From a virus, in the IMG/VR virus record IMGVR_UViG_3300020172_002269, positions 1 through 39,299 of that record: 39,299 bases of DNA, one strand, 5' to 3'. The notes beneath the pieces were generated by a model that had not been told where the DNA came from, made no database searches, and saw only the letters and a program-made list of their open reading frames with translations. Shown here piece by piece: positions 1-39,299 of the stretch; positions within the stretch are counted from its first letter, which is position 1; every line of letters begins with the position of its first letter. The position numbers and the translations under genes are program-made.

Positions 1-567
1 CGAGAACAGAACGCCGCCAAAGTATTGAGTGCTGCTCCAGCCGTTAACCGTCAGGGTGCCAGCGGCGTTGCCGCCTGCGCGGAGTTTGTAGGTGTACGCG
101 CTGGTTCCGGGGCTGGTCATGTCGTAGTTGACCGCGACCATGTATCCCGTGTTTGCGTTTGGGCAAGACACGTTGCCCGCAGCGATGGCGTCAGCAACGC
201 TATCCCTGAAGATAGCCGCCACAACATTTGCCGTCGCGACGGTGTGCGCGACAAACATAAGCGCCTGAAACCGCAGCGTCGATGCGGCAGACTGAGGCGT
301 GAAGGCCAGAGTGATAAACTGATCTCCTTCGGTGTTCTGCGGGATGGTGTTGTCGTTGACCATCAAGGTCGTGCCGGTAGCCACCGTTCCCAACTTGGTG
401 GACTTCTGTTGAAGCACCGTGCCAACGGACACCGTCGAGCGGAGCGTCCCCGTCTCCGCTGGCAAGGTGAGCGTGTTCGATCCCGCAATAGCGGGCTGCG
501 TCAGGAGGATCGTGCCGCTGGTCGAGCCGTTGAAGTTGACACCGGAGCCGGTGACTTGAGTGGTCAT
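1..567 (-). CDS. Tail fibre/appendage protein, C-terminus cut by window edge
   Basis: The reading frame starts at ATG 567 behind the ribosome site GAGGAAG and stays open to base 1, giving 189 residues with no stop. The sequence is rich in Thr, Ser, Gly and Ala, opens with MTTQVTGSGVNFNG and has short beta-rich segments (for example LTLPAETGTLRSTV) typical of phage tail fibres. The last visible residues, GGVLFS, match GGVLYS near the C-terminus of the partial tail protein at the right window edge, so probably only about ten residues are missing. It lies directly downstream of other tail genes on the same strand. Its role as a host-contact or fibre protein is inferred from composition and position. 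Confidence 0.7.
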   Translation of the reverse strand, partial: MTTQVTGSGVNFNGSTSGTILLTQPAIAGSNTLTLPAETGTLRSTVSVGTVLQQKSTKLGTVATGTTLMVNDNTIPQNTEGDQFITLAFTPQSAASTLRFQALMFVAHTVATANVVAAIFRDSVADAIAAGNVSCPNANTGYMVAVNYDMTSPGTSAYTYKLRAGGNAAGTLTVNGWSSTQYFGGVLFS

Positions 568-579
568 GGGACTTCCTCG

Positions 580-885
580 TTAGGCGGGCTTCGGAAAGTC
601 CGACTTGACCTTGTAGATGATCGCCTTCATGGCGACCTGATCCACGCCGCCCTTCCAGATGGCATCGAGTTGATCACCCACGGACGGGTACGCCTTGGCG
701 CGAAGCTCTCGGTAGGCGACCTTTGCCTCGGCTTCTTCCAGCGTGGCGATCTCCGCAGCCACGAGGGCGTCGTCAATCGCGACGGGCTTCTCGCTGGCGT
801 CGTATGCCTCGATGGGATCGTTGTAGACGATCTTCGCAACAGTCGGATGCGTGTTGCGGATAGCCTGATCGGTGTGCTTGTTCAT
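580..885 (-). CDS. Small tail-region protein (possible fibre assembly factor)
   Basis: This 101-residue protein starts at ATG 885, overlapping the upstream stop as ATGA. The C-terminal half reads YRELRAKAYPSVGDQLDAIW and then ends in VKSDFPKPA. I recall this YPS-x-GDQLDAxW pattern from many phage genes beside tail fibres, where it is usually unannotated or suggested to help fibre assembly. It is helical and charged, with no signal peptide or membrane segment. The family match is from memory of the motif and the chaperone-like role is inference from position. Confidence 0.7.
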   Translation of the reverse strand: MNKHTDQAIRNTHPTVAKIVYNDPIEAYDASEKPVAIDDALVAAEIATLEEAEAKVAYRELRAKAYPSVGDQLDAIWKGGVDQVAMKAIIYKVKSDFPKPA

Positions 886-1319
886 TTGGTACTCGCCTTG
901 ATTGAACGAAGGTCGTCTACGGTAGTGGCCGTATCCGCCAATGTCGTCACATCGCGCAGCCGCTGCTTCTCGGCTGCGATTGCCGTCGTATCTCCACCGG
1001 CTTCCAGAGCGCGCATGAACTGAACATCCAAGTCAGAAAGCAGTGGTGCGCGCTCAACACGAAGACGGTCTTTGGTGATCTCGCGGGCCTTGGGCAGATC
1101 GACAGTGAGGTCCGCCTTCCATGCGTTGCGGAAAGAACGGTCTGCGGGGATTTCCCCTTCTTCAACCCATCGAGGGTCTATTGCGTCTGCCGGAAGCGCG
1201 TCCCATGCGCGCTTTACCGCGTCGGCCTCCGTAAACCCGTCGGCTTCGCCAACGGTGTTGATGACCGGGTGAACAATAGAGACGCCGCCGTCTTGGCGGA
1301 AGTAAACGATGCGCTTCAC
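882..1319 (-). CDS. Phage tail-region protein of unknown function
   Basis: The 145-residue protein uses a GTG start whose G overlaps the stop of the upstream fibre gene (TAGTG). It begins MKRIVYFRQDGGVSIVHPV and contains VEEGEIPADRSFRNAW, a pattern I associate with small phage proteins encoded next to fibres. The C-terminal part (about residues 75-140) is predicted helical, with heptad-like Leu/Ala spacing. No catalytic motif is visible. Coupling to both neighbours indicates co-expression with the tail fibres, perhaps as a chaperone or minor tail protein. Confidence 0.7.
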   Translation of the reverse strand: MKRIVYFRQDGGVSIVHPVINTVGEADGFTEADAVKRAWDALPADAIDPRWVEEGEIPADRSFRNAWKADLTVDLPKAREITKDRLRVERAPLLSDLDVQFMRALEAGGDTTAIAAEKQRLRDVTTLADTATTVDDLRSIKASTK

Positions 1320-1801
1320 TACTGATCTCCAAAAGCGATGAAGTGTACGGTGCTGTCCTGTAGACCCTGCGTAAGCGTATTGTAGTTTCGCACATTGCAG
1401 TCCGTTGTTGTTCTGGAGTTGATAGCCCCCGGCAGATTTGCATCACCAGTATTGCTGGCAACATAATTTGCGCTCGACATCGCAACGGTGAAGTTAAAAG
1501 TCAAAATGCCTGAACCACCGTCAGTCACCGATGTGATGTTGTAGCTTCCCGACACGGTGCCGCCCGATGTGGAGTACCCCCACGCCTTCGCGGCGCTTGC
1601 GTGATACTGCTGACGACCAGACGTAACGTACTTGACCACGCTCGTTCCGGTCTCCTGTTCAGCCTGAGTCGCCGCAATGTCCGTGACGCCACCGGAGCCG
1701 ATGGTCATCTGGGTCACGCCGCCGCTCTGAAGGGCCAAGTTCCCGCTGGTGTCGGAGGTCAGAACTACGCCGCCAGCGGATGCGTTAAGAGTTGCGGTCA
1801 T
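1319..1801 (-). CDS. Tail fibre protein, short
   Basis: I place the start at ATG 1801, which overlaps the upstream stop as ATGA; a longer start at 1813 is possible but less likely. The product is 160 residues. The N-terminal third is Gly/Ser/Thr-rich (GGVVLTSDTSGNLALQSGG), a pattern seen in trimeric fibre shafts. The C-terminal part (about 75-160) is a compact beta-rich domain ending in VHFIAFGDQ. It directly follows the 455-residue fibre and may be a fibre tip or side fibre. Receptor binding is inference only. Confidence 0.7.
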   Translation of the reverse strand: MTATLNASAGGVVLTSDTSGNLALQSGGVTQMTIGSGGVTDIAATQAEQETGTSVVKYVTSGRQQYHASAAKAWGYSTSGGTVSGSYNITSVTDGGSGILTFNFTVAMSSANYVASNTGDANLPGAINSRTTTDCNVRNYNTLTQGLQDSTVHFIAFGDQ

Positions 1802-3165
1802 ACGACACCCCAAGTGCTTCCGGCGGAAACGGTAACGGTGATGCCGCCATTGACTGTCACCGGACCAGCCGACAGGGCGTTGTATCCCGTGGCGATGGTG
1901 TAGTCGGCGGCGACGGTCTGGCTATTGATGAACATGGCGTTCGACGCCGTCACAGACGCGCCCGTGACGACACCAGAGGCCGTGAGGTTCGTGGCCAGTG
2001 CCGTGCCCGTGAGCGTGGGCGAGCCTGCAAACACCAGAGCGCCCGTGCCGGTCTCGTCAGTGACGGCGGCGGCAAGGTTGGCGCTCGATGGTGTTCCCAG
2101 CCATGTTGCGATGCCCGTGCCGAAGCTCGTGATGCCCGTGCCGCCATTCGCTACCGCGAGGGTGCCTGCTAGGGTCACTGCCCCAGTGGTCACGCCAGCC
2201 GGGGTGAGGCCGGTCGTTCCAGCGGACCACGAGGTCACGCCGCCCGTCGAGGCCGCCCAAGCGGGGACGCCAGCCGCCAAGGTAAGCACATAGCCGTTGG
2301 AGCTAGCCGGGAGTTTCGCCAGGGTGCTGGTCGTGTCGGCGTAGACAATGTCGCCTACAGCATACGAGGCGTACCCCGTGCCGCCATTGGCCGCGATGAG
2401 CGTACCGGCGAGGGTGATGGCTCCGGTCGTGACGCCTGACGGCGTGAGGCCGGTCGTACCTGCGGAAAAGCTCGTCACGCCGCCTGTGCTGGTCGCCCAT
2501 GTCGGGACGCCGCCCGCGACGGTCAGCACTTGACCTGTCGAGCCGATAGTCAACTTGGACACCGTATTAAGCGCACTGGCGTAGAGCGTGTCGCCGGTTG
2601 CATACGTTGACTGCGCCGTGCCGCCATTCGCTGCGGGCAACGTACCCGTCACGCCCGTCGTCAAGGGTAAGCCGGTCGCGTTGGTCAGGACGCTCCCGGC
2701 GGCGACAGTGCCCAATACGGGCGTCACCAGCGTAGGAGATGCTGCAAAGACAAGCGCACCCGTGCCAGTTTCGTCGGTGACGGCGGCGGCGAGGTTGGCG
2801 CTGGACGGCGTTGCCAAAAAGGTCGCAACGCCTGTTCCCAGACCACTGATACCAGTCGAGACTGGCAGGCCAGTGGCGTTGGTCAGAACGCCAGACGCAG
2901 GCGTACCCAGAGCGGGTGTCACCAGCGTCGGGCTGGTGGACAGCACCGTGTTGCCGCTGCCGGTGCTGGTCGTTACGCCCGTGCCGCCATGCGCCACCGG
3001 CAGCGTGCCGGTAATGTTGGCCGCAGGCATGGCCGTCTGGGCAAGCGTCGTGATCTGAGCAGTGGTCGCCTTAACCGTTGTGCCGCCCTGGACGATTGGC
3101 AGCGCCTCCGTGCCATCAAGCGCAACAGCCGACGTAAGATCCGTAATCTTGATGCCGTGGCTCAT
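1798..3165 (-). CDS. Tail fibre protein with repeated GGTG modules
   Basis: The 455-residue protein opens with MSHGIKITDLTSAVALDGTE, the usual start of many phage fibres whose N-terminus attaches to the virion. Most of it is built from repeated beta-rich modules around GGTG (AHGGTGVTT, ANGGTAQST, ANGGTGYAS, ANGGTGITS). Two near-identical copies of TPSSANLAAAVTDETGTGAL are present, as is a duplicated GTTGLTP-GVTTGA block. These suggest a long trimeric beta shaft with internal duplication. Ribosome site AGGAAG lies just upstream. It likely forms an appendage that contacts the host surface. Confidence 0.85.
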   Translation of the reverse strand: MSHGIKITDLTSAVALDGTEALPIVQGGTTVKATTAQITTLAQTAMPAANITGTLPVAHGGTGVTTSTGSGNTVLSTSPTLVTPALGTPASGVLTNATGLPVSTGISGLGTGVATFLATPSSANLAAAVTDETGTGALVFAASPTLVTPVLGTVAAGSVLTNATGLPLTTGVTGTLPAANGGTAQSTYATGDTLYASALNTVSKLTIGSTGQVLTVAGGVPTWATSTGGVTSFSAGTTGLTPSGVTTGAITLAGTLIAANGGTGYASYAVGDIVYADTTSTLAKLPASSNGYVLTLAAGVPAWAASTGGVTSWSAGTTGLTPAGVTTGAVTLAGTLAVANGGTGITSFGTGIATWLGTPSSANLAAAVTDETGTGALVFAGSPTLTGTALATNLTASGVVTGASVTASNAMFINSQTVAADYTIATGYNALSAGPVTVNGGITVTVSAGSTWGVV

Positions 3166-3175
3166 CTGCCGCTTC

Positions 3176-3364
3176 CTAGCTCGCGGTCCACGTCGCCGCG
3201 CTATTACTCTGCGACGACCATGTCGTGACTGTGAAATCCACGATCAAAGCCAGGTCGTCTTCAGTGTGCAGCACGAGGTCGCTTTCCGTCGTCAAAGAGA
3301 ACGCCGTGGGCGGCAGGGAATCCCATCCGCCAGTTGAGGTAAGCGGAGTCCACGTCGTTGGCAT
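3176..3364 (-). CDS. Small tail-fibre-associated protein
   Basis: This 62-residue protein starts at ATG 3364, overlapping the adaptor gene stop as TGATG. It is Thr/Trp-rich (MPTTWTPLTSTGGWDSLPP and a C-terminus with two Trp) and has no charged core, signal peptide or helix-rich segment. Tight spacing on both sides supports translation. It sits between the head-tail adaptor and the main fibre, so a minor tail or fibre-attachment role is plausible. I do not recognise a family. Confidence 0.65.
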   Translation of the reverse strand: MPTTWTPLTSTGGWDSLPPTAFSLTTESDLVLHTEDDLALIVDFTVTTWSSQSNSAATWTAS

Positions 3365-3984
3365 CAGAACGCACGCCGACGTGCCGTAAGCTGAATTGTC
3401 GAGCGCATGGCGCGCTCGCTCTCAAGATTCATCGCGTCCATCACCTGCTGACGCGCCGCCGCCCAAAGCTGCACACGGTCGTCGTCCTTGAGGTATGGAG
3501 CCGCCTCAAGCAGCGCGCTGTACAAGTAAAGGTCGGGCGACTTGGTCAGCAGCCAGTTGGTCGTGTTGCTGTCGGACAGCGCGGGAATCTTGGCGTAGTA
3601 AACCATCCGCAAATCAAGGTCGCTGCCAGGTGCAGGGATGATTTCGAAAGCGCCGTCGATCACCGTGTAATAGTAGGTCGTGGAGGCCGTCCGGTTTTGG
3701 GCCTTCAGCACCTTGGCTTCCTGCGGCCCGATATAATCCATTGGCGGCTGCGCCGAAGCTGCGTCCAGTTCCAAAGAATAGTGCTGCAGGAAATCAGTCG
3801 GCAGCGACACATACTCGTCGTCAGAAGTCGTCTGCACCCTCGTCAGCATATCGCGCGTGCGAAGCTCGCGATTGAACTTGGATTCCGCCAATGTCACGAA
3901 GGACGGCAGCACGGCAGTCAAATCCGCGCGATTGAGATAATCTGCAACTGTCGATTTGATCTCGGAGTACGTGCTAAGAGCCAT
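3364..3984 (-). CDS. Head-tail adaptor protein (SU10-like adaptor)
   Basis: The 206-residue protein begins MALSTYSEIKSTVADYLNR, continues with LPSFVTLAESKFNRELR, and has the C-terminal helix segment YLYSALLEAAPYLKDDDRV. These match, from memory, adaptor proteins that sit under the portal ring in podoviruses with an SU10-type capsid. The start lies inside the end of the upstream glycosyltransferase-like gene (11-base overlap). The protein would form a ring joining the portal to the tail tube. The SU10-like major capsid gene nearby supports the call. Confidence 0.8.
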   Translation of the reverse strand: MALSTYSEIKSTVADYLNRADLTAVLPSFVTLAESKFNRELRTRDMLTRVQTTSDDEYVSLPTDFLQHYSLELDAASAQPPMDYIGPQEAKVLKAQNRTASTTYYYTVIDGAFEIIPAPGSDLDLRMVYYAKIPALSDSNTTNWLLTKSPDLYLYSALLEAAPYLKDDDRVQLWAAARQQVMDAMNLESERAMRSTIQLTARRRAF

Positions 3985-4600
3985 CGTTTATCTCCGCGTG
4001 TTCCAGCACGTATTCAAAACTGCCGATGTGGCGGACTTCCTTTGAAATATCGTGGTCGATGTGAGTCGGATGCCCAACCTTTGCTGCGTGCAGGCACATT
4101 GAAACATCTTCACCAAGGAACATGGCGTTCTTGGTCGAGTAGCCAATGTGAAACCACGGGTCAGCTAAATCTTTGAACACTTGCGCCGAAGTCAGCATCA
4201 AGCCCATGCCGGCTGCTGTAACTTGCTCAAGACCTGTCGAACCCTTGCGGGTCGGCACTCGCACCCAACCATCGTCAGTCATATTTTGCGCCGTTGTCTT
4301 AGCCGGCAGAACGCGCGTGGCGTAGTTCGCCGCCACGATCGTCTTGCCACGCTCCAGCAGCCGCTGCAGCGCGTTCTTCGGGAACCGCATGTCGGAGTCG
4401 ATCCAGAGGATGTCCGTGGCACCCTGGGCAATCGCCTCCTTGGCCAGATTGACACGCTGGTCCGCGATTAACGTGCCGGAGCTATGATACAGCCCGATGT
4501 TCATGCCTGTTACGGCATGGAAACCGACCATGTTCGCCAGATCAAAGGAAAAACCGGCGCACACCTGGTCGCGGCACGGCACGCAGATGGCGACCCTCAC
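3974..4600 (-). CDS. Glycosyltransferase-like (GT-A fold) protein
   Basis: The 208-residue protein opens with a beta strand, MRVAICVPCRD. At residues 64-72 it has ILWIDSDMR, whose D68-x-D70 is the metal/nucleotide-sugar DxD motif of GT-A glycosyltransferases. A later LGEDVSMCLHAAKVG segment resembles the acceptor-side acidic motif (ED) of the same fold. There is no signal peptide or membrane segment, so it is cytoplasmic. It overlaps its neighbours by 4 and 11 bases inside the head-tail operon. It may glycosylate a virion protein or a host surface component; the substrate cannot be read from the sequence. Confidence 0.7.
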   Translation of the reverse strand: MRVAICVPCRDQVCAGFSFDLANMVGFHAVTGMNIGLYHSSGTLIADQRVNLAKEAIAQGATDILWIDSDMRFPKNALQRLLERGKTIVAANYATRVLPAKTTAQNMTDDGWVRVPTRKGSTGLEQVTAAGMGLMLTSAQVFKDLADPWFHIGYSTKNAMFLGEDVSMCLHAAKVGHPTHIDHDISKEVRHIGSFEYVLEHAEINDGS

Positions 4601-4899
4601 AGGTGGCCCTCATGCGTGCGGAAATACTTGTTGTCGGGGTCGTTCAGCCACCGCTTGAACGCTTTGGAGTCGTCAAGAATGCCTTTTGCCTTGAGATCGT
4701 GGAAGATCGTCAAGGGCAAAGAGGCAACCTTGGCCCACTCGCCAAACCGCTTGCCGGCCTCATTGGCCTGCCGGCGGTTGAAGTCCAGCAGCGTGTCCAC
4801 CGATTGCTCGGCAACGTAATGCGCCACGCCATCGCTCTCATCGTGATAAAGAACGTGGCTGATGCCGGTGTTAGGATCGTGATCGATGACTTTGCGCAT
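4597..4899 (-). CDS. Small virion-region protein of unknown function
   Basis: The protein is 100 residues: MRKVIDHDPNTGISHVLYHD, then a charged helical middle (QANEAGKRFGEWAKVASLP) and a C-terminus with LNDPDNKYFRTHEGHL. I recall small genes of this type just after the major capsid gene in podoviruses, with no known function. Its stop overlaps the next start as ATGA. A strong hairpin lies between it and the capsid gene, so it is probably expressed less than the capsid. Confidence 0.7.
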   Translation of the reverse strand: MRKVIDHDPNTGISHVLYHDESDGVAHYVAEQSVDTLLDFNRRQANEAGKRFGEWAKVASLPLTIFHDLKAKGILDDSKAFKRWLNDPDNKYFRTHEGHL

Positions 4900-4907
4900 A
4901 TAAAGTT

Positions 4908-4929
4908 GGGGAGGTCCAAAGACCTCCCC
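4908..4929 (-). terminator. Hairpin after the capsid gene, probable partial terminator
   Basis: A perfect 9-bp stem (GGGGAGGTC / GACCTCCCC) with a 4-base loop lies between the capsid stop and the next gene. On the minus-strand transcript it is followed by AACUUUAUA rather than a U-run. It could be a weak terminator or a 3' stabiliser that keeps capsid mRNA above the level of downstream tail genes. Confidence 0.6.
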
Positions 4930-4943
4930 ACCCCTAGCTAGAG

Positions 4944-5933
4944 TTAAGACGTAGAAAGATCGCGGATCACGGCCATCGCCTTCTGCTGGCGAACCTTGAG
5001 GCCGAATTCAACGATCAGCATGCGCCGCTCGCTGTCGCCGGTCTTGCTCATCACTTCCGTGCGGAAGTTGCGGAGGTAGCCGACCGACGCGAAGTCGGGA
5101 TCGACCAGGTAGCCGTTTCCTTCCGGCTGGAAGCGGTTGGCGACCACGGCGATCTCACCGAAGTCGCTGATGAACACGTCAGCCGCGCCGACGATGTCCG
5201 CCTGCTTGCCCGGAGCGATGTCGCGATACGGAGTCGCGATGCCGCTGAAGGTCGAGAAGACCGTCTTGTTGAACGGGCCGACCATCAGCATCTTGAGCTT
5301 GCCGCCCTGCGTCCACACGTCCTTCGCAGCAGCCTTCAGAAGCGTGCTGGTGAAGGCACGCGCCGTGCCGGCAACGGCGGCAGTGGTAGGGTAGCCTGAC
5401 AGGTTGGCACCGCCGCTCGACATCACCGGGGCCGCCGCAGTCGTGCCAGCGCCCTTATAGCTGTTGGTGATGATCCAGCCGCCGAGACCAGCCGTCGTGC
5501 GGGCAGTCGTAGTCGCGCCCGCAAAGGCCACCTGATTCGACGTAAGCACCGCCTCCATGTCGCGCTTGAGTTCGGAAGCGGCCTTGGCGAGTTCGTAGGC
5601 CAGGTAGCTCCGCATGCCGGCCTTATCAACCGCCTCCAGCGTGCCAGACACCTCGACCACCTTGCGGCTGATCTGAGTGTAGTTGCCGACGCGGTCGGTC
5701 GCTGCGCGAGCGTCTGCGCTAGTGATCTGGTCGCCTTCCAGAACGGCGTTCGTCGTGACAGCCGAAGCCAGCACGTCGGTCTGCCACTCAAAGTACGTGT
5801 TCTTCACGTTCTCGCGGCCAATGTTCGACATAAGCGGAACATCGACGGGAGAGATGTTGTAGATGACGTTGGCCAAGTCCTCGCGGACGTTGGTCGCGTC
5901 GTAACGAGTAATCTCGTTGGTGCTGATAGCCAC
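4944..5933 (-). CDS. Major capsid protein, SU10-like (DUF5309 type)
   Basis: The 329-residue protein begins MAISTNEITRYDATNVREDL and continues through SPVDVPLMSNIGRENVKNT, a pattern I recognise from SU10-like HK97-fold capsid proteins. The C-terminal region contains GDSERRMLIVEFGLKVRQQ, also typical. It starts at GTG 5933, eight bases after a strong AAGGAG ribosome site. It follows the scaffold gene and precedes a hairpin, the usual arrangement for the most abundant virion protein. It builds the icosahedral shell. Confidence 0.88.
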   Translation of the reverse strand: MAISTNEITRYDATNVREDLANVIYNISPVDVPLMSNIGRENVKNTYFEWQTDVLASAVTTNAVLEGDQITSADARAATDRVGNYTQISRKVVEVSGTLEAVDKAGMRSYLAYELAKAASELKRDMEAVLTSNQVAFAGATTTARTTAGLGGWIITNSYKGAGTTAAAPVMSSGGANLSGYPTTAAVAGTARAFTSTLLKAAAKDVWTQGGKLKMLMVGPFNKTVFSTFSGIATPYRDIAPGKQADIVGAADVFISDFGEIAVVANRFQPEGNGYLVDPDFASVGYLRNFRTEVMSKTGDSERRMLIVEFGLKVRQQKAMAVIRDLSTS

Positions 5934-5944
5934 TGTATTGCTCC

Positions 5945-6934
5945 TTAAAGCATGCGTTCGAAGATGGACGCGGCATCGCTGACGCGCCCGGTTTGGGCGA
6001 GACGCTGTTTCGCTTTGGAGATGTCGGACGAAGTACGTGGCGCTGAGTTCGCAGAACCTGCCGGCGCGGTCTTGGGGCCTTTGGTGACGACGGGGCGAGG
6101 AACCTTCGCTACCATCTCGTCATACCGCATGGCCTTGTACATCACCGCGATTGCGCGGGGGTCGTATGCCTGAGCCAACTCTTCTTGCGAGTATCCGACT
6201 TTCTTGCCGTACTCTAAGAGCTTGCTCCGATCCGTTTCCCAGCGCTTGGCATCCTTCCAATCGGGGACCAGTTCCGGCAGCTTCTGCCGCCCCTGCTCCA
6301 CGATCTGCTGAAGTTGCTTCTGCTGCTCTGCTGTCTGAAGGGCCTGGAGACGCTGCATTTCAACTTGCGATGCCGCGAGCTTGTCCTGCCGGTCTCGCCA
6401 GATGTCCTTCTGACGAACGTACTCTAATGGGTCGCTGTCATACAGATTCTGCCAATTCGGTTCCCGCTCCTGGGCCTGCTGCCACTGTTGCGAGAGTGCC
6501 GTCAAAAGCTGCTGGTACTGCGCCCTTTCCTGCATCACCGCCGTGGCGTGTGCCTCCAGAGCCTTACGGTCCTCGGACAACGCCATGGTTTTACGCGAGT
6601 AGTCCTGCTGACGCTGGTAGCCCTTAGCCACCTCCTCGACCGGCAGCTGCTCGGCCTTGCCATCGATAACGACGGTGACCAGCTTCTGCTCGGGTTCGGT
6701 AGGCTCCTCGGCCTCCTCGCCTTCAGGTGCCGCTTCTTCGGAGGACTCCGCTTCTTCAGCGGTCGTCTCACCCTCCTCTGTCGCAGCCAACGGCTCTGCC
6801 GGTTCTTCGGCAGGCTTTGACGCTGCTTGTGCTGTCGTGGAAGTCTCGGTGTCGGGGAGTTCCCCGGCGAGAATGCCCTCGATAGCTTGGGCCGCGCCTG
6901 GAATTCCGGTCGCTTGATTAGCGGTGTCGGACAT
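5945..6934 (-). CDS. Capsid scaffolding protein
   Basis: This 329-residue protein has a very acidic, low-complexity N-terminal third (Glu/Ala/Pro-rich, about residues 30-82). It is followed by a folded segment with VTVVIDGKAEQLPVEE, then a long Gln-rich coiled-coil region (about 115-220), and ends in a basic helix. Such a helical protein encoded just before the capsid gene is the usual scaffold. It would direct procapsid assembly and then leave or be degraded. It starts at ATG 6934 behind GAGGTA. No protease domain is visible within it. Confidence 0.8.
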   Translation of the reverse strand: MSDTANQATGIPGAAQAIEGILAGELPDTETSTTAQAASKPAEEPAEPLAATEEGETTAEEAESSEEAAPEGEEAEEPTEPEQKLVTVVIDGKAEQLPVEEVAKGYQRQQDYSRKTMALSEDRKALEAHATAVMQERAQYQQLLTALSQQWQQAQEREPNWQNLYDSDPLEYVRQKDIWRDRQDKLAASQVEMQRLQALQTAEQQKQLQQIVEQGRQKLPELVPDWKDAKRWETDRSKLLEYGKKVGYSQEELAQAYDPRAIAVMYKAMRYDEMVAKVPRPVVTKGPKTAPAGSANSAPRTSSDISKAKQRLAQTGRVSDAASIFERML

Positions 6935-6945
6935 TTAGATATACC

Positions 6946-7191
6946 TCAAATGTTGTCGCTTCTCAAGCGACGGTTGAACGCGCTGATACGCGAGTCGTTT
7001 GCGATGTAGGTGATTTCGGCTTTCAGGTCGGTAACCGCTTTCAGCATCCGGTGCGCTTCCTCGCGGTCGCTGACCGATTGCGATTTCCGCCATGCCTCCA
7101 CGTATTTATCGTCCAGCACGGCAAAGAGCCGGATCAGCACCTCGGAGCCGTCGAGGGCTTTCACCTGCTCCTTGAATTCGCGATCATCCAT
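6946..7191 (-). CDS. Small helical protein between portal and scaffold
   Basis: The protein is 81 residues, charged and mainly helical (MDDREFKEQVKALDGSEVLI). Its start overlaps the last eight bases of the portal gene, indicating translational coupling. There is no signal peptide or membrane segment. Small unassigned genes at this position are common in podoviruses with P22- or SU10-type heads. I do not recognise a function. Confidence 0.65.
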   Translation of the reverse strand: MDDREFKEQVKALDGSEVLIRLFAVLDDKYVEAWRKSQSVSDREEAHRMLKAVTDLKAEITYIANDSRISAFNRRLRSDNI

Positions 7192-9415
7192 TGCCGACGC
7201 CCGTCACGTTTCCGTGCATGCGGGCCGCAGCGCCGATCGACGCTTTCTCGATCTCTATGCCGCGCTTGATCTCGGCCTCCAGGCGGGCAACGTCAGCCTG
7301 CGTTCCGTACTTCGCCTCGATCTCCGCAACCTTGACCATCGTCTCAAGCCGCATCTTTTCCATGTCGGACTGATGCCGCATCTGTATTTCCTGCGCGTCG
7401 AGTTGCAGCTTCAACTGGTCGTGCTGAATCTTGGCCTGCGCCTTCTGCGCCTCGATCTTCACAAGCTCCATGTTCGGATCGGGCGGTGGCGGCTGCTGCG
7501 CCATCATCTGCATCTGCTGCGGGTCGATCTCCTTGAAGTAGCGCTGGGCATCCTTGAACCCGGCCAGCGCACAGACTTGCGCCAGCGTGTTGCGATATTC
7601 GAACACTGAGCAGAGCGGGTTCATGGGGCCTGCCGTCTGCATGATCTGTTCCTGCTTCTGCGCCAGCAGCATCAGAAACTGCATCTTGTCCTGATCGGTG
7701 CCGCGCCCCAGAGCGACGTTGACCTGAACGTCGAGGTCGGCGTCCCAGTAGCGCGGATCGACCTCTACCCACTTGCCGCGCATGCGCACCACACGCGGCT
7801 TGTCCTGATGGCGAACGATCAGCTTCAGCAAGCCACGAAACAGGCGCTTCATGCCGTTCTCGGCAAACAGACGCGCTACAAGCTCGATGCGCTCCTGCGC
7901 ACCCTGCACCGTCGCCGTCACCGCAGCGCGGGTCGTGGACTGCAGCACGTCCGGGTCCAGACCCTGCGATGCCGCCGAGATACCCGTGCGCCGCGCCTTT
8001 ACGTCATCCAGATAAGCGATGACCGGCATGGCCTGCTGGCCGACGAACGGCTGCGAGAATGGCTGCACCATCCCCGGCTGCCGCATGCGGATAATGCCGC
8101 CCATCTCGGTGTTGAGCGCATCATCGATGTTGACCTGGCCCTCAACGATCGCCGTGCGCGGGAAGATCGACTGCGCCAGTGAGTCGAGCGTGGCACGCAC
8201 CACGTTCGACTTCATAAGCTGCAAGTCCATCGTCTGGTCGGCAATCGACTGCCCGATTACCATGTGAGGCTCGGGGTCGGGACAGAAGAAAGCGAACGGC
8301 ACATCCGTCGCCACGCTGTCGTGCAGGATGTGATGCGCGCCGCCGATCGAACAGACCTTGCGCAACTCGGCAATGCCGTCGCCGTCCTTGTCGATGCGTA
8401 CATACGATTCGACGTACAGCACCCGGCGCATCGTCTGGTCGGGATTGTCGCTGCGATCCATGAACGACATGATCGCCGGATTACGGGTCTGCGCTTCGTA
8501 GTTCAGCACGAACACGTCGCCCTGGCCGGCATGCTCCTCGACCTCGTCGCGGTCGTAGCCCATGGCCACCAGTTCCGACACCGTCTTCAGAGAGCGATGA
8601 CCGACATACGCGGCGTTCTCGATGTCGCGCGCATCGCGAGCAATCAGGAACTCCTCGGGCGGCACCGACTCCAGAACGACTCGGTTCTTCTCGATCTTGC
8701 GCCGAATCTTCACCCCGTACTTCACGATTGCCGGCTGAACCATCATGCCGTCAGGGACGGTCACGGCCTCCTGCTCGGTCTCTTCCTCGATCTCCACGAT
8801 CTCAACCGCAGGGTCCTGCTGCAGCACCAGAAGCTGGCCCTCATCGAGGTTTTCAAATTCCGCTTCGCTGATCTCCGTGTCCTCGGACCAACGCCACTTG
8901 ATGATGCCCGTGCGCCGCACCAGCGCATCCTTGAACACCTGATGCAGGATCGAGAAGCCAGGATTATCGTTGTAGAAGACGTGGTTGATATAATCCGTCT
9001 GCTGCGCCGCCATGTCCGTCTTGTCGGCGGTGTTGGGCGCAAACTCGACCACCTGATCCGACGAGGTGAAGATACGCAGCAGCGAAGGCACAATGGCCTG
9101 CACCGTGTCGCGCACCTCGGTCATCACGATGCGCGAGCGCCCGTCTTCCTCGTTGCCAAACTCGTCGCCGCGATAGTAGGCCGTGGCCTTGGCACGCTGC
9201 GGCGCGATGTAGCCGTCGATGTAATCGACCGCCTCATCGATCGACGCCTTCACCGAAGCCACGAACTGCCCTTCGTCCATCTCGTCGCTGGCAGCAGGCT
9301 CCTCTTCAGAAGCCGCCGCGCCAGGCGTGGGATCAAGCAAGGCATCCATGGCGGAAGCCGTCTCGGGAATACCCGAAGACGCTGCGCCCATGTTGCTGCT
9401 GTACTGCGTCGCCAT
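7184..9415 (-). CDS. Portal protein
   Basis: This is a 743-residue protein. After an acidic N-terminal tail (about 1-50) come DEAVDYIDGYIAPQRAKA, a YYRGDEFGNEEDGRSR segment and VMTEVRDTVQAIVPSLLRIF, which together match podoviral portal proteins of the P22-like type. The C-terminal part (about 640-740) is a long Gln/Lys/Glu-rich helix, as in the portal barrel. The portal is the dodecameric ring through which DNA enters and leaves the capsid and the docking site for terminase. It lies between the terminase region and the scaffold gene, as expected. Confidence 0.88.
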   Translation of the reverse strand: MATQYSSNMGAASSGIPETASAMDALLDPTPGAAASEEEPAASDEMDEGQFVASVKASIDEAVDYIDGYIAPQRAKATAYYRGDEFGNEEDGRSRIVMTEVRDTVQAIVPSLLRIFTSSDQVVEFAPNTADKTDMAAQQTDYINHVFYNDNPGFSILHQVFKDALVRRTGIIKWRWSEDTEISEAEFENLDEGQLLVLQQDPAVEIVEIEEETEQEAVTVPDGMMVQPAIVKYGVKIRRKIEKNRVVLESVPPEEFLIARDARDIENAAYVGHRSLKTVSELVAMGYDRDEVEEHAGQGDVFVLNYEAQTRNPAIMSFMDRSDNPDQTMRRVLYVESYVRIDKDGDGIAELRKVCSIGGAHHILHDSVATDVPFAFFCPDPEPHMVIGQSIADQTMDLQLMKSNVVRATLDSLAQSIFPRTAIVEGQVNIDDALNTEMGGIIRMRQPGMVQPFSQPFVGQQAMPVIAYLDDVKARRTGISAASQGLDPDVLQSTTRAAVTATVQGAQERIELVARLFAENGMKRLFRGLLKLIVRHQDKPRVVRMRGKWVEVDPRYWDADLDVQVNVALGRGTDQDKMQFLMLLAQKQEQIMQTAGPMNPLCSVFEYRNTLAQVCALAGFKDAQRYFKEIDPQQMQMMAQQPPPPDPNMELVKIEAQKAQAKIQHDQLKLQLDAQEIQMRHQSDMEKMRLETMVKVAEIEAKYGTQADVARLEAEIKRGIEIEKASIGAAARMHGNVTGVGNG

Positions 9416-9416
9416 C

Positions 9417-9650
9417 CTACTTCACCGGCAGCAGCGGCATGCCGGCACGGATGCGGCGGTTGCGCGCCGACGCAGCAGCAGCCTTCTTCACCGCCATCTT
9501 CTGCGCAGGCGACTGCACCACGGCACTGCCGGTGGGCCGCATGTTGTCGTCCATCCCGTAGCGGGCGTTGCCCACCTTGTCCCTGACGACACCCTGCTCC
9601 TGCGCCATGAAAGCGTCGTGCAGGCCGCTAAAACCACCCTTGAGCTTCAT
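9417..9650 (-). CDS. Small basic protein upstream of portal
   Basis: The protein is 77 residues, starting at ATG 9650 behind GGGAG. The stop lies one base before the portal start. The C-terminal half is rich in Ala, Lys and Arg (KMAVKKAAAASARNRRIRAG), suggesting nucleic-acid contact or a virion-bound basic peptide. No family is recognised. Compact spacing supports it as a real member of the head operon. Confidence 0.65.
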   Translation of the reverse strand: MKLKGGFSGLHDAFMAQEQGVVRDKVGNARYGMDDNMRPTGSAVVQSPAQKMAVKKAAAASARNRRIRAGMPLLPVK

Positions 9651-9651
9651 A

Positions 9652-9732
9652 TCAATCTCCCTGACCGCGCTCAGACCACTCGGCTGGGTCGAAGGAGCGC
9701 CAGTTGAAGTTGTAGTTGGGGGAATAAGTCAC
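9652..9732 (-). CDS. Possible 26-residue peptide coupled to the HExxH gene
   Basis: A GTG start overlaps the stop of the upstream gene as GTGA, and the frame runs 26 residues (starting MTYSPNYNFNWRSFDP) to a TGA two bases before the next ATG. It fills the gap between two genes exactly and is rich in aromatic residues. Its C-terminal codons carry the ribosome site of the next gene. It may be a real microprotein or simply a reinitiation link. Confidence 0.4.
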   Translation of the reverse strand: MTYSPNYNFNWRSFDPAEWSERGQGD

Positions 9733-10541
9733 CACGGCACGCCGCCTTGGCGCGCGAGGATTTTCTGCGCCAGCAGCAGGTTGGCGGCAGACTCCAGTTG
9801 CTTCTTGATATACTCGTCCATTTGGCCGTGACGCTCTTGAGGATTGTGCGCCGCTCTCAACTCGGACGGTAAAATTTTCAGGAATTGAGCGTCGTTCTGC
9901 CCACCCTGTCGCGGATACGTGTTCAACTCCGCATCGCCGTAGAAGTTTTTCATCGCGCGGCGAACAAGGTACTCTTCCTTGTATGGCTCGTATTTTTCAC
10001 CGGGTTTATTCAATGAGCCAGGCGATTCCCTTCGCAGCATTTCTATGCCGCGATGAAGGGATTCGTGAACAGGGGTTGTTGGAGAAGTAGTTCCCAGCCA
10101 CATCTTGTCATCGCTTGGGAGGTATTCGCCGCGCGCGTCAAAACGATCTGGTTCATCGACCGTGTGAATCATGCGGCTCGTGTCAAAACCCAAAGCCGCA
10201 ACAGAGTTGCGTTGCGCCGCAATCTGCGCGGCGTACAGACGATCCGCAACTTCCGGCGACAACAAGCCTGGCTGTGAAGCGCCACGCCCGTCATTCAAAT
10301 AATCCAACGCTTTGTTTGCAGGCAGCATCTGCGCCTTCGCGGACGCCGGCACCCTTGTGCGGTAGGGCTGCGTCTCGTCGTTCTTGTGAAACGGCGCAGC
10401 ACCTTCAATGTCCTGCTCGTTGAAGTTGCCGTACTTCTTCTTGTATTCGCGAGCGGCAGCGACATCTTCAGCGGTCGGCCAAGGCTGGGGCGGCAACGGC
10501 TCGTGTTTCTGGCCGAAAAGCCAAGTCAAGAAATCTGACAT
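9729..10541 (-). CDS. Putative metallopeptidase-like protein (HExxH)
   Basis: The 270-residue protein starts at ATG 10541, overlapping the large terminase stop as TGATG. Residues 159-163 read HESLH, the HExxH zinc motif, preceded by TTSPTTPV and followed by RGIEML, as in a helix carrying a metalloprotease active site. No clear third ligand motif (such as ExxH or GxxH) is obvious, so activity is uncertain. It lies between terminase and portal, where a head-maturation protease can be found. It could process scaffold or capsid, or be an ejected protein. Confidence 0.55.
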   Translation of the reverse strand: MSDFLTWLFGQKHEPLPPQPWPTAEDVAAAREYKKKYGNFNEQDIEGAAPFHKNDETQPYRTRVPASAKAQMLPANKALDYLNDGRGASQPGLLSPEVADRLYAAQIAAQRNSVAALGFDTSRMIHTVDEPDRFDARGEYLPSDDKMWLGTTSPTTPVHESLHRGIEMLRRESPGSLNKPGEKYEPYKEEYLVRRAMKNFYGDAELNTYPRQGGQNDAQFLKILPSELRAAHNPQERHGQMDEYIKKQLESAANLLLAQKILARQGGVPW

Positions 10542-12109
10542 CAGACGATCCCCCTAAGACCGCGCTTCAGGGCCTGACCCGGCACCCACTTCATCCCTCG
10601 CCCACCAACCAGTGCGGCATCGCCGGCAAAAGTCAGGCACAGGGAGTCGGCAATGTCGGGCGAGCGGCGAATGCGCTTGCGCATCTCGTCCTTCGATTCG
10701 ATCTTGTAGGTGCCGTTGGAATTGAACTTGTAAAGCGGCGCGCTGATCTCAACGCGCAACTCCTCAACCTTCGGCAGCTTGCAGGCGCGCTGCTGCAGCC
10801 AATCGCGCAGCGTCAGCCACAGTTCATCGCGCAGGCGGCTGGCCTGCGGGTTCATCGCGGCACTCTCCGCGACGTTCACATCGCGGACGTTGTACTTCAG
10901 TTCGCGCAGACGATCGGCAACGCCAGCGCCAAGGCCGATCGAGTCCACCAGTATCTCGGCAGGCTTGTCCTTCATCGCCTCGTTGGCAACCCAGCCGACC
11001 GTCTCCATCAGGTCGTTGCCGCTGCGAATCTGGAACTCCAGAACCACGTTGCCCTGGCGCTTGCAGATTACACTGCGGTCGCCGCCGAAACGGGCAACGT
11101 CAACGCCGAAGACCAGAGGTTCCGCCGTGTTCAGCACAACGTCGCGCTTCATGGCGGCATCGACCAGATCAACGGGGATCAGGCTGTTGTCCTCGGTGCG
11201 CGGGAACTCGCCCAGCACGCGCACCGAATACTGCGGGCTGTCCTCGCCCCAGGTTTCGGCAACCTGCTGCACGAAGTCCTGGTCCACGAGGTCGGCAAGG
11301 TCGGGGTCGAGGCAGGAGACCGTCATCCGCTCCCAGCGGTCGGCCAGTTCGTTATGAGACTTGTAGAACAGGCCCGTGAGGCGGGTCGGGTTGCCGACCA
11401 GCACCGTCGTTGCACTGTGGCCCGACATCGAGCCGGTGGCCGCCTCGTACACGGACTCGGGAATGCCGCTTGCCTCGTCGGCAATCAGCAGCACGTTCTC
11501 CGAGTGAATACCGGCCATTGCTTCCGGCTTGTCGCTGCTGCTGGTTCGCGCGCTGATGAAGCTGCCGTCAGGGTCGGCTTTGAGTTCGATGCGGTCGCTG
11601 TAGACTTCCAGCAGCGCCTTGAGTGGCGGCGGCAAGCGGGTAATCCAACTTTTAAGCTCCGCAAAAAGTGCGTCGAATAGCTGTGGTGCGGTTGGGGCGG
11701 TGACGACGCTCTTCTGCGGCAGGCGGCAGATGATTGACCAGATCAGCACCCATGCCACTGCCGTGGACTTGCCGACGCCATGGCCCGCCTTGATGGAGAT
11801 GCGGCGCTTTCCGTTGGCGACGTGGGTTAGGAATTCGCGCTGCCACTTTTTGGGTTTTGCACCCAGCACTTCTTCGGCAAAGGCGACGGGGTCGCTTTGG
11901 TATTTTTCTAAAAATTCTATAAAAGCAGAGGTCCCCGCTTGGGACCCGTGGGGGTGGGGGGTATGAGGGGCCGACCCTACTGTGCGCGGGTGGTCGTCAC
12001 CGACACCGCCCCGCGAGGTGGTCCCCCCTGGCGGGGGGTGCCTGACGATCGGCGGTCGGCCTCGCCTCTTAGCCCCTGGCGCTGCGCTTGCGAGCTTGAC
12101 GCTGGCCAC
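10541..12109 (-). CDS. terL: Terminase large subunit
   Basis: The protein has 522 residues and starts at GTG 12109, overlapping the small-subunit stop as TAGTG. The ATPase part carries Walker A GHGVGKST (109-116) and Walker B VLLIADE with D211-E212. The nuclease part has the expected acidic residues: D337 in FGVDVARFGGD, D389 in ILVDSIG, and D485/D488 in SPDIADSL. It cuts concatemeric DNA and pumps it through the portal. The first 60 residues form an unusual Pro/Gly/His-rich extension containing an AT-hook-like KRRGRPP (14-20). Confidence 0.93.
   Translation of the reverse strand: MASVKLASAAPGAKRRGRPPIVRHPPPGGTTSRGGVGDDHPRTVGSAPHTPHPHGSQAGTSAFIEFLEKYQSDPVAFAEEVLGAKPKKWQREFLTHVANGKRRISIKAGHGVGKSTAVAWVLIWSIICRLPQKSVVTAPTAPQLFDALFAELKSWITRLPPPLKALLEVYSDRIELKADPDGSFISARTSSSDKPEAMAGIHSENVLLIADEASGIPESVYEAATGSMSGHSATTVLVGNPTRLTGLFYKSHNELADRWERMTVSCLDPDLADLVDQDFVQQVAETWGEDSPQYSVRVLGEFPRTEDNSLIPVDLVDAAMKRDVVLNTAEPLVFGVDVARFGGDRSVICKRQGNVVLEFQIRSGNDLMETVGWVANEAMKDKPAEILVDSIGLGAGVADRLRELKYNVRDVNVAESAAMNPQASRLRDELWLTLRDWLQQRACKLPKVEELRVEISAPLYKFNSNGTYKIESKDEMRKRIRRSPDIADSLCLTFAGDAALVGGRGMKWVPGQALKRGLRGIV
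11942..12038 (+). other. G-run cluster within the terL N-terminal extension
   Basis: The plus strand (template for terL) has four G-runs at 11942-11944, 11951-11955, 11957-11962 and 11968-11971, which could form a G-quadruplex. A C6/G6 inverted repeat lies at 12023-12028 and 12033-12038. This stretch encodes the low-complexity residues of the terminase extension. Structure formation is inference from sequence alone. Confidence 0.4.
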
Positions 12110-12708
12110 TAGATGTTGCGCCCGTCTACGCTCGGCGCGTCGGATAGCGCGCCGTTCGCGTCCGCGTTCAGGCTATCCCCTTGATCTATAACGCTTTTAT
12201 CGCCCTTGCCTGATTTGTCATAATGCATGTTATACGGGTTCACAGTGTTACCACTATAAACCGGCGAGCTAGCTTCGATAGGTGTCGCGCTATCCCCTGG
12301 CGTTATATTCTTTTGGATACGACGCGCGGCGAGCGCGCGGATAGCCTCGATGTGCTGGCCTGTCAGGTCCAGGCTAACCGATACGGAACGGTCTACCCAC
12401 ATCCCCAAGCTTTTGCCGATTAACTCCTCCGCCCTAACGGCGGCGGGGTAATTACCGCTTTCTTCCGCTTTAGCTGAAAGATTATCGAGCCGGGCTAGCA
12501 CACGGTCGGCTGTTATCTCATGCTTACGTGTAAGACGATCAATTCGGCGCTTCACCTTGCCACGCCTTATCAGCCTACTGGCGGCAACATGCGCAGCAGA
12601 CGGCGCATAGCCCGCCGCGATAGCAGCTTGCGTCCCATTGCCATGCTTAGCCACGTATTGCGCGGCAAAGGCGGCCTCGCGAATGCTTAAATCGATGGGC
12701 ACACTCAA
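12109..12708 (-). CDS. terS: Terminase small subunit
   Basis: The 199-residue protein opens with REAAFAAQYVAKHGNGTQAAIAAGY, a typical Terminase_2 DNA-recognition segment, followed by a basic helix (RLIRRGKVKRRIDRLTRKH) and an oligomerisation region (about 65-110). The C-terminal third is polar and probably disordered. The frame opens at TTG 12708 or GTG 12702, and no good ribosome site separates them. It is the first gene of the late leftward operon and recognises phage DNA for packaging. Confidence 0.85.
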   Translation of the reverse strand: MSVPIDLSIREAAFAAQYVAKHGNGTQAAIAAGYAPSAAHVAASRLIRRGKVKRRIDRLTRKHEITADRVLARLDNLSAKAEESGNYPAAVRAEELIGKSLGMWVDRSVSVSLDLTGQHIEAIRALAARRIQKNITPGDSATPIEASSPVYSGNTVNPYNMHYDKSGKGDKSVIDQGDSLNADANGALSDAPSVDGRNI

Positions 12709-12736
12709 AGGCGGAAAAGAAAAACGAAAAAAACGT

Positions 12737-12803
12737 CAATAGGCTATTGCGCCCCCGCCATAACGTGGCGTAATGTTACGCCACACTATCGGAACAGTCC
12801 GAT
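12737..12803. promoter_or_regulatory. Three palindromes between divergent terS and the plus-strand cassette
   Basis: The 115-base divergent gap holds three inverted repeats: CAATAG-G-CTATTG at 12737-12749, GTGGCGTAA-TG-TTACGCCAC at 12765-12784 and ATCGGA-ACAG-TCCGAT at 12788-12803. A TTGACG -35-like element for the leftward operon overlaps the first, but no good -10 follows it. The layout suggests a shared regulatory region for late leftward and cassette rightward transcription. Confidence 0.6.
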
Positions 12804-12823
12804 GGTGGTTCGGGGAGAACCAA

Positions 12824-13576
12824 ATGAAACCTACAGGATATGTGATCTATAACGGCCCGTCCCTACTGGACGGCGCGCCGATCACAGTTGTCGCGATTGT
12901 AAAGAGCCGCAATCGTAAGACTGCTAACATGCTGCAGACTTACATTATTCGAAGCGATGTAGACCCTATTACAGCTAATAGGCTTGGCCTTGACTACAGC
13001 AACTGCGGGCATTGCCCGCATCGCGGGCACGCCGACACCAACAAGGCGACAGGCCTCGCGCCTGGTCGCAGCTGTTACGTCAATATGGGACAGGGTCCGC
13101 TTGGCGTGTACCGCGCGCTATGCAAGGGCCGTTATCCCCTCGCCATTGGCCATGCCGCAATAGCCGCAGTCGGCGCAAACCGCATGGTGCGAATTGGCAC
13201 CTATGGTGACGGTGCCGCCGTTCCAGGTTTCATTTGGGATAGCCTGACAAGCAAAGCGGACGGGCATACCGCATACTCGCACCAGCGCTACGTCACAAGC
13301 TCAAGCTATGACGCGCAACGCTACATGGTGTCAGCCGATACCTTAGGCGAAGCACAAAGCGCATGGCGTGTCGGCGCGCGAACATTCCGTGTCATGCAGA
13401 GTGTCACCGATCTCCAGGCCGGCCAGGAGATACTCTGCCCGGCCAGCGAAGAAGCTGGAAAGCGCACCAACTGCGCCAAGTGTGGCCTATGCGCTGGCGC
13501 TAGCATCGCAGCAAAGAGTATCGCCATTGTCGCCCATGGTGCGGGCGCTAAGCATGCGGCCGCACGTCATGCATAA
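12824..13576 (+). CDS. Cysteine-rich phage protein of unknown function
   Basis: I start at ATG 12824 behind GGGGAGA; an upstream start at 12773 would lie inside a palindrome. The 250-residue product begins MKPTGYVIYNGPSLLDGAPI. It carries two cysteine groups: C61-x2-C64 in NCGHCPHRG plus C84 and C100, and C205 with C217-x2-C220-x2-C223 near the C-terminus. This looks like metal or iron-sulphur binding. I recall similar proteins in phages of proteobacteria, all of unknown function. It heads the plus-strand cassette between the terminase and replication modules. Confidence 0.8.
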   Translation: MKPTGYVIYNGPSLLDGAPITVVAIVKSRNRKTANMLQTYIIRSDVDPITANRLGLDYSNCGHCPHRGHADTNKATGLAPGRSCYVNMGQGPLGVYRALCKGRYPLAIGHAAIAAVGANRMVRIGTYGDGAAVPGFIWDSLTSKADGHTAYSHQRYVTSSSYDAQRYMVSADTLGEAQSAWRVGARTFRVMQSVTDLQAGQEILCPASEEAGKRTNCAKCGLCAGASIAAKSIAIVAHGAGAKHAAARHA

Positions 13577-13649
13577 CCTGGCCCTAAACATTTCCGGCGC
13601 GCTAGCGTTTACAGCGCTTTGGTTCACGATCGCGCTTTATTTAATCTGA
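13569..13649 (+). CDS. Possible 26-residue membrane microprotein
   Basis: An ATG at 13569 overlaps the end of the cysteine-rich gene and opens a 26-residue frame, MHNLALNISGALAFTALWFT then IALYLI, which is one hydrophobic helix. An alternative ATG at 13554 would give 31 residues. There is no strong ribosome site, so expression would rely on coupling. The composition is what a single-span membrane peptide would have. Confidence 0.38.
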   Translation: MHNLALNISGALAFTALWFTIALYLI

Positions 13650-13661
13650 GCTTTGCCCATG

Positions 13662-13687
13662 ACCGCGCCGGCATTAGCTGGCGCGGT
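13662..13687 (+). promoter_or_regulatory. GC-rich hairpin in the cassette leader
   Basis: ACCGCGCC (13662-13669) pairs with GGCGCGGT (13680-13687), an 8-bp stem and 10-base loop, between the microprotein and the next gene. No U-run follows, so it is more likely an mRNA processing or stability element than a terminator. Confidence 0.4.
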
Positions 13688-13726
13688 ATTGGCCAGCGCT
13701 TGGGCTGGTTAACAGGAGGAAAAGCC

Positions 13727-13897
13727 ATGCATTACGTTTGGCAGATGAACGATGGCCGCTGGCACATCGACCGCACCACCAGCAGCAAACAACCACGCCT
13801 TGCCTGCGAAAATCACGGCTATAAGACAAAGCGCGAGGCCGTCGATGCATTAGCCCGTGCAGTTATTGAGAGCCGCCCGTCCACGTCGGCTCAATAG
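13727..13897 (+). CDS. Small basic protein, unknown
   Basis: ATG 13727 follows an excellent AGGAGGAAAA ribosome site. The 56-residue product, MHYVWQMNDGRWHIDRTTSS and onward, has a GRWHI beta-hairpin and a C-terminal helix KREAVDALARAVIES. This resembles small phage proteins with a KxEAxxxA helix of unknown role. The stop is immediately followed by the CCACGT array. No membrane or signal segment is seen. Confidence 0.65.
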   Translation: MHYVWQMNDGRWHIDRTTSSKQPRLACENHGYKTKREAVDALARAVIESRPSTSAQ

Positions 13898-13927
13898 CCA
13901 CGTCCACGTCCACGTCCACGTCCACGT
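13898..13927. repeat. Five tandem CCACGT hexamers
   Basis: CCACGT is repeated five times without interruption between two cassette genes, ending 15 bases before the next start codon. A single further copy, CCACGT, lies upstream near 13881. The same hexamer recurs at 14.51-14.84 kb. The array is non-coding here, so it could be a binding site or a length-variable microsatellite. Confidence 0.85.
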
Positions 13928-13942
13928 TTAGGAGGATCAATT

Positions 13943-14296
13943 ATGACGACCTACACAATTCGCGACGGCGAAACAGTCGCACGTAATCTGACAGCGGAGG
14001 AAGCTGCTGCATGGCTGCTGAATGACGACGGTGCCGATTACGAGGTTCGCCCCGGCGAGGAATGCGCCGGCGTCCTGGCGGGGGAACGGTTTTGGGAACT
14101 GTGGACCCGCAAGCAGGTCGCAAACCGGCCCTGGGGCCGCACTGTCATTCACGCGATAGCGCCAGACGAGGAGACCGGCACCACGAAAATTATGGAACAG
14201 GTTATCGGCGCGGGGCATTGGGAAAAGGACGAGCTATCCTGCTTCACAGACCAGCGGTACGATGAAATGATGAAGGAACTGGCAGAGAATGAGTGA
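13943..14296 (+). CDS. Hypothetical cassette protein
   Basis: The start ATG 13943 follows the strong AGGAGGATCAATT ribosome site. The protein is 117 residues and acidic, with MTTYTIRDGETVARNLTAEE at the N-terminus and a central AWLLNDDGADYEVRPG. I recall no function for this kind of protein. Its end overlaps the next gene by eight bases, so both are probably made together. Confidence 0.7.
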   Translation: MTTYTIRDGETVARNLTAEEAAAWLLNDDGADYEVRPGEECAGVLAGERFWELWTRKQVANRPWGRTVIHAIAPDEETGTTKIMEQVIGAGHWEKDELSCFTDQRYDEMMKELAENE

Positions 14297-14528
14297 CCTA
14301 GACCTATTCCGCGCCACAGGGGAAGCGCTACTCGGCCCCCTGTGGCAGTCTGAACTAGCGCGCCAGCTGAACGTGAGCCTGCGCACGATGCAACGATGGG
14401 CGGCGGGTGAGTTCGCCATACCGCCAGGCGTGTGGGTCGATCTACTGAAACTGCTGGCCAATCGGCAGAATGAATTGGCTAAACTGCGTCCGTTGCTGCA
14501 AAAGCAGGTTGCGTCCACGTCAGACTAG
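14289..14528 (+). CDS. Small helix-turn-helix protein
   Basis: The 79-residue protein contains WQSELARQLNVSLRTMQRW (about residues 19-37), a clear helix-turn-helix whose second helix reads SLRTMQRW. A short dimerisation-like helix follows (LLKLLANRQNELAKLRP). It overlaps the upstream gene at its start and ends in VASTSD, the last codons of which include one CCACGT hexamer. It is probably a DNA-binding regulator of the cassette or of the late genes. Confidence 0.7.
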   Translation: MSDLDLFRATGEALLGPLWQSELARQLNVSLRTMQRWAAGEFAIPPGVWVDLLKLLANRQNELAKLRPLLQKQVASTSD

Positions 14529-14831
14529 ACCGCACGTCCACGTCGGCTGATCGTCCACGTCCACGTTGGCCGATCGGCTGCGTCCACGTCTACGTCCGCA
14601 CCAGCGCCCGACGTAGGTTGAGCCTGCACAACTGTCGGCGCATGCCCTTGTTGGCCTCAAGCCCAAGGTCACGTCTACGTCCAAAGACGCTGCTGGTCGG
14701 TCGGCCAATATGCTTGGCGATCTCCGCGTCCGAATACCCCGCCCCTGACATCCGCATGATCGTCGCGTCCACGTCCGCCGTCCAGGTCAGTGGCCGTCCA
14801 CGTCCACGCTTGGCGGGTGCTGCGTCCACGT
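14515..14831. repeat. Dispersed CCACGT hexamer cluster
   Basis: Copies of CCACGT occur at 14515, 14538, 14555, 14561, 14584, 14769, 14798 and 14826, with near-copies (CCACGC, CTACGT) beside several. The cluster covers the 3' end of the HTH gene, the 61-base convergent gap and parts of the AT-hook gene, where the hexamer encodes Val-Asp pairs on the minus strand. Confidence 0.8.
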
Positions 14832-14841
14832 CCACGCTCAT
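14590..14841 (-). CDS. AT-hook plus helix-turn-helix DNA-binding protein
   Basis: ATG 14841 overlaps the RuvC-like stop as ATGA. The 83-residue product starts MSVDVDAAP, has the AT-hook-like KRGRGRP (about 11-17), then WTADVDATIMRMSGAGYSDA and EIAKHIGRPTSSVFGRR, a helix-turn-helix resembling GcrA-like or homeodomain-like folds. The C-terminus is basic. It is the last gene of the leftward replication operon. It may bind the CCACGT repeats within and beside its own gene, which is inference. Confidence 0.7.
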   Translation of the reverse strand: MSVDVDAAPAKRGRGRPLTWTADVDATIMRMSGAGYSDAEIAKHIGRPTSSVFGRRRDLGLEANKGMRRQLCRLNLRRALVRT

Positions 14842-15296
14842 TGCATCACCAGCCACCTTGCCAGCAGCGCGGCTTCCGCCCGTCCGTCGTCCTTCTTGCG
14901 TGCGAACATGGCCGAGTGATCGGGCCAGAGCCGGGTCGCCATCAGTCGGGCGGCGTCCTTGTCGGCGGGCACGCCAGCGTCCCTCTTCCATTTTGCTGGC
15001 CGCACCATGATGAGCGGGTAGCCCAACGCAGCGATCACGCCCTCCAGCACGCCCAGCCCACGGCCAAAGGAGAACATGCTGGTCACCCCCTGCCCCGGCA
15101 TTGCGTTCACGTCCTCAAGGACGATCTGGTCGGGCTTGGTCTCCACGATCAGGTCCACCACGCCCGGTGCCAGGATTCTGGACCGCCCCTTGACCATGAT
15201 TGTCGGCATGTCGGCCACCCGGACCAGCACGTCTCCGTCCAGCAGGGCCATCGCACCGGAGGCACCGGGGTCGATCCCCAAGATTCGTTTGGTCAT
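14838..15296 (-). CDS. RuvC-like Holliday junction resolvase
   Basis: I start at ATG 15296 behind AGAGGTG. The 152-residue protein shows the RuvC-type RNase H fold: D9 in LGIDPGASGAMAL, E61 in IVLEDVNAM and a C-terminal acidic cluster D136/D137 with E141 in DDGRAEAALLA. The family resolves four-way and branched DNA. In a phage it clears recombination and replication intermediates before packaging. It follows the 205-codon gene by 13 bases and is coupled to the AT-hook gene. Confidence 0.85.
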   Translation of the reverse strand: MTKRILGIDPGASGAMALLDGDVLVRVADMPTIMVKGRSRILAPGVVDLIVETKPDQIVLEDVNAMPGQGVTSMFSFGRGLGVLEGVIAALGYPLIMVRPAKWKRDAGVPADKDAARLMATRLWPDHSAMFARKKDDGRAEAALLARWLVMQ

Positions 15297-15309
15297 TTCT
15301 GGCACCTCT

Positions 15310-15918
15310 TTAGAACGGCACATCATCACCCTTGGCCCAATCGGCCTTGGGCTTGCGCTGCAGGGCCGTCAGGCGGCCCGCTGGGAAGGATTTGAGGACG
15401 GCGGCTAGGGTGGAGTCACCGCACAGCAGATCGCTCAGGATGAGTCCAATTTCGGCCTCTGTGATGGTCACCACGGCGGCACCGTCCTGCCGGTACTGCG
15501 GCACCTCGCCCTCGGGCACGATCGCCACCATCCTGCCGTCCTTCAACCGGACCTCGGTGCCGATGTAAGGCTTCGGCTGGTGCCCTGCCTGCCGTGCCGC
15601 CTGGTCGAGCGCTCGCCAGCCACGGGCCAAGGCGGTGGCGTGGGTCTCGACCGCCTCCGGGTCGTTCTTCTCGATGGCGGCATTGAGCTTCGCCATTTGC
15701 CGGAAGAACTTCGCGCGCATCTCGTCGTTTACCATCGGGATCAGGCGACCCACCCCCCACACCGCCTCCATCTCGGCGGCCACCCCATCGAGCGCATCCA
15801 GATGCCCTTGAATGTCCGACTGCCCAGCAGGGTCTTTCTGCAGGGGTTCGAAGAACCGGGCCAAAGACTCGGTCTCCCGGCGGGAGGGTTTGGGGCGGCC
15901 TCTGGGGTGCTGATTCAT
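15310..15918 (-). CDS. Replication-module protein of unknown function
   Basis: I start at ATG 15918, behind GGAGGA; a GTG nine bases upstream is an alternative. The product is 202 residues, mostly helical in the first half (MEAVWGVGRLIPMVNDEMRA), with a beta-rich segment near 118-150 (GTEVRLKDGRMVAIVPEG). No catalytic motif is seen. It is the first gene after the repeat region that I read as a possible origin, and it is close to the RuvC-like gene, so a replication or recombination role is likely. Confidence 0.7.
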   Translation of the reverse strand: MNQHPRGRPKPSRRETESLARFFEPLQKDPAGQSDIQGHLDALDGVAAEMEAVWGVGRLIPMVNDEMRAKFFRQMAKLNAAIEKNDPEAVETHATALARGWRALDQAARQAGHQPKPYIGTEVRLKDGRMVAIVPEGEVPQYRQDGAAVVTITEAEIGLILSDLLCGDSTLAAVLKSFPAGRLTALQRKPKADWAKGDDVPF

Positions 15919-15953
15919 CCTCTGCACTCCTCCAGTGCCGACCCCTCCAGTTT

Positions 15954-15990
15954 CCGCCAGTCCCTATGTTTAATACATAGGGACTGGCGG
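15954..15990. repeat. Perfect 16-bp-arm palindrome
   Basis: CCGCCAGTCCCTATGT (15954-15969) is followed by a TTAAT loop and an exact inverted copy (15975-15990). The arms contain the ACTGGCGG repeat unit seen in the adjoining array. It lies 36 bases upstream of the 202-residue gene. It could be a dyad binding site, or an extruded or RNA hairpin. Confidence 0.9.
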
Positions 15991-16054
15991 ACTGGCGGAC
16001 TGGCGGACTGCATAGTCCGACAGTTCAACTGGCGGACAACTGGCGGACTGGCGG
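15983..16054. repeat. ACTGGCGG iteron array, candidate replication origin
   Basis: ACTGGCGG occurs six times in direct orientation at 15983, 15991, 15999, 16028, 16039 and 16047, with one inverted copy at 15954 in the palindrome. The first three are perfectly tandem. The array sits in the only sizeable non-coding gap beside the primase-helicase gene, and the same operon encodes a DnaA-like protein. Iterons beside a replication gene are a standard origin layout, so this is my best origin candidate. Confidence 0.75.
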
Positions 16055-16072
16055 AATAATGTTGCTGACCCA

Positions 16073-18241
16073 TCACACCTCCTCCTTCAGACCCGGCTGG
16101 GTCGGTCCCACCCGCACGAAGGTGCGAGGCTTGTGGTGGTCGTCGTACCCGTCAAAGGTCTCCAGAACCCCGTTCTTGACCCAGGTGCGGATCAGGCCCT
16201 TGACCTTCTCCCGCTCGACCGGCGTCTTGCTGTCCAGCCCCAGCACCGTGGCCACCCGGTGTCCCACCCATGCTGCAGCGCGCACGTCCTCACGCCACGG
16301 CCCACCCTGCGACACGGCCTGCTGAACCCGGACGGCGTCGTCGGAGGAAATGCCGGCGAACGGGTCCGGCCACTCCCACGGCTCGACCACGCCGACCGAA
16401 TCGCCCTGCTCAAAGGCATCGCCATTCGGCAATTGTACGGACGCGATGTGGTACCACTCGGCCTTGTCGGCTGGCGGCCCCATCGAAACCTTCCCCTGAT
16501 CGACCCGAAAATAGGCTCGCCTCGTGGTCACCCCAGCCTTGGCGGCCTCGTCCTCATTCATCGAATTGAGCGCCCTCACCGACCGGCTGGCGTCGATCAG
16601 CGCCACCGCGCCACGGGCGTCCTCGATCGTCGTCTGGTTGCCATTGGACTTCCGGCTGTGGTGGGTGAGCGCGATGCTGGCCCCGGTGATGTCGGCAATC
16701 TGCGCCCACTCACGGGCCACTGCCGCGATGGCGTTGTTGTCGTTCTCGGTGACCATGTGGGTCGAAACGAACGGGTCGAACCGTGCCACCAGGATGCCGT
16801 GCTGCCGGATGGTGTCGATGACGGCTTGGACGTTGGGCTTGAGGATCACGGCCCCTTCCCGCTGCTGCTCGGCTATCACCAGGTGGGTGTCGCGGCCTGA
16901 CGACCGGAACAGGCGGGTCTCCAGCACAGCAGGCTCGATCTCGAAATGCAGCGCGGCACCAATGATGCGGCGGTCCACCTCCTCAAGCGGGTCCTCGCCA
17001 TTGTGATACCAGACGCAGCCCGTCTCGGTCGGCGTGATGCCCAAGAGGTCCTTGCCACTGGCAATAGCCAGAAGCTCGACCAGTGCCAGCGAGGACTTGC
17101 CGACACCACCTGGTGCCACGTCAACGCTCAGGAACTTGCGGATGTAGGACGTGCCGTACAAAAACCGCCGCCGTGGGAACTTGGCGGGATCGATCCAGAT
17201 GAACCGCGATGCCAGCCCAGCGTCCACCGACTCGCTATGCACCTCGCCGGTCTCTGGGTCGATGCTCTCGGTCGTCCGCTGCGGGCGATCCAGAATGCGG
17301 TCTGACTCGTATGTCGTCTTCCAACCATTCTCCCGCGCCATCCAGAAGATGGTGCCGACATGCAGGTCGCGCGGCGGCGAGCCGGTGATGGCATCCCACC
17401 GATCCCGCGTCTTGCGAGCGTCATATGAATGGTGCCGCTGGCTCCACTGATCGAACAGCGCGAACCCTTCCCCCGCCCCGTCCGTGGCCGACCACAGCGC
17501 CATGCCGACCCGGTTCCAGGCTTCCCACGAGTCGAAGCGCCCATCGTTCGGCAGGGCGCGCATCGCGTCCTGCAGCGCATCGCGATCGATCTGCCCCTGC
17601 TGGTATCCGATATTGAGTTCGCGCGTTGCGGGTGTAATCGGGCGTAGTTCTGGTTGTGCAGCGGGAGCCTGCGCCTGAACCGGCGCTTGCGCCTCCAGCA
17701 GTTCAGCCACCTCTTTCAAGAACAGGTCTACCTGCGAGACCGCGACCACCTGCAAGTCATCGACCGCAATCTCCCCCGGCGCACCGGGCTGCCAGACAAG
17801 CTCGCCGCCTGACGGGTGCAAACCAAAGGCGTGTAGCTGCTGGCCGCGCCCCAGTATCTCAACCTTCCCATGCTTGCCCGTCACCGACACCTTTGACGGC
17901 GCACCTTCAGCGGCGCGATAGACGAACGCGAGGCGATGCGAGTTCGACCGCCGTCGCATCATGGGCCTTTCGCCCAGCGTGCGCATGGCAATGCGGCCTA
18001 CGTGCAGCACGTACTCGCGGTCATCGATGTCGATGTCTACGACCCGCAGGCCGTCGCACAAGAATCCAGTGTTCAGCATGTCGGCGCGCACCGGCTGCTG
18101 GGCGAAGTGGCTGCGATCTTCACGCGCCAGGTTCGACCAGTTTGAAATCTTTACAGCTTTGTCGTTGGTCAACAGCGGGATCGGTGCCCAGCCGTTTGCC
18201 GCCATTGATTGGCGGAGTTCTTGTATGGCGCTCAATTCCAT
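16073..18241 (-). CDS. Bifunctional primase-polymerase/helicase
   Basis: The 722-residue protein has an N-terminal prim-pol (AEP) domain: VDIDID (68-73) holds the catalytic Asp pair, NSHRLAF (about 100-106) gives the sxH motif, and VEILGRGQQL follows. A PriCT-2-like region ends in RDRWDAITGSPP (about 279-290). The C-terminal RepA/DnaB-like ATPase has Walker A APGGVGKSS (376-384), Walker B-like VARFDPF (485-491) and LTHHSRK. It would make primers and unwind phage DNA. The start ATG 18241 follows GGGGGAG. A strong terminator lies just upstream. Confidence 0.9.
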   Translation of the reverse strand: MELSAIQELRQSMAANGWAPIPLLTNDKAVKISNWSNLAREDRSHFAQQPVRADMLNTGFLCDGLRVVDIDIDDREYVLHVGRIAMRTLGERPMMRRRSNSHRLAFVYRAAEGAPSKVSVTGKHGKVEILGRGQQLHAFGLHPSGGELVWQPGAPGEIAVDDLQVVAVSQVDLFLKEVAELLEAQAPVQAQAPAAQPELRPITPATRELNIGYQQGQIDRDALQDAMRALPNDGRFDSWEAWNRVGMALWSATDGAGEGFALFDQWSQRHHSYDARKTRDRWDAITGSPPRDLHVGTIFWMARENGWKTTYESDRILDRPQRTTESIDPETGEVHSESVDAGLASRFIWIDPAKFPRRRFLYGTSYIRKFLSVDVAPGGVGKSSLALVELLAIASGKDLLGITPTETGCVWYHNGEDPLEEVDRRIIGAALHFEIEPAVLETRLFRSSGRDTHLVIAEQQREGAVILKPNVQAVIDTIRQHGILVARFDPFVSTHMVTENDNNAIAAVAREWAQIADITGASIALTHHSRKSNGNQTTIEDARGAVALIDASRSVRALNSMNEDEAAKAGVTTRRAYFRVDQGKVSMGPPADKAEWYHIASVQLPNGDAFEQGDSVGVVEPWEWPDPFAGISSDDAVRVQQAVSQGGPWREDVRAAAWVGHRVATVLGLDSKTPVEREKVKGLIRTWVKNGVLETFDGYDDHHKPRTFVRVGPTQPGLKEEV

Positions 18242-18255
18242 GCTCCCCCCGGCCT

Positions 18256-18298
18256 AAAAAAAGACGGGGAGGGATGCGCAGGCACGCACCCCTCCCCG
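18256..18298 (-). terminator. Rho-independent terminator ahead of the primase gene
   Basis: On the minus strand CGGGGAGGG pairs with CCCTCCCCG (9 bp, 16-base loop) and is followed by GTCTTTTTTT-like sequence, the U-run lying at 18262-18256. It sits between the SSB-like gene and the primase start, with the U-run only a few bases from the primase ribosome site. Confidence 0.85.
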
Positions 18299-18306
18299 AC
18301 CGCGCA

Positions 18307-18936
18307 CTAGAACTCCGTGGCACTCTTGGAGGAGAAGTCCCGTGGAGCAGGCGGCGGTACATGGCCGGCAGCAGGCGTGCTGGCGGCAGCGGCGGAAGCG
18401 CCGCGATAGATGTCCTCGTCCCGTGCAGGCGAGGCGTCGGTCAGCTCTGCGGGCCGATCAACCCACTTTGCGATGCTGAGCTTCGGCATGTAGTTCGTGC
18501 CGAATTTGCCCTTCTGGGGGTCAGCACCCTTGGTCGCGATCACCGGCACCTTGCCGGCGTTGTCGGCTTTCTGTGCTTCGAACTCGCTATGGATTGCCTT
18601 CACCGCGTTCGACAACGCCATGCTGGTGCCGCTGATCTCAGCAACGCCGCCGAAAGAGTTCTTCGAATAGACGTTCAGGATGAACCCACGCTTATGCTCC
18701 CGCGACGGCTGCGGTGCCGCCTGATCGATCGCCGGGTCCATGATCTTCTCGGGCGGCTGACCCTCGGAGAACTTCATCCAGCCGGTTGCGATGTTCGACA
18801 GGTCAGCAATGAACGTGGGATCGCTGATCTCGTTTTCCGTGCCATCAAGTGCGCGGAATCCCCAGCGTCCCGACTTGGCATTAAACTTCAGATACGCCTT
18901 TGCGGAGCCACCGCCGCCGCCAATCATCAAGCTCAT
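18307..18936 (-). CDS. Putative single-stranded DNA-binding protein
   Basis: The 209-residue protein starts at ATG 18936 behind AAGGAGA. The N-terminal two thirds are beta-rich (AYLKFNAKSGRWGFRAL; RGFILNVYSKNSFGG). A Pro/Ala-rich linker follows, and the last ten residues are DFSSKSATEF. A flexible tail with terminal acidic/aromatic residues and a position between nuclease and primase are what one expects of a phage SSB. The sequence itself is not a clear OB-fold match, so the role is inferred largely from context. Confidence 0.6.
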   Translation of the reverse strand: MSLMIGGGGGSAKAYLKFNAKSGRWGFRALDGTENEISDPTFIADLSNIATGWMKFSEGQPPEKIMDPAIDQAAPQPSREHKRGFILNVYSKNSFGGVAEISGTSMALSNAVKAIHSEFEAQKADNAGKVPVIATKGADPQKGKFGTNYMPKLSIAKWVDRPAELTDASPARDEDIYRGASAAAASTPAAGHVPPPAPRDFSSKSATEF

Positions 18937-18971
18937 CTTTTGTCTCCTTCAGTTGTCAGTTTTCCACGCGC

Positions 18972-19751
18972 CTAGAACCCGTAAGTTTCCAACCCCTTGG
19001 CGCGCGTTGAGGGGCTGGACCAGTAGAACGACTCGTAGTTCGGGATGACGAGGCCCAGCAGTTCGTGCTTGTCCTTCGACAATCGAAGGAAGCGCTCCAG
19101 GCGCTGGGCGATGTTCGTGAGTGCTGCGATCTCGGCGGCGGCTTGGTCGCGATCCAACTCAAGGACGACACAGGAGCGGCCATCGCCTTTGCCGGCGCGG
19201 GGTTTGGAGTAGCAAAACCGCATGCCGTAGTTGCCAAATGCTTTGGCGTAGATCGCACCCTGGCGGGCGTGCGCGGTAGAAAGCTGCGACGGCAGGCGCT
19301 CGCTTGTCTTGAGGTCGAGTATCAGACCGTGCTGCGCATACTCCCAATCGATGTAACCGATCACCGGGATCGGCACGCCTTCAAGGTTGATGCTGATCTT
19401 CTTTTGATAGTCGCTCGGCACACCGTACTGGCGAAGCTCGGCCAGGCCGTTCTCGACATAGCCGGGGATCGAGTCGCGTTCCTTCTCGCGCTTGTCGTCA
19501 CCAGCAAAGCGCATCTCTGTGTCAAACGCCGACAGCGCCCTGCCAACGCACATTTCGAGCGGCAGCTTGGGGTCCAGAAGACCGAGATGAACCCCCTCCT
19601 CTGCCGCCTTGCCCCGCGCCATTGCGGCGTTAGTTCCAGAGCGGAAACCCAGCAGGCGTTCCATCAGGAAGAGCGGGAGTTCGCTGCTGGCGACGTTGAG
19701 GCTGGATGCAGAGAGATGCCCCAGGCCGTGCATTTCAAAACCGTTGGTCAT
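18972..19751 (-). CDS. PD-(D/E)XK nuclease (Cas4/RecB-like)
   Basis: I start at ATG 19751, which overlaps the methyltransferase stop as ATGA. The 259-residue protein has GKAAEEGVH (47-55), a RecB-family helix with His55, then GYIDWEY with D135 and LILDLKTS with D146 and K148, the D-(D/E)xK active site. A QGAIYAKAF segment downstream matches the conserved Gln-containing helix. The family makes single-strand exonuclease cuts used in recombination. With the SSB-like protein it may form a phage recombination pair. Confidence 0.85.
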   Translation of the reverse strand: MTNGFEMHGLGHLSASSLNVASSELPLFLMERLLGFRSGTNAAMARGKAAEEGVHLGLLDPKLPLEMCVGRALSAFDTEMRFAGDDKREKERDSIPGYVENGLAELRQYGVPSDYQKKISINLEGVPIPVIGYIDWEYAQHGLILDLKTSERLPSQLSTAHARQGAIYAKAFGNYGMRFCYSKPRAGKGDGRSCVVLELDRDQAAAEIAALTNIAQRLERFLRLSKDKHELLGLVIPNYESFYWSSPSTRAKGLETYGF

Positions 19752-21661
19752 GCCGCCTCGCTTTTGACGTTCATCGCGTCCACAATTGCAATTCGCCCAC
19801 CAATCCACGCCATCACAGGCACGGCCATGGAGTTGCCGAGCGCCTTGTAGCGAGGCCCGTCAGCGGCAGGCTTGCCGCGGTATGGGACGAAGGTGTAGCC
19901 CCGCGGAAATCCTTGAAGGGCCTCACACTCTTCGGGCGTCAATCTGCGGACGGCGGTAGATGCAATGATGGCGCCAATTTGATCCGTTTCGGTGCCACGC
20001 TGTAATGTTTGGTTAATGTCGCCAGTGCTTTGGTTGTAGGTATCAAAGCCCACCGCTTGAGCCACATAGGATTGAGACGATCCGCCAGACGCGGCCCTGA
20101 TGTTGGCCGTGTCGTGCGGCCCCTCAAATTGTGCGCCGCCTTCACGGCCGCGAAGATCGAACGCCACATAGGCCTGTTGTTGCGCGCCGGGTTCCGCCGC
20201 CAAGGCGCCGACGATCAACCCATCTCCACCCATGAGACGCACTTCGCTGCGGCAGTTTTGGACGAAGGCGACCGGCTGCGCGATCACATCGCCGCCCTGG
20301 TTCCCGCCGACCGGGCCTCCCGCCATGATGGGCTGGGCAACGTCGGTTTCGCGCGCCTTGTAGTCCTTGCCGGAATTCATCGGCATGATCGAGTACGCCA
20401 CCGCAGGCATCACCCCGCCGTTGGCATGGCTCTTGTCGTGGCCGCCGCTGCGGAGTGTGGGGGAGATTGGACCAGCGTCTGCGCCGTGGTCCTTCGCAGA
20501 GAAGGCGATGGCCGGCGTCTGGCTCTTGATAAGCGCGGGCGACAGGTTCTCGAGCATCTCAAGGTTCTGCGTTGCGCCGCGCTGCCACTCAAAACTTACA
20601 GGCACCAGCGGCGTCCCCCTGCCCGTCCCGTCCTCGCTGGCGTCGAAGCCTTCAGCGCGGAGAGAATGGGTGACGATCGGGGCCTCGTGCAGGCAGGTGA
20701 GCGCGGGACACAGATCGTTGTCGAAGATGGGAGCGTTCGCCTGACCGCTCGTCATGGCGAGCGGGATCAGTCGCCCAGTCGCCGCCTGTTGACCCAATGC
20801 CCGATAGCCTTCCGAGTCGAGCGTTCCAGCAACGACCGGGATCAGCGCCGTCACCGTGTCGCCGTCGGTGCCTGGCGGACGATTGCCGCCGGTGCGGTTA
20901 CCGTTGGCGACCAGCGTCGGCGCGACTTGCCCATCCTCAAGCACCGGGATGTAGGTCTCCAAGTCTGCCGCATTGGCACAGGCAGCGCCGCGCGCAGCCG
21001 ACAGCGTGTTGGCGATCAATCCTCCGTCGCAGTCGAAGTCGGTGCCGAGGCCACCGCCTGCAGTGCCGCGGCTAGGGATGGTGGGAGCAACTTTCCCCGC
21101 TTCCCGGCGCGGCGGAGGATTCCCGAGCAGGCTTTCGCGCTCAAAAAGAACCGCTGCGGCACGACGCCAGTCTCCAAGATGCGCGACAACGAACACGCGC
21201 GCCCGTCGCTGGGCCAGGTTGAAGTATTGAGCGTCAAGAACCCGGTAGGCGAACCCATACCCGAGCTCTGCCAGCCCTCCGAGGAAGGCTCCAAGCGCCC
21301 GTCCATCATCAGACGACAAGACACCGGGGACATTCTCCCAAACGATCCAGCGTGGCTTCGTTCGCGCAGCCAGGCGAAGGAACTCAAGTGTGAGGTTCCC
21401 TCGATCGCCAGCAATTCCCGCGCGAAGTCCGGCGACGGAGAAGTCTTGGCAGGGGGTGCCTCCGACAAGAACGTCAATTGCTCCATACTCATGGCCCTCG
21501 ATCGTGGTGAAGTCGCCATGCAGGGGCACGGTCGGATAGTGGTGGGTCAGCACGGCGCGCGGAAACGCCTCGATTTCGGAGAACGCCGCAGGCTCCCAGC
21601 CGAGCGGGTGCCACGCCACGGTGGCGGCCTCGATGCCAGAGCAGACGCTCAGGTATCTCAC
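19748..21661 (-). CDS. DNA (cytosine-5) methyltransferase with very large variable region
   Basis: The 637-residue protein starts at GTG 21661, overlapping the upstream stop as GTGA. The C5-methyltransferase motifs are in order: LSVCSGIEAA (motif I), GGTPCQDFS with catalytic C71 (IV), ENVPG at 109-113 (VI), QRRARVF at about 151-157 (VIII), RRLTPEECEALQGFP at about 572-586 (IX) and ALGNSMAVPV (X). Motifs VIII and IX are separated by about 400 residues, far more than usual, with repeated PT-containing segments. It methylates phage DNA, probably to resist host restriction. No partner endonuclease is present. Confidence 0.9.
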   Translation of the reverse strand: MRYLSVCSGIEAATVAWHPLGWEPAAFSEIEAFPRAVLTHHYPTVPLHGDFTTIEGHEYGAIDVLVGGTPCQDFSVAGLRAGIAGDRGNLTLEFLRLAARTKPRWIVWENVPGVLSSDDGRALGAFLGGLAELGYGFAYRVLDAQYFNLAQRRARVFVVAHLGDWRRAAAVLFERESLLGNPPPRREAGKVAPTIPSRGTAGGGLGTDFDCDGGLIANTLSAARGAACANAADLETYIPVLEDGQVAPTLVANGNRTGGNRPPGTDGDTVTALIPVVAGTLDSEGYRALGQQAATGRLIPLAMTSGQANAPIFDNDLCPALTCLHEAPIVTHSLRAEGFDASEDGTGRGTPLVPVSFEWQRGATQNLEMLENLSPALIKSQTPAIAFSAKDHGADAGPISPTLRSGGHDKSHANGGVMPAVAYSIMPMNSGKDYKARETDVAQPIMAGGPVGGNQGGDVIAQPVAFVQNCRSEVRLMGGDGLIVGALAAEPGAQQQAYVAFDLRGREGGAQFEGPHDTANIRAASGGSSQSYVAQAVGFDTYNQSTGDINQTLQRGTETDQIGAIIASTAVRRLTPEECEALQGFPRGYTFVPYRGKPAADGPRYKALGNSMAVPVMAWIGGRIAIVDAMNVKSEAA

Positions 21662-22383
21662 GCCGCCCTCCTCAAAGTTGCCGACGACGCGCGGCTGGGT
21701 AGCTCGTTACTACCGTCCACGTCGCCGTCAGCCGGCGCGGTGTCTAAAGTCGCGCCGTTTCTCGTTTGCTCGGCCTGATATTCTGGCCAGCGCGCGATAA
21801 TCGCCTCGCGCGACTCGTCGTAGATTTTCCGCGTCCAAACGTCGGTCTGAGCGAGCAGGATCACGCGCCTGATGTTGTGACGCACTGTTGTGCGGTCACT
21901 GATCTCAAACAGCGGGCCAATGCGTTCCGGCGACAAGCGGACGAATTCAGCAATAAGCCGTTGCGCGATTTGGCGAGGCTTGACGAAACGATAGCTGCGC
22001 GTGCGGTTTGAAAGCTGCCACCCCTCGACCTGGGCCACAGCCGCTACGACTCCGGTAATCGCTTTTGCGCGCATGGTGCTGTGCGCGTCCGTCTGCCCCG
22101 CGCGCCACTTGCTGTTCAGCGCCAACGGCACATCGCGTTCGCGGCGTGGGTAGATGGGCGGCGGCTCCTTGGTGGCAGCCACCGCAGCGGCGTGCCGCTG
22201 GTCGGTGGGCTGCGGGCGCGCGAGTAATACGGGGGCCGTGAGCAGCGGCTTCGCGCGGCTCGGCAGCTTCGGCAGTCGCGCAATTGCGGCCTCGGATGCC
22301 CCCCGCGCCCTCATGCTTGCGTGCAGACGACGCAGGCGCTCGTACATCAGCGACAGGTGATCTGTTTCAGTGGCGTGGTGCAT
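21658..22383 (-). CDS. DnaA domain IV-like replication initiator
   Basis: The 241-residue protein starts at ATG 22383 (TAATG overlap). Residues 130-175 read like the DNA-binding domain of DnaA: RSYRFVKPRQIAQRLIAEF, then DRTTVRHNIRRV (163-174), matching the DHTTV signature loop of DnaA domain IV. There is no Walker A motif, so it lacks the AAA+ part. The N-terminal 100 residues are basic and Pro/Ala-rich. It probably recognises the phage origin or competes with host DnaA. Confidence 0.75.
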   Translation of the reverse strand: MHHATETDHLSLMYERLRRLHASMRARGASEAAIARLPKLPSRAKPLLTAPVLLARPQPTDQRHAAAVAATKEPPPIYPRRERDVPLALNSKWRAGQTDAHSTMRAKAITGVVAAVAQVEGWQLSNRTRSYRFVKPRQIAQRLIAEFVRLSPERIGPLFEISDRTTVRHNIRRVILLAQTDVWTRKIYDESREAIIARWPEYQAEQTRNGATLDTAPADGDVDGSNELPSRASSATLRRAA

Positions 22384-22622
22384 TACCGCCTCGCGCCCAA
22401 GCTCGGCGCAGGGCCAGCGAAGAACGGCGGCTCAGCGTGACCGGGCAGCTTGCCGCAGATCAGCTTCGACGTGACGACCGGAATTGTCATGCGGACTTCC
22501 TGCCGCGTGATCTTGTCGGTGAAGATAAAAAGGCGCTCCTCGACGGTCGCAACCTTCTCGCCCCAGACCTTATTGATCGTGGCGCAAATTCGTTCGTTCT
22601 CGGTCCGCAAGCTGATTGTCAT
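22383..22622 (-). CDS. Small early protein, unknown
   Basis: The protein is 79 residues, starting MTISLRTENERICATINKVW at ATG 22622 behind GGGAGGG. The central segment is beta-rich (RLFIFTDKITRQEVRMTIP) and the tail is Pro/Gly-rich. It lies between the Cro-like and DnaA-like genes and is coupled to the latter. No family is recognised. Confidence 0.65.
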   Translation of the reverse strand: MTISLRTENERICATINKVWGEKVATVEERLFIFTDKITRQEVRMTIPVVTSKLICGKLPGHAEPPFFAGPAPSLGARR

Positions 22623-22663
22623 TTAGCCCTCCCGCTTTTTGAAATTGTTCCTGGCGGCGTTCA

Positions 22664-22888
22664 TCACCACGCCACCGTAGGATTGAGGTGCTGGCGCTTG
22701 ACCGCGCCCTTGGTGAGCCGCTCAATGGCGGGGCAAATTCCCGCAGGAACTACAGCCCCGCGTGCAACGCGGCGGCGCATCTCGCTGATATAGCTTTGGT
22801 TTTTGCGGCCCAGCGCCCGCGCCAGTGCGGCTTGGCTACCTGCGATGGCGATGGCTCGATCAAGAGATTTCAGTGAACGCGTTGACAT
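22664..22888 (-). CDS. Cro/YdaS-like repressor
   Basis: The protein is 74 residues from ATG 22888. SLDRAIAIAGSQAALARALG (5-24) and then QSYISEMRRR form a helix-turn-helix, and the C-terminus ICPAIERLTKGAVKRQHLNP is the usual ending of YdaS-type Cro proteins. It faces the CI-like gene across a 90-base gap, the classic immunity layout. No ribosome site precedes it, and the predicted transcript start is within a few bases of the ATG, so the mRNA may be leaderless. Confidence 0.8.
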   Translation of the reverse strand: MSTRSLKSLDRAIAIAGSQAALARALGRKNQSYISEMRRRVARGAVVPAGICPAIERLTKGAVKRQHLNPTVAW

Positions 22889-22896
22889 TGTCGCAA

Positions 22897-22924
22897 GATA
22901 AACACATCTGTGTGTATCGTTCAA
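22897..22924 (-). promoter_or_regulatory. Leftward early promoter with operator
   Basis: On the minus strand TTGAAC (22924-22919) and TTTATC (22902-22897) are separated by 16 bases. The palindrome ACACA-TC-TGTGT at 22902-22913 lies in the spacer and touches the -10. The same arrangement and the flanking ATTGTGTTGA are found again at the rightward promoter at 23688, so both are probably controlled by the same repressor. Confidence 0.7.
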
Positions 22925-22977
22925 CACAATTCTAATTGGATATGTCTATAAGATGTTCTCCGCACAGGAGTACGGCT

Positions 22978-23649
22978 ATGTCGTCCGTTGGGGACCGTTG
23001 CAAACAGGCGCGAGAGAAACTGAAGAAAAGCCAGCAAACGCTGGCTAACGATGTTACGCGCTTGGGTTACTTAATTGGACAGAGCGCAATTGGGAATTTG
23101 GAATCGGGCCACACGCAGAATCCGAAATTTATTGTGGAGCTTGCTTCGGCGCTTGGCGTCAGCGCCGATTGGTTGCGCACCGGCAAAGGGCAAAGCGAGC
23201 AATCTGCGGCAGCCGTTGCCCCGGTTATGTTACCTGATGTAGTCTCAATGGCCCGCGACATCCCAGTGCTGGGCACGGCGTCCGGTGGGAACGGGCAGAT
23301 AATGATGCAAGGGGGAGCTATCGACTACGTTCGCAGGCCGCCGCCGTTGGCGGGTCGGGCAGATGTGTTCGCGTTGTATATTGAAGAGGTATCAATGGTC
23401 CCGGCATTTTCTCCGGGAGATTTGGTATTTGTCGAAAAGCGTAAGCCTCGCGTGGGCGATCACGCGATCATCGAGTACCAGGACAACGCGCATGACGATC
23501 CGCGCGTTATTATCAAGAAGCTGGCCGCCGTGACTGCGACCACCGTCCGACTTGAGCAATACAATCCTGCTAAGATACTGGAGCTAAAGGCGGCCTCGAT
23601 CATCCGCATGCAGCGCGTGATGACCATGGCCGATCTGTTTGGGGTATAG
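22978..23649 (+). CDS. cI: CI-like repressor with S24 peptidase domain
   Basis: I start at ATG 22978 behind AGGAG. The 223-residue protein has an XRE-type helix-turn-helix (about 6-64; TLANDVTRLG and IGQSAIGNLESG) and a C-terminal LexA/CI peptidase domain. Ser139 lies in EEVSMVPAFSPGD and a Lys pair (180-181) lies in VIIKKL. The presumed cleavage hinge reads LGTASGG. It would hold the prophage state and be inactivated by RecA-stimulated self-cleavage. The SM-P-FSPGD motif is intact, although the usual Gly-Asp before Ser is Glu-Val. Confidence 0.9.
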   Translation: MSSVGDRCKQAREKLKKSQQTLANDVTRLGYLIGQSAIGNLESGHTQNPKFIVELASALGVSADWLRTGKGQSEQSAAAVAPVMLPDVVSMARDIPVLGTASGGNGQIMMQGGAIDYVRRPPPLAGRADVFALYIEEVSMVPAFSPGDLVFVEKRKPRVGDHAIIEYQDNAHDDPRVIIKKLAAVTATTVRLEQYNPAKILELKAASIIRMQRVMTMADLFGV

Positions 23650-23687
23650 AGTGCCGCCCCCCTGCTCGATCTCTTCCTAGTATTGTG

Positions 23688-23716
23688 TTGACGAACTAAA
23701 CACTAGTGTGTTTATC
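23688..23716 (+). promoter_or_regulatory. Rightward early promoter with operator
   Basis: TTGACG (23688-23693) and TTTATC (23711-23716) are 17 bases apart. The perfect palindrome ACACTAGTGT (23700-23709) fills the spacer. A second inverted repeat, CCCTGT-ATACGA-ACAGGG (23718-23735), covers the expected transcription start. Sequence from ATTGTGTTGA through GTGTTTATCT is shared with the leftward promoter. Confidence 0.75.
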
Positions 23717-23743
23717 TCCCTGTATACGAACAGGGAGGCCCCA

Positions 23744-24040
23744 TTGTTCACTTCGACAAGCTGGCGTCTGGAGCGCGACCTCGACGCCACGAACGCTGAA
23801 CTCGCGACCATTCATCAAGACGCACAATCACTGGCTCGTGCCATCGAGCAGATGGTGCGGGACTTTGCCGATCGCCACTCGGTCGGCATCGGGCCAGCGC
23901 TGGACGGTATCAGCGACTCACTTCTGGACCTGACCGACGATGCTGCTCGCCCTGTCGAGGCGCGTGCGGACGAGTTGAAACAACAGATCGCCACCATCGA
24001 GGATGCGGCCTTGCAGCGCAGCAGGCCGGTGGTCCTATGA
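23744..24040 (+). CDS. Early coiled-coil protein, TTG start
   Basis: An in-frame ATG at 23708 lies upstream of the predicted transcription start, so I choose TTG 23744, which follows the ribosome site GGGAGG. The product is 98 residues and almost entirely helical (LERDLDATNAELATIHQDAQ; ADELKQQIATIEDAAL), suggesting a coiled coil. It is the first gene of the rightward early operon and is followed by an ATGA overlap. No catalytic motif is visible. Confidence 0.65.
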   Translation: MFTSTSWRLERDLDATNAELATIHQDAQSLARAIEQMVRDFADRHSVGIGPALDGISDSLLDLTDDAARPVEARADELKQQIATIEDAALQRSRPVVL

Positions 24041-24114
24041 GCGTCTCCAACCTCCACCGCTGGATGCTGGCCATTGGCCTGCTGGCCATCCTGTACGGCT
24101 TGAGCGTGATATGA
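24037..24114 (+). CDS. 25-residue single-span membrane peptide
   Basis: ATG 24037 overlaps the upstream stop as ATGA, and its own stop overlaps the next start as ATGA. The peptide MSVSNLHRWMLAIGLLAILY, then GLSVI, is one short polar head and a hydrophobic helix. Double coupling makes translation likely even though it is very short. It might act on the host membrane soon after infection or induction. Confidence 0.6.
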   Translation: MSVSNLHRWMLAIGLLAILYGLSVI

Positions 24115-24308
24115 AATCCGCCCTCCAAGCCTGCACCGAATCCTATTTTCGGCACGCCTACGCCGCGCGGCGTAAGCCCAAATTCGACAAGCATGTCGTT
24201 CAGTCCCTCGTGATTATCTCGCATGTGCCAAATCTAAAGATTGGGCGTGCGGCGTTGAAGGTTTTGCGCGAGATGCGGATTTCCGCGCTGCCGCAGTCGG
24301 CGGCTTAG
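24111..24308 (+). CDS. Small basic early protein
   Basis: The protein is 65 residues from ATG 24111, coupled to the membrane peptide. It begins MKSALQACTESYFRHAYAAR and is rich in Lys, Arg and His through the middle, with a C-terminal helix (IGRAALKVLREMRISAL). It could bind nucleic acid. No family is recognised. Confidence 0.6.
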   Translation: MKSALQACTESYFRHAYAARRKPKFDKHVVQSLVIISHVPNLKIGRAALKVLREMRISALPQSAA

Positions 24309-24321
24309 GGGAGTGATGGCG

Positions 24322-24603
24322 ATGAGCAAACACAAGATGACCGCGTGGGCACCGTTCGGCCTTCAGCCCGATAGCTTGGAAGTGCTGATTGACTACAACT
24401 ACACGCCAGGTTCGCCTGCCGTCATGTTCGGTACGCCGCAGCCTGCCGACCCGGAAGAGTTTGATTTGATTAGCGTCAAGCTCGTCCATCACCAGATCGA
24501 TGATGCGCTGCAGGTGATGCTTGAGGAGTGGGCGGCTGAGTATCTGAGCGAGGATTACGGTCGAGACCAAGCATACGAAAACACATTGGCGAGAGGGCAA
24601 TGA
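24322..24603 (+). CDS. Early acidic protein, unknown
   Basis: I choose ATG 24322, eight bases after GGGGAG; ATG 24316 is too close to that site. The 93-residue product has a beta-rich N-terminus (FGLQPDSLEVLIDYNYTPG) and an acidic helical C-terminus (DDALQVMLEEWAAEYLSEDY). It ends with an ATGA overlap into the DUF3310 gene. Function unknown. Confidence 0.65.
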   Translation: MSKHKMTAWAPFGLQPDSLEVLIDYNYTPGSPAVMFGTPQPADPEEFDLISVKLVHHQIDDALQVMLEEWAAEYLSEDYGRDQAYENTLARGQ

Positions 24604-24815
24604 GCGACGACATAATCTCAGCACCGGCCCACTACATTGCTGGCCGCCAGTACGAACCCATCGACGTGATGCTTGATTGGTTCCCTGAGAACCCGCTCCT
24701 TTGGCAAGTGTGCAAGTACATCACTAGGGCGGGCCGCAAGGGACCGGCGTTGCAGGATTTGCAGAAGGCTAAATTCTATTTGGAAAAGGCAATCGAAAGG
24801 GAGGAATTGAAATGA
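24600..24815 (+). CDS. DUF3310 family protein
   Basis: The 71-residue protein shows the DUF3310 pattern: PAHYIAGRQYEPIDVMLDWF at the start, then WQVCKYITRAGRK and DLQKAKFYLEKAIERE. This family is common in phages and often annotated as a nucleotide-kinase-like protein, although its true activity is unclear. Its position among short early genes is typical. Overlaps at both ends support the start. Confidence 0.85.
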   Translation: MSDDIISAPAHYIAGRQYEPIDVMLDWFPENPLLWQVCKYITRAGRKGPALQDLQKAKFYLEKAIEREELK

Positions 24816-25072
24816 CCCGCACCATCGCCACAACCCTGCTGCTCCTGCTGTCAACCGCAGTACACGCCCAGCAGCCCATTCCCCGTTCCACACCACCCGC
24901 CATCCCGGCACCGGGGCAGACGATTATGACGCCGCAGGGAAACATCACCCGCACCGGCCCTTACGTGCAGTACCCGGACGGCAGCAGCGCGATCGTCAAT
25001 CAGCAGGGCCTGACAACTTGGTCGAACGGCCAGGGTTGCAGGACTTACTCGACCACCACGTACTGCTGGTGA
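24812..25072 (+). CDS. Secreted early protein with signal peptide
   Basis: The 86-residue protein has an N-terminal signal peptide: MTRT, a run of Leu/Ala (about 8-16) and a signal peptidase site after AVHA (likely before QQPIPR). The mature part is Pro/Thr/Gly-rich with YVQYPDGSSAIVNQQ and ends with a Cys pair (GCRTYSTTTYCW). An exported protein in an early operon suggests an envelope effect such as superinfection exclusion, but no known family is recognised. Confidence 0.75.
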   Translation: MTRTIATTLLLLLSTAVHAQQPIPRSTPPAIPAPGQTIMTPQGNITRTGPYVQYPDGSSAIVNQQGLTTWSNGQGCRTYSTTTYCW

Positions 25073-25077
25073 TCCCT

Positions 25078-25233
25078 ATGACCCAACGCGACCCAAAACT
25101 GTTGCAGCATCTGGCTGACACCCTCGTCGGCACCGCCGGCAGGACCAATCTGGACCGCGCCAGGGCGGCCCTACATGCGATTGAAGAAGCTGGGTTTAAG
25201 ATTGTACGGATTGTCCGCGAGGAGAAGAAATGA
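25078..25233 (+). CDS. Small helical early protein
   Basis: I start at ATG 25078, six bases after the upstream stop, rather than at 25018 inside the upstream gene. The 51-residue product is helical: MTQRDPKLLQHLADTLVGTA, then LDRARAALHAIEEAGFKIV. No ribosome site is strong, so coupling is likely. It ends with an ATGA overlap. Confidence 0.6.
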   Translation: MTQRDPKLLQHLADTLVGTAGRTNLDRARAALHAIEEAGFKIVRIVREEKK

Positions 25234-25610
25234 GTCTTACTGTCACCGAATCGGCAATTATCGATTTACAGCGTCAGCGGGAGGCGATGGAGATGCGCGC
25301 TAGGAACTTTGACCCCAAAGCCTATGCAACACGCGACAACAACGACATGAGCCTGACGCCCGAGACAATCGACAATCTTACCCGCCCCGTCCGAATCGTC
25401 CTCACCTTTGAAGACCCGATCAAGACGCGCCAGCAAGTCCACGCTTTGCAGGCTGCCCTTGTAGAGCTTGAGGTGCTGACACAGCAGCACGACCTTGGTA
25501 TAAACAGACAGCGATTGCGAATGCGAGAGTGCGCCAAGACGGCGGCAGACACGCTGGTCTATCTATCGGGGCGAACGCCCACCGGAAAGAAGAAGCCGGG
25601 AGACAGATAG
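25230..25610 (+). CDS. Last gene of rightward early operon, unknown
   Basis: The protein is 126 residues, starting MSLTVTESAIIDLQRQREAM. It has a charged helical region at the start, a beta segment (VRIVLTFEDPIKTR), then a long helix (QQVHALQAALVELEVLTQQH). The C-terminus is basic. It is coupled to the upstream gene as ATGA. The 430 bases after it contain no clear gene. Confidence 0.65.
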   Translation: MSLTVTESAIIDLQRQREAMEMRARNFDPKAYATRDNNDMSLTPETIDNLTRPVRIVLTFEDPIKTRQQVHALQAALVELEVLTQQHDLGINRQRLRMRECAKTAADTLVYLSGRTPTGKKKPGDR

Positions 25611-26039
25611 GAATTTCAGCATACGCAGCAGATACACCAGATGTTGTTCTGTCTGCATTTCTAGTCACAATATATATTATACGATCATCGTTTTATGTCA
25701 AATTCCACTTCCTGTAATTATTGCAGGCATTTGCGCGCAACTTTTGATAATACCCCCGCTTTCCACAGGAAGGACATGATGGCAACCCGCCAACTACATC
25801 TAGTCGGCCAAAACCACAATTCCAAACTGTTTTTCCTGCATTTTTTCCCATGGCTGGAAATGCCGCAGTGTGCATAATAGCACTCGTCGGCATCCCCGCA
25901 TCCACAGCGGGCTAGGACACGGCAAGAAGCCACCCTACCGACCAGCACCGGGGACACAACGCGCGGTCCCGGGGAGAAGTCGCCAAGAGCGACTGCGCAC
26001 CAATTCAAATTCGTAACCTTATCCAAAGGAGCGCTACTC
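25611..26039. other. Non-coding, AT-rich then structured region
   Basis: The first half is AT-rich and holds a minus-strand promoter-like sequence and one copy of the 14-mer CCAAAACCACAATT (25808-25821). A 33-residue frame at 25779-25877 follows AGGAAGG but is uncertain. The second half has short hairpins, for example CCGC-ATCCACA-GCGG near 25890 and GTCGC-CAAGA-GCGAC near 25980, within the leader of the HTH gene. A small RNA or structured 5' leader is possible. Confidence 0.5.
25674..25701 (-). promoter_or_regulatory. Promoter-like sequence reading leftward, antisense to the early operon
   Basis: On the minus strand a perfect TTGACA (25701-25696) is followed after 16 bases by TAATAT (25679-25674); an overlapping TATAAT would be 14 bases away. 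It faces the 3' end of the rightward early operon, with no minus-strand gene downstream, so its product would be antisense RNA. Confidence 0.45.
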
Positions 26040-26267
26040 ATGCGTCCTGAATCTACCGTCATGATCGAGGACCAGGTCCCGTTCGAACTGCGAATGCTGC
26101 CTATTCCAGTCGCCGCCAAGGCATTGGGCATCAGCAAGTCGCTGCTTTGGCGCGTCATCAGCGCCGGAGACATCAAGGTGGTGCGTTACCGCCGCACAAC
26201 CCGCATCCCCGGCAGCGAGATCATTCGCCACCACGCCAAAGCTGTAACGGCCCCGCAGGCCTCCTAA
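26040..26267 (+). CDS. Excisionase/MerR-like helix-turn-helix protein
   Basis: ATG 26040 follows AAAGGAG. The 75-residue protein contains LPIPVAAKALGISKSLLWRV (about residues 20-39) and a wing-like segment VVRYRRTTRIPGSEII. This is the AlpA/excisionase-type winged helix. Such proteins regulate excision or gene expression. There is no integrase nearby, so a transcriptional role is at least as likely as Xis. Confidence 0.75.
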   Translation: MRPESTVMIEDQVPFELRMLPIPVAAKALGISKSLLWRVISAGDIKVVRYRRTTRIPGSEIIRHHAKAVTAPQAS

Positions 26268-26272
26268 CCCAC

Positions 26273-26309
26273 AAAAAGAGCCGGCCCCACTGCGACGGTG
26301 GGACCGGCT
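26273..26309 (-). terminator. Terminator for the leftward late operon
   Basis: A 12-bp stem with one mismatch (26279-26290 with 26298-26309, AGCCGG...CCGGCT) is followed on the minus strand by CTTTTTG. It lies between the ends of the convergent late operon and HTH gene. On the plus strand no U-run follows, so it works best leftward. Confidence 0.8.
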
Positions 26310-26346
26310 TACGTCTTGATTAAAAGTACTTTTGAAAGGTTTGAAT

Positions 26347-26472
26347 ATGTACCATCTGAATGAGGGCGCTGCAACTGCGCCCACAATGCCGACCCGTGCG
26401 AGCGCCATGGCATTACCAAAACCACAATTAAAGGAAACGCACCTTTTCTTTAATTGCAGGAAGGGCAATTAA
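26347..26472 (+). CDS. Possible 41-residue protein in the convergent gap
   Basis: ATG 26347 follows GAAAGG and opens a 41-residue frame beginning MYHLNEGAATAPTMPTRASA. It lies beyond the hairpin that ends the HTH gene transcript and spans the CAATTAAAG repeats. It may be chance; no family is recognised. Confidence 0.3.
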   Translation: MYHLNEGAATAPTMPTRASAMALPKPQLKETHLFFNCRKGN

Positions 26473-26474
26473 AG
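26425..26474. repeat. CAATTAAAG repeats with a hairpin
   Basis: CAATTAAAG occurs at 26425-26433 and 26466-26474, with an inverted copy at 26448-26456. The first and inverted copies form a 9-bp stem with 14-base loop. The block directly follows a second copy of the 14-mer CCAAAACCACAATT (26416-26429). Confidence 0.7.
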
Positions 26475-26478
26475 GGAG

Positions 26479-26682
26479 TTACGCATGCCCCGCATGTTCC
26501 TCATCGACCCTGACCACCGAGAACTTGATTGCCTGCCCATCATTTGGCACGGACTCTGCAAATAGCAAATAATGGTCGATTGCCATCAGGTCCCGGTCGT
26601 CGGTGGACAGCACCGCCTCGCCGCCCAGGCGCAGGATCAGCACCCGCAGGAATAGCTCTAGTTCAGTCGCGGTGAAGGTCAT
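26479..26682 (-). CDS. Last gene of late operon, unknown
   Basis: I start at ATG 26682, which overlaps the GNAT stop as ATGA. The product is 67 residues: MTFTATELELFLRVLILRLG, then a beta-rich C-terminal half (AIKFSVVRVDEEH). It looks like a small folded protein without a membrane segment. It is the last gene before the late terminator. Confidence 0.6.
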   Translation of the reverse strand: MTFTATELELFLRVLILRLGGEAVLSTDDRDLMAIDHYLLFAESVPNDGQAIKFSVVRVDEEHAGHA

Positions 26683-27092
26683 CGCAGTTTCTTTCTCAGG
26701 TGGACGCACTCCCAACCGACATAGGACTTGCGCGGTTCGTAGGTCCGGTAGCCGCACGCCAGGATGTTCGCCGTCGAGAATCCGTTGCGGCCCACGGTGT
26801 AGGTGACGATCTCGCGCCAACCCTCGCGCCTGCCGTGCTTCTCCATGCAAGCCATCAGCTTACGCTGCAGGCCCTGGCCCCGGTGAGATGGCATCACACC
26901 CACGCGAGAGAAAAACCAGACGTTATGTTTTAGCGGATGCGCTGACAGATAGCCGACAAGCTCGTCCTTATCGTGCGCGACCCAAGAAGCGTTCTTCTCC
27001 CACGCGAACAGGTACGGCTTGTCAAAAGGAAAGCACACACGGTCGGCGGCCTCGGTCGCCTCGATGTCGTCCACCGTGGCGCGGCGGATCAT
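26679..27092 (-). CDS. GNAT-family N-acetyltransferase
   Basis: I start at ATG 27092, overlapping the phosphoesterase stop as ATGA. The 137-residue protein starts MIRRATVDDIEATEAADRVC and carries the acetyl-CoA loop RVGVMPSHRGQGLQRKLM (R/Q-x-x-G-x-G/A). This is followed by a helix and CGYRTYEPRKSYVGW. It transfers an acetyl group to an unknown acceptor. A stand-alone GNAT after the lysis genes is unusual for the operon; it may modify a host or phage protein. Confidence 0.85.
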   Translation of the reverse strand: MIRRATVDDIEATEAADRVCFPFDKPYLFAWEKNASWVAHDKDELVGYLSAHPLKHNVWFFSRVGVMPSHRGQGLQRKLMACMEKHGRREGWREIVTYTVGRNGFSTANILACGYRTYEPRKSYVGWECVHLRKKLR

Positions 27093-28090
27093 GCGACGGC
27101 CTTCCGCTTGATGCTGGCGACCTTCTGGCCCCGGAACCACGCTTCGCCGTCGATCACGCGGCACGCCTCGGGGTCAATCATTCGTCCATTTTTTAGGAAG
27201 GGCAGCACAACGAAACCGGAGTTGGCTTGGCTTGGATTGTCTTCTCCGTAAGCGAACTGCGGGCCGCCGGGATCAGATAGCGTTCCATCCTGAACCGCCC
27301 ATCGAAGCCCGTTGTAGTCGAGGTATGGGGTGATCTGTAAAATGTGATCGTGGCCCGTCACCATGGTTTTGCCAGCCTTCAGGGTGTTGTTCCGCCCCGC
27401 GTTGATGCCGTTGTGCCAGCGATGTTTGATGACGACACCATCATTGACCCATAGCGACATCGTTTCCGTCCATTCACATAGATGGTCGGCCAGACGGAAC
27501 CCCTTGATGCCGGCGAACTGTGCCGCGCGGCTGGCAAGCGTGCTGTCGTATCTCAGGTCGTGATTGCCGATCGTGCGGATGTGGTGGGCGTTTGGGGCTG
27601 CCCTGCGGATCGCCGTCATCCGTGCGCCCACTTCATCAAGCTCAGCCTTAACGTCAGGCGTTTTGACCCACCCTATAGGCCCGAATCTGGAAATCTGCGC
27701 CCCATCCAGAATATCGCCGTTCGCCACAATGAGCTTGGGCTTGATCTCCTTGATGACCTCAAGCAGCGCCTTATAGGCGACCGTCTCGCTGATACCTGGC
27801 CACCAGTGGCAATCGCTGAATACGACCGCCGCACCTGTAAAGCCGTCTATTCTCAGGCGTGGATTGTAGTCGTAGGGCGTTGCGCCAGCATCGCCCCTGC
27901 CCTTGTGGTTGGAGTCGCCCGCCGATGAAAGGACGACGCTTAGCCTCTTCTCGATCTTGGCGCGGCGATTATAGACTTTAGACGTAGTTGTATAGCCAAG
28001 TAGCTTGGCGACCTCTGACGCCCGCCTGCCGGTACTCTTCCATGCGTCGATGAATTGCTGATCGGTTCCTAGTTGAATATTGGCGGCCAT
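27089..28090 (-). CDS. Metallophosphoesterase with N-terminal HTH
   Basis: I start at ATG 28090 (TAATG overlap with the Rz1 stop; ribosome site GGAAG). The 333-residue protein has an N-terminal helix-turn-helix (RRASEVAKLLGYTTTSKVYN, about 22-41) and a calcineurin-like phosphoesterase domain: D93/H95 in FSDCHW, D126 in NGDILDG, N176/H177 in GNHDLR, H223, and H247/H249 in GHDH. All metal ligands are intact. The fused DNA-binding domain suggests action on nucleic acid. It lies between the lysis genes and a GNAT gene. Confidence 0.85.
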   Translation of the reverse strand: MAANIQLGTDQQFIDAWKSTGRRASEVAKLLGYTTTSKVYNRRAKIEKRLSVVLSSAGDSNHKGRGDAGATPYDYNPRLRIDGFTGAAVVFSDCHWWPGISETVAYKALLEVIKEIKPKLIVANGDILDGAQISRFGPIGWVKTPDVKAELDEVGARMTAIRRAAPNAHHIRTIGNHDLRYDSTLASRAAQFAGIKGFRLADHLCEWTETMSLWVNDGVVIKHRWHNGINAGRNNTLKAGKTMVTGHDHILQITPYLDYNGLRWAVQDGTLSDPGGPQFAYGEDNPSQANSGFVVLPFLKNGRMIDPEACRVIDGEAWFRGQKVASIKRKAVA

Positions 28091-28284
28091 TACTTCCAAC
28101 CACAACGGCGAGCGCCGTACCTGTTATGTGCGAGAATTCCTCGCGCCGTTTCCTTGCTCAGCACGTCGTCCTTGCTGACCAGGATCGCGTTGGCCTCGGC
28201 GCAGAATCCGTCAGTCGCGGGACCAGTTCCGCCGCAACTCGTCAGCAGGGTCAGGGACGCGAGCAACGCTACGATCAACCTCAT
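28090..28284 (-). CDS. Rz1-like outer-membrane spanin lipoprotein
   Basis: The start ATG 28284 lies inside the Rz frame. The 64-residue product opens MRLIVALLASLTLLTSC, a signal peptide with lipobox LLTSC. The mature part contains ETARGILAHNRYGARRCGW, seen in such phage lipoproteins. Nested overlap with Rz is the classic spanin layout. The pair fuses inner and outer membranes in the last lysis step. Confidence 0.85.
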   Translation of the reverse strand: MRLIVALLASLTLLTSCGGTGPATDGFCAEANAILVSKDDVLSKETARGILAHNRYGARRCGWK

Positions 28285-28438
28285 TCCGTGTCTCCACGTT
28301 GCGGGCGATGCGGGTGTTGGCTTCGCCCTTTTCGATTTTGCGTCCAATGCCAATCAGCTTCAGGACGGCCAGCAGCAGCAGGCCCACGAAGACCGCGCCA
28401 AAGACAACCTTGGCCCAGACATCCGTGAGAAAGCTCAT
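28211..28438 (-). CDS. Rz-like inner-membrane spanin
   Basis: ATG 28438 overlaps the endolysin stop as ATGA. The 75-residue protein has an N-terminal membrane segment (about residues 8-29, VVFGAVFVGLLLLAVLKLIG), then a charged periplasmic helix ending in DPADELRRNWSRD, a common ending in spanin-type Rz proteins. It is shorter than lambda Rz, as in many alphaproteobacterial phages. The Rz1-like gene starts within it. Confidence 0.8.
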   Translation of the reverse strand: MSFLTDVWAKVVFGAVFVGLLLLAVLKLIGIGRKIEKGEANTRIARNVETRNEVDRSVARVPDPADELRRNWSRD

Positions 28439-29163
28439 GTGCTGACGGCCTGTCCGGTGGACCGCTTGTGCAGGTAGCGCACCAGCATGTAGACCACCGC
28501 CGCGACGGCGATGATCGACAACGCCAGTGCGCCAAGTCTCAGGATCGACTGCAGGTGCTGCCCCGACGTGCTGATGGCCTCGATCACCGGGGCGATGCTG
28601 TTCACCTGGTCGGCCACGGAGGCAGCACCCGCCGCCACCGAGATACCGCCCGCCACCGCCGTCTTGCTGATCCGTGCAGGCTCCTTGACCGCCTGCGGCA
28701 TGGCCTTCACGGCAGGCGCGTCAGGCGTCAGGTAGTAAGCCGCTTCCCTCTGCCGCCGCGCCAGCAGGCCAGGCAGCGTCTGCAACTGGCCCCGCACGGT
28801 GGCCTTGCACCACATCTCAAACGATCGCGCGGCACCGATCCTGTCGCCGGCCCTGTGCAGGCGCAGGACGGTGGACTTCTCGAAACCGCCCAAGCCGATA
28901 TTGAACGCAAGGCTGACAAGCGCATCGAACTCGTGCTGGCTCGTCGCCGCACCGCCGATCATGCGTTCGACGTTCTGCCCGAAAGCAATCAGGTCGGCTG
29001 CAAGATAGGCGTCGGCCTGTGCGGGCGTGACCTTGTCGGTCGGCTGCACGCCTTGGGTTCTGCCGTAGCCGATCGTCCAGACCCCCGCAACGCAGCGATA
29101 CGCCGACAGCGAGAGACCTTCAAACTGCTTCACCAGTTCCCGGCCAGAGGTGCTGACCTCCAT
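28435..29163 (-). CDS. GH24 endolysin with C-terminal membrane segments
   Basis: I start at ATG 29163, overlapping the holin-candidate stop as TGATG. The 242-residue protein has the GH24 lysozyme active site: E15 in KQFEGL, C24 in YRC, T30 in GVWTIGYG, spaced E-8-C-5-T. The Asp is replaced by Cys, a known alternative. The domain ends near residue 150. It is followed by a region with a possible weak segment (about 170-190) and a strong one near residues 207-228 (LGALALSIIAVAAVVYML). It would cleave peptidoglycan and may be membrane anchored. Confidence 0.88.
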   Translation of the reverse strand: MEVSTSGRELVKQFEGLSLSAYRCVAGVWTIGYGRTQGVQPTDKVTPAQADAYLAADLIAFGQNVERMIGGAATSQHEFDALVSLAFNIGLGGFEKSTVLRLHRAGDRIGAARSFEMWCKATVRGQLQTLPGLLARRQREAAYYLTPDAPAVKAMPQAVKEPARISKTAVAGGISVAAGAASVADQVNSIAPVIEAISTSGQHLQSILRLGALALSIIAVAAVVYMLVRYLHKRSTGQAVST

Positions 29164-29372
29164 CAGTGCTTGCCCAGCAGCCACTGCGCGACCATCGCGA
29201 TCCCGGCACCAACCATCGATGCCGCCCCCAGCAGCGTCCGCACGCCGCCCTTCAACTCGGAGAACGACTGCCGCAACGCCCGCACGTCAGCCTTCATCTC
29301 CGAGACCTCGCGGCCCAGCGTGGCGATCTCGGCCTCCATGCGACCAAGGTCGCGATTGAGTTCGTCGGACAT
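29163..29372 (-). CDS. Holin candidate (coiled coil plus membrane segment)
   Basis: The 69-residue protein starts at ATG 29372 behind GAGGTG. An N-terminal coiled coil (DLGRMEAEIATLGREVSEMK) precedes one C-terminal membrane segment (LLGAASMVGAGIAMVAQWLL). This is the layout of XhlA-like lysis accessory proteins and small holins. It is directly coupled to the endolysin gene. Since no other holin is visible before the endolysin, it is the best holin candidate. Confidence 0.7.
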   Translation of the reverse strand: MSDELNRDLGRMEAEIATLGREVSEMKADVRALRQSFSELKGGVRTLLGAASMVGAGIAMVAQWLLGKH

Positions 29373-29381
29373 CGCAACACC

Positions 29382-31664
29382 TCAGTTCAGCAGGCCGGGG
29401 ATTAAACGAAACGTCGGCGCTACCGCATACGCAGGCGGCAGAGCGTTGGGTGCGCGGGCCAGGCGGTTGAGGCCAGCACCGTTCACAGCGCGCTGTGCGG
29501 CGCGGCCTGCCACCGTGTCGCCAATGCGTCCACCAATGACGCCACCGGCACCGCCACCCAAAAGCGCACCAACCGGCCCCAACCCACTGCCTATAATCGC
29601 GCCCAACCCGGAGCCAAGAGCCTGCGGACCAAAGCGGTTGAGGATTTGATTGATTGGATACGATGTACCGGACGCATTCCCCCGTGCAGTCGTCTCGGCA
29701 ACATTTTGCGAGAGACGCCCGTACCGCGACAACGTCGCGCGTTCTTCCCTGCTAAACAGCGCGCGGTAAATCTCACCCTGCGGGCCGTCCAGCGCGTCCC
29801 CAAAAGCCGTTGCCGCTCTTTGCGGCGACAGCCTCTCGTTATTGCGACGATTGACCAAGATGCGTTGCAGCGCCCCTTCTCTCACCGCCTGGTACGCTTC
29901 CGGTCGCGCAGCAAAAATACCTTCCAACTGGCGCATCAGTGGCCCGGTTTCACCACGCTTCAAAGCGCCACTCTCAAACAGCGCATTGTAGATCGTTTGT
30001 CCGGGGTTGTTCTCGTTGCTCAATGTGCGCAGCGGGGCGTTTGTGCCGGCAGCGTTCGCCTGCTGCGGGAAAAACGTCTGCATACGCGCTCCGTGAGCAA
30101 GGCGCGCTTCGTTCAACAGCGGGTTTGCGGCACCGAAATGCTCATCGAATGCTGTTATAACGCGGCTCATGGCAAGCCGGTCTGTTGGGTTGCCTTGTGC
30201 GCCCCTGTAAAGGCCGACAAGTTGCTTGCGGACCATGTCCACGCCTTGCCATCCCAACTCCGTTACATTGACCGGACCTACGCCGCCGGCACCTGGAACG
30301 GGCGCCGCCGTGGACGGCATCGTGACTCTTGGGAAAGCGCTCGGAATGTCCCCATTCTCCGAGAATCTTCGCAACATCTGGATGGCGCGGTAGGCGGTCG
30401 GCGTGGATGCCCGAGACGGAATCAACATTCCTCCCGGAAGGTCCGGGTTTAGAAACGTCGCTTCCAGCGCATTCGGCAGGCCGTTGATTGTCTCAATCGG
30501 CACCCCAGGTGCAACTCCGCGAGCCTGAAGTTCCTCGGGGGTAAAGGCGCGGGTGTATTGATCGCGCACCCGAGTCCTCGCGGATTGATTTGCATCGTTG
30601 AACCCGCGTTGAATGCGCTCACCGATTTGGCCCGGATTAAGTGGTTCCTCCGACCCGGAAATCTGGGCGCGCAAGCGCCCGCCAGCCTCGTCCAGCGCAC
30701 CCTGCTGCGCAGTGTCGGCACCCCGCATGACGGTCTGGGCCGGCGCTCCGCGCCCGCCATGTCGCATCTGATCTTCAGCCGCCACCTGCGCGGGCGTTCT
30801 AGTGATCTGTCCAGTGGTCTGTCCGACCCCGAATTCATCCCCCAGCATACGGCGCTCGGCCTGTTGTATAGCCGGCGTGCTGCCAAAGTTGCGGCGGTAG
30901 GCGGTGTCGAGCAACGTCAACTGTTGAGGCGTCAGGTCGGCAGCGTCGATACCGGCGCGCCGCAGGACGGTCTGGCCGTGGCGCGTCAGGTTGCCTGTCT
31001 CGGACACCAAAGGTGCCGCAACCCTGCCATATACAGACCGGGCAATTGGCGTGGCAATCTTCTGGATGGCGGGTGGCAAGGCCAAGCCGAAGGCTCCAGA
31101 GAGACCTGCTTTTACAGGGTCGATCTCCTGCGCTTCACCGCCAGCCCGCTGAGTCAGGTAATCCTCACCCAGACTCATGCCGACGTTGGTGGCACCGCCA
31201 ACCGCCGCCATGCCCGCAAGGCCAGCGGGTGCGCCAAGAGCCATCAGCGGCACAGAAGCCGCAACACCAGCGGTGAGGCGGCCAGCATCCATGCCATCGA
31301 ACTCACCGGGGCGCGAAGTGTAAAACTTCTCGCCCTTGTACTCGACCATTGGGTTACCGTACTTGTCCTCAACGGCCTTCGCACCCGGCAGATGCTTGGC
31401 GTAAATCTGCTGACGAGCCTTGGGGTTGTCCGTCATTAGCGTGCCAAACAGCGTAGATGCCTTGCCGCCTACACTCAGACCTTCATTGCCCTCGACATCC
31501 TTGCCGTTCCACACGGCAACACCCGGCAACTGCATTCGCGCCGTCGTTGGTGCGTCAGGGAATTCAAGTTGTGGACCTTGCGCTTTACGTTCATCGAACG
31601 TGTCGAACGGATTGCCGCCAGACGCCGCTGCGGAAGTATCGAAGGTGTCAAAAGGATTTGCCAT
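29382..31664 (-). CDS. Large ejection (internal virion) protein
   Basis: The 760-residue protein begins with repeated NPFDTFD segments, has a hydrophobic stretch (about 130-165) rich in Ala/Gly, and a C-terminal Ala/Gly/Leu-rich helical part with GLGAIIGSGLGPVGALLGGG. Long amphipathic proteins with this order resemble podoviral proteins ejected with the DNA (P22 gp16/gp20-like). It is the largest gene in the cluster of likely ejection proteins and precedes the lysis genes. It would help form a DNA conduit across the envelope. Confidence 0.7.
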   Translation of the reverse strand: MANPFDTFDTSAAASGGNPFDTFDERKAQGPQLEFPDAPTTARMQLPGVAVWNGKDVEGNEGLSVGGKASTLFGTLMTDNPKARQQIYAKHLPGAKAVEDKYGNPMVEYKGEKFYTSRPGEFDGMDAGRLTAGVAASVPLMALGAPAGLAGMAAVGGATNVGMSLGEDYLTQRAGGEAQEIDPVKAGLSGAFGLALPPAIQKIATPIARSVYGRVAAPLVSETGNLTRHGQTVLRRAGIDAADLTPQQLTLLDTAYRRNFGSTPAIQQAERRMLGDEFGVGQTTGQITRTPAQVAAEDQMRHGGRGAPAQTVMRGADTAQQGALDEAGGRLRAQISGSEEPLNPGQIGERIQRGFNDANQSARTRVRDQYTRAFTPEELQARGVAPGVPIETINGLPNALEATFLNPDLPGGMLIPSRASTPTAYRAIQMLRRFSENGDIPSAFPRVTMPSTAAPVPGAGGVGPVNVTELGWQGVDMVRKQLVGLYRGAQGNPTDRLAMSRVITAFDEHFGAANPLLNEARLAHGARMQTFFPQQANAAGTNAPLRTLSNENNPGQTIYNALFESGALKRGETGPLMRQLEGIFAARPEAYQAVREGALQRILVNRRNNERLSPQRAATAFGDALDGPQGEIYRALFSREERATLSRYGRLSQNVAETTARGNASGTSYPINQILNRFGPQALGSGLGAIIGSGLGPVGALLGGGAGGVIGGRIGDTVAGRAAQRAVNGAGLNRLARAPNALPPAYAVAPTFRLIPGLLN

Positions 31665-32818
31665 TAGCGCCCCAACACACGATCCGCCGCCCCTGGGCCA
31701 TACTTCTGATCAAAAGCATCACGCAGACCGGGGTTCTGTTTCAGGTGGTTGATAGCGCCAGCCGGAATGTTGGCTGTTCCTCCCTGCGCCGCAGAAGGGG
31801 GCGCGGACTGAATTGGATTGGGAAGGTCGCTAAACTTCGTGCCCATTATCGGCTCAATAGCATCGGGATTAACGCCGCCCGCTTTTAGGGAATGAGCAAT
31901 CCTGGACACCGCCCCAGTGGCGATCTCTTGCTGGCGCGCAAGGTTGGTTTTAATCATCGCCGGACTCATGCCGGGGTTGACCATTGCCTTGCCCCACTCT
32001 ACTTTTTCCGTAGCCGTCAAGGCCGCACCAAATAGTTTATTGCGCTCAAGGTTGGCAAAGGATTGATACCCCTGCCACCAGTTCGCGCCCTTGAACGTGT
32101 CGGAATCTTCATCTGCAAAATTGCGACCGATAAAGTTACGCGCATCACCCAAGATGCCCGCACCCATGCCGGAATATGCGGGCTGGAACTCGCCAGCGAT
32201 CGCCCTCAAGGCAATCGCCGGGTCCGCAACCTTCTTCAAATCATCGCGCCCTGAATTGTCGAGGGCTTTCCCGCCGCCCGTCTGGATCAGCTCGGCAGGG
32301 CGGCCATCTGGATATACGCGATAAATCTGGCCATTGACCTCACGGACAATTGGCTGGTTCTCGCGAGAAGTAAGAGCCGTTTCCCGCGCCTGATTGGTGC
32401 GCCAATTGTCCACCAAGGTCACCGCATCACGCGCCCTGCCCGACTTGAATAGTGCCGGAATCATGGACTGCAAATCAGCAGGCATCTGCTTCAGCGTCTC
32501 AAGGAAGGCCGGGTTCTCACCCACCTTCATCAATTCCGCATCAGCCGCCTCGGTACGCCTGTCCTTGGCAACGCGCTGCCCTACCAACTTCTGCTGCGCC
32601 GCGTTCGCCAGCATCTGCTGGTTCTGCGCCGGCATGCCGCCGAAGGTCTGCGCGGCCTGCCCGATCATTTGTGCGCGTTGCCACGGGAGCAGGTTTTCGC
32701 CGCCGGCAACGAGTTGCATGCCGCCCTGCAGCAGCGCGCTAAAAAGGTTCTGTTGCGTAATCGCCTTGCGCTCGTCGGGCGAGATGAAGTCTTCGTTGGG
32801 ATCAAGAAGGCCAGCCAT
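31664..32818 (-). CDS. Ejection protein
   Basis: The 384-residue protein begins MAGLLDPNEDFISPDERKAI and contains AQMIGQAAQTFGGMPAQNQQ, rich in Gln/Ala, followed by an AFLETLKQMPADLQ helix and a C-terminal half with long helices. Its stop overlaps the next start as TAATG. Such Gln/Ala-rich helical proteins beside other internal proteins in podoviruses are packaged and injected with DNA. Confidence 0.7.
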   Translation of the reverse strand: MAGLLDPNEDFISPDERKAITQQNLFSALLQGGMQLVAGGENLLPWQRAQMIGQAAQTFGGMPAQNQQMLANAAQQKLVGQRVAKDRRTEAADAELMKVGENPAFLETLKQMPADLQSMIPALFKSGRARDAVTLVDNWRTNQARETALTSRENQPIVREVNGQIYRVYPDGRPAELIQTGGGKALDNSGRDDLKKVADPAIALRAIAGEFQPAYSGMGAGILGDARNFIGRNFADEDSDTFKGANWWQGYQSFANLERNKLFGAALTATEKVEWGKAMVNPGMSPAMIKTNLARQQEIATGAVSRIAHSLKAGGVNPDAIEPIMGTKFSDLPNPIQSAPPSAAQGGTANIPAGAINHLKQNPGLRDAFDQKYGPGAADRVLGR

Positions 32819-32828
32819 GATTTATCTC

Positions 32829-33359
32829 CTAACCTTCACCGCCGCCGCCGGGGCCGCTGTCGGTGCCAGCAGCAGCATTGCCGCCAACGCCACCACTGCC
32901 ACCAACACCACCACCATCGTTACCCGTGGCTCCATCCGCGCTGCCGTCGTAGGCACCCATCCCGCCACCGCCGAAACTGGGGTATGCCCCAAAGAACGGC
33001 GAATACGATGGCGCAGGAGGCGGTGGAGGTGGAGGTGGCGGCGGTGGCCAACTGATGCCGGTCTTCGGCACAGGCGGCGTGTAGGACTGCAGGCCAAAGC
33101 CGCCAATCCTCGATGCCATCGCCGGGTCGGCCTGCATCGCGGCCAGCAGTCCCGGCACCGCAAGCTGCTGCTGCAGGGCCTGGCTGAACGCCTGCGATAG
33201 CGCCTGATGGGTCGGCCCGTAGAACGACTGCTGTTGCTGCGGTGCCAGCTGCTGCAAAGCAGCGCTGATCGGCACGTAGCCGCCATTCGGCGCTCCACCA
33301 AATTGCGACATCAAAGCCTGTTGGATGTAGGACAACGGAAGCTGGTCATAAATCGACAT
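32829..33359 (-). CDS. Proline- and glycine-rich virion protein
   Basis: I use ATG 33359, overlapping the transglycosylase stop as TGATG; GTG 33362 is an alternative. The 176-residue protein has a Gln-rich N-terminal half (about 1-90), an eleven-residue Pro run near 105-116, and a Gly-rich tail. Such low complexity suggests an extended, possibly injected, structural protein. No family is recognised. Confidence 0.65.
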   Translation of the reverse strand: MSIYDQLPLSYIQQALMSQFGGAPNGGYVPISAALQQLAPQQQQSFYGPTHQALSQAFSQALQQQLAVPGLLAAMQADPAMASRIGGFGLQSYTPPVPKTGISWPPPPPPPPPPPAPSYSPFFGAYPSFGGGGMGAYDGSADGATGNDGGGVGGSGGVGGNAAAGTDSGPGGGGEG

Positions 33360-34237
33360 CACTCGTCTCCGAGTAGGCCGCCAAGCATCAAGCGGCGGCG
33401 TTTTTCATCTGGAAAAATTGCGGCCAGAAGGCCGCCCGGTTGCGCCTGCGGGCGATGCGCCTGCGGCTGGGAGGTCATGGCCTGCTGCATCCACGGCGGC
33501 GGCGGTGCAGCCTGCGGCTCGCCCGCAGCAACCTGGCGCATGCCAGCACCAAGAAGACCGCCAAAATCAAAAGGCTTGGCGGCGGGCTGCTGGGCGGGCT
33601 TGCCGGGAGGCGAACCCCCGTAGCCAACCATGTCTCGATAATCTTCAGGTGCTGGAGCTACCGAAGTGCCGGCTTCCGCGACATTTGGCGGGCCTCCGAT
33701 CCACTGCGATTCCTGCGTGTCGCCCTCGCCCGTCCACGCCGCTTGCCGCCCAAGTATCTGTCGCTGGTGCGCGTTGTACTTGTTGTTCCAGAGATCAGCG
33801 AACTGCGCGCCGGTCATGTCTGGCGTGCCACCATTGGCCGTCACGTTGCCGATCGTGGTCAGTTGACCGACCGGCTTGTCGGCACCCTTCAGCAGGCTCG
33901 ATGCGCCACCAGCACCCTGCTGCCATCCCAGATACAGTTCCTGTGGGGTCGGGTCTCGCCCCAGCGCCGACTTCATCGTCGCTTGAATCTGCGGCTGATA
34001 CTTGAAGTACGCATCCAATTGAGCGTTCGGGTCGAAGATGTCCTTACCGCCGCCATGGGTCTTCCATTCGCCTGACCCGAATTGGAACAACCCCTTGTGC
34101 GTTCCGGCCTTGTTGACAGCTTTAGGATCGAACGTGCCGCCCGTCTCGATCGACGCCATCGTCATGGCGTGCGTCGGGTCGATGCCAGCCTCTATGGCAC
34201 GGCGGCGAATCAGGGCTTGGATTTCAGTCGGCGTCAT
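33359..34237 (-). CDS. Virion-associated lytic transglycosylase
   Basis: The 292-residue protein starts at ATG 34237, directly after the upstream stop. The N-terminal domain has the SLT signature: catalytic Glu31 in MASIETGGTF and GLFQFGSGEW at 49-58, with a GWQQGAGGASSLL segment further on. The rest (about 180-292) is Pro/Gln/Gly-rich. It would locally open peptidoglycan during DNA entry. It lies among the ejection proteins, as in other podoviruses. Confidence 0.85.
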   Translation of the reverse strand: MTPTEIQALIRRRAIEAGIDPTHAMTMASIETGGTFDPKAVNKAGTHKGLFQFGSGEWKTHGGGKDIFDPNAQLDAYFKYQPQIQATMKSALGRDPTPQELYLGWQQGAGGASSLLKGADKPVGQLTTIGNVTANGGTPDMTGAQFADLWNNKYNAHQRQILGRQAAWTGEGDTQESQWIGGPPNVAEAGTSVAPAPEDYRDMVGYGGSPPGKPAQQPAAKPFDFGGLLGAGMRQVAAGEPQAAPPPPWMQQAMTSQPQAHRPQAQPGGLLAAIFPDEKRRRLMLGGLLGDE

Positions 34238-35224
34238 TTATCGGCTCAACAGGCCAGGAAACATGCCGCCAGCCCCAAAGAGACCGCCGCCAATGCCGAC
34301 CAACGAGGCAAGGCCACCCAATCCCTGCAAAGCACCACTAGACGACGGCTGCTGCTGCGCAGGCCCCGTCGTCGTTACCGTCTGCCCGTAAGGCGTCTGC
34401 CCCAGCGCCATGAGCGGAATCTGCAACTGTTGCAGCGGGAACTGCTGGGCCTCCATGTGAGCCTGCCGCGCCGCGTCGTACTGCGCCTGCTGGTCGCCCT
34501 GGATCATGCCCTGACCCGCCAGTGCCGCACGCGAGCCAGACAGGAACGCCTCCTGGCCCTGCCCCGCCAGAGACCCAAGCTGGTTGGCAGCACCCACCCG
34601 CAACCCGGCACCCTGCAACCCAGCCGCCTGATTGGCCTGCTGCGCTGCCATCGCACGGTTGATGTCCCCTGTGGCACCAGCCTGCGCCTGGCTGAAATTC
34701 TGCGACATCAACTGCGAGGCAAGGTTGCCCGCGTTCAGTGCCGCGCCAGCATTCGTCATGCCTTCCATGACGCCCTGCCGCGAACCACCAAAGGCACGGT
34801 TGCGGATGGCCTGATCGCCAATGCCGTTCAGCGCCTGCTGTCGCTGCGTGTCGAGAGCGCGCAGTCCGTAGTTGACCACCGAATCCGTGTACGGATTCAT
34901 GTAGGGGTTCAGGTCCGTCTGCGACAGGAAGTTTGGCTGCACCATGCCAGGCTCATAGTTCGCCGCATTGGCCGTCGTGTTCTGCGCCAGCGCATAAGCC
35001 GGGTTGGTGCTGCCGACGTTGTTCTGCAACGCCGCAATGTTGCCTTGCGCGCCCTGCGTGATGCCGGCGTAGCGCGGCCCCTCGTAGGGGCCAAGCAGAT
35101 TGGCAGAGACTTCGTATGCCTTGGCGAGGTTTCTCTGCCCCGCGTCCTGCACCCAACCGGGAAGCTCGGTCTTCTGAGTGACGGTCTGCATGCCGCCACC
35201 ACCACCACCACTTTTGCTACCCAT
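34238..35224 (-). CDS. Ejection/structural protein
   Basis: The 328-residue protein begins MGSKSGGGGGGMQTVTQKTE, has the FLSQTDLNPYMNPYTDSVVN and RNRAFGGSRQGV segments, and is rich in Ala, Gln and Gly. I recall this NPYxNPYxDxVV pattern from podoviral internal or ejection proteins. The C-terminus is Gly-rich and hydrophobic (GLASLVGIGGGLFGAGG), suited to membrane insertion. It overlaps the upstream gene by eight bases. Confidence 0.75.
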   Translation of the reverse strand: MGSKSGGGGGGMQTVTQKTELPGWVQDAGQRNLAKAYEVSANLLGPYEGPRYAGITQGAQGNIAALQNNVGSTNPAYALAQNTTANAANYEPGMVQPNFLSQTDLNPYMNPYTDSVVNYGLRALDTQRQQALNGIGDQAIRNRAFGGSRQGVMEGMTNAGAALNAGNLASQLMSQNFSQAQAGATGDINRAMAAQQANQAAGLQGAGLRVGAANQLGSLAGQGQEAFLSGSRAALAGQGMIQGDQQAQYDAARQAHMEAQQFPLQQLQIPLMALGQTPYGQTVTTTGPAQQQPSSSGALQGLGGLASLVGIGGGLFGAGGMFPGLLSR

Positions 35225-35603
35225 TGGAAAGTTCCTTCGTGAATACGATCTGAGACGGCTTCCAGCCGTAGTGCGGCAGCACCGTTTTCCAACCGAAACG
35301 GCCTGACGTAGACATGAACCTGCAACTGTTGGTGAGAGCGTGACGCTCGACGGCGTCCTGCAACTGCATCACCTCCGGCAGGCGGCCCGCAACAATCCAG
35401 CAATGCAAGTAGCGGCCTTTCGGTGCTTCCATGATCTCGGTGACGCAGACGCCGTCGTCGTTTTCAAAAAGCTGGTACTTGCCCTCAAGCAGGCCATCCA
35501 GCACGTCCTGAAGCGAATGCGTGCCGCCGCCGTGCTTCAACGCACGGGCGATCTTCGCCATCTTTTCCTCGGGCGTGAGCGGCTTAGAGGCGCGACTTGC
35601 CAT
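35217..35603 (-). CDS. Small virion-region protein, possible GNAT-like fold
   Basis: The protein is 128 residues. The C-terminal half (CWIVAGRLPEVMQLQDAVER and TSGRFGWKTVLPHYGWKPSQ) resembles the end of an acetyltransferase fold, as reported for some podoviral internal proteins. No clear acetyl-CoA loop is present, so it may be a structural relic. It overlaps its neighbours by 20 and 8 bases. Confidence 0.6.
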   Translation of the reverse strand: MASRASKPLTPEEKMAKIARALKHGGGTHSLQDVLDGLLEGKYQLFENDDGVCVTEIMEAPKGRYLHCWIVAGRLPEVMQLQDAVERHALTNSCRFMSTSGRFGWKTVLPHYGWKPSQIVFTKELSNG

Positions 35604-35802
35604 CGTTCACCGCCGTTAAAAGGTTGCCACTGGTATTGACCGTCACCTCCCAGGTGACGCCATCCGCATCGCGCAGCATGATGCGGCTGACGGCTTCGTT
35701 GGTGGAGACCACGCTGACAAAGGCGCGACGGATGGCATCGAGCGCCAGTTGCAGGAACGCGCCCGTGGGATTGGCGGGCGGGGTCGGAAGATTGACGTTC
35801 AT
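35584..35802 (-). CDS. Small tail-associated protein
   Basis: I start at ATG 35802, overlapping the upstream stop as ATGA, rather than at 35856. The 72-residue product begins [20 protein letters not shown] and ends in a beta-rich region ([19 protein letters not shown]). Its size and location suggest a minor tail or connector protein. No family is recognised. Confidence 0.6.
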
Positions 35803-37556
35803 CGCCCCGTTCCCTTGACCGGAGCCACGTCCATGCGGAACTTGCCAATGCCCCACTCGCCGTCCGCTGTCGGAGAGAAGCGCAAGCGAACCTCACGCGA
35901 CTCGATGCGGGTATCGAGGTAGCCGTCTGCACGCGCGGAGTATGGGCCAAAGGTGCGCTCGGCACCGTCTGGCGTCATGCGCCCGTAAGCCGTGACTTGC
36001 GTTCCGACACCGCTGTTGCCCAGCAGCATCTGGCGAACGGCGATCGTGCCGTCACCGTTGCCGACACCCAAGGCTCCGCTTTCGATAAAAATGTCCTCGT
36101 AGCGAGGATTGCCGGCATCCGTGTATCCGGTCTCATGCTGATATACGTGGCCGTCCGACGCGCCCATGTAGGGAGTCTTGAAGACTTCAGCGCCGTACAT
36201 CGCGGAACGCGAGAGCGTGCCGCGATACCAAACGTCAGACCTGTAGTCCCAGATCACGTACTTGTTGCATTCCTGCTCGCCCACCGACGAGTAAAACCAC
36301 CAAACCTCGGGGAACATGCCGTGATGCGCGCCGTGCATGCGGAAGGGACCGTATGCCGGGTCCATGTCTTCCATAAGTTCGTTGAGGAACGGGCAGACCA
36401 TGTCGTTCACCAGACCGCCGGCATACAGGTGGAAGCCGATGCGATCCCACCAGGCGACCTTGCCGTTGAATTCGGCAATGGCGTTGGGGTGTAGCAAACT
36501 GCATTCACCTATGGGATTGAAACCATAGATAAACGGAGCGCCGACATACTGAGCCAGAAACACGTCGGTGGAGGAAAAGATCAGCAGTCCCTCCTTGACC
36601 AGAAGCGCCTTTTGCAGCGGCGTGTTGGTCACAAGGTCTATGTACCCAGCAGTGTTGGTTGCGCTGGCGTATTCAAAGTCGGTGTAATCCTCGCGGCTGG
36701 ACCAGCCGACACGGAACGGACGCGCCGTGCCGTCAAAGTCGTTGGGCCGCACCAGCAGCAAGTGGCGCTCGTCCGTGACTACCAGCGACGTGACACCAGA
36801 CGGCGCTCCCGTCGTCAGTGGCGTATAGGCGCTGACTGTGGTGCTGCTGACCGTCTGGCTGCTGCTCACGGTGTAGGTGCCCGTGCCACCAGTGCCGGTG
36901 CCAAGAGCCGTGATGGTGGTGTGTGCAGCGATGCCGGTGCCAGTGATCTTTTTGCCAACGGCAAGCGCACCGCTTGTCACCGCGCTGACCGTCAGCACCG
37001 TGGTGGCAATAGAACCCGTCACCACGGCAGAAGTGGCGGTGTCGTAGGTCGGACGGATAATATCTGGCGCGGTCGTCGGGGTCGTCACGTCGTAGTAGAG
37101 TACACGGCCATCCGAGTTTGCCGTGAGGATCACGTCTTCTCCCCAGTTACTCATCGACCAGAAAGCATACGGCGAGTAAATCTGCGACGGCGCAGCACGT
37201 GCGTTGCCGTAGTCGTCTTCACCGTAGTCCAGTGTGCCGTAGCCACCATTGACGCCGATATTCGACAGCGGCACGAAGTTGGCGGGCGTGATGTCGGTAA
37301 AGTTGCCTTGGTCGGTGTAGAGCTTGCTCTCGGTGCCGATGAGGATCAGGCGCTGCGAGAGGTTGTTGCGCCACACGAAAACCTTGCGAACCGCACCCGT
37401 AAGAGCCGTGGCGGTGTTTCGCACCCATCCGCCGATCGCGCGCATCGACCCCGCCTGCCAGCGGACGAGGTTCATGTCGTACCAACGGTCGGGCGTATCG
37501 TAGGGCGTATTGTTACGCTCAAGCCCTGGCGGAAGCTGGACGGGAACTAGCGGCAT
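35799..37556 (-). CDS. Tail/DNA-stabilisation structural protein
   Basis: The 585-residue protein begins [20 protein letters not shown] and is beta-rich throughout, with repeated Trp/Gly segments, resembling podoviral tail hub or packaged-DNA stabilisation proteins (P22 gp10-like). A Thr/Gly-rich insert at about 195-265 ([19 protein letters not shown]) looks like a separate small beta domain found in many phage and bacterial proteins. The start overlaps the tail fibre stop as TGATG. It probably plugs or extends the tail tube. Confidence 0.7.
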
Positions 37557-38551
37557 CAGGTCTTGATCATGTAATTGAGCACGAGCGTCGGCTGGACGTT
37601 GAGATGCGCCTGTCCGCCGCCCGCTGATCCGACGTCGTACACGAGACCGATGCCGCCGAGGCCGCCGACAGACGGCCCGATTGCCGTCGAGGTGATCGTG
37701 TTGAAGCCGGTGACGGGTGTCTCCGCGTTGGTCAGGGTGTGTGTTTGCGTGCCGCCCGTGGCTCCAAGCGTGTTTCCATCTGGAGACATCGTGGTTGACG
37801 TAAGACGGCTGGCGGCAGAACCACCCATCCCATCCATGCCCGCAGCTATCCTGCCGCGCAGATCAGGCAGGTTGAATGTCGAGGAGCCATCGCCAGTGCC
37901 ATACGCGGTGCTGATGACACCGAAGAGCGTGGCGTAGGTGGACCGCGAGACGGCCTGGCCGAAGCACAGCAGGTAACCGCTCGGCGCTGACGACCCGGCA
38001 AACGGCAGCACCGCGCCGGTCGGCATCAGGCCGGTGTTGCTGGTCAGCGTGACCGTGCCGCTTTCGTCGGGGACCGTCAGCGTGCGCGTCGTGCCGGTCG
38101 TGACGCCAGAGACGCTGAATTTCAGTATCTTCGTGGCGTCCGTGCCGTCCTTGATGGACGTATTGCCAGCGCCAAGGTTGACCGTGGCTGCAGTGGCGGT
38201 GATCGTTCCGGTCGCCGTCAGGGTACTGGAGACGGTGGTCGCGCCAGATATTGTCGTCGCGCCAGAAAGGGTGGCCGCGCCAGAGATTGTAGTCGTATTG
38301 GAGATCGTGGTCGCGCCAGAGAGGGTCGTAGCACCGGAAAGCGTGGAAGCGCCAGATGCCGACAACGTACCGGCGACCGCCAGCGTTTTACCCGCACCGA
38401 CCTTCAGGCCGACCGACGTGCCTGTACCGTCCGACTTGAAGATGCCGTCGAGCGTATCGAGGCCGTCATTCAGATGGCCGCCCCAGGCGTCTGTATCAGC
38501 GCCTACTTCGGGCTTCGTCAGGTTCAGATTCGCAGTATACGAATTGGGCAT
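37556..38551 (-). CDS. Tail fibre with collar domain
   Basis: The 331-residue protein begins [20 protein letters not shown], a common fibre N-terminus. Residues about 65-115 are short repeats ([13 protein letters not shown]), a beta-helix-like shaft. The C-terminal half contains the phage tail collar domain: [40 protein letters not shown] and LPDLRGR. It starts at ATG 38551 behind GAGGT. It should form a trimeric host-binding fibre. Confidence 0.9.
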
Positions 38552-38786
38552 TGTGACCTCGGCCCCGGTGGGCCTTCAATCGCTGGTGGGATTGCCGGGA
38601 CGGGTCGCTCGAAAGCGGTATCCGTGTCCCCGAATGAGGCCCCGCAGGGCCGCCGCCAAAGTGGCGGAAAAGCTATGCTACATTACTTGACAAATGCCGG
38701 TTTTTCAAGGGCCAGGCCGCCTGCGTACTTACGCAGCTTCTGCAAGCGGTTCCGTCGTTCGAGTCCCGTAGTCGGAAAGCTGCGCA
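38552..38786. other. Intergenic region with GC-rich hairpins
   Basis: This 235-base gap holds no gene. Short inverted repeats GGCCC/GGGCC occur near 38562-38575 and 38640-38653, and CCGCCA/TGGCGG near 38653-38667. A TTGACA on the plus strand at about 38687 lacks a -10. These may be processing or weak pausing sites for late mRNA. Confidence 0.5.
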
Positions 38787-38915
38787 TCACCCTGCGGTCT
38801 GGTCCGCCGTCCACGCGTGCCAGACCTGCCGGTTTTGGAGAAAGCACTCCTGAAGATGCGCCGCGAGAGTCTTGTCGATCTCGTGCATCTTTTTAGTGAG
38901 TTCATTTTGATCCAT
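38787..38915 (-). CDS. Small tail-region protein
   Basis: This gene is short enough to be easily missed. ATG 38915 follows AAAGGTG and gives 42 residues: MDQNELTKKMHEIDKTLAAH, then LQECFLQNRQVWHAWTADQT and AG. The protein is helical and charged. It lies in line with the tail genes. Function unknown. Confidence 0.6.
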   Translation of the reverse strand: MDQNELTKKMHEIDKTLAAHLQECFLQNRQVWHAWTADQTAG

Positions 38916-38942
38916 AAAACACCTTTCCGCTGCCTTGGCGCG

Positions 38943-39128
38943 TCAATTGTCGTGGGAGGGAAGGCTTTCGGCTGCGGCGGCAGTCATAACAGGATCGCCC
39001 TGCTTCCTGATCGCCGCGATCAGTTCGGCGACCTCGGCGTAGGGTGCTGCGCTCAACAGCTTCAGGACGTAGTTGACCTGCGCGGCGTTGAGCGTGAGCG
39101 GAATCTTGATGGTGTCGAGTGGTGGCAT
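38943..39128 (-). CDS. Small helical tail-region protein
   Basis: I choose ATG 39128 after GGGGGAG; an upstream ATG at 39158 lacks a ribosome site. The 61-residue protein (MPPLDTIKIPLTLNAAQVNY; VLKLLSAAPYAEVAELIAAI) is mainly helical. It sits between tail genes on the same strand. No family is recognised. Confidence 0.65.
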   Translation of the reverse strand: MPPLDTIKIPLTLNAAQVNYVLKLLSAAPYAEVAELIAAIRKQGDPVMTAAAAESLPSHDN

Positions 39129-39193
39129 GGTCTCCCCCAGTATCTGCACGGTATACACTCAATTAAGATGTTCCACCACCGACGCCCTGAGCG

Positions 39194-39299
39194 TTACGGC
39201 ACGACTTCCGTGATGGTGATGGAGGAATACAGGACGCCGCCCATGTATCGAGCGCCGCCCTGCCCGTTCAAGGTAATCGTGTTGCCGCCGCTGGAGCCA
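39194..39299 (-). CDS. Tail protein C-terminus, N-terminus cut by window edge
   Basis: A frame enters from the right edge and ends at TAA 39194, giving 34 complete residues: GSSGGNTITLNGQGGARYMG, GVLYSSITITEVVP. The GGVLYS segment matches the end of the fragment at the left window edge, so the two are paralogous tail proteins or parts of adjacent copies. Joining the ends directly puts this fragment out of frame with the left gene. Confidence 0.65.
   Translation of the reverse strand, partial: GSSGGNTITLNGQGGARYMGGVLYSSITITEVVP

Follow-up and report, generated by a model that had tools for sequence, protein, structure and literature searches.

The DNA analysed here is a 39,299-bp IMG/VR virus record, referred to throughout as the window, which encodes terminase, portal, capsid and tail proteins homologous to those of podovirus-like phages. 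Its portal protein is about 70% identical to those of two circular 39-kb Manatee Spring genomes and 52% identical to that of Sinorhizobium phage phiM5, and the ends of the window show no overlap that would indicate circularity. The replication module contains a non-coding gap of 154 bp (15919-16072), the next largest gap there being about 65 bp, which is bounded by the stop codon of a prim-pol/helicase gene (16073) and the ATG of a 202-aa ORFan (15918). An earlier reading of the letters alone (the sequence-only reading) had singled out this gap as the only sizeable one of the module and had described in it six direct copies of ACTGGCGG with spacings of 8, 8, 29, 11 and 8, one inverted copy, and related ACTGGAGG sequences on the minus strand toward the next start codon. 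All of these were confirmed: the six copies lie on the plus strand and start where the exact direct iterons of Table 1 start, the inverted copy lies at 15954-15961 and the related sequences at 15928-15936 and 15943-15951. ACTGGCGG occurs 11 times in the whole window where 2.4 copies are expected, a number reached in none of 100 shuffles, and seven of the 11 fall in the array. The repeat unit is better written as the 9-mer ACTGGCGGA, which has eight exact copies in 39.3 kb, seven of them inside 103 bp (15953-16055). Within 128 bp the array holds ACTGGCGGA seven times exactly, six of these copies being direct and one inverted, and twice with one mismatch; one of the latter, the inverted near-copy ACTGTCGGA at 16016-16024, had been overlooked. 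One 8-mer is present seven times in a 110-bp stretch of the array, and elsewhere in the window no stretch of that length has an 8-mer more than four times.

Table 1. Features of the iteron array and of the genes discussed in the text (positions in the window)
Feature	Position	Strand	Remark
202-aa ORFan adjoining the array	15310..15918	-	without family match or viral relative found
Iteron array, candidate origin	15928..16055	.	between helicase stop codon and next gene
Near-iteron ACTGGAGGA, 1 mismatch	15928..15936	-	overlaps likely ribosome-binding region of next gene
Weak iteron-like ACTGGAGGG, 2 mismatches	15943..15951	-	
Palindrome, 17-bp perfect arms	15953..15991	.	AT-rich centre CCC-TATGTATTAAACATA-GGG in gene sense
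Exact iteron ACTGGCGGA, inverted	15953..15961	-	
Exact iteron	15983..15991	+	
Exact iteron	15991..15999	+	
Exact iteron	15999..16007	+	
Near-iteron ACTGTCGGA, 1 mismatch, inverted	16016..16024	-	
Exact iteron	16028..16036	+	
Exact iteron	16039..16047	+	
Exact iteron	16047..16055	+	
722-aa replication protein	16073..18241	-	Prim-Pol (residues 12-153), PriCT_2 (224-302), AAA_25/RepA-type helicase (347-533), C-terminal winged helix
C-terminal winged-helix domain, proposed iteron binder	16106..16345	-	about residues 633-712
K704 and H703 codons	16130..16135	-	wing-tip residues; track iteron bases 6 and 8
R654 codon	16280..16282	-	residue tracks iteron bases 1-2
DnaA domain IV-like protein, 241 aa	21658..22383	-	Bac_DnaA_C, E 3e-10

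The palindrome at the array is perfect, as the sequence-only reading had it, with arms that are 17 bp long rather than the 16 bp claimed (15953-15969 and 15975-15991) around a 5-nt centre. The arms hold one inverted and one direct iteron, and the iterons of the window are inverted across this AT-centred palindrome. Among the relatives described below, iterons on the 5' side are mostly on the minus strand (148 minus versus 81 plus) and those on the 3' side mostly on the plus strand (109 plus versus 41 minus). A core of the form CCC-(A/T)3+-GGG is found in 25 of 54 arrays as compared with 2.2 in shuffles, and the palindromes of relatives often have a CCCC-TATA-GGGG core.

Pfam assigns AAA_25, PriCT_2 and Prim-Pol domains to the 722-aa protein, the helicase part of which is homologous to RSF1010 RepA (E 9e-22). 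The C-terminal region is predicted by AlphaFold to form a winged helix (mean pLDDT 82.6) in which, as assigned by residue number, residues 702-704 make up the tip of the wing hairpin and residue 654 is part of the loop that precedes the second helix. By sequence, no solved relative and no credible Pfam family was found for this domain, and a fold search of the PDB returned generic winged helices (PadR, RecQ and O-methyltransferase dimerisation domains), none of which was significant at E 0.001. Other genes of the window include a cytosine-C5 methyltransferase whose conserved parts are separated by a long, variable insert (19748-21661), and a CI-like S24 repressor together with a YdaS/Cro-like gene (22664-23649); no integrase was recognised among the window ORFs. 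Together with a plasmid-like replicon, this would be compatible with a phage-plasmid lifestyle. Imperfect TCCACGTCCACG repeats are scattered over about 1 kb at 13873-14836, partly in coding frames (VDVDVD, minus strand), and parts of them are also multi-copy in the relative L009.

L009 is the sole close relative of the window, with structural genes that are 96-99% identical, and it ends about 700 bp before the array; the phage collection contains no close DNA relative. In MW202711, MW202496 and phiM5 the replication module has a different primase, so that conservation of the array could not be tested there. Single-protein scans of viral contigs found no relatives for the 202-aa ORFan, the primpol or the DnaA-like protein, and the exact repeat pattern of the window was not found in these contigs. 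Conservation was tested on distant homologues of the helicase, for which a search matched prophages in Methylobacterium and Amaricoccus, four plasmids and 80 viral contigs, the related loci representing phages, prophages, plasmids and one phage-plasmid. An automatic filter called an array where a word of the form NNTGNNGNN had at least two exact and at least four total copies in 260 bp. By this filter an array directly follows the helicase stop codon in 49 of 91 loci and is present at +300 bp in 10 of 90, as opposed to none of about 450 windows upstream (-300 to -1500 bp) and one of 237 random windows of terminase loci. A 7-mer statistic that is independent of any word restriction gives the same picture: at offset 0, 42% of loci contain some 7-mer five times or more, and at almost every other offset within 3 kb this holds for 0-1%. 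There is a smaller second peak (9-12%) at +375 to +500 bp, where the array of several loci is located. A small gene lies between helicase and array in L156, L159-L165, L187, L191, L203 and L204, where the array is kept about 460 bp downstream. The position of the repeats is conserved in dozens of relatives, and what they have in common after the helicase stop codon is a design of short repeats, a palindrome and inverted repeats in which the words themselves differ. About 40% of the loci of the first set have no array near the helicase gene, and none follows the gene of RHph_X2_26, the closest annotated phage protein. Among more divergent phage helicases (L097, L099, L100, L102-L104, L109, L118 and L120), arrays recognised by eye lie directly 3' of the gene and consist of unrelated words, for example TTCGGCG, GTGTGCG, GCACGTCCG and GTGGGACA. 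The same module is found in a Rhodoplanes phage-plasmid which has no other annotated initiator in a plasmid gene table that is incomplete, and in some homologous plasmids (L124) repBC is present as well.

This conserved position supports the proposal of the sequence-only reading that the iterons form an origin linked to the prim-pol/helicase gene, and it bears on the possibility that the helicase C-terminal domain binds the array as an operator, or as a copy-number or incompatibility site for the operon or the next genes, instead of marking a start of replication. The array is indeed located upstream of the 202-aa ORF and of RuvC-like genes, and it extends into the ribosome-binding region of these. 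However, in relatives it stays 3' of the helicase whichever gene comes next, the AT centre of the palindrome resembles a melting site, the one promoter-like match is weak and lies on the opposite strand, and the homologous layouts of PICIs and pRN1 are proven origins (PMC6092414, PMC4234260). A regulatory site of this kind is therefore considered improbable. The switch in GC skew that had been suggested as a sign of an origin is absent from the array, the extremes being located near 6.1 and 35.7 kb, which is a weak test for a 39-kb phage; three plasmids that were examined show no switch at the array either.

The iteron word varies among relatives, mostly within the form RSTGNNGNA, and it changes as a block, with all copies of an array differing together between phages that share 94-100% identity in the helicase core. 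Within such close groups the differences between the helicases are concentrated in the last 85 or so residues. L182 and L193 have cores that are 100% identical over the aligned region and C-terminal domains that are 63.5% identical, and their words are ACTGGCGCA and ACTGATGCA (GCGC versus ATGC), while in L156 and L163, with 98.9% identical cores, the word differs at base 8 only (C to A) along with a change of R703 to S. Mutual information was calculated between 369 alignment columns and the bases of the word in 54 dereplicated loci. Residue 654 heads the ranking for base 1 (z 33.6), and for base 2 it comes second (z 24.1) after column 559; R at residue 654 corresponds to AC and Q to GG. Residue 704 is the top column for bases 5 and 6 (z 8.7 and 8.5) and residue 703 for base 8 (z 14.0), and in a test on distant pairs 704 is not the top column for base 6. 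The word switches between close pairs matter because permutation does not remove shared ancestry.

The covariation points to the C-terminal domain of the helicase as the likely binder of the iterons and away from the DnaA domain IV-like protein, which the sequence-only reading had put forward for this role. An oriC-like origin bound by the latter is suggested by the match of the 241-aa protein to Bac_DnaA_C, but the iteron is unlike a DnaA box, neither TTATNCACA nor a one-mismatch version of it is found near 16 kb, the nearest one-mismatch boxes being at 8.1, 25.9 and 26.0 kb, and proteins with a DnaA HTH are annotated in structural relatives that do not have this helicase. Because no DnaA box lies near the array, and with the covarying residues sitting in the helicase, a DnaA-type mechanism is very unlikely and the candidacy of the 241-residue protein is not supported. 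A role of the array at the level of RNA, as a terminator or as a large hairpin of the mRNA, in either case between two genes that are transcribed together, is given similarly little credence: the transcript fold is very stable (-81 kcal/mol, z -7.8), but there is no T-run terminator at the array and no Rfam match, the repeats outside the hairpin have the same word, and the covariation of the word with residues of a DNA-binding domain largely refutes it. Least credible of all is the idea that the prim-pol domain recognises the repeats or starts at them, in place of a helicase-bound origin. The primase of pRN1 starts at GTG motifs (PMC4234260) and the 722-aa protein does have a Prim-Pol domain, but the covarying residues are located in the winged helix, and in Methylobacteriaceae the array is kept with homologues of 439-466 aa that have no prim-pol domain, some of them beside a separate toprim gene; this makes such a mechanism unlikely.

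The correspondence between residues and bases also has predictive value. Rules in lookup form, derived from the 54 loci, were tried first on loci of bacterial genomes and afterwards on those of two further viral scans, with permutation tests that do not fully remove relatedness between loci. In the first validation set base 6 is predicted from residue 704 in 17 of 21 cases (permuted mean 7.0, p 5e-5), base 8 from residue 703 in 19 of 21 (permuted mean 14.9, p 0.001) and bases 1-2 from residue 654 in 17 of 19 (permuted mean 11.3, p 0.002), each of these three predictors being the best or equal best among all columns. The word filter and the base 6 rule for this set were defined before the validation loci were read; scoring base 6 apart from the dinucleotide was chosen after the first validation list, which makes the second set the cleaner test. 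This second set consists of 35 loci with a C-terminal domain less than 90% identical to all used before. Here residue 654 predicts base 1 in 30 and base 2 in 31 of 33 cases (p 5e-5) and residue 704 predicts base 6 in 21 of 27 (p 5e-5), and the prediction of base 8 from residue 703 is weaker (13 of 17, p 0.012), 703 not being the top column in this set, in which the wing of one large clade (RQGR, RQAR, RTGR) seems displaced by one residue. For base 5, residues 702, 704 and 705 are all non-significant as predictors out of sample. A second helicase clade (L340-L405) has wings of the type RQGR, RQAR, KKGR, RHGR and RTGR and seems to use a code that is shifted by one residue, the pairings being Q with AG, H with TG, K with GG, T with GT, and D or N with CG.

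The C-terminal domain encoded by the window is at most 46% identical to any other. With the window left out of the rules, R654 predicts A at base 1 (16 of 16 other loci) and C at base 2 (15 of 16), and H703 predicts G at base 8 (2 of 2 other loci). K704 is ambiguous, C being the commonest base 6 among 16 loci (6 C, 5 A, 4 G and 1 T). The word of the window thus agrees with the code, strongly for bases 1-2 and only weakly for base 6.

Among other replicons, P4 alpha has octameric iterons and a C-terminal winged helix, and in RSF1010 the iterons that are bound by RepC are 20 bp long. The RepA protein of RSF1010/IncQ has a homologous helicase domain, but RSF1010 uses separate RepA, RepB and RepC proteins whereas the protein of the window fuses helicase, prim-pol and DNA-binding domain; with this fusion and its 9-bp iterons the window departs from the IncQ pattern of a separate RepC and 20-bp iterons. 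RepC of RSF1010 melts oriV and loads RepA (PMC8965321). There is experimental support for an origin that closely follows the initiator gene on its 3' side in SaPI, PICI, Cch2 and pRN1 (PMC6092414, PMC7581432, PMC4234260). Like the window, the pri-rep-ori modules of SaPIs and PICIs (PMC6092414; SaPI Rep, PMC7581432) have the origin immediately 3' of the rep/initiator gene, and both have short iterons in two sets that flank an AT-rich region and a linked primase and helicase. The C-terminal domain of SaPI/PICI Rep recognises the iterons; for the window, the corresponding contact is suggested by residue-base covariation. PICIs are small satellites without phage structural genes and have helicases of the DUF927 or D5/Primase_Cterm type, in contrast to the AAA_25/RSF1010-RepA type of the window, a phage of full size that encodes terminase, portal and capsid. 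These structural genes and the different helicase family rule out that the window is itself a PICI. The isolated C-terminal domain of the SCCmec Cch2 helicase (PMC7581432) binds short direct repeats that closely follow the helicase gene, but Cch2 is a D5-type helicase with three 5-nt iterons in a staphylococcal cassette. ORF904 of pRN1 (PMC4234260) likewise combines prim-pol, helicase and winged helix, and the pRN1 origin lies within 166 bp 3' of the gene; unlike in the window, the helicase belongs to SF3 and the origin is a stem-loop of 100 nt with a non-conserved sequence and without an iteron code. In the RepA_N replicon of PLEs, which are Vibrio cholerae satellites (PMC8263062), the initiator exchanges its DNA-binding domain jointly with the origin, as one module, which seems to be the case here too, but the RepA_N initiator has no helicase and the covariation is at the level of the module and not residue by base (PMC8263062).

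Taken together, the array is very probably the replication origin of the phage, with iterons that would be bound by the upstream prim-pol/RepA-type helicase via its C-terminal winged helix. The covariation suggests that the winged helix of the 722-aa protein binds the iterons; from the domain content and the SaPI, PICI, Cch2 and pRN1 replicons it can further be proposed that the inverted iteron sets that flank the AT-centred palindrome position helicase subunits or rings, that the AT-rich centre then melts and the helicase loads itself, and that the prim-pol domain would prime synthesis. It is also reasonably likely, if less certain, that the window belongs to a replicon family that is widespread in phages and plasmids and in which a helicase of the RecA fold (RepA/AAA_25) reads its own origin via a C-terminal winged helix, following a simple residue-base code (654 for bases 1-2, 704 for base 6 and 703 for base 8), and in which domain and array are exchanged or co-evolve as one cassette. 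The open-access literature, to which the search was confined, yielded no earlier description of this origin family, nor of the residue-by-base code, the use of a RepA-type helicase or the occurrence in full-size phages.

The origins of most uncultured phages are unknown, and the rule that emerges here for a large family is to look 3' of an AAA_25/RepA-type helicase, a few residues of which predict the word that the origin uses. The origin layout of PICIs and SaPIs, which has been described as unique to those satellites, would thereby extend to phages of full size and to phage-plasmids whose helicase has a different fold. Nearly identical helicases whose words have switched represent natural experiments on the joint change of initiator and origin, and they make both base readout by the winged helix and self-loading of the helicase directly testable. 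If domain and array do change as one cassette, origin specificity in these replicons would switch rapidly, possibly under incompatibility or parasite pressure.
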